Source of the DNA: an uncultured Pseudomonadota bacterium
Lineage (GTDB): Bacteria > Pseudomonadota > Gammaproteobacteria > Methylococcales > Methylomonadaceae
Assembly: GCA_903834465.1 (NCBI GenBank)
Contig: CAILJB010000003.1
Location: forward strand, 1 to 64,000
DNA length: 64,000 nt
Direction: 5' to 3'
This document shows, piece by piece, positions 1 to 64,000 of this stretch. The position numbers were made by a program, and so were the translations under genes. Below the pieces are notes generated by a model. The model made no database searches, was not told the DNA's origin, and worked only from the letters and a program-made list of their open reading frames with translations. Position 1 is the first letter of the stretch; each line of letters begins with the position of its first letter.

Positions 1-11
1 AAATTTTTTGT

Positions 12-683
12 ATGACTAACGACAATAAAACACACAAAACATCTTCAACGGCTGATTTCTTTGCTAAATACAAAGACCCTCGCTGGCAGAAAAAACGGCT
101 TGAAGTTATGCAACAAGCTAGTTTTCGTTGTGAAAGTTGCGAATCTGATACGAAAACTCTCAATGTTCACCACAAGTCATACAAGAAAAATCGTAATCCG
201 TGGGAATATGAAGAACATGAATTGGAATGCCTGTGTGAAGATTGTCATAACGTAAAACACGAAGTAAAGAGTCGTCTGGATACTGTTCTTCATGATTTCA
301 AAACATTGAACTGGAGTAGCAAAAAACCAGAAGATGAACTTTTAGGTTTTTTGGAAGGAAGATTAGCCGATACCTTTTTAAATACTCGAACCTATGTAAT
401 TTCTCATGAATATTTGCAAGGTTATTGCTTTGCACATTTGTTAGATGCAGATGAAATTAACACAGACAGAAGACTTTATAACATTATTGAGGTTGCAGAT
501 GGCTGGCTCGAGTATGAGATGTTTGAGTGGGCATTCAAATCGCTACCCGTTGATGAGCAGTACGCTCAATATGCCCAAGAGAAAATTGAAACTAACAAAT
601 ATGCACATTATCCAGCTTGGATAATGTCAAAAATAACTCAGTACATAAATGAGGCATTCGCCCACTATAACAACTATTACTAA
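12..683 (+). CDS. HNH-endonuclease-like protein
   Basis: A 223-residue protein. Residues about 40-85 carry a zinc-bound HNH-like core: CESC, then VHH, then CEDCHNVKH, the C-x2-C / HH / C-x2-C-x3-H arrangement of small HNH nucleases. The remaining 130 residues are acidic and aromatic-rich and match no domain I recognise. Only 11 bases precede the ATG, so the upstream context is unknown. Codon use is AT-rich, with frequent AGA and ATA, unlike the aminotransferase downstream, which suggests acquired DNA. Whether it cuts DNA is inferred from the motif only; no methylase or restriction partner is visible. Confidence 0.6.
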   Translation: MTNDNKTHKTSSTADFFAKYKDPRWQKKRLEVMQQASFRCESCESDTKTLNVHHKSYKKNRNPWEYEEHELECLCEDCHNVKHEVKSRLDTVLHDFKTLNWSSKKPEDELLGFLEGRLADTFLNTRTYVISHEYLQGYCFAHLLDADEINTDRRLYNIIEVADGWLEYEMFEWAFKSLPVDEQYAQYAQEKIETNKYAHYPAWIMSKITQYINEAFAHYNNYY

Positions 684-726
684 ATAACTTTTTAGAACTG
701 TCCATTTTCAACATACATTTAAAACT

Positions 727-780
727 ATGACCTTTAGCATCGAAACCCTCTTAAACGAACACAGCAATGCCAGAAATTAG
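727..780 (+). other. Duplicated 5' fragment of the aminotransferase gene; 17-codon mini-ORF
   Basis: Bases 727-767 repeat bases 1289-1329, the first codons of the class III aminotransferase, with a single mismatch over 41 bp. The fragment still starts with ATG and encodes MTFSIETLLNEHSNARN before a TAG at 778-780. Its last 14 bases overlap the start of the DUF4160 gene (ATG at 767), so it could act as a leader coupled to that gene. It looks like a scar left when the DUF4160/DUF2442 pair entered at the head of the aminotransferase gene. Confidence 0.7.
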
Positions 781-1024
781 TCGATTTTTAGGAATCATTA
801 TTCGGATGTACCTTCGTGACCATCCACCCGCACACTTTCACGCAGAATATGGCGAATACGAAATCACGGTTGAAATTGAAACGGGCGTTGTAACGGGCAA
901 ATTTCCTCGACGCGCTTTAATGGTTGTTCTCGAATGGTATTTGCTACACAAAGAAGAATTGCTAAATAACTGGCAAGCCGCTATGAACAAAAAACCGTTA
1001 TCAAAAATAAAACCTTTGGAGTAA
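767..1024 (+). CDS. DUF4160 domain protein
   Basis: An 85-residue protein matching the DUF4160 family pattern: PEISRFLGIIIRMY, then DHPPAHFHAEYGEYE, then a C-terminal W/L-rich helix. Members are usually paired with a DUF2442 protein, as here (3 bp gap to the next gene), and such pairs are often listed as putative toxin-antitoxin-like modules without a proven activity. There is no Shine-Dalgarno sequence before the ATG; the start lies inside a 17-codon ORF left from the duplicated aminotransferase head, so translation may be coupled to it. Confidence 0.8.
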   Translation: MPEISRFLGIIIRMYLRDHPPAHFHAEYGEYEITVEIETGVVTGKFPRRALMVVLEWYLLHKEELLNNWQAAMNKKPLSKIKPLE

Positions 1025-1027
1025 TCA

Positions 1028-1258
1028 ATGTTTATTCACGTTACTGATGCAAAATATATTGAAGATTATCGCGTGCAACTTTCATTCAATGATGGTTCAA
1101 ACGGCGAAGTCGATTTAGCGAATGAATTGGATGGCGAAATTTTTGAGCCGTTAAAAGACAAATCTTTTTTTAAATCATTTGTCCTCGAAGGTCATACACT
1201 AAGCTGGAATAACGGGGCGGATTTTGCGCCCGAATTTTTAAAAGAACTTACTCACTAA
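1028..1258 (+). CDS. DUF2442 domain protein
   Basis: A 76-residue protein with the DUF2442 pattern: VTDAKYIEDYRVQLSFNDG, an acidic middle, and the closing stretch LSWNNGADFAPEFL. It follows the DUF4160 gene by 3 bp and is preceded by GGAG at 1018-1021, so the two form one unit. The pair sits between two copies of the aminotransferase gene head. DUF2442 proteins resemble NADAR/antitoxin-like partners in context only; no biochemical function is established that I can cite. Confidence 0.8.
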   Translation: MFIHVTDAKYIEDYRVQLSFNDGSNGEVDLANELDGEIFEPLKDKSFFKSFVLEGHTLSWNNGADFAPEFLKELTH

Positions 1259-1288
1259 TTTTAGATTTTAACCACTATAAAAATACTC

Positions 1289-2668
1289 ATGACCTTTAGC
1301 ATCGAAACCCTATTAAACGAACACAGCAACGACAAATTCGATTTGCACGAACAATTTTTAAATAACCAAATGGTGCGCGTTTTAAAAACCATTGGTTACG
1401 ACCGCCATTATAAAAAAGCGGTCGGACAATATCTTTACGACCAAGAAGGTACGGAATATCTCGATTTACTCAGCGGTTTTGGTGTGTTTGCCATCGGACG
1501 AAATCACCCAACGGTGATTGAAGCGTTAAAAGAAACGCTGACTTTAGAATTGCCGAATTTAGTACAACTTGACGTATCGATTTTGAGCGGCTTGCTGGCA
1601 AAAGAAATTCTCAAAACTACGCCTGAAAATTTAACCAAAATGTTTTTCTGCAATTCGGGAACAGAAGCCGTTGAAGCCGCGATTAAATTTGCCCGTTTCA
1701 CGACCAAACGCGACAAAATCGTATTCTGTGACCACGGTTATCACGGTTTAACGATGGGCGCGTTGTCGCTCAATGGCGAAAATATTTTCCGCGAAGGTTT
1801 CGGTTCATTATTGCCAAACTGCGAAGCTGTGCCATTCAATGATTTAGTTGCTCTCGAAAAAGCCTTGAGCCGCAAAGATGTTGCCGCATTTATCGTAGAA
1901 CCAATCCAAGGCAAAGGCGTGAATTTACCTGATGACAATTATTTGCCCGAAGTCGAACGCTTATGCAAACAATACGGTACATTGTTTGTTGCCGATGAAG
2001 TGCAAACGGGCTTAGGACGTACGGGGAAATTCTGGGCAATCGACCATTGGAACGTTCAACCAGATATGATTTGTATGGCGAAAGCGTTATCAGGTGGATT
2101 TGTGCCAGTCGGAGGCGTAGCGATTACCACAAAAATTATGGACACGGTTTATAACCGAATGGACAGAGCCGTGGTGCATGGTTCGACGTTTGCGAAAAAC
2201 AACATGGCGATGGCGGCAGGTTTAGCCACATTGCACGTTATGCACGATGAGAATTTAGTCGAAAACAGCTTAAAAATCGGCAGTGACATCATTAACAATT
2301 TGAACGCCATGACCAACCGCTACGAATTGCTCAAAGAAGCTCGCGGCAAAGGAATGATGATTGCGATTGAATTCCAATCGCCAAAAAGTTTAAAACTCAA
2401 AGCAGGTTGGGCAATGCTCGAAGCGGCAAATAAAGGTTTGTTCTGTCAAATGGTGACAATTCCATTATTCAAAGAACATCATATTTTGACTCAAGTCGCA
2501 GGACACGGCATGAACGTAGTGAAATTATTGCCGCCGCTTAATTTAACCCAAAAAGACCACGACACCATTATCAGCGCGTTCGATAAAACCATTGGCGAAA
2601 CGCACAAAATGGGTGGCGCAATTTGGGATTTAGGGAAAAATTTAGCCAGCCATGCGTTAAAAAAATAA
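1289..2668 (+). CDS. Class III PLP aminotransferase (possibly HpnO-like)
   Basis: A 459-residue fold-type I aminotransferase of subgroup III. Visible motifs are NSGTEAVEAA (122-131, phosphate binding), the DEVQTGLGRTG signature (236-246) and the Schiff-base lysine in MAKALSGG (Lys265). The family includes acetylornithine, diaminobutyrate and putrescine aminotransferases. In methanotrophs a protein of this length could also be HpnO, which aminates hopanoid side chains, but no hopanoid gene is nearby, so the substrate is open. The start codon has no clear ribosome-binding site and now lies 30 bp behind the DUF2442 gene. It converges on ubiB. Confidence 0.8.
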   Translation: MTFSIETLLNEHSNDKFDLHEQFLNNQMVRVLKTIGYDRHYKKAVGQYLYDQEGTEYLDLLSGFGVFAIGRNHPTVIEALKETLTLELPNLVQLDVSILSGLLAKEILKTTPENLTKMFFCNSGTEAVEAAIKFARFTTKRDKIVFCDHGYHGLTMGALSLNGENIFREGFGSLLPNCEAVPFNDLVALEKALSRKDVAAFIVEPIQGKGVNLPDDNYLPEVERLCKQYGTLFVADEVQTGLGRTGKFWAIDHWNVQPDMICMAKALSGGFVPVGGVAITTKIMDTVYNRMDRAVVHGSTFAKNNMAMAAGLATLHVMHDENLVENSLKIGSDIINNLNAMTNRYELLKEARGKGMMIAIEFQSPKSLKLKAGWAMLEAANKGLFCQMVTIPLFKEHHILTQVAGHGMNVVKLLPPLNLTQKDHDTIISAFDKTIGETHKMGGAIWDLGKNLASHALKK

Positions 2669-2679
2669 AACGCCTGATT

Positions 2680-4227
2680 TTACCGAAACCAAACCGCCGC
2701 ACAAATCATCAACGCGCCCATTAAAATTGCCCATAATTGGCTGCGTTGTTGTTTTGCCATCTGCTCACGCAACAGCGCGAATTCACGTTGTTGCATTTCG
2801 GCTCTACGCTCTGCATGTGCCGCATTATCAAGAGCTTTGTAAAGCAACGAGGGAACTTCAGGAAATTGGTCAGCTAAATCCGGCAATTGTTTTATCAATT
2901 TTTTGATTTTTGCTTTCGGGCTTAAACGTTCTTGAAACCACGATTCTAAAAAGGGTTTTGCTGTTTGCCATAAATCTAAATCCGGATACAGTTGTCGTCC
3001 CAAACCTTCAATATTGAGTAACGTTTTTTGTAATAAAACCAATTGCGGCTGAACGTGCATATCAAAACGTCGCGCTGTTTGAAACAAACGCAACAACAAT
3101 TGTCCGAAAGAAATATCTTTCAACGGTTTTTCAAAAATCGGTTCGCATACACTGCGAATTGCCGCTTCAAATTCTTCAATACGCACTGAACCTGAAACCC
3201 AACCAGATTCAACGTGCATTTCCGCGACACGACGATAATCGCGATTGAAGAATGCCAAAAAGTTCTCTGCTAAATAACGCTGATCTGACGCAGATAAACT
3301 GCCAACAATCCCAAAATCCACCGCGATATATTTATCGGGTAATTCGACAAAAATATTGCCAGGGTGCATATCGGCGTGAAAAAAATTATCTCGGAAAACT
3401 TGAGTGAAAAAGATTTCTACGCCACGTTCTGCCAACGTTTTAAAATCTGCCCCCGCCGTTTTTAGTTGCTCGATTTCACCAACAGGAATGCCGTGGATAC
3501 GCTCCATAACTAATACATTTTTGCGGGTAAATTCCCAATGAATTTCGGGAACGTACAAAATCCCCGAATTTTCAAAATTACGCCGCAATTTCGCCGCATT
3601 CGCGCCTTCACGCATTAAATCCAATTCGTCTAACGTTGTTTTTTCAAATTCCGCAACCACTTCGGTAGCGCGTAAACGTTTGGCATCCACCCAAAAACGT
3701 TCCGCAATTTGTGCTAATTCGTAAAGCAGCCCAATATCTGAGGCAATGCGTGGCGCAATATTTGGACGCAACACTTTTACTACGACTTCTTCACCGCTGT
3801 ACAATGTCGCGGTGTGAACTTGCGCGACCGACGCAGACGCTAACGGTTCAGCATCAAATTCGGCAAATGCTTCACTAATCGGCATTCCTAACGCTTTTTC
3901 GATAATTTTGATAGCCGCATCACCTGAAAATGGCGGCACGCGATCTTGCAGTTTCACCAATTCATCAGCAATGTCGTCGGGCAATAAATCTTTGCGTGTT
4001 GAAAGAGCTTGCCCAAATTTAACGTAAATTGCGCCTAAATCTTCCAATGTCCGCCGAATTCTTACACCGCGCGTGTCCGCTTCATTTTTAAATCTGGCGT
4101 AAGGTGAAAAAATCGCCAAATAACGAATCGGACGCATAAACGGCGTTTGTAAAACTAATTCATCTAAACCGTGGCGAATTAACACCCAATGAATGTGGAT
4201 TAAGCGGAAAAGTATTTTTAGGCGCAT
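2680..4227 (-). CDS. ubiB: UbiB, ubiquinone biosynthesis ABC1-family atypical kinase
   Basis: A 515-residue protein of the ABC1/ADCK/UbiB family, needed for ubiquinone synthesis. It shows the family KxGQ motif as [10 protein letters not shown] near residue 70, the nucleotide-binding lysine region [10 protein letters not shown], the catalytic-loop-like [10 protein letters not shown] and the metal-binding AVDFGIVG. One hydrophobic helix closes the C-terminus ([17 protein letters not shown]), whereas E. coli UbiB has two. ubiE and ubiJ, frequent neighbours, are absent. Length is normal for the family. Confidence 0.92.
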
Positions 4228-4264
4228 TAGAAAGAAAGATAAAAGGTGAAAAGTAAAATCGACG

Positions 4265-5092
4265 TTAGCGTGTCTCTGTTCCCGCTGAACCGTGATTGTG
4301 GCTGATATTTGAGATGCCGAAAGGTTGTTTCATTTTGTCGTAAACGCCTTGAGTTGGCGCAAGCCACACCATGCCAGGACCTGTGAATGTTTGTAATAAT
4401 AATTCGCCACTGGCAGCGGTGCTAAATAACGACTTGCCCGACATTTCCGCTTGGAAATTCACGCTCGCGGTGCGAACAAACGCAAAATTGCCATCGACCG
4501 ATAATTTTTCACCCGCTGCCAAGTCATACACAATCAATTCAGTGACCGGAACAGGCGAAACGAGAACAACAACGCCTGTTCCGATGGCTTGGGTTTGGAA
4601 AAAACCTTCGCCACCAAACAATGCGCTAGAAATATTGCTTTGCAATTTTGCACTAACTTCAATGCCGCCTGACGCGCAATAAAACGAACTTTTGTCGAAA
4701 ATTAGCCCATCATTTTCAATATTGAACAGCAAATAATGCCCAAAACTCGGCTCTAAAAAGATTTCGCCAGAACCTTTAATACGCGATTGAAAAAGCGTTT
4801 CACCGCTTAAAAATTTTCGCATCAACCCTTTTGCAATCCCGCCGCCAGTGGTCGATTCCAATTGCAAATGTCCTTTCATGAAATACAGCGCACTGGGTTC
4901 GAGCAATAATTCACTGTTTTGCAAGGTCACGCGCACCATTTTCAAATGAATATTGGCTTGATTGGCGAAAAATACTTTTTCGGCGATATTTAAATCGTCT
5001 GAACCGAGCAATTTTTCGTAACGCACCACATCGAAAATAGCACCCGCGACTTGTTCGCTTTCGATAACGGTAAAATTATCTGTGCCGCTCAT
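4265..5092 (-). CDS. AIM24 / TIGR00266 family protein
   Basis: A 275-residue beta-rich protein of the AIM24 (TIGR00266) family. The repeated glycine-rich turns ([54 protein letters not shown]) are typical. The family takes its name from a yeast mitochondrial protein; the bacterial role is unknown. The TerB-like gene ends 3 bp upstream, and the two are probably one operon. The C-terminal tail after [10 protein letters not shown] is poorly conserved, as usual. Confidence 0.85.
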
Positions 5093-5095
5093 AGC

Positions 5096-5548
5096 TTATA
5101 AACCAAATTCAGCAGGATTTAGCGCGAGTTCTTTTGCAATTTTTGCTGCCACGGCTTGTTCTTGTGCATCAAAATCACCATCCGACGAGGCAATCGCAAT
5201 AATCATTCTGACTAATAAACGTCCCGCTTCAACGTTCGATTTCATTTTACCTAATGCTAAAAATGCTTTAGCTTCGCCGATGTCTTTGTCGAATTCGATT
5301 TGTCCGACGAAATCTTGAAAGGCTTTAATCACATCGCTAGTTGTAAAAATCGACAACGCATCATGGTTTTCAATGAACTTAATCATTTTTTGTTTTTCTT
5401 CCGAACTGATTTTGCCATCAGCCATCGCAATCAACGCCGAACCTGCCATGGCCGCTTCTAAAAATTCTTTATTTTTGAACTTTAACGCTTCGGTTTTGAG
5501 TTCATTGGCTTTGGTTTTTAATTCGTTTAAAAAATCGCTGAAATTCAT
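5096..5548 (-). CDS. TerB family (tellurite-resistance-like) protein
   Basis: A 150-residue, mostly helical protein of the TerB superfamily: AMAGSALIAMADGKISSEEKQKM near residue 35 and a second acidic repeat MIIAIASSDGDFDAQEQ near 120 are the metal-binding-like TerB motifs. A good ribosome-binding site (AGAGGTGAG) precedes the ATG. It is cotranscribed with the AIM24 gene. TerB proteins are linked to stress and membrane processes; tellurite resistance itself is not implied. Confidence 0.85.
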   Translation of the reverse strand: MNFSDFLNELKTKANELKTEALKFKNKEFLEAAMAGSALIAMADGKISSEEKQKMIKFIENHDALSIFTTSDVIKAFQDFVGQIEFDKDIGEAKAFLALGKMKSNVEAGRLLVRMIIAIASSDGDFDAQEQAVAAKIAKELALNPAEFGL

Positions 5549-5628
5549 AACTCACCTCTTTTGAAAAAATGTGGAATTGATTTGGTACTGCGCGGCATTG
5601 TACCGTGAAATGTCTAAAAACGGATTGC

Positions 5629-6762
5629 TCAATGCGGCAACAATTTTTTGTGCGTGTGAATTGACATCAAAATGCCGAACCCCGCGCATAACGTCACAAT
5701 CGATGTGCCACCATAACTGACTAATGGTAACGGCACACCGACAACTGGTAATACGCCAATCACCATGCCGATATTGACAAACACATACACAAAAAACGTA
5801 AAGGCTAAACTGCCGGCGAGCAAGCGGCTGTAAGTGTCTTTGGCTTGCGAGGCAATAAATAAACAGCGGCTAATAATCAACAAATACAATACCAACAAAC
5901 TAACGCACCCGAATAAGCCAAATTCTTCGGCAAACACCGCAAAAATAAAATCGGTCGAACTTTCTGGCAAAAAATCCAATTCTGATTGTGTGCTACCGAG
6001 CCAACCTTTACCGTATACGCCGCCTGAACCGATAGCAATTTTAGATTGAATAATGTGATAGCCACGCCCCAACGGATCAGCTTCGGGATTTAAAAACGTC
6101 AACACACGAGCGCGTTGATAATCGTGCATGAAATGCCACAGAATCGGTGTTAATGCGGTTAATAATGCACCAATGCCAATAATAAACCACCACGAAAGCC
6201 CTGAAAAAAAAAGTACCGCCGCACCTGAACTGGCGACCAATAACGCCGTGCCTAAATCGGGTTGTTTAGCAATCAGCAAGGTCGGTAAAATAATCAGCAA
6301 ACTCGCAATCAATAATTGCTTTGGTTTGGGCGGTAATGAATATTCGGCTAAATACCACGCAATCATCATCGGCGTAGTAATTTTAATCATCTCTGACGGT
6401 TGAAAACGAAATGCACCCAATTCTAACCATCGTTGTGCGCCCTTCCCTATTTCGCCCAAAATTAACACCGCCAACAATAAAATGATGCCCAAACTAAACA
6501 AAATGACTGACCAACGTTTGAATTGGTACGGTTCAATATGCGCCAACAAAATCATCAAGCCAAACGCCAGACAAACGCGCGTGGCTTGGCGAATTAACAC
6601 CTCTAAATCTTGTCCACCCGCGCTGTAAAGAATGACAAAACTTAAAATTGAAATCAGCACCAATGTCACAAACAAGGGAATATCAACGTGTAATTTTCGT
6701 AAAAAATTACCCAACATTGAATGCGCTTCAAATTGTTCGTGACGTGTTTCAGTTTGCATCAA
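5629..6762 (-). CDS. rodA: RodA, SEDS peptidoglycan glycosyltransferase
   Basis: A 377-residue polytopic membrane protein of the SEDS family, which polymerises glycan strands for lateral wall growth together with PBP2. Diagnostic stretches are FRFQPSEMIK, LIAKQPDLGTALL, FLPESSTDFIFAVFAEEFG and PLPLVSYGGTSI near the C-terminus. Its start overlaps the end of mrdA by 14 bp, the usual mrdA-mrdB coupling. About ten membrane segments follow a short N-terminal cytoplasmic tail; ATG codons at 6762 and 6759 are both possible starts. Confidence 0.95.
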   Translation of the reverse strand: MMQTETRHEQFEAHSMLGNFLRKLHVDIPLFVTLVLISILSFVILYSAGGQDLEVLIRQATRVCLAFGLMILLAHIEPYQFKRWSVILFSLGIILLLAVLILGEIGKGAQRWLELGAFRFQPSEMIKITTPMMIAWYLAEYSLPPKPKQLLIASLLIILPTLLIAKQPDLGTALLVASSGAAVLFFSGLSWWFIIGIGALLTALTPILWHFMHDYQRARVLTFLNPEADPLGRGYHIIQSKIAIGSGGVYGKGWLGSTQSELDFLPESSTDFIFAVFAEEFGLFGCVSLLVLYLLIISRCLFIASQAKDTYSRLLAGSLAFTFFVYVFVNIGMVIGVLPVVGVPLPLVSYGGTSIVTLCAGFGILMSIHTHKKLLPH

Positions 6763-7306
6763 GACTCTCCAAATATTGAGCGATCACTTTTCCCGCAATC
6801 GGCGCAGCTACTGAACCGCCGTGACCACCATTTTCAACGACGACGGCAATCGCAATTTTAGGATCGTCTGCCGGTGCAAATGCGATAAATAAAGCATGGT
6901 CACGCAATTTGAAATCAATGGCATTTTCGTTATAACGCGCATCTTGTTTGATATTGAAAACTTGCGCTGTGCCAGTTTTCCCAGCGATTTGGTAGTTAAT
7001 GTGTTTACCAATATTTTTCGCCGTGCCGTGTGCATCATGAACAACATTGACCATTGCATCGGTAATATGTCGCACATTTTCTTCTTTCAACGGAATGATT
7101 TTCCCATGTGTTTCTGAGCCGGCGCGTGTTTCTGTTGCCGTAATAATTTTATTGACCAAAAACGGTGTCACCACATTGCCTTTATTTGCCAATGTTGCTG
7201 TCGCGCGTGCTAATTGAATCGGCGTAACTTGTAAATAACCTTGCCCAATACCTGTAATCAACGTTTCACCTGGATACCAATTTTGATTTTTTTTTGTTGT
7301 TTCCAT
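6749..7306 (-). CDS. mrdA: Penicillin-binding protein 2, C-terminal part (after frameshift)
   Basis: This open frame encodes the end of the PBP2 transpeptidase domain, from NQNWYPGETLITGIGQG to the C-terminus, including the active-site KTG as IAGKTGTAQV. It is in a different frame from the N-terminal part (7258-8592). The break lies in a run of nine A on the coding strand (7287-7295): a tenth A would join the frames as REWKQQKKNQNWYPGET, with nothing missing. Together the pieces give about 612 residues, normal for PBP2. The ATG at 7306 is an in-frame internal codon, not a credible independent start. Confidence 0.85.
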   Translation of the reverse strand: METTKKNQNWYPGETLITGIGQGYLQVTPIQLARATATLANKGNVVTPFLVNKIITATETRAGSETHGKIIPLKEENVRHITDAMVNVVHDAHGTAKNIGKHINYQIAGKTGTAQVFNIKQDARYNENAIDFKLRDHALFIAFAPADDPKIAIAVVVENGGHGGSVAAPIAGKVIAQYLESLDAN

Positions 7307-8592
7307 TCGCGCGACGGCAATAACCCTGTTTTTTCACCAACTAAATCAATTCCTGTTTTTTCACCAAATCCAAATTGCTGTAAAAATCGGTGCATATTAT
7401 CAATACCCAACACCGACGCGAGACTATAAAAATACACGTCGCACGATTCGGTAATAGCTTCGCTCATATTCACCGCACCATGACCGCCGTGTTTCCAGTC
7501 GCGGTATTTATGCGGCACATTCGGCAATTGATAAAACCCTGGGCAATAATGTTTTTGTTCAAATCCGATTGCGTTATATTCCAAACCAGCAAGAGCCACA
7601 AACGGCTTCATCGTCGAGCCAGGCGGATATAAACCTCGCAAAGCGCGATTATAAAGCGGTTGATTTTCAGACGATTGCAACGTTTGATAAGTGTCGTAAT
7701 CAATACCGACTACAAATGGATTCGGATCAAAACCTGGACGACTAGAAAAAACTAACACGCCTCCCGTTTTTACATCTAGCGCAACGACCGCACCGTTATA
7801 ACCTTCGAGTGCATCGTAAGCGGTTTTTTGTAAATCAATGTCGAGCGTTAAATATAAATTCGCACCGGCAACGGCTGGCACCGTATTAAACGTGTTAATG
7901 GCGCGAGACTGCACATTGGTTTCCATTTCGGCATAACCGGTTTTGCCATGCAGTTCGGTTTCATAAAAACTTTCAATCCCCAATTTACCGACGTGACTTG
8001 AGCCACGATATTCAGACAACGGCAATGTTTTCATTTCTGCTTCGTTGATTCGACTGACATATCCCACGACATGCGCGGCTAAATCGGTATAAGGATAATG
8101 ACGCACTAGACGCGATTGAATATCAACACCAGGAAAATACGGTCGCACAACCGCAAATTTAGCAATTTCTTCATCGGTCATGCTTAACAGCAACGGCGTA
8201 CTGATAAAACGTTTTTGACGTTTTCGTTGTTTTTGAAACTGCTCGATTTTTTCGTTGGGAATATTTAGTAGCTGCTGCAATTGCATCAATGTGCCGTCTA
8301 AATCGCTGATTTGTTCGGGGATAAGTTCCAAACTAAATGACTGCGTATTTTCAGCTAACACTTTGCCGTTGCGGTCATAAATCATGCCGCGTGTAGGAAC
8401 TAATGGTTGAATTTTGACGCTATTTTCTTTGGCGAGCGTGGCGTAATGCTCGTGTCCAACGATTTGTAAATAAACTAATCGCACCACCAGACCAATCGTC
8501 AGTAAAACGACGATAAGAAAAGCAGCGATAATACGATTAACAAAAACCTGATTTTCAACTGAATTATCTTTGAGCGTATACAGGCGAGACAT
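7258..8592 (-). CDS. mrdA: Penicillin-binding protein 2, N-terminal part (before frameshift)
   Basis: This part of the elongation-specific transpeptidase PBP2 contains the cytoplasmic tail, one membrane anchor (IIAAFLIVVLLTIGLVVRLV), the RGMIYDRNG dimerisation-domain motif and the catalytic SxxK as PPGSTMKPFV. The start at 8592 (MSRLYTLKDN) is preferred over upstream in-frame codons because it follows the mreD stop by 8 bp and matches family length. The frame runs out after REWKQQKK into out-of-frame residues and stops at 7258. Completing the protein requires a +A correction or slippage on the A9 tract at 7287-7295. A pseudogene is unlikely in an otherwise intact rod operon. Confidence 0.88.
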   Translation of the reverse strand: MSRLYTLKDNSVENQVFVNRIIAAFLIVVLLTIGLVVRLVYLQIVGHEHYATLAKENSVKIQPLVPTRGMIYDRNGKVLAENTQSFSLELIPEQISDLDGTLMQLQQLLNIPNEKIEQFQKQRKRQKRFISTPLLLSMTDEEIAKFAVVRPYFPGVDIQSRLVRHYPYTDLAAHVVGYVSRINEAEMKTLPLSEYRGSSHVGKLGIESFYETELHGKTGYAEMETNVQSRAINTFNTVPAVAGANLYLTLDIDLQKTAYDALEGYNGAVVALDVKTGGVLVFSSRPGFDPNPFVVGIDYDTYQTLQSSENQPLYNRALRGLYPPGSTMKPFVALAGLEYNAIGFEQKHYCPGFYQLPNVPHKYRDWKHGGHGAVNMSEAITESCDVYFYSLASVLGIDNMHRFLQQFGFGEKTGIDLVGEKTGLLPSREWKQQKKIKIGIQVKR

Positions 8593-8600
8593 GATAGAAA

Positions 8601-9071
8601 TTACAGCCTTCGAATTGAACGCATAACGTAGTAAACCGCCGACCAACATGCCGTACCGCTTAATACTGGCAACCAAAAACTACCGTGTAATTGCGCGGGT
8701 GCTTTCAAATTTTCAAACCAGAATAATAGTAATTGTGAAATTAACAAACAACCAAATACAAAGGCACTTTGTTGCGGTAACGGAAATTGGCGTAATTGTC
8801 GATGCCAAATTAAACATAGATACACAATAAGAGAATAAGCCAGCGCGTATTGTCCAAATAAACGTCCCATTAACACATCGGTCAAAATACCAAACCCCCA
8901 CGCATAACTGATACCGACCCGCTCAGGAATTGCCATGCTCCAATACATCAGCACTAACAATACCCAGTCTGGATTAAATAACGCTAAACTTTCTGGCAAT
9001 GACACGATGCGTAAACACATCGCAAACAGCAAAGTCACAAAAATGCGAACGCTGCTATATTCGTTATTCAT
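8601..9071 (-). CDS. mreD: MreD, rod-shape-determining membrane protein
   Basis: A 156-residue membrane protein with about five hydrophobic segments and the MreD hallmark NPDWVLLVLMYWSMAIPERVG near residue 33, followed by GFGILTDVLMGRLFGQYAL. It links the cytoplasmic MreB filament to MreC and the RodA/PBP2 synthase. It overlaps the end of mreC by 8 bp and is followed at once by mrdA, the conserved mreBCD-mrdAB order. Confidence 0.93.
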   Translation of the reverse strand: MNNEYSSVRIFVTLLFAMCLRIVSLPESLALFNPDWVLLVLMYWSMAIPERVGISYAWGFGILTDVLMGRLFGQYALAYSLIVYLCLIWHRQLRQFPLPQQSAFVFGCLLISQLLLFWFENLKAPAQLHGSFWLPVLSGTACWSAVYYVMRSIRRL

Positions 9072-9984
9072 GCGGTGCAGGTGTTTTAATCATCGGCGTA
9101 GTTAATGGCACGGGTGTGCTGTTACTCCACACAATAAGTAACTCTCGATTGCGGTCTAATAAGGCTTTGGGGGTAGCGGTAATATGGGTGATGGATTTAT
9201 TGGACGTTTGCGGAAAATCATCAACAACGCCAACCGGATAGCCGGCAGGAAATGTACCGCCTAAACCAGAAGTAATCAGCAAATCACCCGGTTGAATGTC
9301 GGCATTATTTGGTAAATAGGGCAAATTCAACTGGTTTGAAATACCACTGCCCACCGCAATGGTCAGTAAACCATTACGATTTACTTGCACCGGAATGGCG
9401 TGATTGGGATCGGTGATTAACATGATTTCAGAACTGAACGGTAACGCGCGAAATACTTGCCCGACTACACCATTTGCGTCTAAAACGGGTTGTTGTTGAT
9501 GAACACCAAAACGCGTCCCTTTATTGACGACCATAATGTGTTCATAAGGCGCGAGATTAATCGATAATAATTCGGCAATTAACACTTGTTCACCGAGCTT
9601 GAATGAATTTTCAAGCAAGGCTCGTAAACGAATATTTTCTTTTTCTAAGGCTTCAAACTTGAGTAATTGTGTTTTGTTAATTAACTGTTCTTGACGTAAC
9701 ACGCCATTTTCTTTTTTTAACGTTTCGTAACTAGTTAAGGCTTCTGAAGCGTGCGTAAATAAACTTATTGGCAAATCGACAAAATATTTTAACGGGTCAG
9801 TTAGTACCGATAATGAGGCGCGTAATGGCATTAAACGCTCACTTCGATATTCGGTAATCAATAACGCGACCGATGCAATAATTGCAATCAATAAACGCAC
9901 GTTAATCGAAGAGCCAGTCGCAAATAGAAGTTTAATAACAAATGCCTGTGTGAGAAGTTCAAAATGAAGGTTAAAAAGATTCAA
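9064..9984 (-). CDS. mreC: MreC, rod-shape-determining periplasmic scaffold
   Basis: About 300 residues: one N-terminal membrane helix (RLLIAIIASVALLI), a coiled coil (YETLKKENGVLRQEQL... to NIRLRALLE), then the beta-domain with VNKGTRFGVHQQQPVL and GLLTIAVGSGI. MreC binds PBP2 and activates the elongasome. The start is uncertain: the listed first codon is TTG, family proteins usually begin close to LLFATGSS, and no ATG lies in frame there. A GCGAGG lies more than 20 bases before the TTG, so a rare start between them is possible. Confidence 0.9.
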   Translation of the reverse strand: MNLFNLHFELLTQAFVIKLLFATGSSINVRLLIAIIASVALLITEYRSERLMPLRASLSVLTDPLKYFVDLPISLFTHASEALTSYETLKKENGVLRQEQLINKTQLLKFEALEKENIRLRALLENSFKLGEQVLIAELLSINLAPYEHIMVVNKGTRFGVHQQQPVLDANGVVGQVFRALPFSSEIMLITDPNHAIPVQVNRNGLLTIAVGSGISNQLNLPYLPNNADIQPGDLLITSGLGGTFPAGYPVGVVDDFPQTSNKSITHITATPKALLDRNRELLIVWSNSTPVPLTTPMIKTPAPHE

Positions 9985-10014
9985 AGATTTTATGCTTTGA
10001 ATCTATTACCTCGC

Positions 10015-11094
<1,080 letters not shown>

Positions 11095-11118
11095 TTACTT
11101 TAGCAATCATGCGCGTAC

Positions 11119-11147
11119 TTGAGCAAGCGATAAAGTATAGTTAATAT
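11119..11147 (+). promoter_or_regulatory. Candidate sigma-70 promoter for gatC
   Basis: A -35 box TTGAGC (11119-11124) and a -10 box TAATAT (11142-11147) are separated by 17 bp and lie about 42 bp before the gatC ATG. Prediction is by eye only. Confidence 0.45.
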
Positions 11148-11188
11148 GATAATACAAAATTCAAAAATTTTTCAGTGGAGTTAGTAAG

Positions 11189-11473
11189 ATGTTATCAGCA
11201 ACGGAAGTAAAAAAAATAGCGCATTTAGCGCGGTTAGGAATTGAAGAGGAAAATGTTGCGGCTTACGCAACCGATTTGAATGGTATTTTAACGCTGATGG
11301 AACAAATGGGCGACTTAAATACCGATGGCGTGAAGCCTATGGCACACCCGATGGATCAAATACAGCGATTGCGTGCCGATACCGTAACGGAAACAAATCA
11401 ACGGGATTATTTTCAAATTATCGCACCACAGACCGAAAATGGTTTGTATTTAGTACCAAAAGTAATCGAGTAA
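11189..11473 (+). CDS. gatC: GatC, Asp/Glu-tRNA amidotransferase subunit C
   Basis: A 94-residue protein of normal GatC length with the family pattern VKKIAHLARLGIEEE near the start and the conserved VKPMAHPMDQIQRLRAD in the middle. GatC scaffolds GatA and GatB in the complex that converts Asp-tRNA(Asn) and Glu-tRNA(Gln) to the amide forms. A GGAG (11177-11180) precedes the ATG. Normally gatA and gatB follow directly; here an AT-rich gap and two tRNA genes follow, one of them tRNA-Asn, so GatA/GatB must be encoded elsewhere if the enzyme works. Confidence 0.93.
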   Translation: MLSATEVKKIAHLARLGIEEENVAAYATDLNGILTLMEQMGDLNTDGVKPMAHPMDQIQRLRADTVTETNQRDYFQIIAPQTENGLYLVPKVIE

Positions 11474-11491
11474 TTTTTTATAATTTATTGA

Positions 11492-11541
11492 TTTAATTTT
11501 TATTTATGATTTTAATTTAAAAAAATTTCATAAAAATTAAA
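11492..11541. repeat. AT-only 12-bp inverted repeat downstream of gatC
   Basis: TTTAATTTTTAT (11492-11503) and ATAAAAATTAAA (11530-11541) form a perfect 12-bp inverted repeat with a 26-base loop. It lacks GC pairs, so it is a weak terminator at best. It sits where gatA would be expected. Confidence 0.4.
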
Positions 11542-11549
11542 ATTAACGT

Positions 11550-11578
11550 TTGACAATATCTCGATTGAAAATCATAAT
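11550..11578 (+). promoter_or_regulatory. Sigma-70 promoter for the tRNA-Arg/tRNA-Asn pair
   Basis: A perfect -35 box TTGACA (11550-11555) and a -10 box CATAAT (11573-11578) with 17-bp spacing end 14 bp before the tRNA-Arg gene. The strength fits a stable-RNA promoter. Confidence 0.7.
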
Positions 11579-11592
11579 ACACACTCTACCAC

Positions 11593-11669
11593 GCGCTTGT
11601 AGCTCAGCTGGATAGAGTAATCGGCTACGAACCGATCGGTCGGGAGTTCGAATCTCTCCAAGCGCACCA
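11593..11669 (+). tRNA. tRNA-Arg (anticodon ACG)
   Basis: A 77-base cloverleaf: acceptor GCGCTTG pairs with CAAGCGC, the anticodon stem TCGG/CCGA encloses CTACGAA (anticodon ACG at 11627-11629), the T-loop is TTCGAAT, and CCA is encoded. ACG is normally edited to inosine-CG to read CGU/CGC/CGA. Confidence 0.97.
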
Positions 11670-11683
11670 TTTAAAAAGTTTAT

Positions 11684-11759
11684 TCCCCTGTAGCTCAGCC
11701 GGTAGAGCAAATGACTGTTAATCATTGGGTCGGCGGTTCGAATCCGTCCGGGGGAGCCA
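11684..11759 (+). tRNA. tRNA-Asn (anticodon GTT)
   Basis: A 76-base cloverleaf: acceptor TCCCCTG pairs with CGGGGGA (one G-U), anticodon loop CTGTTAA with GTT at 11717-11719, T-loop TTCGAAT, CCA encoded. It lies 14 bp after tRNA-Arg in the same transcript. tRNA-Asn is a substrate of the GatCAB route, whose gatC is just upstream. Confidence 0.97.
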
Positions 11760-11766
11760 ATAAAAG

Positions 11767-11798
11767 AAAGCCCCGTAACTTAGTTACGGGGCTTTTTT
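11767..11798 (+). terminator. Intrinsic terminator after the tRNA pair
   Basis: A 13-bp perfect stem, AAAGCCCCGTAAC with GTTACGGGGCTTT, a 3-base loop and a following T run. It ends the tRNA transcript and, because it is nearly symmetric with A-rich upstream sequence, may also serve the convergent dksA-like gene. Confidence 0.9.
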
Positions 11799-11819
11799 AT
11801 TGCTTGTCAAAAAAGTGTT

Positions 11820-12164
11820 TTAGCCTTTCTCTGCCAAACTCGCACACTTAATACATTGCGCTAAATACGGTACCACTTTCAAACGTTCAGGGTTAATCGC
11901 CTCGCCACACGTCTGGCAGATGTCATAATTACCGTTGTCAATTCGCACAATCGCTTGTTTAATTGCTGCAATTTCTACCCGCGCCGAATTACCCAAATAA
12001 TCTTGCACGTCATTATTTTCATTTTGCGTTGCTTGTTCTTCTGAATCTTTTTCTACGTCTTCATCTGCATGACGAACATCTTGCGTAATAGTTGTCAATC
12101 GGTCGTCTAATTCTTCCAACATCGCAATTAAATTTTGGCGTACATCATCATAATTTTTATCCAC
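11820..12164 (-). CDS. DksA/TraR family zinc-finger protein
   Basis: A 114-residue protein with a C-terminal C4 zinc finger (CQTCGEAINPERL ... CIKC) and an N-terminal acidic coiled-coil-like region. DksA-family proteins insert into the RNA polymerase secondary channel and adjust initiation, often with ppGpp. It is shorter than E. coli DksA (151 residues), so it is better seen as a DksA-like paralogue. A TATAAT at 12206-12211 on the minus strand lies upstream but has no good -35. Confidence 0.85.
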   Translation of the reverse strand: MDKNYDDVRQNLIAMLEELDDRLTTITQDVRHADEDVEKDSEEQATQNENNDVQDYLGNSARVEIAAIKQAIVRIDNGNYDICQTCGEAINPERLKVVPYLAQCIKCASLAEKG

Positions 12165-12269
12165 TGTATTCTCCTTTTTTGTTCAGTTTGGCTAATGTGG
12201 CGCGAATTATAGCGTAATAAACATTTACCAAACGCTATTTCAACGCCATAATTTCGCCAGTTTACCTAA

Positions 12270-13241
<972 letters not shown>

Positions 13242-13247
13242 ACGTTC

Positions 13248-13955
13248 ATGAAACTTACCGTTCTTGATTCTGCAAATCCACGCCAACCCTTTCCTCCATT
13301 GAAGAATGCGTTGCACGAACCAAATGGTTTACTGGCAGTGGGTGGTTGTTTATCGAGTGAACGGTTAATCAATGCGTATCGACACGGTGTTTTTCCGTGG
13401 TTTAGTGGCGACGAACCTATTTTGTGGTGGTCGCCCAATCCACGTTTGGTGTTATTTCCTGAAAAATTAGTGACTTCAAAACGACTTGCAAAAACGTTAC
13501 GCCAAAATAAATTTATCGTAACGTTTAACCAAGCATTCGATTCCGTCATTGCAAAATGTGCTGAAGTGCGTGCAAATGCTGAAGGTACTTGGATTAGTGA
13601 CGATATTCAACGCGCTTATTCGCAATTACATCGTGAAGGTGTCGCGCATTCTGTCGAAACGTGGCGTGATGGTGAATTAGTGGGTGGTTTATACGGCATT
13701 GCGTTAGGGAAAATCTTTTTTGGCGAGTCAATGTTTCACACACAAACCGATGCCTCAAAAATCGCTTTTACACATTGTGTTAAACAATTACAAGCGTGGG
13801 ATTTTCAACTTATTGATTGCCAAGTTTACAGTGAACATTTAGTTAGTTTAGGCGCGGAAGAAATTTCCAGAGACGCATTTTCACATTTACTCACAACACA
13901 TTGTGCAGATTTTACTCCGACAAATGCGTGGATTTGCACGCAACAAACAGGATAA
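13248..13955 (+). CDS. aat: Leucyl/phenylalanyl-tRNA-protein transferase
   Basis: A 235-residue Aat enzyme that adds Leu or Phe to proteins with N-terminal Arg or Lys, feeding the ClpS/ClpAP N-end rule. The family signatures FPPLKNALHEPNGLLAVGG, the YRHGVFPWF region, PILWWSPNPR and KIFFGESMFH are present. It follows trxB closely and is probably cotranscribed. Confidence 0.95.
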   Translation: MKLTVLDSANPRQPFPPLKNALHEPNGLLAVGGCLSSERLINAYRHGVFPWFSGDEPILWWSPNPRLVLFPEKLVTSKRLAKTLRQNKFIVTFNQAFDSVIAKCAEVRANAEGTWISDDIQRAYSQLHREGVAHSVETWRDGELVGGLYGIALGKIFFGESMFHTQTDASKIAFTHCVKQLQAWDFQLIDCQVYSEHLVSLGAEEISRDAFSHLLTTHCADFTPTNAWICTQQTG

Positions 13956-14008
13956 CTGCTACAATAATGCCATTCTAAAAATCTTTTTTTGTTGAATAAT
14001 ATCCAATT

Positions 14009-15019
14009 ATGAATTCTTTAGCCGCAAAGCAAATTTTTTCGTGGATGCTACGATTATCTGCTCAACAAGATTATCAATCGCTTACCCACGAATTTTTAGA
14101 CATACTCAAAGAAAATGCGTGTATCAACGAGGTGAGCGGCTATGAAATTTACAATCATAAACGCAAGGTTTCTGATGCTGAAATTATCGATGAGCGTTTA
14201 ATTCGCCGTTTTCCGCTTGATTTCACGAAAGAAGATGACGCGGAAGATAACGCATACGTTAGCAATGCAGACCATGTTATTGGCGTTTCTACGAATGAAG
14301 CAGACGCGCAAGGTTTTTGCTCATGGGCAATTTTAACCGTGAAAGGTGGAAATGGTCCCGATCGTGCCGTGTTAGTTGAAGGTAAATTAGATACGCATGC
14401 TCTGGAAATGTTGCAAAATCTGCGTGAAGTGTATCAAAACTTAGTTGTTTTGCACGATGCCAAAGAACGTGACGTATTAACTACTTTGCCAAATCGCCAA
14501 TCTCTTGATGCTCGGTTAATGCAAGTGTGTCAGCATTATTGCAACCATCCTATTATCGATAAAATCAATGATAAAAGTTCATGGCTTGCTATTCTTGACA
14601 TCGATCATTTTAAACGTGTCAACGACAACTTTGGACATTTGTACGGTGACGAGGTGTTGCTTATTTTTAGTCAGATGATGGGCAGGAAATTTCGTTATAA
14701 CGATTTTCTGTTTCGTTTTGGCGGTGAAGAATTTGTGGTGGTTTTAAATTTAGCCACCCAAGACATGGCACTTGCGGCATTTAACCGTTTTCGTGCCGCT
14801 GTTGAAGCCTATCATTTCCCAACGGTTGGTAAAGTGACCGTCAGCATTGGTGTAACACATATTGACCAAACGGCAATGCCAAGTAATTTGTTAGATCGTG
14901 CCGATAAAGCCCTTTACTACGCCAAAGAACACGGACGAAATCAAGTTGTGGTTTATGAATTAACTCCCGAATTAGTCGCCAGCGAATCTGACGATGTTGG
15001 GGAGATTGAATTATTTTAA
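14009..15019 (+). CDS. Diguanylate cyclase (GGDEF domain)
   Basis: A 336-residue soluble protein. Residues about 1-150 form an unrecognised sensor-like region with no membrane helix. The C-terminal 170 residues are a GGDEF domain: LTTLPNRQSL, LDIDHFKRVNDNFGHLYGD and the active site RFGGEEFVVV. A product-inhibition I-site RxxD (RYND) lies five residues before GGEEF, so the enzyme looks catalytically competent and feedback-controlled. It stands alone between aat and the sugar dehydrogenase gene. Confidence 0.9.
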   Translation: MNSLAAKQIFSWMLRLSAQQDYQSLTHEFLDILKENACINEVSGYEIYNHKRKVSDAEIIDERLIRRFPLDFTKEDDAEDNAYVSNADHVIGVSTNEADAQGFCSWAILTVKGGNGPDRAVLVEGKLDTHALEMLQNLREVYQNLVVLHDAKERDVLTTLPNRQSLDARLMQVCQHYCNHPIIDKINDKSSWLAILDIDHFKRVNDNFGHLYGDEVLLIFSQMMGRKFRYNDFLFRFGGEEFVVVLNLATQDMALAAFNRFRAAVEAYHFPTVGKVTVSIGVTHIDQTAMPSNLLDRADKALYYAKEHGRNQVVVYELTPELVASESDDVGEIELF

Positions 15020-15029
15020 GGATTTTTAA

Positions 15030-15959
15030 ATGCAAAAATTAAAATGCGCCGTTATCGGCACGGGTTATCTGGGTAAGTTTCACGCTGAAAAATATGCAAA
15101 CTTGCCAGATTGTGAATTAGTCGCTGTCGTCGATATAAACCCAGAAACCGCTCAAACGATTGCTGAGAAACATGGCGCACAAGCTCTCACAGACTACAGC
15201 ACACTTTTGGGTAACGTTGATGCGGTCAGCATTGTCGTGCCAACTACGTTGCATTATCAAGTTGCCAAAGATTTTTTAAATGCCGGTTCACACGTTTTAA
15301 TTGAAAAACCGATTACCACGACTGTTGAACAAGCTGACGAATTGATTGCCATCGCCAAAGAAAAAAATTTGATTCTGCAAGTGGGACATTTAGAGCGTTT
15401 CAATCCTGCCGTTCTCGCACTCGATAAAGACGAAAAACCATTATTTATTGAATCGCACCGTCTATCGCCCTTTAATCCGCGTGCGAATGATGTCAGCGTG
15501 GTGTTGGATTTAATGATTCATGACATCGATATTATTTTAGCGTTAGTCGATTCTGAAATTGAACGTATCGATGCGAGTGGCACACCCGTCTTAACGAAAG
15601 GCACTGACATTGCGAATGCGCGTTTAACTTTCAAAAATGGGTGTGTCGCAAACGTGACCGCAAGCCGAATCAGCATGAAACTCGAACGTAAAATGCGTTT
15701 ATTTAGACCCAGTTCTTATGCGTCAGTCGATTTCCAAAATCGCATTTTGCAAAAATATCACACCGGCGACAAAGAAATGTTCCCTGGCGTGCCTGAAATT
15801 GTCAGTGAAGAAGCCACTTTTGAAACCAGCGATGCACTTCTAGCCGAAATTGAACAATTTGTGGATTGCATTCAAACCGGAAAACAGCCATTAGTTACAG
15901 GCGATGCGGCGCGTTTAGCGTTAGCGACAGCTATTCAAATTACACAATTATTAAACTAA
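15030..15959 (+). CDS. Gfo/Idh/MocA family NAD-dependent sugar dehydrogenase (GnnA-like)
   Basis: A 309-residue oxidoreductase with an N-terminal Rossmann motif (VIGTGYLGKFHAEKYA), the family motif LIEKPITTT (cofactor/substrate lysine) and a C-terminal sheet domain. The next gene is a DegT-type aminotransferase 16 bp away. Such pairs make 3-amino sugars by oxidising then transaminating a UDP-sugar; GnnA/GnnB make the UDP-diamino sugar for amide-rich lipid A in Acidithiobacillus and Leptospira. That specific role is inference; WbpB-like O-antigen chemistry is an alternative. Confidence 0.82.
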   Translation: MQKLKCAVIGTGYLGKFHAEKYANLPDCELVAVVDINPETAQTIAEKHGAQALTDYSTLLGNVDAVSIVVPTTLHYQVAKDFLNAGSHVLIEKPITTTVEQADELIAIAKEKNLILQVGHLERFNPAVLALDKDEKPLFIESHRLSPFNPRANDVSVVLDLMIHDIDIILALVDSEIERIDASGTPVLTKGTDIANARLTFKNGCVANVTASRISMKLERKMRLFRPSSYASVDFQNRILQKYHTGDKEMFPGVPEIVSEEATFETSDALLAEIEQFVDCIQTGKQPLVTGDAARLALATAIQITQLLN

Positions 15960-15975
15960 AGGAAAACTAATCACC

Positions 15976-17070
15976 ATGATTCCAATGGTCAACCTCAAGG
16001 CGCAATACGCCGAAATTAAAGACGAAGTCGAACGCGGTTTAGCCGAAACAATTGAAAATTGCAGCTTCATTTTAGGCGCGAATGTGCAAGCCTTTGAACG
16101 TGAAGCCGCCGAATATCTTGGCGTAAAACACGCAATTGGCGTGGCTTCTGGCACAGATGCGTTGCATTTGGCGTTAATTGCTGAAGGTATCAAAGCTGGC
16201 GATGAAGTCATTACCACACCATTCACGTTTATTGCGACTGCCGAAGCAATTAAATATGTTGGCGCAATTCCGGTGTTTGTCGATATTGACCCGCGCACAT
16301 TTAACATTTGCCCAAAAGCCATTGAAGCCGCAATTACGCCAAAAACCAAAGCGGTAATGCCGGTGCATTTGTTTGGACAACCCGCAGATATGAGCGCGAT
16401 TTCGGCAATTTGTGAAAAACATAATTTAAAATTGATTGAAGATTGTTGCCAATCATTTGGCGCAACGGTTAATGGTAAACAAACCGGTGGAATTGGTCAT
16501 GCGGCGGGATTTAGTTTTTTCCCTAGCAAAAACTTAGGGGCGTTTGGCGACGGCGGTTTGGCGACCACAAATTGCGATAAAGCGGCGGCGAAAATTCGCC
16601 AGCTTCGTAATCACGGTTCAGATGTGCGTTATTACCACGACATTATTGGTTACAACAGCCGTTTAGACGAAATGCAAGCCGTCGTGTTACGCGCAAAATT
16701 GAAACATATTGACAAATACAATCAAGAACGTCGTCGTGTGGCGCATTTGTATTCGGAATTACTTGCAGGTTTGCCACTCGAAACGCCGTTTGAAGATGGT
16801 TGTGGCGAACACGTTTATCATCAATACACGTTGCTTTGCGACAGACGCGATGACGTGATGGCAGCGTTGCAAGCCAAACAAATCGGTTGTGCGGTTTATT
16901 ATCCTGTACCGTTGCATCAACAAAATGCGTTTAAAGAAGAATGCAATGGTATGGTTTTGCCTGTAACTGAATCGGTTGCCGCACGGTGTTTTTCGTTGCC
17001 GATTTGTCCGTATTTGAAAAATGAAGAGATTGAAGAAATCGTCTCTGTTATTCGTAGCGTTTTAGCGTAA
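15976..17070 (+). CDS. DegT/DnrJ/EryC1 family sugar aminotransferase (GnnB-like)
   Basis: A 364-residue PLP-dependent sugar aminotransferase. It begins MIPMVNLKAQYAEIKDEV, with GVASGTDALHLAL for cofactor binding, and the lysine of FSFFPSKNLGAFGDGG as Schiff base; YNSRLDEMQAVVL is also typical. It should transaminate the 3-keto sugar produced by the dehydrogenase just upstream. Candidate product: UDP-2-acetamido-3-amino-sugar for lipid A or O-antigen (inference). Confidence 0.85.
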   Translation: MIPMVNLKAQYAEIKDEVERGLAETIENCSFILGANVQAFEREAAEYLGVKHAIGVASGTDALHLALIAEGIKAGDEVITTPFTFIATAEAIKYVGAIPVFVDIDPRTFNICPKAIEAAITPKTKAVMPVHLFGQPADMSAISAICEKHNLKLIEDCCQSFGATVNGKQTGGIGHAAGFSFFPSKNLGAFGDGGLATTNCDKAAAKIRQLRNHGSDVRYYHDIIGYNSRLDEMQAVVLRAKLKHIDKYNQERRRVAHLYSELLAGLPLETPFEDGCGEHVYHQYTLLCDRRDDVMAALQAKQIGCAVYYPVPLHQQNAFKEECNGMVLPVTESVAARCFSLPICPYLKNEEIEEIVSVIRSVLA

Positions 17071-17078
17071 AAACCGAA

Positions 17079-17750
17079 TTATCGAACTGCGCTGCGAATC
17101 ATTTGCAGCGCGTTCACGTCTAATTGTTCCGTTCTATTATTTTCAGCGCATAACGCGCCACGAAAACCTAAATAATCTGCGCCAAACAGCAACAACGCCG
17201 CAATATTTTCCAAACGTAACGAACCTGCTAAACCACAAATCAATTGCTGGTTTTTAGAAAGTTCAACAAATTCGGCAATCGTTTCATTCGTCATTACTTG
17301 CGTTAATGAACCGTTTTGTTTGTGCATTGTATCGAGCATGACACCAGCAAAACCCGCTTTTTTCAATTCTGAAATAATTGCAAAATCCGGTTGCGTATCG
17401 GCAAATAACACCGCAATCAATTTTGTGTTTTGTGTTAAATCAGCGAGTTTTTGCACAATTTCAAACCAATCGCCGTCAGGAAAAAAACCGATTTTGACAA
17501 AATCCACGCCTGTTTTAGCCATATCTGAAACAGCGTTAAAAATGATGTCAGCATCCATCGGCAAATCACCAACCGTCGCACTAACAACGCAACGTCTGTT
17601 TATGTTTTCTACGATTTCTGCAACATCATTGATGGATAATGCGCCTAATGCACCAAATTCAGGTTGTTTTAAATCGATAATATCGACGTTGGCATTTAAA
17701 ACGCGTTGTGTTTCGGACAAATTTTTAACGCTGGCGAGCATTCCCGTCAT
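17079..17750 (-). CDS. mfnB: MfnB-like (5-formylfuran-3-yl)methyl phosphate synthase
   Basis: A 223-residue TIM-barrel protein of the former DUF556 family. MfnB makes the furan precursor of methanofuran from two glyceraldehyde-3-phosphate molecules; methylotrophic bacteria use it for methylofuran. The signature DIIDLKQPEFGALGAL carries the expected N-terminal active-site lysine (about residue 28), and FVKIGFF supplies a second conserved lysine. Its start overlaps the DUF447 gene by 4 bp. The C-terminal GLAGSLRLENI/DYLGFRGALC is also characteristic. No methanogen-like codon bias is seen. Confidence 0.88.
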   Translation of the reverse strand: MTGMLASVKNLSETQRVLNANVDIIDLKQPEFGALGALSINDVAEIVENINRRCVVSATVGDLPMDADIIFNAVSDMAKTGVDFVKIGFFPDGDWFEIVQKLADLTQNTKLIAVLFADTQPDFAIISELKKAGFAGVMLDTMHKQNGSLTQVMTNETIAEFVELSKNQQLICGLAGSLRLENIAALLLFGADYLGFRGALCAENNRTEQLDVNALQMIRSAVR

Positions 17751-18292
17751 TTTGAATTCTCCGCTTTAAACGTTTCAATTTTTTCCATTAACCAATTCCA
17801 TGCTTCTAATTCTCGTTCGCCAGCCGTTTTATCTAAGCCAATTTTTAAATAGGTAATTTCGCTGTCGATTTTTTCGATTGGCAACATGTGTAAACGACTG
17901 ACTAAAATCGACGCTTCTAAAACCGAATACTGGGCGCGATTAAAACCCATGAATGGCGCGTGATTGACGGTGTTTAAAATTTTGCAAATTAACGTTGGGC
18001 GCGTGTCATCCTCTTCAACACGCACTAATTCGACTTCGCTGTGTGCCAACGCGCCATCTAAAATCAAACCGTTTAAAATCCAATCACGTCGCCCCGTTAA
18101 ACATCCTGCGAAAACACGCACGTCATCGCAATAATTTAAAACCGCTTTTTTTGTTTCGAGCAAATTCGCTAAGGTAGTTGACGGTTTAAACGGCAAAATG
18201 TGAATTTCATCGTCAAAAATATGCACGCCCATCGGTGCAAGATGCACAACACCTGCGGTATTTTGCGTTGTTACAATCACTTCGTTAATCAT
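17747..18292 (-). CDS. DUF447 family protein, C1-cofactor cluster
   Basis: A 181-residue protein of the DUF447 family found in archaea and H4MPT-using bacteria. It shows a flavin-reductase-like split-barrel pattern (APMGVHIFDDEIHILPFKPSTT, then TGRRDWILNG). It overlaps both neighbours (8 bp with the DHPS-like gene, 4 bp with mfnB), so it is part of one operon. Its exact step in H4MPT or methylofuran synthesis is not established. Confidence 0.82.
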   Translation of the reverse strand: MINEVIVTTQNTAGVVHLAPMGVHIFDDEIHILPFKPSTTLANLLETKKAVLNYCDDVRVFAGCLTGRRDWILNGLILDGALAHSEVELVRVEEDDTRPTLICKILNTVNHAPFMGFNRAQYSVLEASILVSRLHMLPIEKIDSEITYLKIGLDKTAGERELEAWNWLMEKIETFKAENSK

Positions 18293-19682
18293 TGTGTTTT
18301 TTTAAAGTTGTTCCAACGGGTTTAAAGGTATGCAAATCAACGTCCGATTCTTCTGAATCCACAGCACAGCCCCAATCTAAAGCTTGGTCTTGATTAAAAC
18401 GTTTGCCTAATTTTTGGGCAATTTCAGCACGAGCGAGTTCCACACCCAAATAAAACGCATGACCGCCATCATTTTCAACGCCTAATTTGGGAAATAATTC
18501 AAACGGGTCAGTTGCGCTGTGAAAACCATCACGATTAAAAATATGCACGCCTTCGGAACTGATTTGTACGCGATAACTGGGATCTTTGATTTGCGCGGCG
18601 AGGTCTTGAATTTCGCTTAACGAATAAGGGAACGCCGTGGGTTCATGCAACGCCATCAAACCTGCATTGATATGTTTTGGCAAGGTGTCATGTTCTTTGG
18701 CGGCAAACATAATGCGCCGTGCTAAATCGGCTTCTTTAATGGCGCGAGAAGCATGGCGGCTCACTTCGGTAGCCAGAATATGATTGATGTTAAGCTCTGA
18801 ACAAATCCCTAAAAGCAACGTATTCATGCCAACGGTATCAGCGTGCGTGAGTTCGGTGATATTTCCGACACCTAGCATCATTTCAACATCAGGGTGATTT
18901 TTTCGCACTTCGTGATAACGCACAATCGATACCGTAAAACCAAAATGAATCGGGTCTAAAATTGGGTCAACGATAAACGGCTTATTTTTCGCCTGCATTT
19001 TTGCAATCGCGCGGTCGAGCGAGGCTAAATCTTCGTGCGTTTCGGGAATGATAATTGGCGTAGCGTTCACTTCGTCCGCAATCCACAACGTGCTTTCGTG
19101 TAAACTGAGTAAATAATCTGCGCCAGCTTTTCCGCCACGCAATAAATCTTCCGTTTCGAGTGAATCCAAACTGACTAAAAAATTCGCTTGTTTTAACGCT
19201 GCAATTGCTTCTTCCATGTGAGGGAAATCGGTGCTGGGTAAACAGCCTAAATCAATCACATCTGCGCCATTTTTTCGATAATACAACGCACGATTGAGAA
19301 TTTCAGGAACGGTTAAATTAGGCGCGTCGGTGATTTCAGCAAAGATTTTGACGCTGTAACGACTTAAATCGACATTCTGAATTTTTTTACCAAAAAACAG
19401 AGGTAAATCTTTGACTTCGTCCGTGCCACGTTCGACGGGGATGCCTAATTTTTCAGAAAGTGCGACCAAATCGCCACGGCATCGACCAGGTACGATGATT
19501 TTTGTTGCGCCAAAGGTGTCTTTTAATTTGCGCTCAATCATGTCGGCGGTCATCAATGCCGCGACTTTCAAACCTAATTGATGCACTTTGTAAGAAAAAT
19601 CAGGCTGCATTTTTTCCAAAACGCTACGCAACTGTTTTTCAGCCAACGAACCAGTTAAAAATAAAATGCGTTCTTCGCTCAT
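18285..19682 (-). CDS. Dihydropteroate-synthase-related protein (DUF6513/TIGR00284)
   Basis: A 465-residue protein: an N-terminal DUF6513-like part (LFLTGSLAEKQLRSVLEKM), then a dihydropteroate-synthase-like barrel with GADVIDLGCLPSTDFP and NKPFIVDPILDPIHFGFT. In H4MPT-containing organisms this family is proposed to take part in methanopterin assembly, by analogy with pterin coupling in folate synthesis. It overlaps the flavoprotein gene by 4 bp upstream. Confidence 0.85.
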   Translation of the reverse strand: MSEERILFLTGSLAEKQLRSVLEKMQPDFSYKVHQLGLKVAALMTADMIERKLKDTFGATKIIVPGRCRGDLVALSEKLGIPVERGTDEVKDLPLFFGKKIQNVDLSRYSVKIFAEITDAPNLTVPEILNRALYYRKNGADVIDLGCLPSTDFPHMEEAIAALKQANFLVSLDSLETEDLLRGGKAGADYLLSLHESTLWIADEVNATPIIIPETHEDLASLDRAIAKMQAKNKPFIVDPILDPIHFGFTVSIVRYHEVRKNHPDVEMMLGVGNITELTHADTVGMNTLLLGICSELNINHILATEVSRHASRAIKEADLARRIMFAAKEHDTLPKHINAGLMALHEPTAFPYSLSEIQDLAAQIKDPSYRVQISSEGVHIFNRDGFHSATDPFELFPKLGVENDGGHAFYLGVELARAEIAQKLGKRFNQDQALDWGCAVDSEESDVDLHTFKPVGTTLKKHND

Positions 19683-20215
19683 GACAGCGTTTTTAAACGT
19701 TGTTCAACCGTTGAAATGAGCGCATCAACGCTTTCAACAACGGTGGTATATTCAAATTGGCGCAATTTTTCCGTGCCTTCTAAATCAATTTTTCGGGGAT
19801 AAACCATCACTTTTCCGCTTGGTGCAGTGGTTTCCATTTCGGGCGCAATATCGCAAGGATAAACAATGCTCGGCACGCGGCATTTTCCCGCTTGGGAATA
19901 TAAATTTGTGACCAGTGAATCGGCGATACCTAACACGCATTTTGCAATCGTGTTTGACGTGGCTGGCGCGAGAACGAATGTGTGGTAATAGCCTTTATAA
20001 AAATGTCCAACAGGCGGACACGAGGCGGTTTTATCACGATAAACGGGCATTTTTTCGCGCAAATCACTAAGTTGAATGCCATACATTTTCAAGACTTCTT
20101 CGCCTGCTTGACTGACGTATAAATCAACAGCATCCAGCGTGAGCAAGAATTCAACGCATTCTTCAATGTAATGTCCTGAGCCTGTTATTGCCCATGCTAG
20201 TCGGGGGGTGGTCAT
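19679..20215 (-). CDS. Flavoprotein, dihydromethanopterin-reductase-like (AfpA/DmrB type)
   Basis: A 178-residue flavoprotein with the N-terminal LAWAITGSGHYIEECVEFL and the HFx2-decarboxylase-fold stretch TFVLAPATSNTIAKCVLGIADSLVTNLYSQ. Methylotroph homologues (AfpA, DmrB-like) are thought to reduce dihydromethanopterin to H4MPT. It is the first gene of the four-gene minus-strand cluster. Confidence 0.82.
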   Translation of the reverse strand: MTTPRLAWAITGSGHYIEECVEFLLTLDAVDLYVSQAGEEVLKMYGIQLSDLREKMPVYRDKTASCPPVGHFYKGYYHTFVLAPATSNTIAKCVLGIADSLVTNLYSQAGKCRVPSIVYPCDIAPEMETTAPSGKVMVYPRKIDLEGTEKLRQFEYTTVVESVDALISTVEQRLKTLS

Positions 20216-20236
20216 TAGTTTTAGCCCTAATTTTAT

Positions 20237-20491
20237 TCAGTAATGGTCACGACATTGAGCAATCAGTAACGTCTCATCTTCGTAGGCGTAAACTAAACGG
20301 TGCTGCGAATCGATACGTCTTGACCAAAAACCTGACAATTGATGTTTTAACGGTTCGGGTTTTCCTACGCCTGTAAACGGTTCACGTTGAATTTCTTTTA
20401 TCAACATGTTGATACGCTTTAACATCGCTCGGTCGGTTGATTGCCAATAAAGATAATCCTCCCACCCTTTGTCTGAAAATTTAATCGTCAT
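20237..20491 (-). CDS. yoeB: YoeB-type mRNA interferase toxin
   Basis: An 84-residue RelE-superfamily toxin with the same length and key residues as E. coli YoeB: Glu46, Arg65, His83 and C-terminal Tyr84 (RDHY). YoeB cuts mRNA at the ribosomal A site. The antitoxin gene precedes it with an 11-bp overlap. Confidence 0.96.
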   Translation of the reverse strand: MTIKFSDKGWEDYLYWQSTDRAMLKRINMLIKEIQREPFTGVGKPEPLKHQLSGFWSRRIDSQHRLVYAYEDETLLIAQCRDHY

Positions 20492-20738
20492 TCAATAATT
20501 CTCTGACAATCCCTTTACCTGCTCGTAATTCTGCAACCGATTCAAGTAATCGTTGTGCGCCCGTTGAATTTCTTAACAAATAAGCTGTTTCTTCAAGGCT
20601 TTCATAGTCTTCAAGCGACATAATCACAACCGGTTTTTCTTTTTGATGCGTGACAATTACAGGCGCGTGGTCGTCATTGACAATTCGCATCACGTCCGCA
20701 AAATTTTGGCGAGCATAACTAAAAGTTAATGCGTTCAT
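20481..20738 (-). CDS. yefM: YefM/Phd-family antitoxin
   Basis: An 85-residue Phd/YefM antitoxin: MNALTFSYARQNFADVMRIV, then PVIVTHQKEKPVVIMSLEDYESLEETAYLLRN. The N-terminal half binds the operon promoter and the C-terminal tail neutralises YoeB. The pair sits at the end of the C1-cofactor cluster, next to an AT-rich unknown locus. Confidence 0.96.
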   Translation of the reverse strand: MNALTFSYARQNFADVMRIVNDDHAPVIVTHQKEKPVVIMSLEDYESLEETAYLLRNSTGAQRLLESVAELRAGKGIVRELLNDD

Positions 20739-20789
20739 TTTGATTCCTTTTTCCGGCTAGTATCTAAACTTTTTGTCACATCATTATGT

Positions 20790-21068
20790 TCAAACAATCA
20801 ACCAATTGATTAAATCATAGGTGAATCGTGTTACTACACCTATAAATACTGTTCCTGCAACACCACCAAATGCTTTAATAAAAGATTTTTTATTTTTGTT
20901 GGAATAGTCTTTTATCAATTTGGCATCCCCCTTATTTATATTCAAATGAGACATTACTAAATATCCATCGATTGCCATTTCGATATTTCTTAAAAACATC
21001 ATCCCGATGTTGTTTACAATGATAAAAAATGAAGCATATGCAATGATAAACTTAACCGATAGTTTGGC
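20790..21068 (-). pseudogene. C-terminal fragment of an unknown membrane protein (probable frameshift continuation)
   Basis: An open frame of 92 codons running from directly after a TGA at 21069-21071. An ATG at 21002 would give a 70-residue protein, but it has no ribosome-binding site, and the frame stays open upstream, adding a hydrophobic stretch (VKFIIAYASFFIIVNNIG). A second hydrophobic helix lies near the end (GVAGTVFIGVVTRF). It most simply continues the gene at 21052-21780 after loss or gain of a base near 21066-21070. No family recognised. Confidence 0.55.
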
Positions 21069-21780
21069 TCAAATCTATCGCGTTAATTGTAAAAACTGCA
21101 AGTAGAGCGCATATGACTAAGGAACCAAACCGAGGGATGAGATGAGAAAATGGTTTCATCGCATCTATTATCTCTATGGCTTTACCTTCATCACAACCAC
21201 TAATCCACTCATCAAACATAGCTGTAAAATGACGGGCTTTCACATAGTCAGAATATTCAACTGTTATTTTCGCCGTTGTTGTAAGCATATTTAAAAGAAA
21301 AACTCTTGAAATAAAGCTAGGAGTTTCTCTTTCCATTTGTTCTAGTTCGGCTATTTTTGATCTTACTTCGTTGGTAATTTTATAATTTTCAAAAGAATTT
21401 GTTTCGACATCATACAAGGTAAAAATATATACCATGATTATGCTCGATGTTGGATTTGGACTACTGATATTACGACGTTCAAATTCTTCAAAAGAATTAA
21501 ATTTGTCTGCTTCTCCTTTATTGTGAGAAACAGTTATACGAACTTTGCCGCCACCACTCTTTTCTGAATTCAATGAATTGATAGACTGTATCGTTTTGTT
21601 ATGAAGTTCTTTTATATCATCAAAAGTAACTAAGATATTATTTTTATAAGACCTCTCTGTTTCTTCGCTTTTTGCATTAACTTTCTCGTGTATTTTGAAA
21701 TACAGACTAAGTGTGTTGTCATCGACGTTACTAACACCTTGATTTGTACCTTCTGGTTGTATATCAATAAGTTCAGTCAT
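21052..21780 (-). CDS. Unknown protein with C-terminal membrane segment (possibly truncated by frameshift)
   Basis: A 242-residue protein that I cannot assign. Residues 1-205 look soluble and charged, with a glycine-rich GGGKVRITVSH segment; a hydrophobic helix (SLVICALLAVFTINAIDL) sits just before the stop. The next frame takes over within 20 bp and continues with two further membrane helices to 20790, suggesting one about 330-residue gene. Codon use is AT-rich with AGA and ATA, unlike its core neighbours. It lies beside YefM/YoeB, suggesting an acquired accessory patch. Confidence 0.6.
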   Translation of the reverse strand: MTELIDIQPEGTNQGVSNVDDNTLSLYFKIHEKVNAKSEETERSYKNNILVTFDDIKELHNKTIQSINSLNSEKSGGGKVRITVSHNKGEADKFNSFEEFERRNISSPNPTSSIIMVYIFTLYDVETNSFENYKITNEVRSKIAELEQMERETPSFISRVFLLNMLTTTAKITVEYSDYVKARHFTAMFDEWISGCDEGKAIEIIDAMKPFSHLIPRFGSLVICALLAVFTINAIDLSQTIG

Positions 21781-21843
21781 TACATCCTCGATATTTTTAA
21801 TTTAACCTTAAAGCCTTAATTTCAGACACCAATAACCTAGAAA

Positions 21844-21869
21844 TTCTCGCGCCCCAAAAGACGCGAGAA
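21844..21869 (-). terminator. Terminator after ahcY
   Basis: An 8-bp perfect GC-rich stem TTCTCGCG/CGCGAGAA with a 10-base loop, 10 bp downstream of the ahcY stop on the minus strand, followed only by a short TTT. Probably ends the metK-ahcY transcript. Confidence 0.6.
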
Positions 21870-21879
21870 AAGTTAAACC

Positions 21880-23172
21880 TTAATAACGATAATGATCCGG
21901 TTTATAAGGTCCTTCAACAGGAACGCTAATGTAAGCGGCTTGTTCAGCAGTTAATTCAGTTAATTTCACGCCCAATTGCGCCAAATGTGAACGAGCCACT
22001 TTTTCATCTAATTTTTTCGGCAAAATGTAGACTTTGTTTTCATAACTTGCCGAATTCGCCCACAATTCCATTTGCGCTAACACTTGATTACAGAACGAGT
22101 TAGACATCACAAAACTAGGGTGTCCCGTCGCGCAACCTAAATTCACCAAACGACCTTCGGCTAAAATAATTAAACGTTTGCCGTCAGGGAAAATAACGTG
22201 GTCAACTTGTGGTTTGATGTTTTCCCAAGTGTATTGACGCAACGAGGCAATATCAATTTCCGCATCGAAATGTCCAATATTGCACACAATCGCTTGGTCA
22301 CGCATGGCTTGCATGTGTTCGTGACGAATGATGTTGAAATTACCGGTTGCTGTGACAAAAATATTCGCTAATGGTGCAGCGTCTTCCATCGTGACAACGC
22401 GATAACCTTCCATTGCCGCTTGCAACGCACAAATCGGGTCAATTTCAGTAATCCAAACTGTCGCACCTAAACCGCGTAAAGATTGAGCGCAACCTTTACC
22501 CACATCGCCATAACCATTCACAACTGCGATTTTGCCCGCAATCATTACGTCAGTGGCGCGTTTAATACCGTCAACGAGTGATTCACGGCAGCCGTATAAA
22601 TTATCGAATTTCGATTTTGTGACCGAATCATTCACGTTAAACGCTGGTACTTTCAATGTGCCTTTCGTCACACGTTCATATAAACGCAATACGCCCGTGG
22701 TGGTTTCTTCTGACAAACCTTTCACATCTGCAATCAATTCAGGGAACTTGTCGTGCATCATGTTGGTTAAATCGCCGCCGTCATCCAAAATCATGTTTGG
22801 TTTCCAGCCATCTGTACCGATGATGGTTTGCTCAATACACCAATCCGCTTCAGCTTCAGTTTCGCCTTTCCATGCAAAAACAGGAATTCCCGCTGCTGCC
22901 ATTGCCGCTGCGGCGTGGTCTTGGGTTGAGAAAATGTTGCATGAAGACCAACGAACCGTTGCACCTAAAGCCGTTAATGTTTCCATCAACACGGCGGTTT
23001 GAATCGTCATGTGCAAACAGCCTGCAATGCGTGCGCCTTTCAACGGTTGTGCCGCGCCAAATTCTGCACGCAACGCCATCAAACCTGGCATTTCGGTTTC
23101 CGCAATGTTGATTTCTTTGCGTCCCCATTCTGCCAACGAAATGTCAGCCACTTTGTAATCGGTAAAACTCAT
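21880..23172 (-). CDS. ahcY: Adenosylhomocysteinase
   Basis: A 430-residue S-adenosylhomocysteine hydrolase that returns SAH from methyl-transfer reactions to homocysteine and adenosine. Visible hallmarks are [30 protein letters not shown], the NAD-binding [17 protein letters not shown], and the C-terminal [10 protein letters not shown]. Together with metK upstream it forms the activated-methyl cycle. ATG 23172 has AAGGAAA just upstream. Confidence 0.97.
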
Positions 23173-23189
23173 TTTGTTTCCTTTAATGA

Positions 23190-23444
23190 TTATTCAAAAA
23201 TTTGATGACTTTGAATCAGTGTACAAGAGGGATTATCTTCTCGTTCATTAGCATTAACTAAGCTATAAGCATTTTTAACTGCTTTACCTATTTCTCGATT
23301 TACTTCTCCAACTCCTTTTGAGTGAACTTGAACTAAGTATTCCTGCATCAATTCCCTATCATTTTGAATAATAAGAAATATATCATTAGTAATTCGTCTA
23401 TTTAGACGAGTAATAGCTTGTTCTGCAATTTCATTCGCGGTCAT
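23190..23444 (-). CDS. Small conserved-looking protein of unknown function in the metK-ahcY operon
   Basis: An 84-residue soluble helical protein ([23 protein letters not shown], then [19 protein letters not shown]). It sits between metK (20-bp gap) and ahcY (18-bp gap) on the same strand. Codon use is markedly AT-rich compared with both flanking genes, which suggests insertion rather than an old operon member. Function unknown. Confidence 0.6.
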
Positions 23445-23463
23445 AAAAAATCCCTCAATTAAA

Positions 23464-24624
23464 TTAAATGCCAGCAGCAGATTTCAATGCGTCAACTTTG
23501 TCGGTTTTTTCCCAACTGAAAGTATCTTCGTTACGTCCGAAATGTCCGTAAGCGGCAGTTGGTTGGTAAATTGGTTTTAATAAACCTAATTGTGCGATTA
23601 AGCCTTTTGGACGTAAATCGAACACATCACGCACGATTGAAACTAATTTTGCTTCGTCGATTTTGCCTGTGCCGAATGTTTCAACGCTAATTGAAGTTGG
23701 TTCAGCAACGCCGATGGCGTAAGAAACTTGGATTTCACAACGTTCTGCTAAACCTGCCGCAACGATATTTTTTGCGACATAACGTGCCATGTAAGCTGCT
23801 GAACGGTCAACTTTTGAAGGGTCTTTTCCTGAAAATGCGCCACCACCGTGTCGTGCCATACCGCCGTAAGTATCAACAATAATTTTACGACCAGTTAAAC
23901 CACAATCGCCGACAGGGCCACCAATGATGAATTGACCTGTTGGATTGATGAAATACTTAGTATCTTTGTGCAACCATTCTTTAGGCAAAACGTGCAAAAT
24001 GATGTCGTCCATCACTGCTTCATGCAAAGATTTACTACTGATTTCGGGCGAATGCTGGGTTGATAAAACAACGGCATCGATAGCAACCGGTTTGTTATTT
24101 TCATAACGGAAGGTAATTTGGCTTTTCGCGTCTGGGCGTAACCATGACAACGTGCCGTTTTTACGCAATTCCGCTTGGCGTTTGACTAGCAAATGTGAAT
24201 AAGTAATTGGCGCAGGCATGAAAACATCCGTTTCATTGCTCGCATAACCAAACATTAAACCTTGATCGCCCGCCCCTTGCTCGTGGCTCGCATCTTCGTC
24301 AACGCCCATTGCGATGTCTGCAGATTGTTTGCCAATTGCGTTTAAAACCGCACAACTGTTGCCGTCAAAACCCACATCACCATTGTCGTAACCGATTTCA
24401 CATACGACTTTACGCACAAGAGCTTCGGTATCCACCCACGCATTCGTTGTAATTTCGCCGGCTAAAATTACCATACCAGTTTTGACTAATGTTTCACACG
24501 CCACACGCGCTTTGGGGTCTTGGGCTAAAATGGCATCCAATACCGCATCAGAAATTTGATCGGCAACTTTATCAGGATGGCCTTCGGAAACAGATTCTGA
24601 TGTAAAAATGAAATCTTTACTCAC
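23464..24624 (-). CDS. metK: S-adenosylmethionine synthetase
   Basis: A 386-residue MAT enzyme, making SAM from methionine and ATP. Motifs: [37 protein letters not shown] and [19 protein letters not shown]. The start is a GTG at 24624 ([11 protein letters not shown]) because GAGGTG lies 6 bp upstream and family proteins begin here; a longer frame to 24660 would add residues with no homology. The leader to 24660 holds only a terminator hairpin; no SAM riboswitch was recognised. Confidence 0.96.
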
Positions 24625-24660
24625 GTTATCACCTCTTAAAAAAATAAAACTTGAATACAA

Positions 24661-24688
24661 AAAAAGCTGCCAAAAAAAGCAGCTTTTT
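24661..24688 (-). terminator. Intrinsic terminator between the chemoreceptor gene and metK
   Basis: A 10-bp perfect stem AAAAAGCTGC/GCAGCTTTTT with an 8-base loop; on the minus strand it ends in a T run. It lies about 95 bp after the chemoreceptor stop and about 37 bp before the metK start. Confidence 0.85.
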
Positions 24689-24783
24689 ATGATTTGAGAC
24701 TGTTAATAAGTCCGCTAAAACACTGAACTTGCGGCTATCATAACATTTTGATTTTTAATTTTAAACCAGCGTGAAAGTAAGGC

Positions 24784-27576
24784 TTAAAACTCTTCCCAGT
24801 CGTCATTGGAAATTTGAGTTGTTGCCACTGGCTTACTCGATAATTTCACTGGCGAATTACTTTTGGGAACGGTTTTACTTACTGCCGCACCACGATTCGC
24901 GTTATTCCCAACTTTGAAATGCGATACAGACACCGATAAATTCCGTGCTTGGTCTTCTAAGGCTTCTGCTGCCGCCGCAGATTGTTCAACTAACGCCGCA
25001 TTTTGTTGCGTCACTTCATCCATTTGTCCGACGGCTTGATTTACCTGTTCAATGCCCTGACTTTGTTCTGCTGAGGCGGAGGTGATTTCTGACATCATGG
25101 TTGTTACACCACGAATCGACGTAACAATTTCTTCCATCGTTTCACCAGCATGCGTTACTAATTTACTGCCATTGATAACTTTATTGACCGAATCACTGAT
25201 TAAATTTTTAATTTCACCGGCTGCGGTTGCAGCACGTTGTGCTAAATTTCGTACTTCGATAGCAACCACGGCAAAACCTTTGCCTTGTTCTCCCGCGCGA
25301 GCCGCTTCAACCGCCGCGTTTAACGCTAAAATGTTAGTTTGGAAAGCAATATCATCGATGACTGAAATGATGTCGCCAATTTTGCGTGATGAATCGTTAA
25401 TGTCTGCCATCGTACTAACCACTTGACCGACTACTTCAACACCGCGTCCTGCAATTTCTGAGGCTTCCATTGCCAGTTGATTTGCCTGTTTTGCATTTTC
25501 AGCATTGTGCTGCACGGTTGAAGTTAATTCCTGCATACTCGCGGCAGTCTCTTCCAAACTTGCCGCTTGTTCTTCGGTGCGATGCGATAAATCATTATTT
25601 CCTGCGGCAATTTCTTTGGAACCTGTGCTAATGTTGTCCGTTGCATCCTGAATTTGTTGCACAATCATTTTCAAACTTTCAACGGTCATGTTCGCATCAT
25701 CTTTCAATTGCCCGAACGTTCCAGAATAATCCGCGTTTACCATTTGGGTTAAATCGCCGTGTGACAACGCATTCAACACTTTTACAATTTCATTTAAACT
25801 TTCCGAACACGTTCCAATAAGTTGGTTAATGCCTTGGCTAATCAATAAAATAAAATCGGCTTTACCGGTTTCACTGATTCGTCGTGAAAAATCCCCCTTC
25901 ACAATCGCGTCTATGACGCTGGCGACTTCTTTTTCAATGGCAACTTCTGCGGTGCGGTCTTTCCATTCTGCAATGACACCTAAACGTTCACCGTGGTCGT
26001 TAATGACAGGATTTGCAGAAATCACCATCGGATGTGCGCCCAACGTAATAGTCGTTACATAATGGCTGTTCAAATTATCCAATCGCGCCCTGTGTTCAGG
26101 TGTTTTTTGGAATTCATCAACGGTTCTACCAATAAGATTGGAGACTACAAAATCGGGAACATCTCGTTGAATATCTTTTTCAATCGCTGAAAAAATTGTC
26201 ATCGCTGATTTATTAAGATAAATAATTCGATGGTCATTGTCAGAAATCATAATGCCTGTGCTGACGTTATCTAAACCAATTTTGATGCGTAAATTTTCAT
26301 CGGCAATACGTTTTGCTTCAGCTTCGTTAAAACTATTTTTCACCTGACTGGTTTTAAACGCATCGAGAACTTTCGTAATTTCAGTTGCCCCTTTTACTGA
26401 ATTTACTAAATGTTTGTTATCCCCACGCATAATTAAATCAGCTGTTACGTTTAAGGGTCGAACAATTGCTCGATATAAAGCAAAACCCATTAACAACGCC
26501 ATGACAAAACTGCCCACAACCAAGCTCAACATGATTTCGAGCAAATGATGAAACGAAGATTGTGCGCCGTTGTAAGTGCTTTTAATAACATCCATTTGTA
26601 ATTGCAACAAATTTTGGATACCTTCGGCAACCGGTTCGTACGAGGGACGTAATTTTTCAACAATAATTTTTTCAGTGCCTGTCCAGTCATTAGCGCGTAA
26701 AGTTGAAATTGCCGCTTTTAAGCCTTCAGAAACAAAAACTGTTCTGTCAGCGGCAAATTTTTCAGCTAATTGCTTTTCTTCAGGTGTTAATACTGTTTCG
26801 GTATACGCTGCCCATAACTTGGTAATTTCTTCGATATTACTTTCAACTTGTGTGGTATTTTTCTGAATAACATCAGGGGATTTTTCAACCAATGCAGCCG
26901 TTAATAAAATACGATTGCTCATTAACAATTTTTGAATTGCCGCGATTTGATACATCGGAACCGCTCTATCTTCATAAACAGAATGCAAACTGTCATTGCT
27001 TTGCGTAATACCAAATAAACCCAAACCGCCAATACTGAGCATAATGATTGAAAGCACACCAATTACGGCGATGATGCGTTTTTTAATGGTAAAGTTTTTT
27101 AGAAAATCTAATCTATTCGAAAGATTGTTATGAAAAATGTCACCATTTTCAATTTTTAAATTGCCGGCTTTACCCTGTTTAAACAGTTTATATAACGGTT
27201 CTATTTCTGCAATTTTGGCATTTTTTGGCTTTGTACGCACCGCCATATAACCGATAAGTCGTCCATTTTCATAATCAGGCGTAACGTTTGCAATGACCCA
27301 AAAATAGCTACCATCTTTACGCAAATTTTTGACCAATCCTGCCCATGGACGTTGTATTTTTAATGAATGCCATAAATCAGCAAACACTTCTGAAGGCATA
27401 TCCGGATGATGGACAAGATTATGCGGATGACCAATCAATTCATTGGCAGAAAAGCCACTTGTCCGCACAAAATCTGCATTCGCGTAAGTGATAATTCCAT
27501 TTAAATCGGTTTTTGTTACCATAGAATCCGTTTCTAAAATCGGATATTCAATATTTGTTGGCTGCGCCGCTGTCAT
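24784..27576 (-). CDS. Methyl-accepting chemotaxis protein with N-terminal Aer-like PAS
   Basis: A 930-residue chemoreceptor. Residues about 15-125 are a PAS domain of the Aer/redox type ([37 protein letters not shown]). Two membrane helices near 168-192 and 345-370 enclose a four-helix periplasmic domain. A second PAS (about 440-560), HAMP-like segments and the MA signalling domain follow, with the hairpin tip [29 protein letters not shown]. The protein ends DDWEEF, matching the xWxxF pentapeptide that tethers CheR/CheB in high-abundance receptors. Probably senses redox or energy state. Confidence 0.93.
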
Positions 27577-27687
27577 AACTGGTTTCCTAAAAAAGGGGTA
27601 AAAACTTAAATATTCCCTTAAAAATCAATGTGTAAATTCAAACACAAAATGGATTGTGCCAATTTAATGGCGAAATCATTTAACTAT

Positions 27688-27703
27688 TGCACAAAGAATG
27701 CCA
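27688..27703 (-). promoter_or_regulatory. Candidate sigma-54 promoter for the chemoreceptor gene
   Basis: Read on the minus strand the element is TGGCATTCTTTGTGCA: GG and GC are ten bases apart as required, and 10 of 12 consensus positions match TGGCAYR-N4-TTGCW. It lies about 110 bp before the chemoreceptor ATG and just after the mscK-like stop codon. Confidence 0.45.
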
Positions 27704-27710
27704 GTACAAG

Positions 27711-30700
27711 TTACGATAATCCACTTTCAACCTGAGAACGCACATGCACATCGCGTTGCGGATAAGGAATTTCGATTTTATTTTCGCGTAAAATTCGTTC
27801 CAATCGCATATTCAAATCATGAATCACTGGCCAGCGGTTAATCGGATCACTGACAAATGCGCGAATAGAAAAATTCAACGAACTATCACCAAATCCTACA
27901 AATAATGCACACGGTTCAGGTTCATCTAAAATCAAAGGCATTTCGCGTAATGTTTGCAACATTAAATCATGAGCAAATTCCACATTTGACCCGAAGGCAA
28001 TACCAATGGGAATGACAATGCGCGTCGTGGCATCGCTTAATGTCCAATTGACTAATTGGCTAGTAATAAACGTTTTATTCGGCACAATCAATTCGCGTTG
28101 ATCGCCATCAATTAAAGTCGTCGCACGCATCTGAATCCGACACACTCTGCCCGTAACATCGCCAATAGTCACAATATCGCCGACACGAATAGGACGCTCA
28201 AATAACAAAATAATACCTGATACTAAATTAGCAAAAATTTCTTGCAATCCAAATCCTAAACCTACGCCTAATGCCGCAATAAGCCATTGCACTTGCGCCC
28301 AACTGCCGCCAAGTTCATTGGCAATCGAAATAAACGCAATTGTTACAAACGAATATTTCGCCAATTGGTTTACCGCGTAACGGCTGCCAACTTCGACATT
28401 CCACCGCCGAAAAATAATCAGTTCCAAAACACCGGAGAAATTTCGCACTGACACAATGACAATGAATAAATACAAACCGGCAAGCAGTAAATTTGTCAGC
28501 GTAATTGGTTGATAACTTTCTTGATTTTCAATAATGACTTTGTGTTGCCACAGCACAATGTGATCTAAAAACGAAAAAGCGGGCAAAATATTTTTCCAAA
28601 TCATCCAAAAACCTAAAATCACCGCAAACGCTAGTGTGACATGTAGCAATTTGCGCGTTTGAGCATTTATTTTTGGAATATCGAGTTGCTGATCGGTGAC
28701 TGGTAATACAGGATCTTCACTCCCCGCAGGCGCATGTTTTTCATGCGTGGCTTGAAGCTGGCGTTGTTGCTCGGCATTTTTTAACGCCAATTGCCGATTT
28801 AAAATAGTCAGCCAGCGAAACAAAATTTCATGAAGTAATACTAAAATCATGAGTAATCGTAAGGTGCTAACTAATTTTTCTTCTAATTCGAGCGCACTTA
28901 AATAATAACCCGTCACCGCAAAACCCATTATCACTAACGGAACCGCAATCACCAATGCGTAACACACATAACGCAATTGAATTAACCAGTGAGTCGAATG
29001 GGTACTTAACCAGGTTTTCCACAACCCTTGACTTGGATGCAACAATTTTGTTAAAAAAATTACCATCGCCACCAACATCACAATTAACGCTAATCGCCCT
29101 AATGAATCACTGTGTGCTGAAATTTTAGATGCACTGGTGGCGTGAATTAAAAACATTGCTGGCACAATCACAAACCGTAACCATGCTAATTGCGAACGTA
29201 ACAACAGCACCGTGCTTTTTTGCCATTGAAAATGTCGTCGCGCAATACCATCTGAGGCAAAGATGGCGTAACAAAACTGTAAAATAAATGCTGATAGAGC
29301 GGCTTTTTGTAATCCTGCGCCCATGGCTTGACTAAAATCGATAGCACTACCATGCGTTAAAAAACTGCCAAATAAATACACGGCAGTAGGAATTGGCAAA
29401 CTAAATAACACCCGATACAGCAACACTTTTAACGTGTAATAAAAATGGTCAGTGTGAATACTTTCATTAAGTTGTAAATGTTGCTGCATCCATTTTCTCA
29501 AACGTATCAACCACAAAAATAACGCGATTGCTGTGATGGCTAATAGTGCGTTATGCAACAATACGACCCCTGTTTCACCCAGCAACGCCAACCAATTCGA
29601 CGGTGAAAATAACCAGCGCAATGAATGATACAGTCCTGAAATAGCATCCAAATTAACCGGTTCAGAACTGGGAACCCACAACAAACGTTCATCTAAATAC
29701 GCGGCAAATTTAATTGCTTGCGCCAGCATTTGTTGTCGCGCAAAATCAAAATCGCCCAATGTGCGTAAATATGTCGTATCTGCCAATGCGAGTTTATTGA
29801 GCAACTCTTTTTGATTATTGAGCAGCACGCGCAATTCCGCTTGAATCATCATGCGTTGCTCAAACGGCAACTCCGTATCGACTTGCTCAGACATCATTTG
29901 TTTAAGCGTATCGTCCAAATTCAACAGCGATTTTTGTTTATCTTCGACTTTGAATTGCTCCAAACTGGTCAACGCGGTTTCATTTTGCAGCGTGCGGGAA
30001 GCGGCAGCGACTTCATTTTGCGTAGCTAAACTACGCCGTTGTTCGCGCAGAATTTTTCCTAACGCCGGACTTAATCCGGCTAAACTGATTTTTTTATCTG
30101 CACTTTTAAATTCATTTTCAATGTCTGCATTTTGCGCTTCAACTTGTGTTTTTTGCTCGCTGACTTGCTCAATTTTTGCCGTCACGGTTTGCAAATCACG
30201 ACTGTATTGAATATTTTCACGGGTGCGTAGCTGAATGAGCGGATGTTTATCAGCGATTTCTTTTTCCGTTTGACTGATGGCATCCTCCATTTTTTTCGCT
30301 TCTTGTTGACGCAAATCGAACGCCACACTTTCAATGCTCGCCACAATCGGATTCAACGCATTTTTTTGAATATCGAGCAATTGCAACGTGCTTTTTAATA
30401 ATTCCAATCGCGCCGGTTGGCTGCTTGCTTCTACTTCGAGCATTTTAAGTTCAGTTGTGTGCGCTTCAATGAGCGTTTTGTAATACAGTTGCCGCGCTTC
30501 ATGTTCTAACTTGGAATCGGTGGGTGCGGCGGGTAAAGCCAGTTTTTTTTCAGTTTCGTCAATGGCTTGTTGCGCGGCAACGGTTTCTTCACGAATTAAC
30601 ATCGGACGATTATTTTGCAACGTTAAATCGGCTTCTAATTTTTCAATCTGCTCATCAAGTTGCGTAATTTTACCTTTTTCCAAAATTAACCGCTGCTCTA

Positions 30701-31073
30701 ATTCTTCAATGGGAATTTGACGAAAATCTTCGCTAGATGGCTTGCTGATTTTAGCGAGCGTTTGTTCAATTTCTTTTTGTAATGCTTTGGTTTTATTGGG
30801 AGCTTGATGAATTGCGGCAGTGAAAACGGCAATTTGATTTTTGAATTGCGCGGTGTTAGTTAAATTATCTTGAGCAGATTGGTAAAGTTTTAGTATCGCT
30901 GTTTTCGCGCTGTCTTCTAAACCTTGCCGCGCATTGAGTGCATCAATTTTGCTTTGTAAAAATTCATTGGTCACGGCTGAATTGGTTTCAGGTTTAGCCA
31001 GCACCACTCCGCCAGCGATGCCAATATTTAGCCAAACCATCAAAAATAGAAAATACAACGAAACACGATTCAT
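27711..31073 (-). CDS. MscK/KefA-like mechanosensitive channel
   Basis: A 1120-residue large MscS-family channel, close in length to E. coli MscK. Signal-like N-terminus ending near ALA ([10 protein letters not shown]), then about 450 residues of periplasmic coiled coil, then about eleven membrane helices. The pore helix and beta-domain are recognisable as [38 protein letters not shown] near residues 935-970. It opens to release solutes under hypo-osmotic stress. It stands alone upstream of the chemoreceptor. Confidence 0.9.
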   Translation of the reverse strand: [1120 protein letters not shown]

Positions 31074-31141
31074 AACACTCCGAATTTAAAAATAGTGAAT
31101 AAAAATTTCAACTAGCTGATTTTGTTGCATATAAAACAAGA

Positions 31142-31194
31142 AATTGTCGCATTGTTAGTTAAATGACAATTGCCATTCTGCACGTTAATAACGT
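31142..31194 (+). promoter_or_regulatory. Candidate upstream activator sites for the hup promoter
   Basis: Two symmetric elements precede the sigma-54 promoter: a 7-bp inverted repeat AATTGTC (31142-31148) with GACAATT (31165-31171), and a perfect 13-bp palindrome ACGTTAATAACGT (31182-31194). Distance (50-100 bp upstream) suits an NtrC-family activator such as HupR/HoxA, but neither matches a consensus I can vouch for. Confidence 0.35.
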
Positions 31195-31245
31195 CAACAG
31201 CTTTCATTCCTCGAAACTAGCCTTTAAGTGTAGCAGTCAATTCCT

Positions 31246-31261
31246 AGGCATACTGTTTGCT
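31246..31261 (+). promoter_or_regulatory. Sigma-54 (-24/-12) promoter of the hydrogenase operon
   Basis: AGGCATACTGTTTGCT matches TGGCAYR-N4-TTGCW at every specified position but the first, with exactly ten bases between the invariant GG and GC. It ends 72 bp before the hupS ATG. Uptake hydrogenase operons are often transcribed from such promoters by RpoN with HupR/HoxA. Confidence 0.8.
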
Positions 31262-31333
31262 GATTAGGCTCAGATTAGCAAAAAAATTCTATAAAAACAT
31301 CACGCTAACGGGATTAACCTGAGGACACAAGCA

Positions 31334-32410
31334 ATGAATGAAACTTTTTATGATGTCATGCGGCAGCAAGGCATTTCGCGGCGGAGCTTTTTGAAATTTT
31401 GCAGTTTAACGGCGGCATCGTTAGGACTTGCACCGTCTTTTGCGCCGAAAATCGCGTATGCCATGGAAACCAAACCGCGTATTCCTGTTTTATGGCTACA
31501 CGGTTTGGAATGTACTTGTTGCTCGGAATCGTTCATTCGCTCAGGTCATCCGCTCGCTAAAGATGTGATTTTGTCGATGCTTTCGCTCGATTACGATGAC
31601 ACGATTATGGCATCGGCTGGACACGAAGCCGAAGCGATTGTCAGTGAAATCGTTGAAAAATATAAAGGCAATTACATTCTCGCTGTCGAAGGCAACGCGC
31701 CATTAGGTGAAGACGGAATGTATTGCATCATTGGCGGCAAACCGTTTGTGGAACAATTGCGCTACGCCGCAGAAAACTGCAAAGCGATTATTTCTTGGGG
31801 TTCGTGTGCATCGTGGGGTTGCGTTCAAGCTGCAAAACCCAATCCAACTCGCGCCACACCGACGCATAAAATTCCTAATTTAGCCAATAAACCCATTATC
31901 AAAGTTCCTGGTTGTCCACCAATTGCCGAAGTGATGACCGCTGTAGTTACTTATCTTTTAACGTTTGATAAGTTGCCAACGCTCGACGCGCAAGGCAGAC
32001 CACAAATGTTTTACAGCCAACGTATTCACGATAAATGTTATCGCCGTCCGCATTTCGACGCAGGTCAATTTGTCGAAGAATGGGATGACGACGCGGCGCG
32101 ACAAGGTCATTGTTTATACAAAATGGGTTGCAAAGGTCCGACGACGTATAACGCTTGTTCGACGATGCGTTGGAATGAAGGCGTGTCGTTCCCGATTCAA
32201 TCAGGTCACGGGTGTTTGGGTTGTTCAGAAGATGGTTTTTGGGATAAAGGCAGTTTTTACGAACGTGTCACAAACATTAACCAATTCGGTATTGAAGCTA
32301 ATGCCGACAAAGTCGGTGGTATTGCCGCAGGTGTTGTTACAGCAGGTGTTGCAGCTCACGCTGGCATTACCGCTCTTAAACGCGCTCAACAACAAGGAGA
32401 ACAAAAATGA
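31334..32410 (+). CDS. hupS: Uptake [NiFe]-hydrogenase small subunit
   Basis: A 358-residue small subunit carrying the electron-transfer FeS clusters. The Tat signal is SRRSFLKFC at residues 15-23, with a hydrophobic stretch and an AYA cleavage region near 43. The proximal cluster motif [19 protein letters not shown] starts at residue 55; CPPIAEVM, the medial/distal cysteines ([29 protein letters not shown]) follow. The pattern resembles group 1d membrane-bound uptake enzymes. Its C-terminal region contains a membrane-anchor-like alanine/valine stretch. GAGG at 31320-31323 precedes the ATG; it overlaps hupL by 4 bp. Confidence 0.97.
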
Positions 32411-34203
32411 CCTCAATTATTACTCCGAATGGTTATAACTTAGAGACTGGCGGACGGCGCATTGTTGTTGATCCTGTGACGCGCATCGAAGGTCACATGC
32501 GTTGCGAAGTGAACATTGACGAAAATAACATCATCCGCAACGCCGTTTCGAGCGGCACGATGTGGCGCGGTTTAGAAGTCATTTTAAAAGGTCGTGACCC
32601 GCGCGATGCGTGGGCATTTGTGCAACGGATTTGTGGTGTTTGTACAGGCACGCACGCGCTTACCTCTGTTCGTGCGGTTGAAGATGCGCTGAAAATTTCG
32701 ATTCCTGAAAACGCGAATTCGATTCGTAACATCATGCAATTGACGTTGCAGGTGCAAGACCATCTGGTGCATTTTTATCATTTGCACGCGCTGGATTGGG
32801 TAAATCCTGTTAATGCGTTAAAAGCTGACCCGCAAGCGACTTCTGAATTGCAGCAAAAAATTTCGCCACATAATCCGAAATCTTCACCTGGTTATTTCCG
32901 TGATGTGCAAACGCGCATTCGAAAGTTTGTCGAATCAGGGCAGTTAGGGCCTTTTAAAAACGGTTATTGGACAAATCCCGCATATTTATTGCCGCCCGAA
33001 GCGGATTTGATGGCGGTCACGCATTATTTGGAAGCATTGGATTTTCAAAAAGACATCATGAAAATTCGCACCATTTTTGGTGGCAAAGACCCGCATCCGA
33101 ATTGGTTAGTCGGTGGCGTTCCGTGTGCGATTAACGTTGATGGTGTCGGCGCAGTTGGCGCGATTAACATGGAACGGTTGAATCTGATTTCCTCGCTTAT
33201 CGACCAAAGCATTACCTTTATTGATCAAGTTTATATTCCTGATTTGCTGGCGATTGCAGGTTTTTACAAAGGTTGGCTTTATGGCGGCGGTTTGTCTGGC
33301 ACCAGTTTATTGTCTTACGGCGATATTCCTGACAAAGCCAATGATTATTCTGCCAGCAATTTGCTCATGCCGCGTGGCGCGATTATCAACGGCGATTTGA
33401 GCAAAGTTCACGAAGTCGATTTGCGTGACCCTGAGCAGATTCAAGAGTTTGTACCGCATTCGTGGTATGCGTATCCCGACGATTTGAAAGGCTTACATCC
33501 TTGGGATGGCATCACCGAACCGCATTTCAAATTGGGTAATAAAACCAAAGGCACAAAAACTAACATTCAAGAACTCGACGAAAACGCAAAATACTCGTGG
33601 ATTAAAGCCCCGCGTTGGCGTGGTCATGCAATGGAAGTTGGACCTCTGGCGCGTTATGTGATTGGTTACGCGCAAGGCAACAAAGAAATTACGGAGCAAA
33701 TCAATTTCGTTTTGAAAACGTTAGATGTTCCCGTTACGGCATTATTTTCAACACTCGGACGCACGGCGGCGCGTGGTTTGGAAGCGCAATGGGCGGCGGG
33801 AAAAATGCGTTATTTCATGGATAAATTGGTCACAAATATCAAAGCGGGCGATTTAGCGACCGCAAACGTCACGAAATGGCAAACCGATACTTGGGACAGT
33901 CACGTTAAAGGCGTGGGTTTTACCGAAGCACCGCGTGGCGCGTTGGGTCATTGGCTGGTGATTAAAGACGCGAAAATTGAAAATTATCAATGCGTTGTGC
34001 CGACGACGTGGAACGGTTCGCCGCGCGATGAAGCGGGAAATATTGGGGCATTTGAAGCGGCGTTGATGAATACCAAAGTCGAACGTCCCGAAGAACCTGT
34101 TGAAATTTTACGCACCTTGCACAGTTTTGATCCGTGTCTTGCGTGTTCGACGCACGTTATAAGTCCAGATGGGACGGAATTAACGCAAGTGAAAGTCCGC
34201 TAA
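32407..34203 (+). CDS. hupL: Uptake [NiFe]-hydrogenase large subunit
   Basis: A 598-residue subunit with the Ni-Fe site. The ligand motifs are [11 protein letters not shown] (Cys76, Cys79) and DPCLACSTH (Cys577, Cys580, His583). The 15 residues after His583 form the tail removed by HupD after nickel insertion. RIEGHMR near residue 27 is also typical. It couples through HupS and the b-type cytochrome to the quinone pool, oxidising H2 at the periplasmic face. Confidence 0.97.
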
Positions 34204-34254
34204 TTTTCATATTTTTGGCGTAACATTCGATTTCCCATTTTTAGGAGATAACTC

Positions 34255-34620
34255 ATGAATAAATATATTTCACAATTTGCGACATTACTTTTTTTCACTT
34301 CATTTGCAACGGCTGCGTCAGCACATGAAGGTTTGCACGAAGTAAGTGATTTTTTAAACGGTTTCACACACCCGTTTTTGGGTTTAGACCATATCTTGTT
34401 AATGGTTGGTGTGGGATTTTTAGCCAGTCGTTTTAAATTAGCCATCGGTTTGACGATTGGGTTGTTTGCAAGTTTCACGTTGTTGCATCTTTTCACGCAC
34501 AGCTTAACGCTTAACGATTACGCTTTCGGTTTTATCTTTGCCACAACGATTTTAAATAACATCGGTTTGGTTTTGGGTGCGTTTTTGCTTAAACCGCAAG
34601 CGATTCGTTTAAAAATTTAA
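34255..34620 (+). CDS. hupE: HupE/UreJ family membrane protein, short form
   Basis: A 121-residue protein with an N-terminal signal-like helix ending in ASAHEG, the nickel-binding HX5DH motif as HPFLGLDH, and about three further membrane helices. HupE/UreJ proteins are nickel (or cobalt) permeases for metallocentre assembly and usually have about 190 residues and six helices. This one seems to lack roughly 70 residues after IGLTIGLFASFTLLH, including the second histidine-rich loop, so transport activity is doubtful. The reading frame is otherwise clean, and a GGAG lies 5' of the ATG. Confidence 0.8.
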   Translation: MNKYISQFATLLFFTSFATAASAHEGLHEVSDFLNGFTHPFLGLDHILLMVGVGFLASRFKLAIGLTIGLFASFTLLHLFTHSLTLNDYAFGFIFATTILNNIGLVLGAFLLKPQAIRLKI

Positions 34621-34633
34621 CGGAGTCACAGTC

Positions 34634-35335
34634 ATGAGCAGTAACGCGGTGGAAATACCAAAAGCAGTTTATGTTTATGAAATTCCAGTACGTCTTTGGC
34701 ACAGTTTGAATGCGTTAGCCATTACGGTTTTGGCGGTGACAGGTTATTTAATTGCCAATCCGTTAGCATCGGTAGGCGGCGAAGCGTCTGACCATTTTGT
34801 GATGGGCTACATTCGATTCGCGCATTTTGCGGCAGGTTATGTTTTGGCAATCGGTTTGTTGTTTCGGATTTATTGGGCTTACGCGGGAAATGAATATGCA
34901 CGGCAATTATTTTTGCCACCGTTGTTGACGCAAAAATTTTGGGCAGGCGTTTGGCATGAGATTTTGTGGTACAGCTTCATTGATAAACAGCCGCGTAAAT
35001 ATGTTGGACATAATCCGCTAGCGTTATTGTTCATGCACTTCATTTTGGTGTGGGGAACGCTGTTTATGATTGTCACAGGTTTTGCACTTTATGGCGAAGG
35101 CACGGGGCAAGACAGTTGGCAATTTGCGTTGTTTAGCAGTTGGGTGATTCCGTTGTTTGGTGAAAGTCAGAGTGTTCACAGTTGGCATCATTTGATTATG
35201 TGGGCAATTATTTGTTTTGTTATCGCACATATTTATGTGGCGATTCGAGAAGATAAATTGTCGCGCCAAAGTATGCTCAAAACGATGGTGACAGGTTATC
35301 GAACCTTTAAAGACGATGCGCCCGCCGATGACTAA
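34634..35335 (+). CDS. hupC: Ni/Fe-hydrogenase b-type cytochrome subunit
   Basis: A 233-residue membrane cytochrome b that passes electrons from HupS to quinone. Four membrane segments are visible, with heme-ligand histidines in VRLWHSLNALAITVLAVTGY, FAHFAAGYVLAIGLLFRIYW and SWHHLIMWAIICFVIAHIYVAI. The intervening NPLALLFMHFILVWGTLFMI is characteristic of HupC/HyaC. It overlaps hupD. Confidence 0.95.
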   Translation: MSSNAVEIPKAVYVYEIPVRLWHSLNALAITVLAVTGYLIANPLASVGGEASDHFVMGYIRFAHFAAGYVLAIGLLFRIYWAYAGNEYARQLFLPPLLTQKFWAGVWHEILWYSFIDKQPRKYVGHNPLALLFMHFILVWGTLFMIVTGFALYGEGTGQDSWQFALFSSWVIPLFGESQSVHSWHHLIMWAIICFVIAHIYVAIREDKLSRQSMLKTMVTGYRTFKDDAPADD

Positions 35336-36014
35336 GCCAAACGTTTTATTGCTCGGCATTGGGAATTTGCTTTGGGCGGATGAAGGTTTTGGCGTGCGGG
35401 TGGTTGAGCAACTTTTGAAAAATTACGTTTTTCCTGAAAACGTCACCGTGATGGATGGCGGCACGCAAGGCATTTATCTCGTCGAGCATGTTCAACAAGC
35501 CGATATTTTGATTGTGTTTGACGCGATAGATTTTGGTTTTCCAGCAGGAAGTTTGCATCAAATTCATGATGACGATGTGCCGAATTTTTTAGGCGCGAAA
35601 AAGATGAGTTTGCATCAAACGGGTTTTCAAGAAGTGTTAGCGATGGCGCAATTGCTCGGCGATTATCCGAAACATTTGTTGTTGATTGGCGTGCAACCTG
35701 TTGAATTGGAAGATTTCGGCGGCAGTTTGCGACCTGTTGTGAAAGCGCAAATTAAACCTGCGATGACGTTGGCGTTGAATTATTTGAAAACGTTTGGCAT
35801 TGAACCGCTTGAAATTTCGGATGCCGTAACGCTTGCAGACCCGATGCTGGATATTGCGCGTTATGAAAATGAGCGTCCCTCTGAAACGGTGGCGTGTCGG
35901 TTGGGTGATGAACGGGTGATTTTTGCGCCTGATATTAAAATCACACCGCCGCAAACGCTTGATGGCGCGGTGGCTGTGCCTGTTGATTTTCGGGGGAAAT
36001 ATTTTGAATCATAA
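35316..36014 (+). CDS. hupD: Hydrogenase maturation endopeptidase
   Basis: A 232-residue HupD/HyaD protease, which clips the HupL tail after nickel insertion. Motifs: LLLGIGNLLWADEGFGVRV with the metal-sensing Glu, VMDGGTQGIYL with the Asp, and the HQTGFQEVLA histidine. The C-terminal extension (about 30 residues) is longer than usual. Start 35316 or the in-frame ATG at 35328; both overlap the end of hupC. Confidence 0.94.
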   Translation: MRPPMTKPNVLLLGIGNLLWADEGFGVRVVEQLLKNYVFPENVTVMDGGTQGIYLVEHVQQADILIVFDAIDFGFPAGSLHQIHDDDVPNFLGAKKMSLHQTGFQEVLAMAQLLGDYPKHLLLIGVQPVELEDFGGSLRPVVKAQIKPAMTLALNYLKTFGIEPLEISDAVTLADPMLDIARYENERPSETVACRLGDERVIFAPDIKITPPQTLDGAVAVPVDFRGKYFES

Positions 36015-36067
36015 ATTTCACCGTGCATTAGAATGAGTATTTTTTGAATACTCAGGGGGAAAATTTC

Positions 36068-37075
36068 ATGGCAAGTAGGTTTATTTCAGTCGAAGACTTA
36101 GAAAGTTTTTTTAATATAGACAAAGTACGAATTGATGAATACTTTGAAAATAAAATCAAAGAACGTTATGTAGCTAGACGTAATAACTATCCTTCCAGTA
36201 TTTGCAGTTTATTAGACGCATACACGAAAGGATATAGTGATTTCAAAGAACAATTAGATAGTTTGCATCAAGAAATTATATTAGAACTCTCAAATCACAT
36301 TGATGTTGATAACGAATCGGATGATGAGATAGCTAATAAAATTTTTAGCACTAACAACGATGAGGTTAAGTATCAACTTATTGCTGCTAGACGAAGTTTA
36401 GAACGAGTATATGCAAAGTTAATACAAGAAAATATGGTGATGTTTGCTTACAACACTCAAAAATACGAGGGCAGCGTTCATTTATATTCAAAAATTCACT
36501 TTGATGCTAAATCTCTTTTCGGTCGATGTAGTCGAAGAACGCAACAATCGGCTGATTTAGATATATTTAATTTCTCAAGAGAATTACTGGGGCATTATTT
36601 CGCCTATAACATGCCTGTGATTCCTTCAACAGTCATACTTATCAGACAATCTATTGAAACAAAATTATTACAAACCTTTGGTGTGGCTCGTTTTGTTTAT
36701 GAAGGTAACAACAGCAGGCAAGCAATTGTAAATGTATCAAAGTTACTGGAATTCTGTAAATCTCTTGAAACCCAAAAGAAAATGTCTTTTCCTGTAACTG
36801 TAGAGTTAATAAGCAAAATAAATAAATGGTGTAATCATTATGTTCATACAGGAAATTTTTCTTTTCATATATGGGAAATTGAGTGGGCGCATTATGTTTT
36901 AGCACCTCTTTTTAAAGGTGGACAAGATATGACACTAATGGCACTTGATAGGTCTATATTCATAGACAAAAAGTATTTCGATGAGAATTTTTATAACGAA
37001 CTGGAGAATTTTATTTCAACCAAAATCAAAGTTAAAAAAATTCCACATAAATTTTTATTTAAAGACGCACCGTAA
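36068..37075 (+). CDS. Unknown 335-residue protein inserted in the hup operon
   Basis: Not recognised. The start at 36068 (MASRFISVEDLESFF) is chosen because GGGGGA at 36055-36060 precedes it; a TTG-initiated frame from 36044 is less likely. The protein is soluble, mostly helical and acidic. The C-terminal half has PSTVILIRQSIETKLL and WCNHYVHTGNFSFHIWEIEW, vaguely HEPN-like, but no catalytic motif is certain. Frequent AGA and ATA codons contrast with the hup genes, and no hydrogenase operon I know has a gene like this between hupD and hupF. It reads in the operon direction and could be a cargo gene. Confidence 0.6.
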   Translation: MASRFISVEDLESFFNIDKVRIDEYFENKIKERYVARRNNYPSSICSLLDAYTKGYSDFKEQLDSLHQEIILELSNHIDVDNESDDEIANKIFSTNNDEVKYQLIAARRSLERVYAKLIQENMVMFAYNTQKYEGSVHLYSKIHFDAKSLFGRCSRRTQQSADLDIFNFSRELLGHYFAYNMPVIPSTVILIRQSIETKLLQTFGVARFVYEGNNSRQAIVNVSKLLEFCKSLETQKKMSFPVTVELISKINKWCNHYVHTGNFSFHIWEIEWAHYVLAPLFKGGQDMTLMALDRSIFIDKKYFDENFYNELENFISTKIKVKKIPHKFLFKDAP

Positions 37076-37100
37076 CTATATCAATAAAGGTTAATCATCC

Positions 37101-37400
37101 ATGTGCCTAGGAATCCCCATGCAAGTTATCGGTTTCAACGGTGATTACGCCGTGTGTGAACGCGACGGCACGCAACATTTAATCGACCCGATTTTGGTGG
37201 GCAAACCTGAACTGGGCGCATGGGTGTTAGTTTTTTTAGAAACGGCGCGAGAAATTATCAGCCCTGAGCAAGCCGCACAAATTCAAGATGCCTTGCAAGC
37301 TCTGACGTTGACCTTGCAAGGCGATTATAACGTTGACTATTTATTTGCAGATTTGGTGAATCGAGAGCCGCAACTGCCTGACTTTTTATGTGAGAAATAA
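37101..37400 (+). CDS. hupF: HupF, HypC-family hydrogenase chaperone
   Basis: A 99-residue HypC-type protein beginning MCLGIPMQV, whose N-terminal Cys2 binds iron and the HypD scaffold. HupF stabilises HupL during assembly, particularly under oxygen. The C-terminal tail after EAAQIQDALQAL is typical of HupF rather than plain HypC. It resumes the hup order after the inserted unknown gene, with hupH 2 bp downstream. Confidence 0.93.
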   Translation: MCLGIPMQVIGFNGDYAVCERDGTQHLIDPILVGKPELGAWVLVFLETAREIISPEQAAQIQDALQALTLTLQGDYNVDYLFADLVNREPQLPDFLCEK

Positions 37401-37402
37401 CC

Positions 37403-38239
37403 ATGCAATTACCCATTATTGGTCAAGGTAGCCAACCCAAAGAAACCGACGGCGCAGAACTCGATTTTATGCGTTTGCCTAGCGAAATGATGACGTATTC
37501 CATGCCGCGCGTTTCGGTGACAAATACCAAATCGATTGCCAAAGCGAAAGCGTTGTTGCAATCGGTGCTGGAAGCCTTAAAAAATTACGTTCCCACCGAA
37601 AATCAGGTGTTTCCAACGCTTGGTTTGGATGAAAACGAACTCGCGTTTATCAATGAAATTTTAGGTGAAGGCGAAGTTAGCATTATTCAACAAGGCGATG
37701 TGCAAACGCAGATTCAAGAATCGGTTTTAGCGGGTGTGTGGCGCGTGCAAAGTTTTAACAAACAAGGCGAAGCGCAAAATGATTTTATTGAAATCGGCGA
37801 TATTCCGCGTTTGGTGAAAGAACAAACCTTTGTCGGCGCAAAAAAACAACTGACTTTTGACGAACAAAATTTGCCGAATGGTTTGATGAATGCCTTGCCG
37901 TTGATTGCTGAACTCAATAATCAAATCGCGGATTATTCGCCTGACACGTTAGCGCACGTTATCAATTTGAGTTTGTTGCCGCAAACGCCCGAAGATTTGC
38001 AGTTTTTATATGAAACATTGGGCAAAGGTACGGTGTCGATTTTGTCGCGCAGTTACGGCACAAACCGAATTACTAGCACACTGACGGACAAAGTTTGGTG
38101 GGTGCAGTATTTTAATTCGGACGACACGCTGATTTTAAACACGTTAGAAGTGAGCGACGTGCCAAGCGTAGCGTGTGCGGCGATGGAGGATTTAGCCGAT
38201 AGCGCAGAACGATTGGGCGAAATTCTCAATTTTTATTGA
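37403..38239 (+). CDS. hupH: HupH, hydrogenase maturation protein
   Basis: A 278-residue HupH/HyaF-family protein. It has the duplicated hallmark LGEGEVSIIQQGDVQTQIQESVLAGVWRVQ and LGKGTVSILSRSYGTNRITSTLTDKVWWVQYFNSDDTLILNTLEV, and the N-terminal LPSEMMTYSMP. It assists HupSL maturation, including FeS cluster delivery by comparison with HyaF. hupG and hupI, often flanking it in rhizobia, are missing. It overlaps hupJ by 4 bp. Confidence 0.92.
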   Translation: MQLPIIGQGSQPKETDGAELDFMRLPSEMMTYSMPRVSVTNTKSIAKAKALLQSVLEALKNYVPTENQVFPTLGLDENELAFINEILGEGEVSIIQQGDVQTQIQESVLAGVWRVQSFNKQGEAQNDFIEIGDIPRLVKEQTFVGAKKQLTFDEQNLPNGLMNALPLIAELNNQIADYSPDTLAHVINLSLLPQTPEDLQFLYETLGKGTVSILSRSYGTNRITSTLTDKVWWVQYFNSDDTLILNTLEVSDVPSVACAAMEDLADSAERLGEILNFY

Positions 38240-38679
38240 TGAACGACATCACGCCAATTTTGGAAAGCTGTTTTAAACAGATTCAAACGCAACGCATGGC
38301 AGATGTGCCAATTTTGAATCCAAAATTGCACGTTCAAGCGGTGGATTTTCGGTTTTATCAAGAGGCATGGTTGGGCGTTTTGATTACGCCGTGGTTTATG
38401 AATTTGCTGTATTGGCGCGATGATGACAAAACCGCAGGCGCAAAAATCACGCATCGTTTTCCTGCGGGAGAATTTGAATTTGTGGTTGGTTATGAAAACG
38501 ACTTAGGTTTTTATCAAACATGTTCGTTGTATTCGCCAATGTTTGATTTTGAAGAACAAAAAGTTGCCGTACAAACCGCGCAAGCCGCGTTAAATGCGTT
38601 ACTCGAAATTCCCGAACCGTCAAAAATTAGCCGTCGTGATTTATTTCGTGGGCGATTTTCAAATCGAGAAACGCCGTGA
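38236..38679 (+). CDS. hupJ: HupJ/HybE family hydrogenase assembly chaperone
   Basis: A 147-residue protein of the HybE/HupJ family (MADVPILNPKLHVQAVDFR, GVLITPWFMNLLYWRDD, FPAGEFEFVVGYENDLGFYQTCSLYSPMFDF). HybE-type chaperones check Tat-signal-bearing small subunits before export. The C-terminus ends SRRDLFRGRFSN, a feature shared by HupJ proteins. It overlaps hupK by 4 bp. Confidence 0.92.
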   Translation: MMNDITPILESCFKQIQTQRMADVPILNPKLHVQAVDFRFYQEAWLGVLITPWFMNLLYWRDDDKTAGAKITHRFPAGEFEFVVGYENDLGFYQTCSLYSPMFDFEEQKVAVQTAQAALNALLEIPEPSKISRRDLFRGRFSNRETP

Positions 38680-39776
38680 TTGACGCGGGAAAATTAAAAA
38701 TTACGCTGACGTGTGACAATGAAAAAGTGCGAAAGGTTGAGATTGAATCAACACGCCCGTTGCACACAAGCCGTTTGTTTATTGGCAAAACGCCTGAGCA
38801 AACACTGAAAATTTTGCCGTTGTTATTTAATGTGTGTGGCGTGGCGCAATCTTTCGCGGCATTTCAAGCGTTGGGAATGGCTGAAAATTCTGCCGAAACT
38901 GCCGCACGGAATTTATTGTTAAACGTTGAAATTGTTCGCGAGCATTGTTGGTGGTTGTTGATTCACACAGATAAAGCGCGGCTTGCGCCATTTTTAAAAT
39001 ATGTCACCGATTTTAAAAAAGCGTTATTTGTTGGCGGCGATGCGTTCAGTTTGAACAGTCAGTTAGAAATAAATTATGAACAATTTGATGGCTTGATTGT
39101 TCAGTTAGAAACCGATTTAAACGCGCTGTTTTTTAATCAACGACAACGTTTTTTAGACGCGAAAAATGAAGACTATTTGCATATTTGGTTAAACGATAAC
39201 CCCAGCATTCCTGCTAACTTGTTGCGTGATTTGCAGGCAAATAATTATCAAAATTTAGGGCGTTGTGCGTTGCATTTGTTACCTGAATTAACGGATTTGG
39301 ATTTGCTCACAACTTTCAACAGCCAAACGCCAACGTGGCAAAACGAATGTCATGAAACCAGTTGTTTAAATCGACAGCAAACACAGCCGTTGATTACCGA
39401 TTTGCTTGAGAAATATGGCAATGGTTTGATGACCAGATTAGTTAGTCGCTTGTTTGAATTAGCGAATTTGCCAAACGTGTTAAGGCAAAACGTTTTCGAT
39501 ATGAAATCACCTTCTATTCAAACAAAAAATAAAATAGGCGTAGCGCAAATTCAAGCCTCGCGCGGTTTATTGATTCACAAAGTCGAATTAGAAAATGGTG
39601 TCATTGCAAATTATCAAATTATCGCGCCAACGGAATGGAATTTTCAGCCAAACGGTGTGGCAGCATTGAGTTTGCAGTCGCTCTGCGTGCATAATGAAAC
39701 TTTGTTACACCAACACGCCGCGTTAATTATCAATGCGATTGACCCGTGTGTGGGTTTTGAATTAGTCATTGATTAG
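38676..39776 (+). CDS. hupK: HupK, HupL-like assembly protein
   Basis: A 366-residue protein distantly derived from the hydrogenase large subunit: it begins with a degraded L1 region (VCGVAQSFAAFQALGM) and ends with DPCVGFELVID in place of the DPCxxC motif. HupK is thought to scaffold the Fe(CN)2CO unit. The middle is weakly conserved. The first codon is GTG at 38676, overlapping hupJ. Confidence 0.85.
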   Translation: MIDAGKLKITLTCDNEKVRKVEIESTRPLHTSRLFIGKTPEQTLKILPLLFNVCGVAQSFAAFQALGMAENSAETAARNLLLNVEIVREHCWWLLIHTDKARLAPFLKYVTDFKKALFVGGDAFSLNSQLEINYEQFDGLIVQLETDLNALFFNQRQRFLDAKNEDYLHIWLNDNPSIPANLLRDLQANNYQNLGRCALHLLPELTDLDLLTTFNSQTPTWQNECHETSCLNRQQTQPLITDLLEKYGNGLMTRLVSRLFELANLPNVLRQNVFDMKSPSIQTKNKIGVAQIQASRGLLIHKVELENGVIANYQIIAPTEWNFQPNGVAALSLQSLCVHNETLLHQHAALIINAIDPCVGFELVID

Positions 39777-39785
39777 GAAAAGATT

Positions 39786-40127
39786 ATGCACGAAATGTCA
39801 CTTTGCGAAGGCATGCGCGAAATTTTGCAACAACAGGCTGAACAACAAAATTACTCAACGGTTAAAACGGTATTTTTAGAGATTGGTAAATTATCCAATG
39901 TCGAACCCGATGCAATACGATTTGCTTTTTCAGTCGTCATGCGTGGTTCGCTAGCTGAAAATGCCACGCTTGAAATTATTGAAGTTGCAGGGCAAGCATG
40001 GTGTATGCAATGCCAGAAAAACGTTGTCATCGAACATCGCTACGACGGTTGTCCACTGTGCGAAAGTCATCAATTACAAATTACCGATGGCGAGCAAATG
40101 CGAATTAAAGAATTAGACGTGATTTAA
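39786..40127 (+). CDS. hypA: HypA, hydrogenase nickel-insertion zinc protein
   Basis: A 113-residue HypA: MHEMSLCEGM supplies the nickel ligand His2, and the zinc finger is CMQC ... CPLC near 75-95. It delivers nickel with HypB. The remaining accessory genes hypBCDEF are not in this window, since the next gene is convergent. The last 15 bases overlap the convergent LOG gene. Confidence 0.95.
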   Translation: MHEMSLCEGMREILQQQAEQQNYSTVKTVFLEIGKLSNVEPDAIRFAFSVVMRGSLAENATLEIIEVAGQAWCMQCQKNVVIEHRYDGCPLCESHQLQITDGEQMRIKELDVI

Positions 40128-40976
40128 TTCCGACATCAAAGCCCATGCTTGTTCAGCCGTTTCTGCATATTGAATCAACTTTAAATCCTCAGCACTTACC
40201 GCGCCCTCTTCAACCAGTGCATCAAAATTAACAATCGTATTCCAATAACTTTGCCCAAATAAAATCACCGGAATACGGTGCATTTTTTTCGTTTGAATCA
40301 GCGTTAAGGCTTCAAACAATTCGTCCAATGTGCCAAAACCACCGGGGAAAGCCACCAACGCTTTTGCACGCATGAGCAAGTGCATTTTACGCACCGCAAA
40401 ATAATGAAATTGAAAACATAGCTCTGGGGTAATGTAGGGATTAGGCGTTTGTTCATGAGGTAACACAATATTTAATCCGATACTTTTGCCGCACACTTCC
40501 GACGCGCCCCGATTTGCAGCTTCCATAATTCCCGCGCCACCGCCTGTGACAACAACTAACTGGCGCGATTGCGTGGCGTTATTTGCCGTAATCAATGCGC
40601 CTAATTGCCGCGCTTGTTCGTAATAATAACTTTTCTGTACAGCCCTTTCGGCGCGTTGAACAGCGTGTTGTGCGTGTGCATCTGAAGGATTAGCAACGAG
40701 ATGTTGTTTTGCTAACGATAATTGCTGTTGCGCGGTTTCAGCATCAATCATCCGCGCACTGCCAAAAATAACAATTGTTGATTCAATGCCATGTTCAGCA
40801 AACGCTAATTCCGGTTTTAACAATTCCAATTGCAACCGAACCGGTCGCAATTCATCTCGAATCATAAAATCAAAATCGTGGTATGCCAATCGATACGCGG
40901 GGGATTGCATTTGTGGATTATTTTTTAAAAGTGCGGCGTGGTGGTCAGCGTCTTGTTTTGCAGTATAAAAGGTCAT
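40113..40976 (-). CDS. LOG family protein (TIGR00730-like Rossmann fold)
   Basis: A 287-residue protein with the LOG family signatures VTGGGAGIMEAANRGA and PGGFGTLDELFEALTLIQT. Members hydrolyse nucleoside 5'-monophosphates (cytokinin-activating or AMP nucleosidase-like). The N-terminal 70 residues extend beyond the minimal LOG domain and fit the longer bacterial subgroup. It lies downstream of the crp gene, possibly cotranscribed with it. Confidence 0.88.
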   Translation of the reverse strand: MTFYTAKQDADHHAALLKNNPQMQSPAYRLAYHDFDFMIRDELRPVRLQLELLKPELAFAEHGIESTIVIFGSARMIDAETAQQQLSLAKQHLVANPSDAHAQHAVQRAERAVQKSYYYEQARQLGALITANNATQSRQLVVVTGGGAGIMEAANRGASEVCGKSIGLNIVLPHEQTPNPYITPELCFQFHYFAVRKMHLLMRAKALVAFPGGFGTLDELFEALTLIQTKKMHRIPVILFGQSYWNTIVNFDALVEEGAVSAEDLKLIQYAETAEQAWALMSELNHV

Positions 40977-40991
40977 GTGATTACCTAAAAA

Positions 40992-41654
40992 TTAGCGCGT
41001 GTTGTAAACCACAATGGTTTTGCCATGCGAAGAAATAACGCCTTTATTTTCTAATTCTTTAAGGACGCGTCCCGCCATTTCTCGTGAACAGCCCACAATA
41101 CGTCCAATTTCTTGCCGTGAAATATGCAATTGCATGCCGTCAGGATGCGTGATAGCTTCGGGCGACTGACACAAATCCAATAACGTACGCGCAATGCGTC
41201 CTTCTACATCGATAAAAGCTAACTCGCATAATTTACGACTTGTGTTGAGCAAACGTGCGGATAATTGCCCACCTATCAGATACAAAATATCAGGCGCATA
41301 ATGGAGCAATTCTTTGCGTAACACATCTTTAAATCGGTTATAGCTGATTTCGGCTAACACACAAGTTTCGCGTGTACGCACATTGACTTGCCGCACTTCG
41401 CCACCTTTGAAAATACCGATTTCGCCAATAAACTCGTTTTTATTTAGATAGGTCAAAATCAATTCGTGACCCGTTTCGCTATCGTCATCTTCAGCCAAAA
41501 TGGCAACCGACCCTTCAACGATAAAAAAGAGTTTATCTCCAATATCCCCAATTTTTATAATATCTACTTTACTCGGATACGTTTTTTGATGGCAAAATTT
41601 AAAAAACTCGGCAAGAGCCTCTCGGTAAGGGGATTGGTTATAAAGGGATTTCAT
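40992..41654 (-). CDS. crp: Crp/Vfr-type cAMP receptor protein
   Basis: A 220-residue Crp/Fnr-family regulator. The cNMP pocket shows FIGEIGIFKGGEVRQVNV, equivalent to the Glu and Arg that contact cAMP in E. coli CRP. The C-terminal HTH reads SRQEIGRIVGCSREMAGRVLKELE, retaining the Arg-Glu-Arg recognition residues, and SSHGKTIVVYNTR closes the protein as in CRP. No FNR-type cysteine cluster is present. Probably an orthologue of Vfr/CRP, which binds TGTGA-type sites. Confidence 0.9.
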   Translation of the reverse strand: MKSLYNQSPYREALAEFFKFCHQKTYPSKVDIIKIGDIGDKLFFIVEGSVAILAEDDDSETGHELILTYLNKNEFIGEIGIFKGGEVRQVNVRTRETCVLAEISYNRFKDVLRKELLHYAPDILYLIGGQLSARLLNTSRKLCELAFIDVEGRIARTLLDLCQSPEAITHPDGMQLHISRQEIGRIVGCSREMAGRVLKELENKGVISSHGKTIVVYNTR

Positions 41655-41702
41655 AATATGACAACAACCGATAAAAAGAAAAATACGAAAATACAGAGTG
41701 CG

Positions 41703-41730
41703 TTGCTTTTTTTTGTGTTTCTAGCATAAT
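41703..41730 (+). promoter_or_regulatory. Candidate sigma-70 promoter of the lipoprotein gene
   Basis: TTGCTT (41703-41708) and CATAAT (41725-41730) with 16-bp spacing end 29 bp before the lipoprotein ATG. Confidence 0.45.
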
Positions 41731-41759
41731 GCCATTTTACCCATTTTCCATTTAAGTTT

Positions 41760-42194
41760 ATGAAAAAACATCCCTTTGTAAAAAACGTGTGTGTTGGTTT
41801 AAGCCTAATTAGCGTGCTGTTAGTTGCCGGTTGTTCTGACGAAAAAACAGCTCCAAAAAATAGCGTTGAAAAAACACCTATTAGCCACACCTTACTTGGC
41901 ACCAGCACGACAGCAAGTGATAAACAAAAATTCGAACAAACGTTTGAAAATCAATGCGTACAGCGTGAATTGAAAAACTCAGCTAATCCCGACAACGATA
42001 AAGAGCGCGTAAGTAAAGCCTGTTCGTGTATTGCCACGTTTATGATGAAAGATTTAACCCCCATTGAAGCGGAGAAATTTTTAGTCGAACATGAAAATGT
42101 ACAATCATTGACTATTAAATACGAAAATGCCGCGTATCACTGTTTGCAACAAAAAACACCGCCCCCTGCGGCGCATTTGTTTAGCAAGCCGTAA
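41760..42194 (+). CDS. Small predicted lipoprotein
   Basis: A 144-residue exported protein. A lysine-rich N-terminus, a hydrophobic helix and the lipobox VAGC place lipid attachment at Cys25 or so. The mature part holds three further cysteines (ENQCVQRE, KACSC, YHCLQ) in a helical region. No family recognised; role unknown. It is divergent from crp. Confidence 0.7.
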   Translation: MKKHPFVKNVCVGLSLISVLLVAGCSDEKTAPKNSVEKTPISHTLLGTSTTASDKQKFEQTFENQCVQRELKNSANPDNDKERVSKACSCIATFMMKDLTPIEAEKFLVEHENVQSLTIKYENAAYHCLQQKTPPPAAHLFSKP

Positions 42195-42253
42195 CTTTCT
42201 GCTAAGATAGCGGCTCAAATAACCCCACTTTTTATCTTTTTTGAGTATTAACT

Positions 42254-42577
42254 ATGGCTTTTGTCGTCACTGAAAACTGTATCAAATGTAAATTTACCGA
42301 CTGTGTGGACGTATGTCCGGTTGATTGCTTTCACGTTGGACCTAACTTTTTAGTTATTGATCCTGATGAATGTATCGATTGCACATTGTGCGAACCAGAA
42401 TGCCCCGCAAACGCCATTTTTGCTGAAGACGAATTGCCTGAAGGTCAAGAAATCTTCGCAGAATTGAATGCTGAATTATCTAAAAAATGGCCATCTATTA
42501 CCGAAGTGCAAGACGCAATGCCTGACGCTGACGAATGGAATGGCAAAGAAGGCAAATTACAATTATTAGAAAAATAA
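42254..42577 (+). CDS. fdxA: 7Fe ferredoxin FdxA
   Basis: A 107-residue FdxA ferredoxin with a [3Fe-4S] and a [4Fe-4S] cluster. The ligands are [19 protein letters not shown] near residue 8 and [18 protein letters not shown] near 40. The acidic C-terminal extension ([20 protein letters not shown]) is typical. It stands alone, ended by a terminator. Confidence 0.96.
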
Positions 42578-42601
42578 ATTTCGCCCTTCTTTCAAAACAA
42601 G

Positions 42602-42626
42602 AAATCCGCTTTTAGAGCGGATTTTT
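42602..42626 (+). terminator. Bidirectional terminator between fdxA and the transglycosylase gene
   Basis: A 9-bp stem AAATCCGCT/AGCGGATTT with a 5-base loop and T run, between the convergent fdxA and lytic transglycosylase genes; it can serve both. Confidence 0.85.
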
Positions 42627-42630
42627 CGTT

Positions 42631-43374
42631 TTACGACTTTTGGTTATACAACGCTAAGACTTGTTTAACGTAATTTTGCGTTTCCGGATACGGTGGAATG
42701 GAATTATTGTGACGCAACACCGAATTTTCCCCCGCGTTATACGCGGCAATGGCAAGATCCAAACTGTTCGGGAATAAATCGAGCAAATGCCGTAAATAGC
42801 GTGTCCCACCATCAATATTTTGTTCCGGATTATTACTGTCCATCACACCAAAACGGCTCGCTGTAGCAGGCATTAACTGCATTAAACCCACCGCCCCTGC
42901 TGACGAAATTGCATCCGGTCTGTATGCCGATTCGGTTTGAATAACAGCATGCACTAATTTCGCATCGACTTGATGACGCGCTGCGGCTTGTGAAATTAAA
43001 TTATTAAACCGTGCTTTGTTTTGATTGTTGTAAAACGAAGTCGCAATTGGCGCATAGGCGGAGCTTACAACTAACTGTGATGGTGCAGGTTGCGCGGCTG
43101 GCACGGTGACTTTCATTTTACTGACTAATGCCACATCGGTACGCGGCTTATCTGTGTAAATCACACGATTGGCATTGTCTTGATATTTGTAAAAATAGCC
43201 CGTCGTAGCCGTAGACGGGCGTGGTACTGTTTTAATAATCGGTTTTTCGGCGATAACAGTGGCTTTGTTAGTGTAAGTAATCACACCGTTGCTGCCCACC
43301 ACTCGCTTATAAATATCAGCGTGAACTTGTCCACACCAGCCTATTATTAAAAAAATCACCACACGATTACGCAT
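42631..43374 (-). CDS. Lytic transglycosylase with DUF4124 and SLT domain
   Basis: A 247-residue exported protein. A signal peptide ends at VHA; two DUF4124-like segments follow (IYKRVVGSNGVITYTNK, KYQDNANRVIYTDKPR), then an SLT lysozyme-like domain with the catalytic Glu in IQTESAYRPDAISSAGAVGLMQLMPATA and the AYNAGENSV motif. It cleaves peptidoglycan with 1,6-anhydro product. It lies downstream of purT. Confidence 0.92.
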   Translation of the reverse strand: MRNRVVIFLIIGWCGQVHADIYKRVVGSNGVITYTNKATVIAEKPIIKTVPRPSTATTGYFYKYQDNANRVIYTDKPRTDVALVSKMKVTVPAAQPAPSQLVVSSAYAPIATSFYNNQNKARFNNLISQAAARHQVDAKLVHAVIQTESAYRPDAISSAGAVGLMQLMPATASRFGVMDSNNPEQNIDGGTRYLRHLLDLFPNSLDLAIAAYNAGENSVLRHNNSIPPYPETQNYVKQVLALYNQKS

Positions 43375-43387
43375 AACACTATTACCT

Positions 43388-44587
43388 TTAACTTGTTGTC
43401 ATCACCACTGCTTTCGCGGCTAAAACCGCATTCTTGCGTGCTGTATCGGCACAATTTGCGATTGCTAAAGCCACACCCATGCGACGATTAACAAATGCTT
43501 CAGGTTTTCCAAATAAACGTACGTCGGTATTTGGAACGTTTAACGCCTTTTCTAACCCTTCATAACTCAAGCCTTGCGCGTTAATGGGACTTAAAATAAC
43601 GGCACTCGCACCAGCACTTTTTAATTGTGTATTTACGGGCAAACCTAAAATGGCGCGAGCGTGTAAATCAAATTCGGTTTGCATTTGTGTGAGCAATGTC
43701 ACCATGCCCGTATCGTGTGGACGGGGACTGACTTCGCTAAACCAAACGTCATCGCCACAAATAAACAATTCCACGCCAAATAAACCTAAACCGCCGATTG
43801 CATCGGTAATTTTTTTTGCAATATCTTGTGAATTTGCAATAGCTTTTACCGTCATTTGTTGCGGCTGCCAGCTTTCACGGTAATCGCCATTTTCTTGAAT
43901 ATGTCCAATCGGTTCGCAAAAATGCGTTTCCACTTCGCCGTTTGCATTCAATGCACGAACTGTCAGCAAGGTAATTTCAAAATCAAAATCGATTTTACCT
44001 TCGACAATCACTTTGCCGGTATCCACGCGACCGCTGTTTTTCGCGTAATCCCACGCGGTTTGTAATTCGTCAGCAGTTTTCACCATCGATTGTCCTTTGC
44101 CCGATGATGACATCGTGGGTTTGATAAAACACGGATAACCAATGCCATTTTCAACAGCCGTTTTTAATTCTTCAAACGATTGTGCGAACGCATAACGCGA
44201 CGTTGGTAACGACAAGGTTTCTGCGGCTAAGGTTCGGATTCCTTCACGATTCATCGTTAATTGAATCGCCCGCGCATTTGGAACAATGGTGCAATTGCCT
44301 TGTGCTTCGATTTCAGCAAGTGCATCAGTTGCCAAAGCTTCAATTTCAGGAATAATAAAGTGTGGTTTTTCTTGAGCAATTAACGCTTTCACCGCCTCGC
44401 CATCTGTCATATCGATAACATACGAACGATGCGCGACAGCCTGTGCAGGTGCATTGGGATAACGGTCTACGGCGATAACTTCTACGCCGAAACGTTGCAG
44501 TGAAATCACGAGTTCTTTACCCAATTCGCCACTGCCAAGTAAAAGAGCTTTGGTTGCGTTGGGAGTTAATGCTGTACCTAATTTCAT
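43388..44587 (-). CDS. purT: Formate-dependent phosphoribosylglycinamide formyltransferase
   Basis: A 399-residue ATP-grasp enzyme that uses formate and ATP for the first formylation in purine synthesis. [29 protein letters not shown] opens the N-terminal domain; [12 protein letters not shown] and [14 protein letters not shown] are ATP-grasp motifs. The start at 44587 ([13 protein letters not shown]) is chosen over a frame from 44638 because AAGG lies 11 bp upstream and family proteins begin here. A formate-linked enzyme suits a methylotroph. Confidence 0.95.
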
Positions 44588-44797
44588 AGATTTTTGACCT
44601 TGGATTATTTGAATTGAACTGTACATTATAAGTTGCAATGCTTAGCATGCCGAAAATATTGACTTAAGCTCTACTCTCACCATAGATATAATGCAGTACA
44701 ATTGCTACTTACTATTAGGTAAACGGGGAAATTATCAAATTGGATAAAAAATTGTAGAGACCGCTGTTTTTAACAATTATCACCGAACGCAAATTAA

Positions 44798-47011
44798 ATG
44801 AAAAAAAAAGTCCATAATCCGTCACAAGAATCTCATCTTTCCGCAAAGACAAAATTAGCCGTTGTTGCACAACACACTGATGAATTACTGCATGAATTGA
44901 GGGTATATCAGATTGAGTTAGAAATGCAAAATGACGAATTGCGGCGCGTTTACACGGCACTAGAACAATCGCGTGACCGTTATGTGGATTTATACGAATT
45001 TGCACCTATTGGTTATCTTACCGTCACTATTGACGGTATCGTGAATGAAATCAATCTTACAGGTGCGACGCTACTTGGTACAGAACGTAAAAAACTTATC
45101 AATTGTCGTTTTGAGAGTTTTGTTGTACCCGAAGACCGAAATTTTTGGCATCATCATCTTTTGCATATCAAGCAACAAGGTGGCAAACAAAATTGTGAAC
45201 TCCGATTATGTCGCACTGACAATACGACTTTTTACGCGCGTTTAGATTCTTTGCTTATAGAAACAGCGTCACTGCCTATGATTCGCGTTATGCTTACTGA
45301 CATCACGGAGCGAAGAAAAATAGACGCAGAGCTTCGGGTCGCCGCGACGGCATTCGAATCGCAAGAAGCGATTATGATTACCGATGCGAATAACACCATA
45401 TTAAAAGTGAATCGTGCTTTTATTGAATTGACGGGGTATTTCTCTGATGAGGTGATTGGGCAAACCCCACAATTTCTCAAATCGGGAAAGCACGATGCCG
45501 CTTTTTATGCCATTTTATGGAACAGCATTAACGATACCGGAACATGGCAAGGTGAAATTTGGAATCGCCGTAAAAGCGGCGAAATTTATCCAAATTGGAT
45601 GACGATTACCGCCGTAAAAGATGAAAATGGCGTAATTAGTCATTATGTCAGCATTCATACCGATATTTCAGCACGAAAAGCAGCTACCGTTGAAATTGAA
45701 CGCCTCGCTTTTTATGACCCACTCACGGATTTACCCAATCGCCGTCATTTGATGAATCGACTTCGCCAAGCACTTGCGTACAGCACCCGTCATGGCAGAG
45801 GCGGCGCGTTATTATTTATTGATTTGGATAATTTCAAAACATTAAACGATACGTTAGGTCACAACAAGGGTGACTTATTATTGCAACAAGTGGCACTGCG
45901 TCTTATTGCCAGCGTGCGCGAAAATGATACGGTGGCGCGTTTAGGGGGCGATGAATTTGTGGTGATGCTAGAAAATTTGAGTGACAATCTCGAAGAGGTA
46001 GGCTCTCAAGCACGCGCAGCAGGCATGAAAATTCTCGCTGACCTAAGTCAACTCTATAAACTTGATGATTTTGAATATCACAGTACATTAAGTATAGGTG
46101 TCGCACTTTTTAATGACCATCATGATTCAGTAGAAAAACTATTGAAATGGGCAGACATTGCCATGTACCAAGCCAAAGCCAGCGGGCGAAATACATTGCG
46201 TTTTTTTGATCCACAGATGCAAGAAGTGATTACTACTCGCGCAACAATGGAAATAGAGTTATATCAAGCGTTATTGGAAAAACAATTCAAAGCCTATTTC
46301 CAAATGCAAGTAAATCACGATGGAAATATTATCGGTGCAGAGGCGTTAATCCGTTGGCAACACCCAACACGCGGACTGGTCGCACCGTTGGAATTTATTC
46401 CATTAGCAGAGGAACTGGGGTTAATTATCCCCATTGGACAATGGATGTTAGAAACAGCTTGCCGCCAACTAAAAAAATGGGAAGCGCATCCCACCACTTG
46501 CCATTTGCAACTTGCGGTCAATGTAAGTGTGCGTCAGTTTCATCAGGCAGATTTTGTTGAACACGTTGTCACGACGATACGAAAGATGGCTATAAATCCG
46601 TGTAAACTTAAACTCGAATTAACAGAAACGCTAATCCTTGGCGATATTGATGACACTATTATCAAAATGAATTTACTGAGAAATATTGGCGTACGTTTTT
46701 CTATGGACGATTTTGGTACGGGGTATTCGTCGCTGTCTTATTTGACACAATTGCCGCTAGATCAAATCAAAATCGACCAATCATTTGTGCGAAATATTGA
46801 CGTAAAATTATCCGATGCCGTGATGGTACAAACCATTATTGGTATGACAAAAAACCTTGGCATTGAAGTTATTGCAGAAGGCGTAGAAACCAAAGACCAG
46901 CAAGCCTTTTTGGAACGGTACGGTTGCTTGCTATCACAGGGTTATTTATTTAGCAAACCCGTACCATTAGAAATGTTTGAAACCTTATTGAAAGAAAGTC
47001 TGAATCTTTAA
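44798..47011 (+). CDS. PAS-PAS-GGDEF-EAL c-di-GMP signalling protein
   Basis: A 737-residue soluble protein. Two PAS domains (about 70-185 and 185-310) precede a GGDEF domain with RLGGDEFVVM and an I-site RxxD (REND) five residues ahead, then an EAL domain with AEALIRWQHP and DDFGTGYSSLSYL. Both catalytic sites look intact, so synthesis and breakdown of c-di-GMP may both be possible. A 210-bp upstream gap holds a TATAAT (44690-44695) but no strong -35. Confidence 0.93.
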   Translation: MKKKVHNPSQESHLSAKTKLAVVAQHTDELLHELRVYQIELEMQNDELRRVYTALEQSRDRYVDLYEFAPIGYLTVTIDGIVNEINLTGATLLGTERKKLINCRFESFVVPEDRNFWHHHLLHIKQQGGKQNCELRLCRTDNTTFYARLDSLLIETASLPMIRVMLTDITERRKIDAELRVAATAFESQEAIMITDANNTILKVNRAFIELTGYFSDEVIGQTPQFLKSGKHDAAFYAILWNSINDTGTWQGEIWNRRKSGEIYPNWMTITAVKDENGVISHYVSIHTDISARKAATVEIERLAFYDPLTDLPNRRHLMNRLRQALAYSTRHGRGGALLFIDLDNFKTLNDTLGHNKGDLLLQQVALRLIASVRENDTVARLGGDEFVVMLENLSDNLEEVGSQARAAGMKILADLSQLYKLDDFEYHSTLSIGVALFNDHHDSVEKLLKWADIAMYQAKASGRNTLRFFDPQMQEVITTRATMEIELYQALLEKQFKAYFQMQVNHDGNIIGAEALIRWQHPTRGLVAPLEFIPLAEELGLIIPIGQWMLETACRQLKKWEAHPTTCHLQLAVNVSVRQFHQADFVEHVVTTIRKMAINPCKLKLELTETLILGDIDDTIIKMNLLRNIGVRFSMDDFGTGYSSLSYLTQLPLDQIKIDQSFVRNIDVKLSDAVMVQTIIGMTKNLGIEVIAEGVETKDQQAFLERYGCLLSQGYLFSKPVPLEMFETLLKESLNL

Positions 47012-47015
47012 CGAT

Positions 47016-47111
47016 TCAACGCATTCTAGCCAATCCTAAAATACCAAACATTATCAAAATCATGATAATAATTCGGATGGTTTCAAAATCGTAATCGCTT
47101 AATTCAATCAT
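47016..47111 (-). CDS. 31-residue membrane micropeptide overlapping the symporter gene
   Basis: Starts with ATG at 47111, overlapping the symporter stop (ATGATTGA arrangement, 8 bp overlap), and ends with TGA at 47016. The product begins MIELSDYDFETIRIII and continues with a single hydrophobic helix ending in GLARMR. The coupled start makes cotranslation plausible. No homologue is known to me. Confidence 0.45.
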   Translation of the reverse strand: MIELSDYDFETIRIIIMILIMFGILGLARMR

Positions 47112-48351
47112 GTTTTGCTTCACCTTTCACTAATTTTTGCACCACTAAACTGCCAATCATATCGCCTTCAACATTTGCGGCAGTGCGTAACGTATCCAGC
47201 AAGCGGTCAATCGGCAACAAAATCGCAATGGCTTCGGCAGGCAATCCAACCGATTGCAACACCATCACCATTGTCACCATGCCTGCGCTAGGAATCCCTG
47301 GTGCGCCGATGGCCGCAAACATCGCGGTAAAAAAGACAATCAATTGCTGCATCAAATTCAAATCAATACCAACCAAATTTGCCACAAATAAAGCTGCCGC
47401 CGCTTCATAAAGTGCCGTGCCATCCATATTTACCGTCGCACCCAATGGAATGACAAATTGCGCAATTTCTTTGCGAACGTGCAGGTTATGTTCCACGCAA
47501 CGCAAGGTAATCGGTAACGTCGCCGAACTTGAACTGGTTGCAAACGCTGTCACCAACGCTTCGCGTGCGCCGCGCCAAAAACGCCACGGGGTCATGCCCG
47601 TCACTAAATATAAAATCAGCGGCAATAACACCACGCCATGCAATAGCAAACTTCCTGTGACAACAGCGGCAAATTTTCCCAATGTACTGAGCAACGCTAA
47701 ATCTTGCGTCACGACCAATTTAATCAGCAACGCCATAATGCCAAAGGGTGCAAGCCTCATAATCCAACGCACCATTTGCATCACAATTTCGAGTAATTCT
47801 TGTAACAAAATCAAAATATTTTTATAACGTTCACCGCCAATGACCAGTGCCACGCCTAAAAATAGCGCGAAAATTAACACCGCTAACACTTCACCTTGCG
47901 CTAATGCGGCAAACGGATTCATGAATAAACTGTGCAAAAAACTGGTGAAAAAATCAGCGGGGCTTTGCTGTTTTGCCGAAAAGTTACTCATGGCGTTTTG
48001 GAACATATCTAAATGCAAGCCTGTTCCGGGATGAAAGAGGTGATTTGCACTTAACCCGACCACAATTGCGACAGACATCGAAAATACGAAAAAACCAAGC
48101 GTGCTAATCCAAACGAGATGAATTTGTTTATGCGCTTGTAAATTAGCGACACCAACGGCAATCGACGTAAAAACTAACGGAATCAGCACCATTTTCAGCA
48201 AGTCGATAAACAGCGTGCCGACTAAATTGGAAACATATAGACTGATTTCAGTGGTGGCAGATTCTTTACCAATTGAGAGCAAGCCAAAACCAATTGCCAC
48301 GCCAAAAAATGCGCCGAGTAAAATTTGCGTGTTGAGCGTGGGAAATTTCAT
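47104..48351 (-). CDS. Dicarboxylate/amino acid:cation symporter (DAACS family)
   Basis: A 415-residue transporter of the GltP/DctA/SLC1 family with about eight membrane helices. Signature regions are FATSSSSATLPITLRCVEHNL (serine-rich hairpin), FVIPLGATVNMDGTALYEAAAALFVANL (substrate/sodium site), AAIGAPGIPSAGMVTM and DRLLDTLRTAANVEGD. It imports glutamate, aspartate or C4-dicarboxylates; the choice cannot be read from sequence alone. Confidence 0.93.
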   Translation of the reverse strand: MKFPTLNTQILLGAFFGVAIGFGLLSIGKESATTEISLYVSNLVGTLFIDLLKMVLIPLVFTSIAVGVANLQAHKQIHLVWISTLGFFVFSMSVAIVVGLSANHLFHPGTGLHLDMFQNAMSNFSAKQQSPADFFTSFLHSLFMNPFAALAQGEVLAVLIFALFLGVALVIGGERYKNILILLQELLEIVMQMVRWIMRLAPFGIMALLIKLVVTQDLALLSTLGKFAAVVTGSLLLHGVVLLPLILYLVTGMTPWRFWRGAREALVTAFATSSSSATLPITLRCVEHNLHVRKEIAQFVIPLGATVNMDGTALYEAAAALFVANLVGIDLNLMQQLIVFFTAMFAAIGAPGIPSAGMVTMVMVLQSVGLPAEAIAILLPIDRLLDTLRTAANVEGDMIGSLVVQKLVKGEAKHD

Positions 48352-48362
48352 GATTTGGTCGC

Positions 48363-48863
48363 TTAGGGTAATTTTGATGGGCGCGTAAACACCGAATCAT
48401 TTTCTTTTACGGCTGCATGACAACCCGCGCACTCTTGCACAAACGACGCATCATGACCGTACGGTTTTTGTTCCATGCCCAGCCATCGTGCATATCCCCA
48501 ACCGCCCGTTTCCGCATATTTTGCAGTGTCTTTTACCATCACTTCAGAATGTACAAATTCACTTGGCACAGTCGCTTTTTCAAAATTCGGGTGAACCGAA
48601 TCTTTCCAAACCAATTTGATTAACACGCTGCCCTCTTGCCACGGATTGGTTTTACCTTGTTTTATGGATTCCATCGCGGTGTCGTTACCTAAAATGACGC
48701 GCAACGTTTTACTGTCTTCGCGGTGTGACGAACTGATAAGTTTCCAGTTTTTATAGTCTGCCGGCAACTTAATACCATTCGGTGAAATAAGCGCGTCGTT
48801 TGCTGATACGAGATGACTACCTAATAACAAAAGTAATGCAGAAATAAGAAATTTTATTTTCAT
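48363..48863 (-). CDS. Cytochrome P460 family protein
   Basis: A 166-residue exported protein: a signal peptide ending at VSA, then a P460-type beta domain (SPNGIKLPADYKNWKLISSS, GSVLIKLVWKDS, GGWGYARWLG) and the c-type heme motif CAGCH near the C-terminus. Cytochromes P460 oxidise hydroxylamine through a lysine-heme crosslink and occur in ammonia oxidisers and methanotrophs, where they may detoxify hydroxylamine. Whether the crosslink lysine is the one in IKLVWK cannot be told from sequence. Confidence 0.88.
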   Translation of the reverse strand: MKIKFLISALLLLLGSHLVSANDALISPNGIKLPADYKNWKLISSSHREDSKTLRVILGNDTAMESIKQGKTNPWQEGSVLIKLVWKDSVHPNFEKATVPSEFVHSEVMVKDTAKYAETGGWGYARWLGMEQKPYGHDASFVQECAGCHAAVKENDSVFTRPSKLP

Positions 48864-49359
48864 GGGGAAGTCCTATTAAGTGAAGGCTTTTAAAATAAAA
48901 AGCAATTTGAATCTTAATTGCCGCCTTAATTTTTAAACTAAGCTGATAAATTGCCGTGTTATGAATAATGTCATGCGCCCAACGCAATAAACCCGTAATG
49001 GTGTCATAAATTCCCGCAAACCAATTAAACGTTAATAACGCGGTTTTCACTAAACGAAAAATCCGGGCAATCAGCAACGTGCCGAATAATTTAACGCCAA
49101 TTTCGAGCAAAATACCTTGAATAATCGCACCATGAGCAAGCAGAAAAATAGCGAGAATATTAAACGGCGTGACAATAATTAGCGGAATTAAAAAAGTGAA
49201 TAAGGCTTGCTTAGGCGAGGCATTTAACAACCACGCATCAAATTTTTCTAAATGAAGAAGTCGAGAAAGTAATTGCCCTGCAAATGCCAGCGCATCCCAC
49301 AACCATTCTTCAAAAATGACAAGAACGGCAAAAATAGAAAGTAAGCCTTTTTTAATCAT
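48817..49359 (-). CDS. Unknown integral membrane protein
   Basis: A 180-residue protein with an N-terminal amphipathic EEWLWD segment and about three to four membrane helices (ALFTFLIPLIIVTPFNILAIFLLA, ILLEIGVKLFGTLLIARIF). Function unknown. A strong ribosome-binding site (GAGAGG) precedes the ATG. Its frame overlaps the P460 signal peptide by 47 bp, so the C-terminal tail may be poorly conserved. Not the known HaoB-like partner as far as I can see. Confidence 0.65.
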   Translation of the reverse strand: MIKKGLLSIFAVLVIFEEWLWDALAFAGQLLSRLLHLEKFDAWLLNASPKQALFTFLIPLIIVTPFNILAIFLLAHGAIIQGILLEIGVKLFGTLLIARIFRLVKTALLTFNWFAGIYDTITGLLRWAHDIIHNTAIYQLSLKIKAAIKIQIAFYFKSLHLIGLPHENKISYFCITFVIR

Positions 49360-49400
49360 TTTCGCCTCTCAAATTTTGGTTTATGTATGCGTTTACCTTT

Positions 49401-49745
49401 TTACCACTCAAGAAGATTCCACATATTCACATTTGCGCCACGATCAGCGTCACTACTGCGTACATCCATTTTGCCATCACCGTCTGTATCATGAAGATAA
49501 TACGCTGGCCCGACATCCGGCACGACTTTTATCATATACAAGCGTCCATTGCGACGATATTCCTGAATTGTTTTTTTACCTTTACGAACAATGGTAATGT
49601 CGGGTTCTAACGTTTCGCCACTTTTGACAGGCAGCGGCGGTTCGGGAACATCTGGCACTTGCTCTAAACGTGGCGGCGCATCATCTTCGGCGGCACTGGC
49701 ATAGAAAGGTAAAAGAAATAAACTCACTAATAGTAAACGACGCAT
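49401..49745 (-). CDS. DUF2782 family exported protein
   Basis: A 114-residue protein with a signal peptide (RRLLLVSLFLLPFYASA) and the DUF2782 pattern: PPLPVKSGETLEPDITIVRKG, QEYRRNGRLYMIKVVPDVGPAYYL. The start at 49745 (MRRLLLV) is chosen over an upstream frame to 49790 because it gives a proper signal peptide. The family is common in gammaproteobacteria, often near polA; function unknown. Confidence 0.85.
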   Translation of the reverse strand: MRRLLLVSLFLLPFYASAAEDDAPPRLEQVPDVPEPPLPVKSGETLEPDITIVRKGKKTIQEYRRNGRLYMIKVVPDVGPAYYLHDTDGDGKMDVRSSDADRGANVNMWNLLEW

Positions 49746-49780
49746 AATGTATTCTCTACGATGAAAATGGAAAGTGGTAT

Positions 49781-51421
49781 TTAAACACAAATTTGAATGA
49801 CGCGATTTCTACCAGCATCTTTTGCTTGATGAAGTGCTTCATCGGCGTGTTTATAAAAAGCATCCGCATCCAGTTGCGTTTCAGACGAACAAGTCACTAA
49901 TCCAAATGATGCTGTAACACAGTGAAAATTAGAATTATGTTCAATATTCGTGTCGAAAATTGCCATTCTAATACCATCGGCAAATTCGAAAGCTTGTTGA
50001 GCCGATAATCCCGAAAAAATAACGCAAAATTCTTTACCACCTAATCGAATTGGAATATCACCAACGGGGCGGCAACTTGCTTTTAAAATTTGTGCAATAA
50101 CGCGCAACACGTCGTCGCCTTTTTGGCTACCGTAATTGTCGTTGTAAATTTTGAAATCATCGAGAATAAAAACTAAAAACGAAATTGTTTGCTTGGCGAG
50201 CGTGGCTTTTTGAATCTCAGCAGAAAATACTTGATTAAAATATCGACGATTATAAAGTTGTGTTAATTCGTCGGTAATAGATAGACGTTCAGCAATTTCT
50301 TTTGCTTCGTGTATTTGAGCAAGGTAAATGCGATTTTTTTCAGCTTGTTTGCGTTCGCTAATGTCTTGAAAAACGGCGACCGCAGAAATCACTTCATTTT
50401 GTGGATTAAAAATTGGACTTCCCCACGCTTCGATTTGGATGCGTTCGTTTTTGCAGGGCGACCGAATTTCCATGTCATCAACATAACTTTTTTGTCCTGC
50501 AAGAGCGCGGGCAATCACCTGTTTATCCGATGGATAAAGCGTATTTGTCCCTGAAACATAAGCATAATAAATTGCCGATAACTCACTAAAAACAGAATTC
50601 GTGCAAATAGCACTTTCTCCTAAAATTTCTTTTGCCCGTTGATTGACATAAGTAGGAATACCGCTTGCGTCCGTCACAAAAACCGCCGCAGGCATTAACG
50701 CTAAAATTTGTTGTTGTAAATTTTGTTGCTCTTGTAATTTTTGTTTACCATTGCTCATCGACAGGCGCATTTTATTGATAGAAGCCGCAACCTGATCGAG
50801 TTCATCATTTTTATCTATTTTATTTAAAATTAACGGTTCATTGAGTTTATCTAACGTTAAATTTTGCGCGTAACGCGCCATTTGATGGAGATGCGTTGCA
50901 ATTAAACGGTAAAAAATAAATACGGTAAATAATGATACACAAAATGTTTGAATCGCTTTACCAATTAAAATAATACAAAATTGCTGCTCCAAATTGTCAT
51001 ACACTTCTTGTAATGAAAATATGACTTTTAAATGTCCAAGCGGATGTTGTTCACCGTTGTCATAAACCATCTCATAAGAACGAAAAATAAAATTATCTGA
51101 TGGGATTTCGCCTTTTTCATAAAGGGTTTTAGTATCCTCTTCAATAATTTCAACGTGTTTTACATTAGGTAATGCCAAAATGCCTTGTAATTGCATATTG
51201 ATTTGAGAGTCATCTAGCTGCCATAAACTGTTCGTTAAACTATTTAAATAGCTTTGTTGAATTTGATAGATTTCTTTTTCAATATCCGAAATATCATTTT
51301 CGTAATGTGTGTAAAGCTGTAAACCACTAGATGCTAAGGTAAACAACGAACTAAACAGCACGATATAAATAATAAAGCGTCTACTTAATGAGGACGTATT
51401 GAAATTTTTGGTAAACTTCAT
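49781..51421 (-). CDS. PAS-GGDEF membrane protein with degenerate GGKEF site
   Basis: A 546-residue protein. A membrane helix (residues 15-33), a periplasmic sensor of about 120 residues, a second helix, a HAMP-like linker, a PAS domain (about 235-355) and a GGDEF domain follow. The active-site motif reads RLGGKEFCVI: the acidic third residue is lysine, and the I-site RxxD is also lost (RPVGD). Cyclase activity is therefore doubtful; it may be a c-di-GMP/GTP sensor. It overlaps the solute-binding protein gene by 4 bp. Confidence 0.88.
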   Translation of the reverse strand: MKFTKNFNTSSLSRRFIIYIVLFSSLFTLASSGLQLYTHYENDISDIEKEIYQIQQSYLNSLTNSLWQLDDSQINMQLQGILALPNVKHVEIIEEDTKTLYEKGEIPSDNFIFRSYEMVYDNGEQHPLGHLKVIFSLQEVYDNLEQQFCIILIGKAIQTFCVSLFTVFIFYRLIATHLHQMARYAQNLTLDKLNEPLILNKIDKNDELDQVAASINKMRLSMSNGKQKLQEQQNLQQQILALMPAAVFVTDASGIPTYVNQRAKEILGESAICTNSVFSELSAIYYAYVSGTNTLYPSDKQVIARALAGQKSYVDDMEIRSPCKNERIQIEAWGSPIFNPQNEVISAVAVFQDISERKQAEKNRIYLAQIHEAKEIAERLSITDELTQLYNRRYFNQVFSAEIQKATLAKQTISFLVFILDDFKIYNDNYGSQKGDDVLRVIAQILKASCRPVGDIPIRLGGKEFCVIFSGLSAQQAFEFADGIRMAIFDTNIEHNSNFHCVTASFGLVTCSSETQLDADAFYKHADEALHQAKDAGRNRVIQICV

Positions 51422-52173
51422 TCGGTGTATTTTCGATAAAGCGAATCATAAAGTCCTGATTTTTTAATTTCTGCCAATCCTGCGGCAAATTCATCGGCGA
51501 GTTTTTTATCTTTAAAAGCGGCGTAATACGTTTGTTTTGGAAAAATAGGGTGAATTTTAACCTCATCACGCGTGTCAATTTCGTTTTGTAATTGCTTGCG
51601 ATACCACGCGAAAATGGTTTTATCGCAAATAATGACTTGTACCCGATTTGTCCAAAACATCAAATTTTGAATTTTCTGATCTTTTTCACCGTAATGTTTT
51701 TTGTATTCTTCTTTAGGTTCAGGTTTAAATAAAGCCTCAAATTCTGCCCCTAATCCGCGATGCGCGTTTCCCCACGCAATAATGTCAAGTCCTTTTAAAT
51801 CTGAGATTTTATCAATGGTTAAATGATTACGCGCTTTAGTAAAAGCATAGTCTTCAAAATGTACAAAACCCGCTACATAATAAAAACCATCGTTTATGAG
51901 CGGTGGAGCGGTGGCATTTGCTATTGCATCTAACGTTGGAGTGCTATGAAAAGCATTTTCCAAACGTTTTTTAGGCATGTGGACAACGTTAATTGTGTAG
52001 CCTTTATTTGCAAGCGCAGCTTTAAAAATATCAATTTCTAAACCCTGACCCGTTTGACCTATTATAAATGGAGGGCTATCTTGTCCAAAACCCACTTTTA
52101 TTTCTTTCGCGCACACTGATGCGGTGCATGCTAGAAACAGTAGTAAAACAGAAAGAAGCGTTTTACGATTCAC
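51418..52173 (-). CDS. Periplasmic solute-binding protein (SBP_bac_3 family)
   Basis: A 251-residue protein with a signal peptide ending at SVCA and the SBP_bac_3 pattern (KVGFGQDSPPFIIGQTGQGLEIDIFKAALANKGY, FAAGLAEIKKSGLYDSLYRKY). No ABC permease genes are nearby; the next gene is a membrane-bound GGDEF protein with a 4-bp overlap. It probably supplies a ligand signal to that sensor rather than to a transporter (inference). Overlaps ribA by 11 bp. Confidence 0.88.
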   Translation of the reverse strand: MNRKTLLSVLLLFLACTASVCAKEIKVGFGQDSPPFIIGQTGQGLEIDIFKAALANKGYTINVVHMPKKRLENAFHSTPTLDAIANATAPPLINDGFYYVAGFVHFEDYAFTKARNHLTIDKISDLKGLDIIAWGNAHRGLGAEFEALFKPEPKEEYKKHYGEKDQKIQNLMFWTNRVQVIICDKTIFAWYRKQLQNEIDTRDEVKIHPIFPKQTYYAAFKDKKLADEFAAGLAEIKKSGLYDSLYRKYTE

Positions 52174-52774
52174 AGTAATTTTCAGTGAGCAAATGTGCCA
52201 TTTTCACGGCTTTTGTTTTTAGATAATCGATATTATCCTGATTTGCCTCGATTTCTAATGGTAAACGCGCCACAACTTTAATTCCTAAATCATTGAGCGC
52301 ATCAATTTTCGCGGGATTATTCGTTAATAACGCGACCGAACGAATGTTTAACGAATTCAAAATTGCCGCCGCAACATCGTATTCACGCTCATCGGCTAAA
52401 TGTCCTAAGGCTAAATTTGCATCTACGGTATCAAGACCGTTGTCTTGTAAATTGTAGGCTTGCAATTTATGAAATAAACCAATCCCGCGTCCTTCTTGGC
52501 GTAAATACAGCACCACGCCACAGCCTGAAGTTTCAATAAATTGCATCGCGCGATTTAATTGTTCGCCGCAATCGCAGCGGCGTGAGCCAAATACATCGCC
52601 CGTTAAACATTCAGAATGCACCCGCACGGGAACATTTTCCTGTCCAAAAACAGTGCCTTTGACTAAAGCTAAATGTTCTTTATCGTCTTGATTAGTTTGA
52701 TAATAATGCAAAATAAAATCGCCATTTTGTGTTGGCAATCGCGTTTGCAAAGTGGTTGTTAATTTTAAATTCAC
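52163..52774 (-). CDS. ribA: GTP cyclohydrolase II
   Basis: A 203-residue RibA, converting GTP to the first riboflavin intermediate. The zinc site is ECLTGDVFGSRRCDCGEQL, and LRQEGRGIGLFHKLQAYNLQD and LLTNNPAKIDAL are the substrate motifs. Length matches E. coli RibA, without a fused RibB. No FMN riboswitch was recognised in the 90-bp leader. Confidence 0.96.
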   Translation of the reverse strand: MNLKLTTTLQTRLPTQNGDFILHYYQTNQDDKEHLALVKGTVFGQENVPVRVHSECLTGDVFGSRRCDCGEQLNRAMQFIETSGCGVVLYLRQEGRGIGLFHKLQAYNLQDNGLDTVDANLALGHLADEREYDVAAAILNSLNIRSVALLTNNPAKIDALNDLGIKVVARLPLEIEANQDNIDYLKTKAVKMAHLLTENYCES

Positions 52775-52864
52775 GTTTTTGATTTACCTAAAAATGGGGG
52801 CATGCTTGTGTTATAGCCGTTGGCAACTATTTTAGCCTAAAAGAGAATGACACTATTAGAAACT

Positions 52865-53680
52865 TCAAAGATAAGTCTGTGTGGTATCCATCGCACAATA
52901 AAACTTCCATACACGATTAAGTATCGAAAATAATTCGACATACTCGCCAATACATTCTGATGGTGACAAAAATAATACACCACCAGATTTGAGTGTGTAA
53001 TGGAAAATTGGAATCAATTGCTGCTGTAATTCTGGCGTTAAATAAATCATGAGATTACGGCACGTTAGCAAATCAAACTGAACATCTGGCGGCGCGTCTT
53101 TAATAACATTGTGAACCGAAAATACAATCCTTTCTTGGATTGACTTTTTAATTCGATAACCAATCTTTTCTTTGATAAAAAAACGACGTAATCTTTCTCT
53201 CGTAACGTGTTGAGAAATAGAACATGGATAAATTCCCATGCGAGCAATCTCAATAGCATCATCATCCAAATCCGTGCCGTAAATTTGTATTTTGAAATTC
53301 TGCCCCGTTTTTTTTATGCGTTCATGCAATAAAATAGCAATTGAATACACCTCTTCGCCGCTCGAACAGCCAATCACCCAAACACGAAATACATCGTTGT
53401 CGGTCTTGCCTTCGCATAATTTTGGCAAAATCTCTTTTTCCAATACATCAAAAGCAGCGGCATCACGAAAAAAACAGGTGACATTGATAAGAAATTCTTT
53501 AAATAAAACCTGTATTTCAGATGGGTTTTCCTTGAGATAACGCGCATAAACATCAACATTAGCCATGTTATTTTGCGCCATTCGCCATTCGATTTGCTGT
53601 TTGATAATACTTTTTTTATATAAAGAAAAATCATGCCCCGTCGCATCACGCAACTGCATCAAAATACGATATATATCCAT
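52865..53680 (-). CDS. cheR: CheR-type chemoreceptor methyltransferase
   Basis: A 271-residue SAM-dependent methyltransferase of the CheR family. The all-alpha N-terminal domain (DFSLYKKSIIKQQIEWRM) is followed by the catalytic core with VTCFFRDAAAF, the SAM motif WVIGCSSGEEVYSIAI and CRNLMIYL. The N-terminal pattern resembles CheR domains of CheB-CheR fusions, but no CheB or other che gene is here. The PAS chemoreceptor at 24784-27576 carries a CheR-docking pentapeptide. Confidence 0.92.
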   Translation of the reverse strand: MDIYRILMQLRDATGHDFSLYKKSIIKQQIEWRMAQNNMANVDVYARYLKENPSEIQVLFKEFLINVTCFFRDAAAFDVLEKEILPKLCEGKTDNDVFRVWVIGCSSGEEVYSIAILLHERIKKTGQNFKIQIYGTDLDDDAIEIARMGIYPCSISQHVTRERLRRFFIKEKIGYRIKKSIQERIVFSVHNVIKDAPPDVQFDLLTCRNLMIYLTPELQQQLIPIFHYTLKSGGVLFLSPSECIGEYVELFSILNRVWKFYCAMDTTQTYL

Positions 53681-53695
53681 GTATCAATCAGTATT

Positions 53696-55093
53696 TTAAT
53701 TTAATGCTCTAATTCGCAATTTACGCCCTTTGATTTTACCGGCTTGCAACCGCGATAACGCAACATTGGCAAGCGTGCGTTTAATCGCCACATAGGTTCG
53801 CACGTCAAAAATATCAATTTTACCCACATCGCTACCGGCTAATCCAGCTTCACCCGTCAACGCCCCTAAAATATCACTGGCGCGAATTTTACTTTTACGC
53901 CCGCCATCAATAACCAATGTCACCATTGCAGGTCGCAGTGTTGTATTTTTAGGCAATTTTGCAGGATTAAATTTATCCCATTTAATCGGTGTTTTTTGAT
54001 ACGTTTCAATGGCTTTCGCGCGTTCCAATTCCGTTTCACTGCACAGGCTAAATGCCAAACCTTTTTGACCCGCGCGACCCGTTCGACCAATGCGATGAAT
54101 ATGCACTTCTGGGTCTGGTGACAAGTCATAAACAATCACCGCAGACAAATCTTTAATATCGAGTCCGCGTGCGGCAACGTCTGTAGCCACTAACACAGAG
54201 CAACTTTTATTCGCAAAACGCAGCAAGGTTTGGTCGCGTTCACGTTGATCTAAATCGCCCGTTAAAGACAACGCCGAATAACCTTGTTGTCCCAGCCAAT
54301 CCTCAATAACCTGACAAGTGTATTTGGTGTTACAAAAAATCACGGTCGATTCAGGCTGATATTTCGCCAATAACGAGACCACCGCTAACGGTTTTTGTAA
54401 CTCTTCGGCTTTATAAAAAGATTGTTCAATTTGTCCGTCATCATGATTTTCATCAACCGTAATTTCCACCGGTGATTGTTGAATATGTGCGCTCATATCC
54501 AAAATAGAATCAGGATAGGTTGCTGAAAATAACAACGTCTGTTTGGTTTTTGAAGTCTGTTTGACCACGAATGAAATTTGCGCTTCAAAACCCATATCGA
54601 GCATTCTATCGGCTTCGTCTAAAACCAAAACCCGCAATTTTTTTAAATTCAAACTTTGGCGTTTTAAATGGTCTTGGATTCGCCCTGGTGTTCCGACCAC
54701 AATGTGCGGCGCGTGTTGATTCAACGACGCGATTTGATGTCCTTGCGGCACGCCACCACAAAGCGTGAGCAATTTTATATTCGGAATAAAACTCGCCAAA
54801 CTACGAATGGCTTTACTCACTTGGTCGGCTAATTCTCGCGTTGGACATAACACTAATGCTTGTGTTTCATAAACCGAAACGTCCAATTTTGATAATAAGC
54901 CAATGCCAAACGCAACCGTTTTACCGCTTCCCGTTTTGGCTTTCGCAATAATATCGTCACCGGCAAGTATGAATGGAAGACTTTGCGCCTGAATCGGGGT
55001 CATTTCGGTATAACCGAGCGTTTCCAGACTCAGTAATAACGGTGCGCTGATAGTTGTGCTTGAAAATTTAACGGGTTGCATAGGTAAGCTCAT
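53696..55093 (-). CDS. dbpA: ATP-dependent RNA helicase DbpA
   Basis: A 465-residue DEAD-box helicase. Q motif and motif I (AKAKTGSGKTVAFG), DEAD box as VLDEADRML, SAT and HRIGRTGRAG in order, then a C-terminal RNA-binding domain of about 75 residues (VTLVIDGGRKSKIRASDILGAL, DIFDVRTYVAI) that targets 23S rRNA hairpin 92. Involved in large-subunit assembly. Confidence 0.95.
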   Translation of the reverse strand: MSLPMQPVKFSSTTISAPLLLSLETLGYTEMTPIQAQSLPFILAGDDIIAKAKTGSGKTVAFGIGLLSKLDVSVYETQALVLCPTRELADQVSKAIRSLASFIPNIKLLTLCGGVPQGHQIASLNQHAPHIVVGTPGRIQDHLKRQSLNLKKLRVLVLDEADRMLDMGFEAQISFVVKQTSKTKQTLLFSATYPDSILDMSAHIQQSPVEITVDENHDDGQIEQSFYKAEELQKPLAVVSLLAKYQPESTVIFCNTKYTCQVIEDWLGQQGYSALSLTGDLDQRERDQTLLRFANKSCSVLVATDVAARGLDIKDLSAVIVYDLSPDPEVHIHRIGRTGRAGQKGLAFSLCSETELERAKAIETYQKTPIKWDKFNPAKLPKNTTLRPAMVTLVIDGGRKSKIRASDILGALTGEAGLAGSDVGKIDIFDVRTYVAIKRTLANVALSRLQAGKIKGRKLRIRALN

Positions 55094-55237
55094 ATAAAAT
55101 AAATCTGTTTAACGTAAACCACACGTTTGAAAGGCGTTTGTTATAACACAAAATTCAGTGACACCTGCTTGTTCGCGGTTATGACACAATAAAAATGTTT
55201 ATGTGTAAGAAATGAAGTTTTTAAAAGAAGGACATTA

Positions 55238-56899
55238 TTATCTGCCTAACATTTCGCGTGCATGCGCTAAAGTGTTAGCAGTTAATTCCACGCCACCTAA
55301 CATGCGAGCCGTTTCGATAATACGCTCTTCGTCTGTTAATAAGCGCACTTGCGAGGCGGTCATGTCGGCGTGATGTTGTTTTTCGACGAATAAATGTTGA
55401 TGCGCTTGCGCGGCAACTTGCGGTAAATGTGTCACGCACAATACTTGGCGATTACCACTGAGTTGGCGCAATTTCTGTCCGACAATTTCTGCAATGCCGC
55501 CACCAATACCCGAATCGACTTCGTCAAAAATCATCGTCGGTGTGGTTTTATCGCTGGCGGTGGTGACTTGAATGGCTAAACTAATGCGTGATAATTCACC
55601 GCCAGATGCCACTTTTGCTAACGGTTTAGGAGGCAAACCGACATTTGCACTAATTAAAAAAGTCACGCTATCGTTGCCATTTAATTTTGGCGTATCACTG
55701 GCAAGTGCAGTCACCTCCACCAAAAACTCCCCATTCGGCATGCCTAATTCTTTCATCATGCGCGAAATGTGTTGTTGTAATTTTTTCGCACTTTTTTGGC
55801 GTTGCGCGGACAATTCCGCCGCCAAAGGCACATAAACCTGTTGATAATCGGCGGTTAGTTTTTCCAATTCGGCAATGCGTTCACCGCTGTGACTGAGTTG
55901 CGCTAATTCATGTTCTAATCGCTCTTGCAACGCTAACAACTCATCGGGTTTGACATGATGTTTACGGCTTAACGCTTGCAAAACACTGATTTGTTGTTCG
56001 ATTTCTTGTAATTGCGCGGGATTGGCTTCTTGGCGTTCTAAAAAATGCCGTAATTCGTAAGCGGCTTCTTCGATTTGGATTTGGGCTTCATTGAGCAACG
56101 TATTGACCCCGTTTAATTCGGGGGCAAATTGTTCAATCTGAGTTAAACCTTTTAGGCAGCTTTTTAATTGCCGATGAACCGATTTATCTGCTTCATAAAG
56201 TGCATCAAGTTCACTTTGACCGGTACTTAAAATTTGGTCTAAATTGGCTAATTTTCGATGCGACTCAGATAAAGCATCAAAATCAAATTGTACCAAATTC
56301 AGCGTGACCAATTCATCGAGCTGATAACGCAATAAGGCTTCACGTTGCTCGGCATCGTGACGTTTTTTTTGTAATTGTTGTAATTCATGTTGCGTGGTTT
56401 GCCAATTACGAAAACAAGTATTCACGCGCTCTAATAATTCCGCATTTTTGCCATAATTATCAAGCAAGCGACGTTGTTCATCACTTTCAAGCAAGGTTAA
56501 ATGCGCGTGCTGACCGTGAATTTCAACCAATTGGCGTGTAAACGTTTGCAAGGTTTGCAGCGTAACAGGACGATTATTGATATAGGCTTTTGAACGTCCG
56601 TCACTGTTTACGATACGACGAATTAGGCATTGTTGCTGTTCATCAAAATCATTATCCTGTAACCACGCTAACGCAGACGGCGTGGAAGTTAAATCAAATT
56701 CTAAATTCACTTCGGCACGTTTACAGTTGGGGCGAACATAATCAGCGGTAGCGCGTTCACCTAACGCCAAACCTAATGCCGTAAGTAAAATGGATTTTCC
56801 CGCGCCAGTTTCGCCCGTGAGAACGCTCATGCCTTGCGTTAAATCAAGCTGTAAGGCTTTAACGATAGCCAAATCAAGAATGGAAAGATTAAGTAGCAT
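55238..56899 (-). CDS. recN: DNA repair protein RecN
   Basis: A 553-residue SMC-like ATPase: Walker A GETGAGKSILLTALGLALG at residues 31-49, a long coiled coil (about 160-370), signature SGGELSRISLA and Walker B MIFDEVDSGIGGGIAE near the C-terminus. It acts early in double-strand break repair. No LexA box was seen in front of it. Confidence 0.95.
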   Translation of the reverse strand: MLLNLSILDLAIVKALQLDLTQGMSVLTGETGAGKSILLTALGLALGERATADYVRPNCKRAEVNLEFDLTSTPSALAWLQDNDFDEQQQCLIRRIVNSDGRSKAYINNRPVTLQTLQTFTRQLVEIHGQHAHLTLLESDEQRRLLDNYGKNAELLERVNTCFRNWQTTQHELQQLQKKRHDAEQREALLRYQLDELVTLNLVQFDFDALSESHRKLANLDQILSTGQSELDALYEADKSVHRQLKSCLKGLTQIEQFAPELNGVNTLLNEAQIQIEEAAYELRHFLERQEANPAQLQEIEQQISVLQALSRKHHVKPDELLALQERLEHELAQLSHSGERIAELEKLTADYQQVYVPLAAELSAQRQKSAKKLQQHISRMMKELGMPNGEFLVEVTALASDTPKLNGNDSVTFLISANVGLPPKPLAKVASGGELSRISLAIQVTTASDKTTPTMIFDEVDSGIGGGIAEIVGQKLRQLSGNRQVLCVTHLPQVAAQAHQHLFVEKQHHADMTASQVRLLTDEERIIETARMLGGVELTANTLAHAREMLGR

Positions 56900-56914
56900 A
56901 ACGAATCCGTTGCT

Positions 56915-57241
56915 TTATTCGAGCAACGTTTTTTCCAGTAATTGCCGCAAATTATCCGGCATTTCGAGCGTTTCTAAATTCCATTTTTCATGAACTAATA
57001 CATCATGCAAACACTCTTGCATCATGTCGTGCGCTCGACTGGTTGCTTTGGCAATCAATTGATGTGTTTTTATATCTAACGGAGTTTCTGAGCCATTGAT
57101 GCAGTTTTGTTGATAGGCAAACAACCGGCGCAAACGCGCAATCTGTTCGCTGACTTGGCTAGGACACGCGCACATGTAAACAAAACCTTGTTCCCGAATT
57201 TTTTCCAACTGCGCGTTTGAATAAACAATATTTAGTTTCAT
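56915..57241 (-). CDS. Unknown small cytoplasmic protein
   Basis: A 108-residue protein, not recognised. The start at 57241 (MKLNIVYSNAQLEKIREQ) is supported by AAGAGGTG 8 bp upstream; the longer frame to 57325 would cross the terminator at 57302-57337 and is rejected. It is helical with a CACPS motif near 30 and ends in acidic leucine-rich residues. It lies just upstream of recN on the same strand. Confidence 0.6.
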   Translation of the reverse strand: MKLNIVYSNAQLEKIREQGFVYMCACPSQVSEQIARLRRLFAYQQNCINGSETPLDIKTHQLIAKATSRAHDMMQECLHDVLVHEKWNLETLEMPDNLRQLLEKTLLE

Positions 57242-57301
57242 AAAACTACACCTCTTACTATATAAAACATGCGATAAGTTTAACGTAAAAAACACGCCAT
57301 A

Positions 57302-57337
57302 AAAAAACCGCTCGTGTAAAGACACCAGCGGTTTTTT
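57302..57337 (-). terminator. Intrinsic terminator after the 142-residue unknown gene
   Basis: A stem of 11 + 4 bp (AAAAAACCGCT, GTGT / ACAC, AGCGGTTTTTT) with single-base bulges and a 4-base loop; on the minus strand it ends in a T run. It lies 15 bp after the stop of the gene at 57353-57781. Confidence 0.85.
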
Positions 57338-57352
57338 AAATTTGAATAAAAA

Positions 57353-57781
57353 TTAAATTCGCCCTTCAGCAAAATCGATTAACGCACGCACATTGGGTAA
57401 TAAATCGTTATCGAAAACATTTAATGATGCACAAAGTTTATTTCGAATAACATCATAAGAATGTTTAGTAATTGCTATTTTGTCGTTTGGTAAATTCGCC
57501 GTCACCCAATGCGGGATTGGTTGGTCGCATAGTTCGCGGCCATAATCGAGACATTTTTGACTAATTGCACTGGCAAGCCGGTGATAATTTTCCATTTGTT
57601 CTTTGTTACCGCTATGTTTTGCAGCGAGATACACCTCATCTCGCGCAATAATTTCGCGCCGTAAATCTTCCAATGTATGTAAAAGATTAGTCGCCTCACG
57701 CAACATTATTTCTGCGGCTTCAGCGTCGTCAAGTATGGACAAATGACGTTTTTTTACTTGCGGTTTAAATCGCAGATTCAC
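57353..57781 (-). CDS. Unknown 142-residue helical protein
   Basis: Not recognised. The protein is helical (ILDDAEAAEIMLREATNLLHTLEDLRREIIARDEVYLAAKHSG), possibly a four-helix bundle, with two cysteines in the middle (KCLDYGRELCDQP). No signal peptide or membrane helix. Flanked by a terminator and the cvfB gene. Confidence 0.6.
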   Translation of the reverse strand: MNLRFKPQVKKRHLSILDDAEAAEIMLREATNLLHTLEDLRREIIARDEVYLAAKHSGNKEQMENYHRLASAISQKCLDYGRELCDQPIPHWVTANLPNDKIAITKHSYDVIRNKLCASLNVFDNDLLPNVRALIDFAEGRI

Positions 57782-57873
57782 AATTCGCTCCTCTAATGAT
57801 TACAGTAACAATATTTAGGTTTAATTTTCCGCATTTATAGTGATTCGCATAGCTAAAATCAATAGCATTTTAA

Positions 57874-58704
57874 TCAAATCAACCGAATCGCATTTTTCTC
57901 AATTTCAATCAATCTTTGTTTATACAACGCGCCAATGGCTTGTTTAAAAACTTTTTTACTTACGCCAAACAATGCGTAAATTGTTTCAGGTTCACTCTTA
58001 TCACCCACCGCCAACGCACCACCATTATCGTGCAATGCTTGTAAAACGGTATCTGTTAATGTTTCAACTTTCGCATAACCGACTTCATGCAGTGTTAAAT
58101 CTAGCCGCAAATCACCCCGAATGGTTTTAATATAACCATCAATGTGCTGCCCTTTTTGCAGCGGCTGGAATATCTCATTCTCATAGAGTAAACCCCAATA
58201 GGCATTATTTACAACGGCTTTAATGCCTAAATCAGTTTTATCTCCAATCAATAAATCCACTTTCTGTCCGACCGTAAATTCATCGACTTCTACCTCATCG
58301 GCAAGAAATTGATTAAGTTTAGTCGTTGCAACCACACGCTCTTTATTATCTAAAAAGAGTTTGAAAAAATAAAACTTGCCAACGTCTAATTCGTGATGCT
58401 GTTCGCTAAATGGAACAAGTAAGTTTTTCGTCAATCCCCATTCTAAAAACGCCCCATAATAATTCACAGAAACTACTTTCAAATAGGCAATATCATCAAC
58501 TTGTGCCAGCGGAATCTGTGTCGTTGCCGCTAGATGTTCATCGCCATCTGTAAAAACAAAGACTTCAACACGGTCGTCTAAATCGTATTTTTTCGGATTT
58601 TTATCCACCAATAACACTTGTTTACCAGAACCGTCGCTCAGGTAAATACCTGAACTGCTTTGTTTGCTCACTTTGAGCGTGTTTATTTTACCAATGTTAA
58701 TCAT
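57874..58704 (-). CDS. CvfB-family S1-like RNA-binding protein
   Basis: A 276-residue protein of the CvfB family: three S1-like beta-barrels (SSSGIYLSDGSGKQVLLVDK; YYGAFLEWGLTKNLLVPFSEQ; the third near 130-210) and a C-terminal winged helix (ETIYALFGVSKKVFKQAIGALYKQRLIEIE). In Staphylococcus CvfB binds RNA and affects virulence gene expression; the proteobacterial role is undefined. Confidence 0.88.
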   Translation of the reverse strand: MINIGKINTLKVSKQSSSGIYLSDGSGKQVLLVDKNPKKYDLDDRVEVFVFTDGDEHLAATTQIPLAQVDDIAYLKVVSVNYYGAFLEWGLTKNLLVPFSEQHHELDVGKFYFFKLFLDNKERVVATTKLNQFLADEVEVDEFTVGQKVDLLIGDKTDLGIKAVVNNAYWGLLYENEIFQPLQKGQHIDGYIKTIRGDLRLDLTLHEVGYAKVETLTDTVLQALHDNGGALAVGDKSEPETIYALFGVSKKVFKQAIGALYKQRLIEIEKNAIRLI

Positions 58705-58822
58705 AAAAAAGACGGCTTAGCTATCGAATAACGTGGATTGTAGCATAATTTAAGAGTTAAATTATTCAGTGTGACAATTCGTGGCAAAATAGGCTTTTTT
58801 ACTTACTTTTTGAAGTTACATC

Positions 58823-59890
58823 ATGACAAATTGTGTTATAGGTTGGGACATTGGCGGCGCACATGTAAAGGTTGCGGTTATTTACAAAAAAGAAATTATC
58901 GCAGTTTATCAACAGCCCTGCCCGTTATGGCAAGGATTGAATCAATTAGAAAATGCCGTACAAACGCTGTTAAACAAACTTCCATCGCAAATGAATCAAC
59001 GTCACGCCATTACGATGACCGGTGAATTAGTTGATTTATTTGCCAATCGACATGATGGCGTACAACAAATTATTCAGACCATGACGAGCCTGTTAGCCAA
59101 TGGTGAGGTGCAAATCTTTTGCGGTAAGCAAGGATTATTGCCGCCGACACTCATCGATGAAACGTATTATGACGCTATCGCCTCCGCGAATTGGCTTGCT
59201 AGCGCAACCTTTGCCGCCAAACATTTTCAAGCGTGTTTATTTGTGGATATTGGCAGTACGACAACCGATATTTTGTTATGTGAAAATGGGGACGTGCAGG
59301 CGGAAGGTTATAGCGATTACGCGCGACTGTGTTCGCAAGAATTGATTTATACCGGCATTGTCCGAACAGCCATTATGGCTGTTGTGCAAACGGTTTTGGA
59401 TAATGGGCAGCAAGTTGGCGCGATGGCAGAATATTTTGCCACCATGGCGGATGTGTATCGATTGACAGGCGAATTAACAGAAAGTCATGACCAAACGCTC
59501 ACCGCTGATGGTGCAAAAAAATCAATCGAAGCCAGTGCAAGACGTTTATCTCGAATGTTAGGTGATGATTTTAAACTTGAAGAATTACCCCGCTGGCAAG
59601 CCGTCGCTTTTGATATTCGTCAACAACAATTACAACGTATTCAGCAAGGTTGTATCCGGCAATTGGCACGTCGAGCTTCAAAAAATACTTTACCGCTCGT
59701 AGGTGCAGGCATCGGACGTTTTTTAGTTCAGGAAATTGCAGAAAATTTACAGTGTCCTTATGTTGATTTTTCAACTTTATTCACCTTAAAACATAGCGAC
59801 TCAGACTTTAATTCGGCAGATTGTGCGCCAGCGGTGGCAGTTGCTTATCTGTATTCTAAAGACCTTCCCATGGTGTATAAAGCCCTGTGA
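58823..59890 (+). CDS. H4MPT-linked C1 transfer pathway protein (MfnF-like)
   Basis: A 355-residue ASKHA-fold protein of the hydantoinase-like TIGR03123 family. It begins VIGWDIGGAHVKVAV and has the phosphate-binding FVDIGSTTTDILLCENG near residue 140 and LVGAGIGRFLVQEIA near 295. Archaeal MfnF condenses the furan and tyramine parts of methanofuran; the bacterial protein probably does the analogous step for methylofuran. Its 3' end overlaps convergent ubiX by 35 bp. The other C1-cofactor genes are 40 kb away. Confidence 0.88.
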   Translation: MTNCVIGWDIGGAHVKVAVIYKKEIIAVYQQPCPLWQGLNQLENAVQTLLNKLPSQMNQRHAITMTGELVDLFANRHDGVQQIIQTMTSLLANGEVQIFCGKQGLLPPTLIDETYYDAIASANWLASATFAAKHFQACLFVDIGSTTTDILLCENGDVQAEGYSDYARLCSQELIYTGIVRTAIMAVVQTVLDNGQQVGAMAEYFATMADVYRLTGELTESHDQTLTADGAKKSIEASARRLSRMLGDDFKLEELPRWQAVAFDIRQQQLQRIQQGCIRQLARRASKNTLPLVGAGIGRFLVQEIAENLQCPYVDFSTLFTLKHSDSDFNSADCAPAVAVAYLYSKDLPMVYKAL

Positions 59891-60431
59891 CATCTACGCC
59901 AAACATATCTAAAATTCGCCCAACCGTTTCATTTACCATTGCCGACAACGAATCGGTTTTACTGTAAAACGCCGGCATCGGCGGAAAAATAATTCCGCCC
60001 ATTTCGGTGACAATTGCCATATTTCGAATATGCACCAAATGCAACGGCGTTTCACGCGGCATAATGACTAAACGTCGCCGTTCTTTTAACGCAACATCCG
60101 CGCCACGCGAAATTAAATTATCTCCAAAACCATGCGCGACGGCGGCTAAAGTTTTCATTGAACATGGCGCGATAATCATGCCTTCGGTTTTAAACCCGCC
60201 ACTGGCAATTGTCGCGGCAATATCGTGAATGCCATGTGTCACATCCGCTAACGCGCTTAAATCATCACGGGTCATGTCAAGCTCGTGTTTTAAATTGACC
60301 AAGCCCGCCGACGAAATTACTAAATGCGTTTCCCATTCAGGTTGGGCTTGTAAAACTTGCAGCATTCGCACGCCATAAATTGCACCCGTCGCACCTGTTA
60401 TCGCAATGATTAAGCGTTTTTTTACATTCAT
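59856..60431 (-). CDS. ubiX: Flavin prenyltransferase UbiX
   Basis: A 191-residue UbiX, making prenylated FMN for the UbiD decarboxylase of ubiquinone synthesis. Motifs: [16 protein letters not shown], the [46 protein letters not shown] block, and [12 protein letters not shown]. Overlaps tatA by 4 bp. Confidence 0.95.
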
Positions 60432-60670
60432 TTAACGTCGTCTTTCTTTTTAAATTTATATGGCGTAGCGTTAGGTTTCGCTGCCTCGCTATCAATGACT
60501 TTATCGTCATCGTGCGTTTCATCCGTTTCGCCCTGCCCTTCTTTCATGGCACTACGAAAATTACGAATCGCGCCACCGACATCTGCGCCGACATTGCGTA
60601 ATTTTTTTGTACCAAATAACAAAATAATAATGCCTAAAATTAAGGCTAACTGCATGACGCTAAAGTGCAT
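60428..60670 (-). CDS. tatA: TatA, Sec-independent translocase subunit
   Basis: An 80-residue TatA: short N-terminus, membrane helix [14 protein letters not shown], the hinge [27 protein letters not shown], then an acidic tail. Forms the Tat pore used, for example, by the HupS signal. tatB and tatC are not adjacent; hisE precedes it by 9 bp, a known hisE-tatA arrangement. Confidence 0.94.
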
Positions 60671-60679
60671 TGTCGTCTC

Positions 60680-61000
60680 CTATTTTTGTTCACGTTGAGC
60701 TTTTTCATCCAAGCCCGATAAGCCAAATCGGCGATGTAATTCGTCTAAAACATCATTGGGATGCAATCCTTGTTGCGCCAACAAAACCATGCAGTGAAAC
60801 CATAAATCGGCGGTTTCATAAATAATTTGCTGGGCATCACCGTCTTTTGCCGCAATGACGACTTCAGTGGCTTCTTCGCCGATTTTTTTCAAAATCGAAT
60901 TCAGTCCTTTTTCATACAAACTGGCGACGTAAGATTTATCGCCAGATTGTTCTTTGCGCTGTTCTAAAACTTGCGCGAGTTGCATTAAGGTGTTGTTCAT
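60680..61000 (-). CDS. hisE: Phosphoribosyl-ATP pyrophosphatase
   Basis: A 106-residue HisE, the second step of histidine synthesis. The MazG-like helices carry [17 protein letters not shown] and [14 protein letters not shown]. hisI is not fused and not adjacent. Confidence 0.95.
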
Positions 61001-61020
61001 AATTTTGTGGATAACCTAAC

Positions 61021-62031
61021 TTATCGAAGTAAAAGTAAAGATTGTTTTTGCCATGCTGGCAGAATTTGGTGTTTTAAAAATTGCTGAAATGCGTGCAATT
61101 CCGGATACGCGCCACAGACTTGCACAATGTAATTTAGGGTTCGTGGAATCGATTTTAAATAGTCCGATTTGTCATCACGCAAATGCAATCGCGCAAAAAT
61201 ACCACACACTTTCAAATGCCGCTGCATGCCCATTAAATCAAACCAACGTTTAAACTGGATAAAATCTACATCGACCACTTTTTCAGTTTTCAATTGCTTA
61301 AAATAATCGTGCAACCATGTGTCAATTTTTTCATCTGACCAATCGATATAGCAATCACGCAGCAATGATACAATGTCATACGTTAGCGCACCGCGTACCG
61401 CATCTTGAAAATCCAAAACACCCAATTCACCATTTGGCAACACCATCAAATTACGCGAATGATAATCCCGATGCACACACACAACAGGCTGTTCTAACGC
61501 CGAATCGATCAAAATACGTTGCACGTTTTCCCATAAATCCTGCGGCAACTCGACATCTAAGAGTTGTTCAGCAAACCAGTCTTCAAATAACGCCATTTCA
61601 CGACGCAATAATGCTTCGTCATAAGCGGGTAAATCCGCATTTAATAAATTTTCGTGCCGGTGTAACGGCAATAAGCCTTGCAATGCGCGAGTGTAAAATT
61701 CTGTCGCCGTTTGCTCATTCAATACGTCAAGTAACCATTGTGAGCCAAAATCTTCCAACAATATAAAACCGTCATCAAGATTGTGTTGCAAAATAGTCGG
61801 CGTATTGACCTCCGCTTGTTTAAATAAATTCGCAATGTGCATAAATGGCACAATGTTTTCTTTATCTGGCGGCGCGTCCATGGCGATAAACGTTTTGTCT
61901 TCAATTGTGACGCGAAAATACCGGCGGAAACTTGCGTCATTTGAAGCCGGTTCACAACGCGCCACTGTCAATAAGCAATCGTTTTCGAGCCAATCAAGCA
62001 ACGTCATTATTCTTAAATCATTTAAAATCAT
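61021..62031 (-). CDS. AmgK-like anomeric MurNAc/GlcNAc kinase
   Basis: A 336-residue APH-fold phosphotransferase. Catalytic loop VHRDYHSRNLMVLP, metal motif LDFQDAVRGALTYDIVSLLRD. It is divergent from lptD, the same place as amgK in Pseudomonas, where it recycles cell-wall sugars with MurU; murU is not seen downstream (hisE follows). In-frame ATGs at 62031 and 62007 are both possible; neither has a strong ribosome-binding site. Confidence 0.85.
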   Translation of the reverse strand: MILNDLRIMTLLDWLENDCLLTVARCEPASNDASFRRYFRVTIEDKTFIAMDAPPDKENIVPFMHIANLFKQAEVNTPTILQHNLDDGFILLEDFGSQWLLDVLNEQTATEFYTRALQGLLPLHRHENLLNADLPAYDEALLRREMALFEDWFAEQLLDVELPQDLWENVQRILIDSALEQPVVCVHRDYHSRNLMVLPNGELGVLDFQDAVRGALTYDIVSLLRDCYIDWSDEKIDTWLHDYFKQLKTEKVVDVDFIQFKRWFDLMGMQRHLKVCGIFARLHLRDDKSDYLKSIPRTLNYIVQVCGAYPELHAFQQFLKHQILPAWQKQSLLLLR

Positions 62032-62137
62032 GTTGTTTAGTTAGAATGCAGTCGTAAAAGTAGGTTAAAATGCGTATCAAAGCGTTCTCGCATTCTATCG
62101 ATTTATCCTTCACTCGGCTATTTAAACAATCATCCTT

Positions 62138-64000
62138 ATGCAGCGTCGTTTATTCTTACTTCTATTATCATCGTTGTTTTATACCAGCCAAACTGCTGCA
62201 AATCCAGCAGCGTGGAACTGTGAACAAAGCAAAGATGGTAAAGAATGGGTATGTAGTGGTGCAGCAAAATCGGTTGAAAATGCACCGACATCTAAAGTCG
62301 AAACACCTGTTAAATATGAACCTATTGTTGAAAAACCAGCCGTCATTGAAGCGCAACCCGTTGTTGAAAAATCTACCCCGATTGCTGAAGCGATAAAGCC
62401 AGACCCCATCATCACGCCAGCACCAGCAGTTGAAAAATCGACTATTGAAATTGAAACACCTCGTCCCATTCCAACTATTGTCGAAACACCTGTCTCAAGT
62501 GCGGGTGAATGGAAATGTGATGCCTCAAAAGGCAATGAATGGAATTGCCAGCAAACCAAAAAGTCAAATTTTGCCGGAAGTGGCGAAAATTCAGCCGAAA
62601 TTAAAACGGTTTCCACAAAATCCGAATCCTCATCAGGTCTTGGCATATTATCGCCTGCGTTTGATAAGACACAAGAACAAACATTTAGCGTCTTAAAATC
62701 GCAGCTCAAAATCGACCCGTGGCAACATTGCACAAATCCCAATGCGCCCAAACAACTATTGCCCCGCAAAAATAAAAATTTACAAAATAATGCTCCCATC
62801 GACGTAAAATCAAACTATTCAGAGATTTTTGAAAACGAAATCAGCAGTTATTTTGGTAATGTTGAAATCAAACATGCCGATCAAACGATGTCTTCCAATA
62901 CGGCGAATTACGATAATGTGGCAGAAACGTTAGACGTTCACGGTGATGTTTATTACAACGATGATGAACTTTCCGTGCATACTAATACGGCAACGTTTGA
63001 CTTAGCTAACGACCAAGCTAAATTGCGCGATGTATTATTTATTGCCCCCACTGCGTCGTTACGCGGTCATGCGGGCGCAGTTTACCGAGATAGCAAAACG
63101 ATTTCTCGTTATCAAGATGTAGCATACACCAGTTGCCCACCCAGTAACCAGGACTGGATTATTCATGCCGATGAATTAAAAATTGATAAAGAAGATGGCA
63201 GAGGTTCTGCACGAAATGCGTGGTTAGAATTCAAAGGCACACCGATTTTTTATTCACCTTACCTTTCATTCCCGACAGAAAGTCGGCGAACATCCGGTTT
63301 TCTCTCCCCATCATTCGGTAATACACAACACAGCGGTTTCAACTTTAGTTTGCCCTATTATTGGAATATTGCACCAAATTACGATGCGACGATTAAACCT
63401 CGTTATTTAAGTCAACGCGGCATGTTACTTGCTGGAGAGTTTCGTTATTTAACAGAATCGTCACAAGGAAAAACGAATGTTGAATTATTACCTAACGATT
63501 ATTTACTAAATAACAAACCGCGTTATTTTGCTTCTATAAAAAATACCACGCAATTTACCGATAAAATTCATTCCAACGTGGATTTGGCTTACGTTTCAGA
63601 TAAAAATTATTTTGCTGACTTAGGTAGTGCCTTAACTTTAACAAATTCCAGTTTTATAAAAAGTCAGGCAGACATCGGCTATTATGGTGACAGTGTTAAT
63701 GCCATGGCAAAAGTTGAAAATTATCAATCAATTGATAAGGCTTTAACCGGTGGGAATTTACCGTATCGCAAACTGCCACAAATCAATGTCAATTTGAAAC
63801 ATAATTTTGATACCGTGCCAGTCAATGCGGCAATGGATAATGAGTTTGTTTATTTTCAACACTCCACTTTATTGAACGGGCAACGCAGCAATATCAAACC
63901 GTCAGTTAGTTTGCCGCTGCAATCTGCAAGTGCTTACATTACGCCAAAAATGGCGGTGCAATATACCAATTATTTTTTAAGCGATCCCTTGAAAAGCGGT
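62138..64000 (+). CDS. lptD: LptD, LPS-assembly outer-membrane protein (5' part, runs off the window)
   Basis: The first 621 codons, open to the last base. Signal peptide (MQRRLFLLLLSSLFYTSQTAA), then a region with two copies of a W-x-C ... W-x-C motif (AWNCEQSKDGKEWVC and EWKCDASKGNEWNC) separated by PVxEK-rich repeats, then the LptA-like beta-jellyroll (about 225-330) and the start of the barrel (PIFYSPYLSFPTESRRTSGFLSPSFG, LPYYWNIAPNYDATIKPRYLSQRG). LptD inserts LPS into the outer membrane with LptE. Pseudomonas LptD has one such Trp-Cys motif (from memory); here it is doubled. Confidence 0.95.
   Translation, partial: MQRRLFLLLLSSLFYTSQTAANPAAWNCEQSKDGKEWVCSGAAKSVENAPTSKVETPVKYEPIVEKPAVIEAQPVVEKSTPIAEAIKPDPIITPAPAVEKSTIEIETPRPIPTIVETPVSSAGEWKCDASKGNEWNCQQTKKSNFAGSGENSAEIKTVSTKSESSSGLGILSPAFDKTQEQTFSVLKSQLKIDPWQHCTNPNAPKQLLPRKNKNLQNNAPIDVKSNYSEIFENEISSYFGNVEIKHADQTMSSNTANYDNVAETLDVHGDVYYNDDELSVHTNTATFDLANDQAKLRDVLFIAPTASLRGHAGAVYRDSKTISRYQDVAYTSCPPSNQDWIIHADELKIDKEDGRGSARNAWLEFKGTPIFYSPYLSFPTESRRTSGFLSPSFGNTQHSGFNFSLPYYWNIAPNYDATIKPRYLSQRGMLLAGEFRYLTESSQGKTNVELLPNDYLLNNKPRYFASIKNTTQFTDKIHSNVDLAYVSDKNYFADLGSALTLTNSSFIKSQADIGYYGDSVNAMAKVENYQSIDKALTGGNLPYRKLPQINVNLKHNFDTVPVNAAMDNEFVYFQHSTLLNGQRSNIKPSVSLPLQSASAYITPKMAVQYTNYFLSDPLKSG

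Follow-up and report, generated by a model that had tools for sequence, protein, structure and literature searches.

In the genome analyzed here (G000), the DUF4160/DUF2442 gene pair is placed within an operon for hopanoid lipids and follows a truncated copy of the beginning of the next gene, hpnO. The structure recurs within the same genus, apparently one of methane-oxidisers, at hpnO and at other genes and with different cassettes, and this wider pattern is of more interest than the single hpnO case. The window, that is, the whole stretch of 64,000 nucleotides under study (positions 1–64000), forms the first part of contig C3 (68,119 bases), from an assembly of 2.8 Mb and 135 contigs. Around the joint, it contains the following features:

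12–683, plus strand: HNH-like nuclease gene (223 aa), with weak family matches only (DUF7562 below its cut-off, the ZorE and PtuB models, and the IscB model)
718–726, plus strand: hpnO-like 5′ context (TTTAAAACT) before the truncated head, from the comparison of upstream regions
727–767, plus strand: copy of the hpnO head, truncated after 41 nt (about 14 codons), matching 1289–1329 at 40/41 bases
727–780, plus strand: predicted 17-codon leader ORF (MTFSIETLLNEHSNARN, then a stop), from translation, with its last 14 nt inside DUF4160
767–1024, plus strand: DUF4160, predicted DhiT-type toxin (85 aa; PF13711, 72.6 bits; NF048015 DhiT, E-value 5.9e-21, below its cut-off)
1028–1258, plus strand: DUF2442, predicted DhiA-type antitoxin (76 aa; PF10387, 43.6 bits; NF048016 DhiA, E-value 1.3e-10, below its cut-off)
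1259–1288, plus strand: cassette–hpnO junction, identical to that of G001 at 29/30 bases
1289–1329, plus strand: head of the intact hpnO, from the repeat comparison
1289–2668, plus strand: intact class-III aminotransferase (459 aa; PF00202), taken as hpnO on the basis of hpnN synteny in relatives

The near-identity of 727–767 and 1289–1329 reported in the preliminary description was borne out by comparison of the window sequence. The single difference (C at 750, A at 1312) is silent, and ungapped extension lengthens the match to 46 nt at 93% identity. The truncated head extends to base 1 of the DUF4160 ATG, and the 17-codon leader that had been pointed out is real as an ORF, its stop ending 14 nt inside DUF4160. 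The insertion had been placed exactly at a start codon, which is correct for that of DUF4160 but not for that of hpnO, whose head continues for 41 nt before the joint. The repeat cannot be put down to chance, because no match better than 25/41 arises when, at 80 hpnO loci, a 41-nt head is compared with as much as 6 kb of upstream sequence in reverse complement, and because the reversed head pattern has no match with at most three mismatches in the 18 genomes of the genus. With the same tolerance, the pattern itself is found at 13 places in these genomes: 10 hpnO starts and three extra copies (G000, G014, and G008).

We take the aminotransferase to be hpnO because of its context, hpnN being its neighbor in relatives; among the 25 matches listed for it, no NCBIfam model reaches its cut-off. 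HpnN (TIGR03480) and a squalene-hopene cyclase (TIGR01507) were identified on contig C71 of the same genome. The window begins at the very end of contig C3, within a stretch that is common to C71, and the end of C71 carries a second HNH–DUF4160–DUF2442 set beside hpnN, where only the last part of the hpnO head remains. The two contigs may be either tandem neighbors or strain variants. The HNH-like gene is a neighbor of the pair in a cassette array: tblastn synteny places its relatives in G003, G001, and contig C71 immediately 5′ of DUF4160 as well. From its sequence, the pair at 767–1258 is predicted to be a type II toxin–antitoxin module of the DhiT/DhiA type.

In G019 and G022, which belong to two other genera, hpnN is followed after about 10 bp by hpnO, with no cassette and one head. 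Such a comparison with relatives lacking the pair had been proposed earlier, and it upholds the reading of an insertion that left the host gene intact. Within the genus, the hpnN–hpnO gap holds varied cassettes: the HNH-like gene with DUF4160/DUF2442 in G000, G003, and G001 (in the latter preceded by two additional small genes), only DUF4160/DUF2442 in G009, a predicted methyltransferase in G010 (read from the sequence by eye), a HARE-HTH protein, geneX, in G005 and G013, and other genes in G004. In G011, G014, G002, and G015, hpnN is absent from the stretch examined and the neighbors of hpnO differ.

Copies of the hpnO head are also found in other genomes of the genus, not always in front of this pair. 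In G003, 16 identical nucleotides of the head precede DUF4160. In G014, the genes behind the head copy encode an EcoRV nuclease (PF09233), a D12 methylase, and an OLD-like AAA/TOPRIM protein, and in G008 the copy is followed, at a contig end, by the opening codons of an EcoRV gene judged similar by eye. The two head copies of G014 differ at one base, and the left copies of G014 and G008 at four. The TTTAAAACT bases found at 718–726 also precede the left copies of G014 and G008, and resemble the upstream regions of hpnO in G008, G011, and G015. The suggestion that the head is carried by the DUF4160/DUF2442 module must thus be given up: in G014 and G008 an upstream head copy is present without the pair, which is what the preliminary description itself had named as evidence to the contrary. 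The repeat thus goes with the site and not with the cassette. In G011, geneX directly abuts hpnO, and the left copy of G014 preserves that junction (..CCTAACCTTTTAAAACT-ATG), the genes further upstream being different. For this reason, the left head copy looks like the hpnO start in its old place, and the cassette, together with the upstream region of the complete gene, looks like the added part. When the 80 hpnO loci, several of which have little upstream sequence (e.g., 200 bp in L060), were searched for head copies, only L059 (G014) and L063 (G003) rose above the chance level, and within that set the pattern is confined to the genus.

A recent transfer between species is evident on the hpnN side of the locus, where the HNH–DUF4160–DUF2442 module is identical between C71 and G001 at 1100 of 1132 positions (97%), against 81% for hpnN, and 88.7% for hpnO (C3 vs. 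G001). Sliding identity revealed no clear breakpoint inside hpnO: G000 and G001 are 91–97% identical up to about 480 nt and 83–89% beyond, with a similar fall between G000 and G003. With a length of 16–48 nt, the hpnO head copies do not allow a foreign origin to be distinguished from a local one, and the mechanism proposed there would hold by analogy with longer copies elsewhere.

Searches were extended to DUF4160 cassettes throughout the genus. DUF4160 occurs in all 18 genomes, with 2–16 matches each, including a long protein with the domain. From the listed matches we took 60 stretches, passing over most of the long open frames and the last part of the list. Together with about 785 kb of G010 and with the hpnO loci, these gave 76 DUF4160 ORFs, 74 of them with usable flanks. 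When the 110 nt before each cassette were compared with the stretch after it, a flanking direct repeat (score of at least 18) was found in 28 of the 74. The corresponding figures were 1.6% of 2177 comparisons with the right flanks of other sites, 0/69 for a far-left window, 1/74 for the reversed right flank, and 5/74 for a window inside the gene, four of these five coming from loci that hold at least two DUF4160 ORFs. Outside the genus, a phylum-wide set of 47 genomes with a DUF4160 match, from which 29 loci were read, gave repeats at 2 of 28 usable loci (null 0/756 at the same score). Among the 28 genus matches, three (L181, L184, and L222) resemble terminator hairpins, and some are orthologous sites (L194/L196/L197, L168/L169/L170, and L203/G010C3), so that the number of independent sites is lower.

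The search for other flanked DUF4160 pairs recommended in the preliminary description thus found repeats to be common in the genus, but the genes concerned are quite different and contribute heads or tails. The repeats comprise the head of the next gene or the tail of the previous one, others being untranslated or of unclear origin. They include the head (L187) and tails (L005, L204, and L208) of what we read, from the protein sequence, as hsdS-like genes, the tail of geneY (L168–L170), and the head of a repeat-rich MTTPTT gene (L215, G010 C24, and L219). Short repeats are often identical or nearly so (30/30 in L186, 77/80 in L168; range 96–100%). The head of another gene (G004:C32, MTNTENLYSNIR..., with no Pfam match) has a copy in G004 and in G014, in both of them ahead of one and the same small ORF, which in G004 is followed by a PIN toxin; in G005, the copy stands ahead of a different small ORF. 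G003 has no such copy within 1.5 kb, and too little sequence is visible in G001, G008, and G009.

In a sample of 1320 genes (1.32 Mb), partly chosen around DUF4160 and with some head pairs counted from both sides, copies without similarity of the gene bodies were found for 11 heads, 6 tails, and 2 in each of three mid-gene windows; copies with body similarity, i.e., paralogues, numbered 9, 8, and 5 each, respectively. The excess of heads and tails over mid-gene copies is modest, because of the pairs counted twice, because one head pair consists of two DUF4160 paralogues, and because one tail match looks like a CRISPR repeat. A first repeat listing contained 2912 direct and 4 inverted matches, a ratio that we did not use because the direct matches are mostly repeats within genes.

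The truncated heads may have acquired a role in expression. In 12 of 12 chosen head-type joints, the ORF of the truncated head stops within 15 nt of the cassette start, from 13 nt before to 14 nt after it, with 5.0 expected under randomised phase; these joints were picked by hand and amount to about eight independent cases, and the 15-nt limit was fixed with the data already in view. If each independent site contributes a single case, the chances multiply to about 9 in 10,000, a value to be read in the light of cases and cut-off chosen post hoc. Two in-frame fusions with an antitoxin or its like (L215 at 3540 and G010 C24 at 81.3 kb) were left out, and the L172 repeat, which lies directly before DUF4160, no longer has its ATG and has acquired an early stop, was not counted. 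These positions fit a presumed coupling of cassette translation by termination and reinitiation.

The origin of the copies is best addressed with geneY, which encodes a weakly oxidoreductase-like protein of about 1240 aa, is found in 16 of the 18 genomes, and has copies of up to 1.6 kb. Tail copies were counted in 14 of the 16 (G002 and G015 left out): there are four in G004, three plus a 247-codon copy with an indel in G003, three in G009, and two each in G005, G012, and G001, whereas the tail is single, in some cases near contig ends, in G000 (C91), G010, G007, G013, G016, G006, G011, and G014. Further geneY pieces lie on a short G000 contig, C4. In G004, two open copies of 469 and 538 codons share a contig with the intact gene. 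Their dS from it is 0.42 and 0.43, vs. 0.24–0.46 for six pairs of intact genes from different species, and their dN/dS is 0.075 and 0.058, vs. 0.03–0.08 for the intact pairs. The geneY tree, in which 12 of 18 inner branches are unresolved, does not group these copies with the intact gene either. Judged by this divergence, both look like alleles of other species and not local target duplications, because a local copy would start identical to its source and then decay. On the other hand, the 247-codon copy of G003 (dS 0.36) is nearest to its own intact gene, in a weak grouping (80/93), and a 138-codon piece of G000 is also nearest to its own gene (95.9% identity, dS 0.18), which is the pattern that local duplication would give. 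A 347-codon piece of G000 (dS 0.42) is not nearest to its own gene.

We give about an even chance to a scenario of additive, homology-anchored recombination with the DNA of relatives, in which a truncated gene end is left as a coupled leader. DNA of a related species, perhaps entering by transformation, would bring the DUF4160/DUF2442 cassette, joined to the donor's own hpnO, into the space between hpnN and hpnO. Homology in hpnO would anchor one end; non-homologous joining would place the other within the resident hpnO, 41 nt past its start. The product would be the resident upstream DNA, the truncated hpnO head, the cassette, and an intact hpnO. The retained head would then act as a leader, from which the cassette could be translated by termination–reinitiation coupling. 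The joints lie at differing points, at 16, 41, and 47–48 nt in hpnO and at internal points of geneY. Competence genes are uninformative as support for transformation, ComEC being present in 16 of 18 genomes of the genus and also in 10 of 14 control genomes. Homology-facilitated illegitimate recombination is reported from three naturally competent species, and also from Escherichia coli during conjugation (PMC3240628).

A different scenario, which we consider unlikely but the least so among the alternatives, is insertion with long target duplication, a transposition-like process in which the recipient's own target would be copied over a length of tens to hundreds of bases. Nobusato (2000) and Furuta (2010) reportedly described such insertions for restriction–modification genes. 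The product structure would be the same: direct target repeats flank the insert at the hpnO locus and in the 28 of 74 DUF4160 cassettes, they are long and variable, the short ones are 96–100% identical, and restriction–modification genes are among the cassettes. It requires the repeat to be copied from the recipient's own target, for which the G003 geneY copy speaks weakly and against which stand the two long G004 copies, as diverged as alleles of other species and bearing the mark of purifying selection. Where it can best be examined, the target duplication in the transposon sense that had been envisaged is thus improbable. In addition, a Pfam scan of 19 cassette proteins, three of which had no match, found no transposase or integrase.

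Rather doubtful in our view is a model in which recombination between flanking repeats frees the cassette as a circle with one copy of the gene end, which RecA reinserts at that gene end elsewhere. It would account for heads and tails, for the variable length of the repeats, for stacking, and for different cassettes at one address, but no circle has been seen, repeats of 16–45 nt are short for RecA, and a first non-homologous joining event is still needed. Local tandem duplication by unequal crossing-over, or an error of assembly, is quite improbable. Some arrays are indeed plain arrays of paralogues (L189 and L186), and contig C3 starts in the stretch shared with C71; however, the repeated head comes from a different gene than the cassette, and flanks and cassettes vary among genomes. 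The artifact considered in the preliminary description is likewise at odds with the presence of two copies with different flanks in one contig, and of the same type of copy in other assemblies. Finally, islands inserted by recombinases in 5′ gene ends, such as SXT at prfC and those at dusA, also regenerate the host gene head behind the insert, but a site-specific recombinase using these ends as att sites is hardly conceivable here, given that the repeats vary by site, that tails are used too, that copies range from 16 bp to 1.6 kb, and that the scanned proteins include no integrase. A fixed att site with an integrase is largely refuted by the variable, site-specific repeats.

Returning to homology-anchored recombination, the joining of an anchored and an illegitimate end may be extended to a more general, and still tentative, proposal, which we rate as somewhat improbable as a whole: in this genus, the ends of ordinary genes would serve as addresses, with defence and toxin–antitoxin cassettes passing from species to species while attached to a copied gene end and being added there again and again by general recombination, to form integron-like arrays without an integrase, with the leftover ends as coupled leaders. 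Toxin–antitoxin and restriction modules are plainly mobile, often outside known mobile elements. With the gene end as address and recombination as engine, their build-up inside operons without breakage would be explained. The scars would then be readable from the sequence, telling which gene was involved, how much of it and, for long ones, which lineage; and a borrowed host leader would let a cassette without start signals of its own be expressed at once.

Among the titles and abstract openings listed in literature searches, which did not extend to most subscription papers, none deals with toxin–antitoxin cassettes that have host gene heads copied at their flanks. The pair itself resembles known modules. 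DhiT/DhiA (DUF4160/DUF2442) is reported to show toxin–antitoxin activity in Dickeya and E. coli (PMC8198452), and a Thermus DUF4160/DUF2442 pair to raise plasmid persistence, its second gene seeming to neutralise the first (PMC12724237). The gene order is the same, the DUF4160 toxin gene coming first and the DUF2442 antitoxin gene second; function was tested in those modules, whereas the present pair is known from its sequence, with scores below the NCBIfam equivalog cut-offs for DhiT/DhiA.

Integron arrays are stacks of small cassettes, many of them toxin–antitoxin modules, separated by attC repeats. The arrays described here are likewise stacked, repeat-separated, and rich in toxin–antitoxin cassettes, but their repeat is a copy of a local gene end and not a cassette-borne attC, and they occupy several separate sites per genome. 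An attC-like site borne by the cassette was considered and discarded, as the repeats of DUF4160 pairs change from site to site, and different cassettes at one site have a single repeat in common.

Long target duplication has been outlined for restriction–modification systems of Helicobacter pylori (PMC3874152, PMC1643837, PMC3031569). It shares with the present case the long, variable direct target repeats around the insert and the restriction genes in the cargo, and differs from it in the two foreign-looking geneY copies, the many toxin–antitoxin cassettes, the stacked arrays, and the leader ORFs.

The closest parallel to homology-anchored addition may be the T6SS immunity arrays of Vibrio cholerae, for which serial growth by an anchor and an illegitimate end was proposed (PMC5361080). 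There too, modules are added serially beside a conserved region, with retained remnants of displaced genes, alleles of other strains, and no known integrase. Unlike in those arrays, the cargo is here toxin–antitoxin, restriction, or otherwise defence-like, ordinary genes at several sites in each genome provide the anchors, the host genes stay intact, and heads are left behind as well as tails.

In genus mates G002 (locus L031), G015 (L029), G011 (L026) and G014 (L027), the class-III aminotransferase gene hpnO lies downstream of either geneY, a gene of ~1240 aa whose tail is often repeated, or geneX, a cassette gene, and the hopanoid transporter gene hpnN, the upstream neighbor of hpnO in relatives, was not found within the stretch fetched around hpnO. 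Therefore, in these genomes, either hpnO has relocated or the array upstream of it has. In G016 (L018), the ~80 bp between hpnN and hpnO are similar to the 3′ end of geneX as it occurs in G013 and are probably the deletion remnant of a lost cassette. The first 41 nt of hpnO are identical among G001, G003, and G004, the whole gene differing by 10–12%; this identity may reflect homogenization by cassette traffic or conservation for translation start.

At L322 (G004, contig C110), geneY is followed by three cassette blocks in series, and a copied geneY 3′ end terminates each block:
block with an AAA protein
Mrr/ResIII-type block with an AAA protein
DUF4160/DUF2442 block

At L215 (G009, contig C89, 3017–4178), the head of a single gene (MTT...) is present three times: as a 7-codon leader preceding a DUF4160-like gene, as an in-frame fusion with a VapB-like antitoxin, and as the start of an intact repeat-rich gene.

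Another DUF4160/DUF2442 copy is located at a contig end of the source genome itself (G000, contig C71; L044, 12740–13199). Because its DUF2442 contains an in-frame TAA, the antitoxin of this copy looks broken. Outside the genus, the two repeat-bearing DUF4160 loci in the phylum sample were L290 (G097) and L296 (G042), with repeats of ~45–55 bp at positions +320 and +855 relative to the end of the cassette.

On the minus strand of L172 (G011, contig C158), joined head and tail pieces of an FkbM methyltransferase gene recur between cassettes, forming in one instance a 40-codon ORF; the cassettes that they separate look like MazF-like, HepT/MntA-like, and DUF4160/DUF2442 modules.
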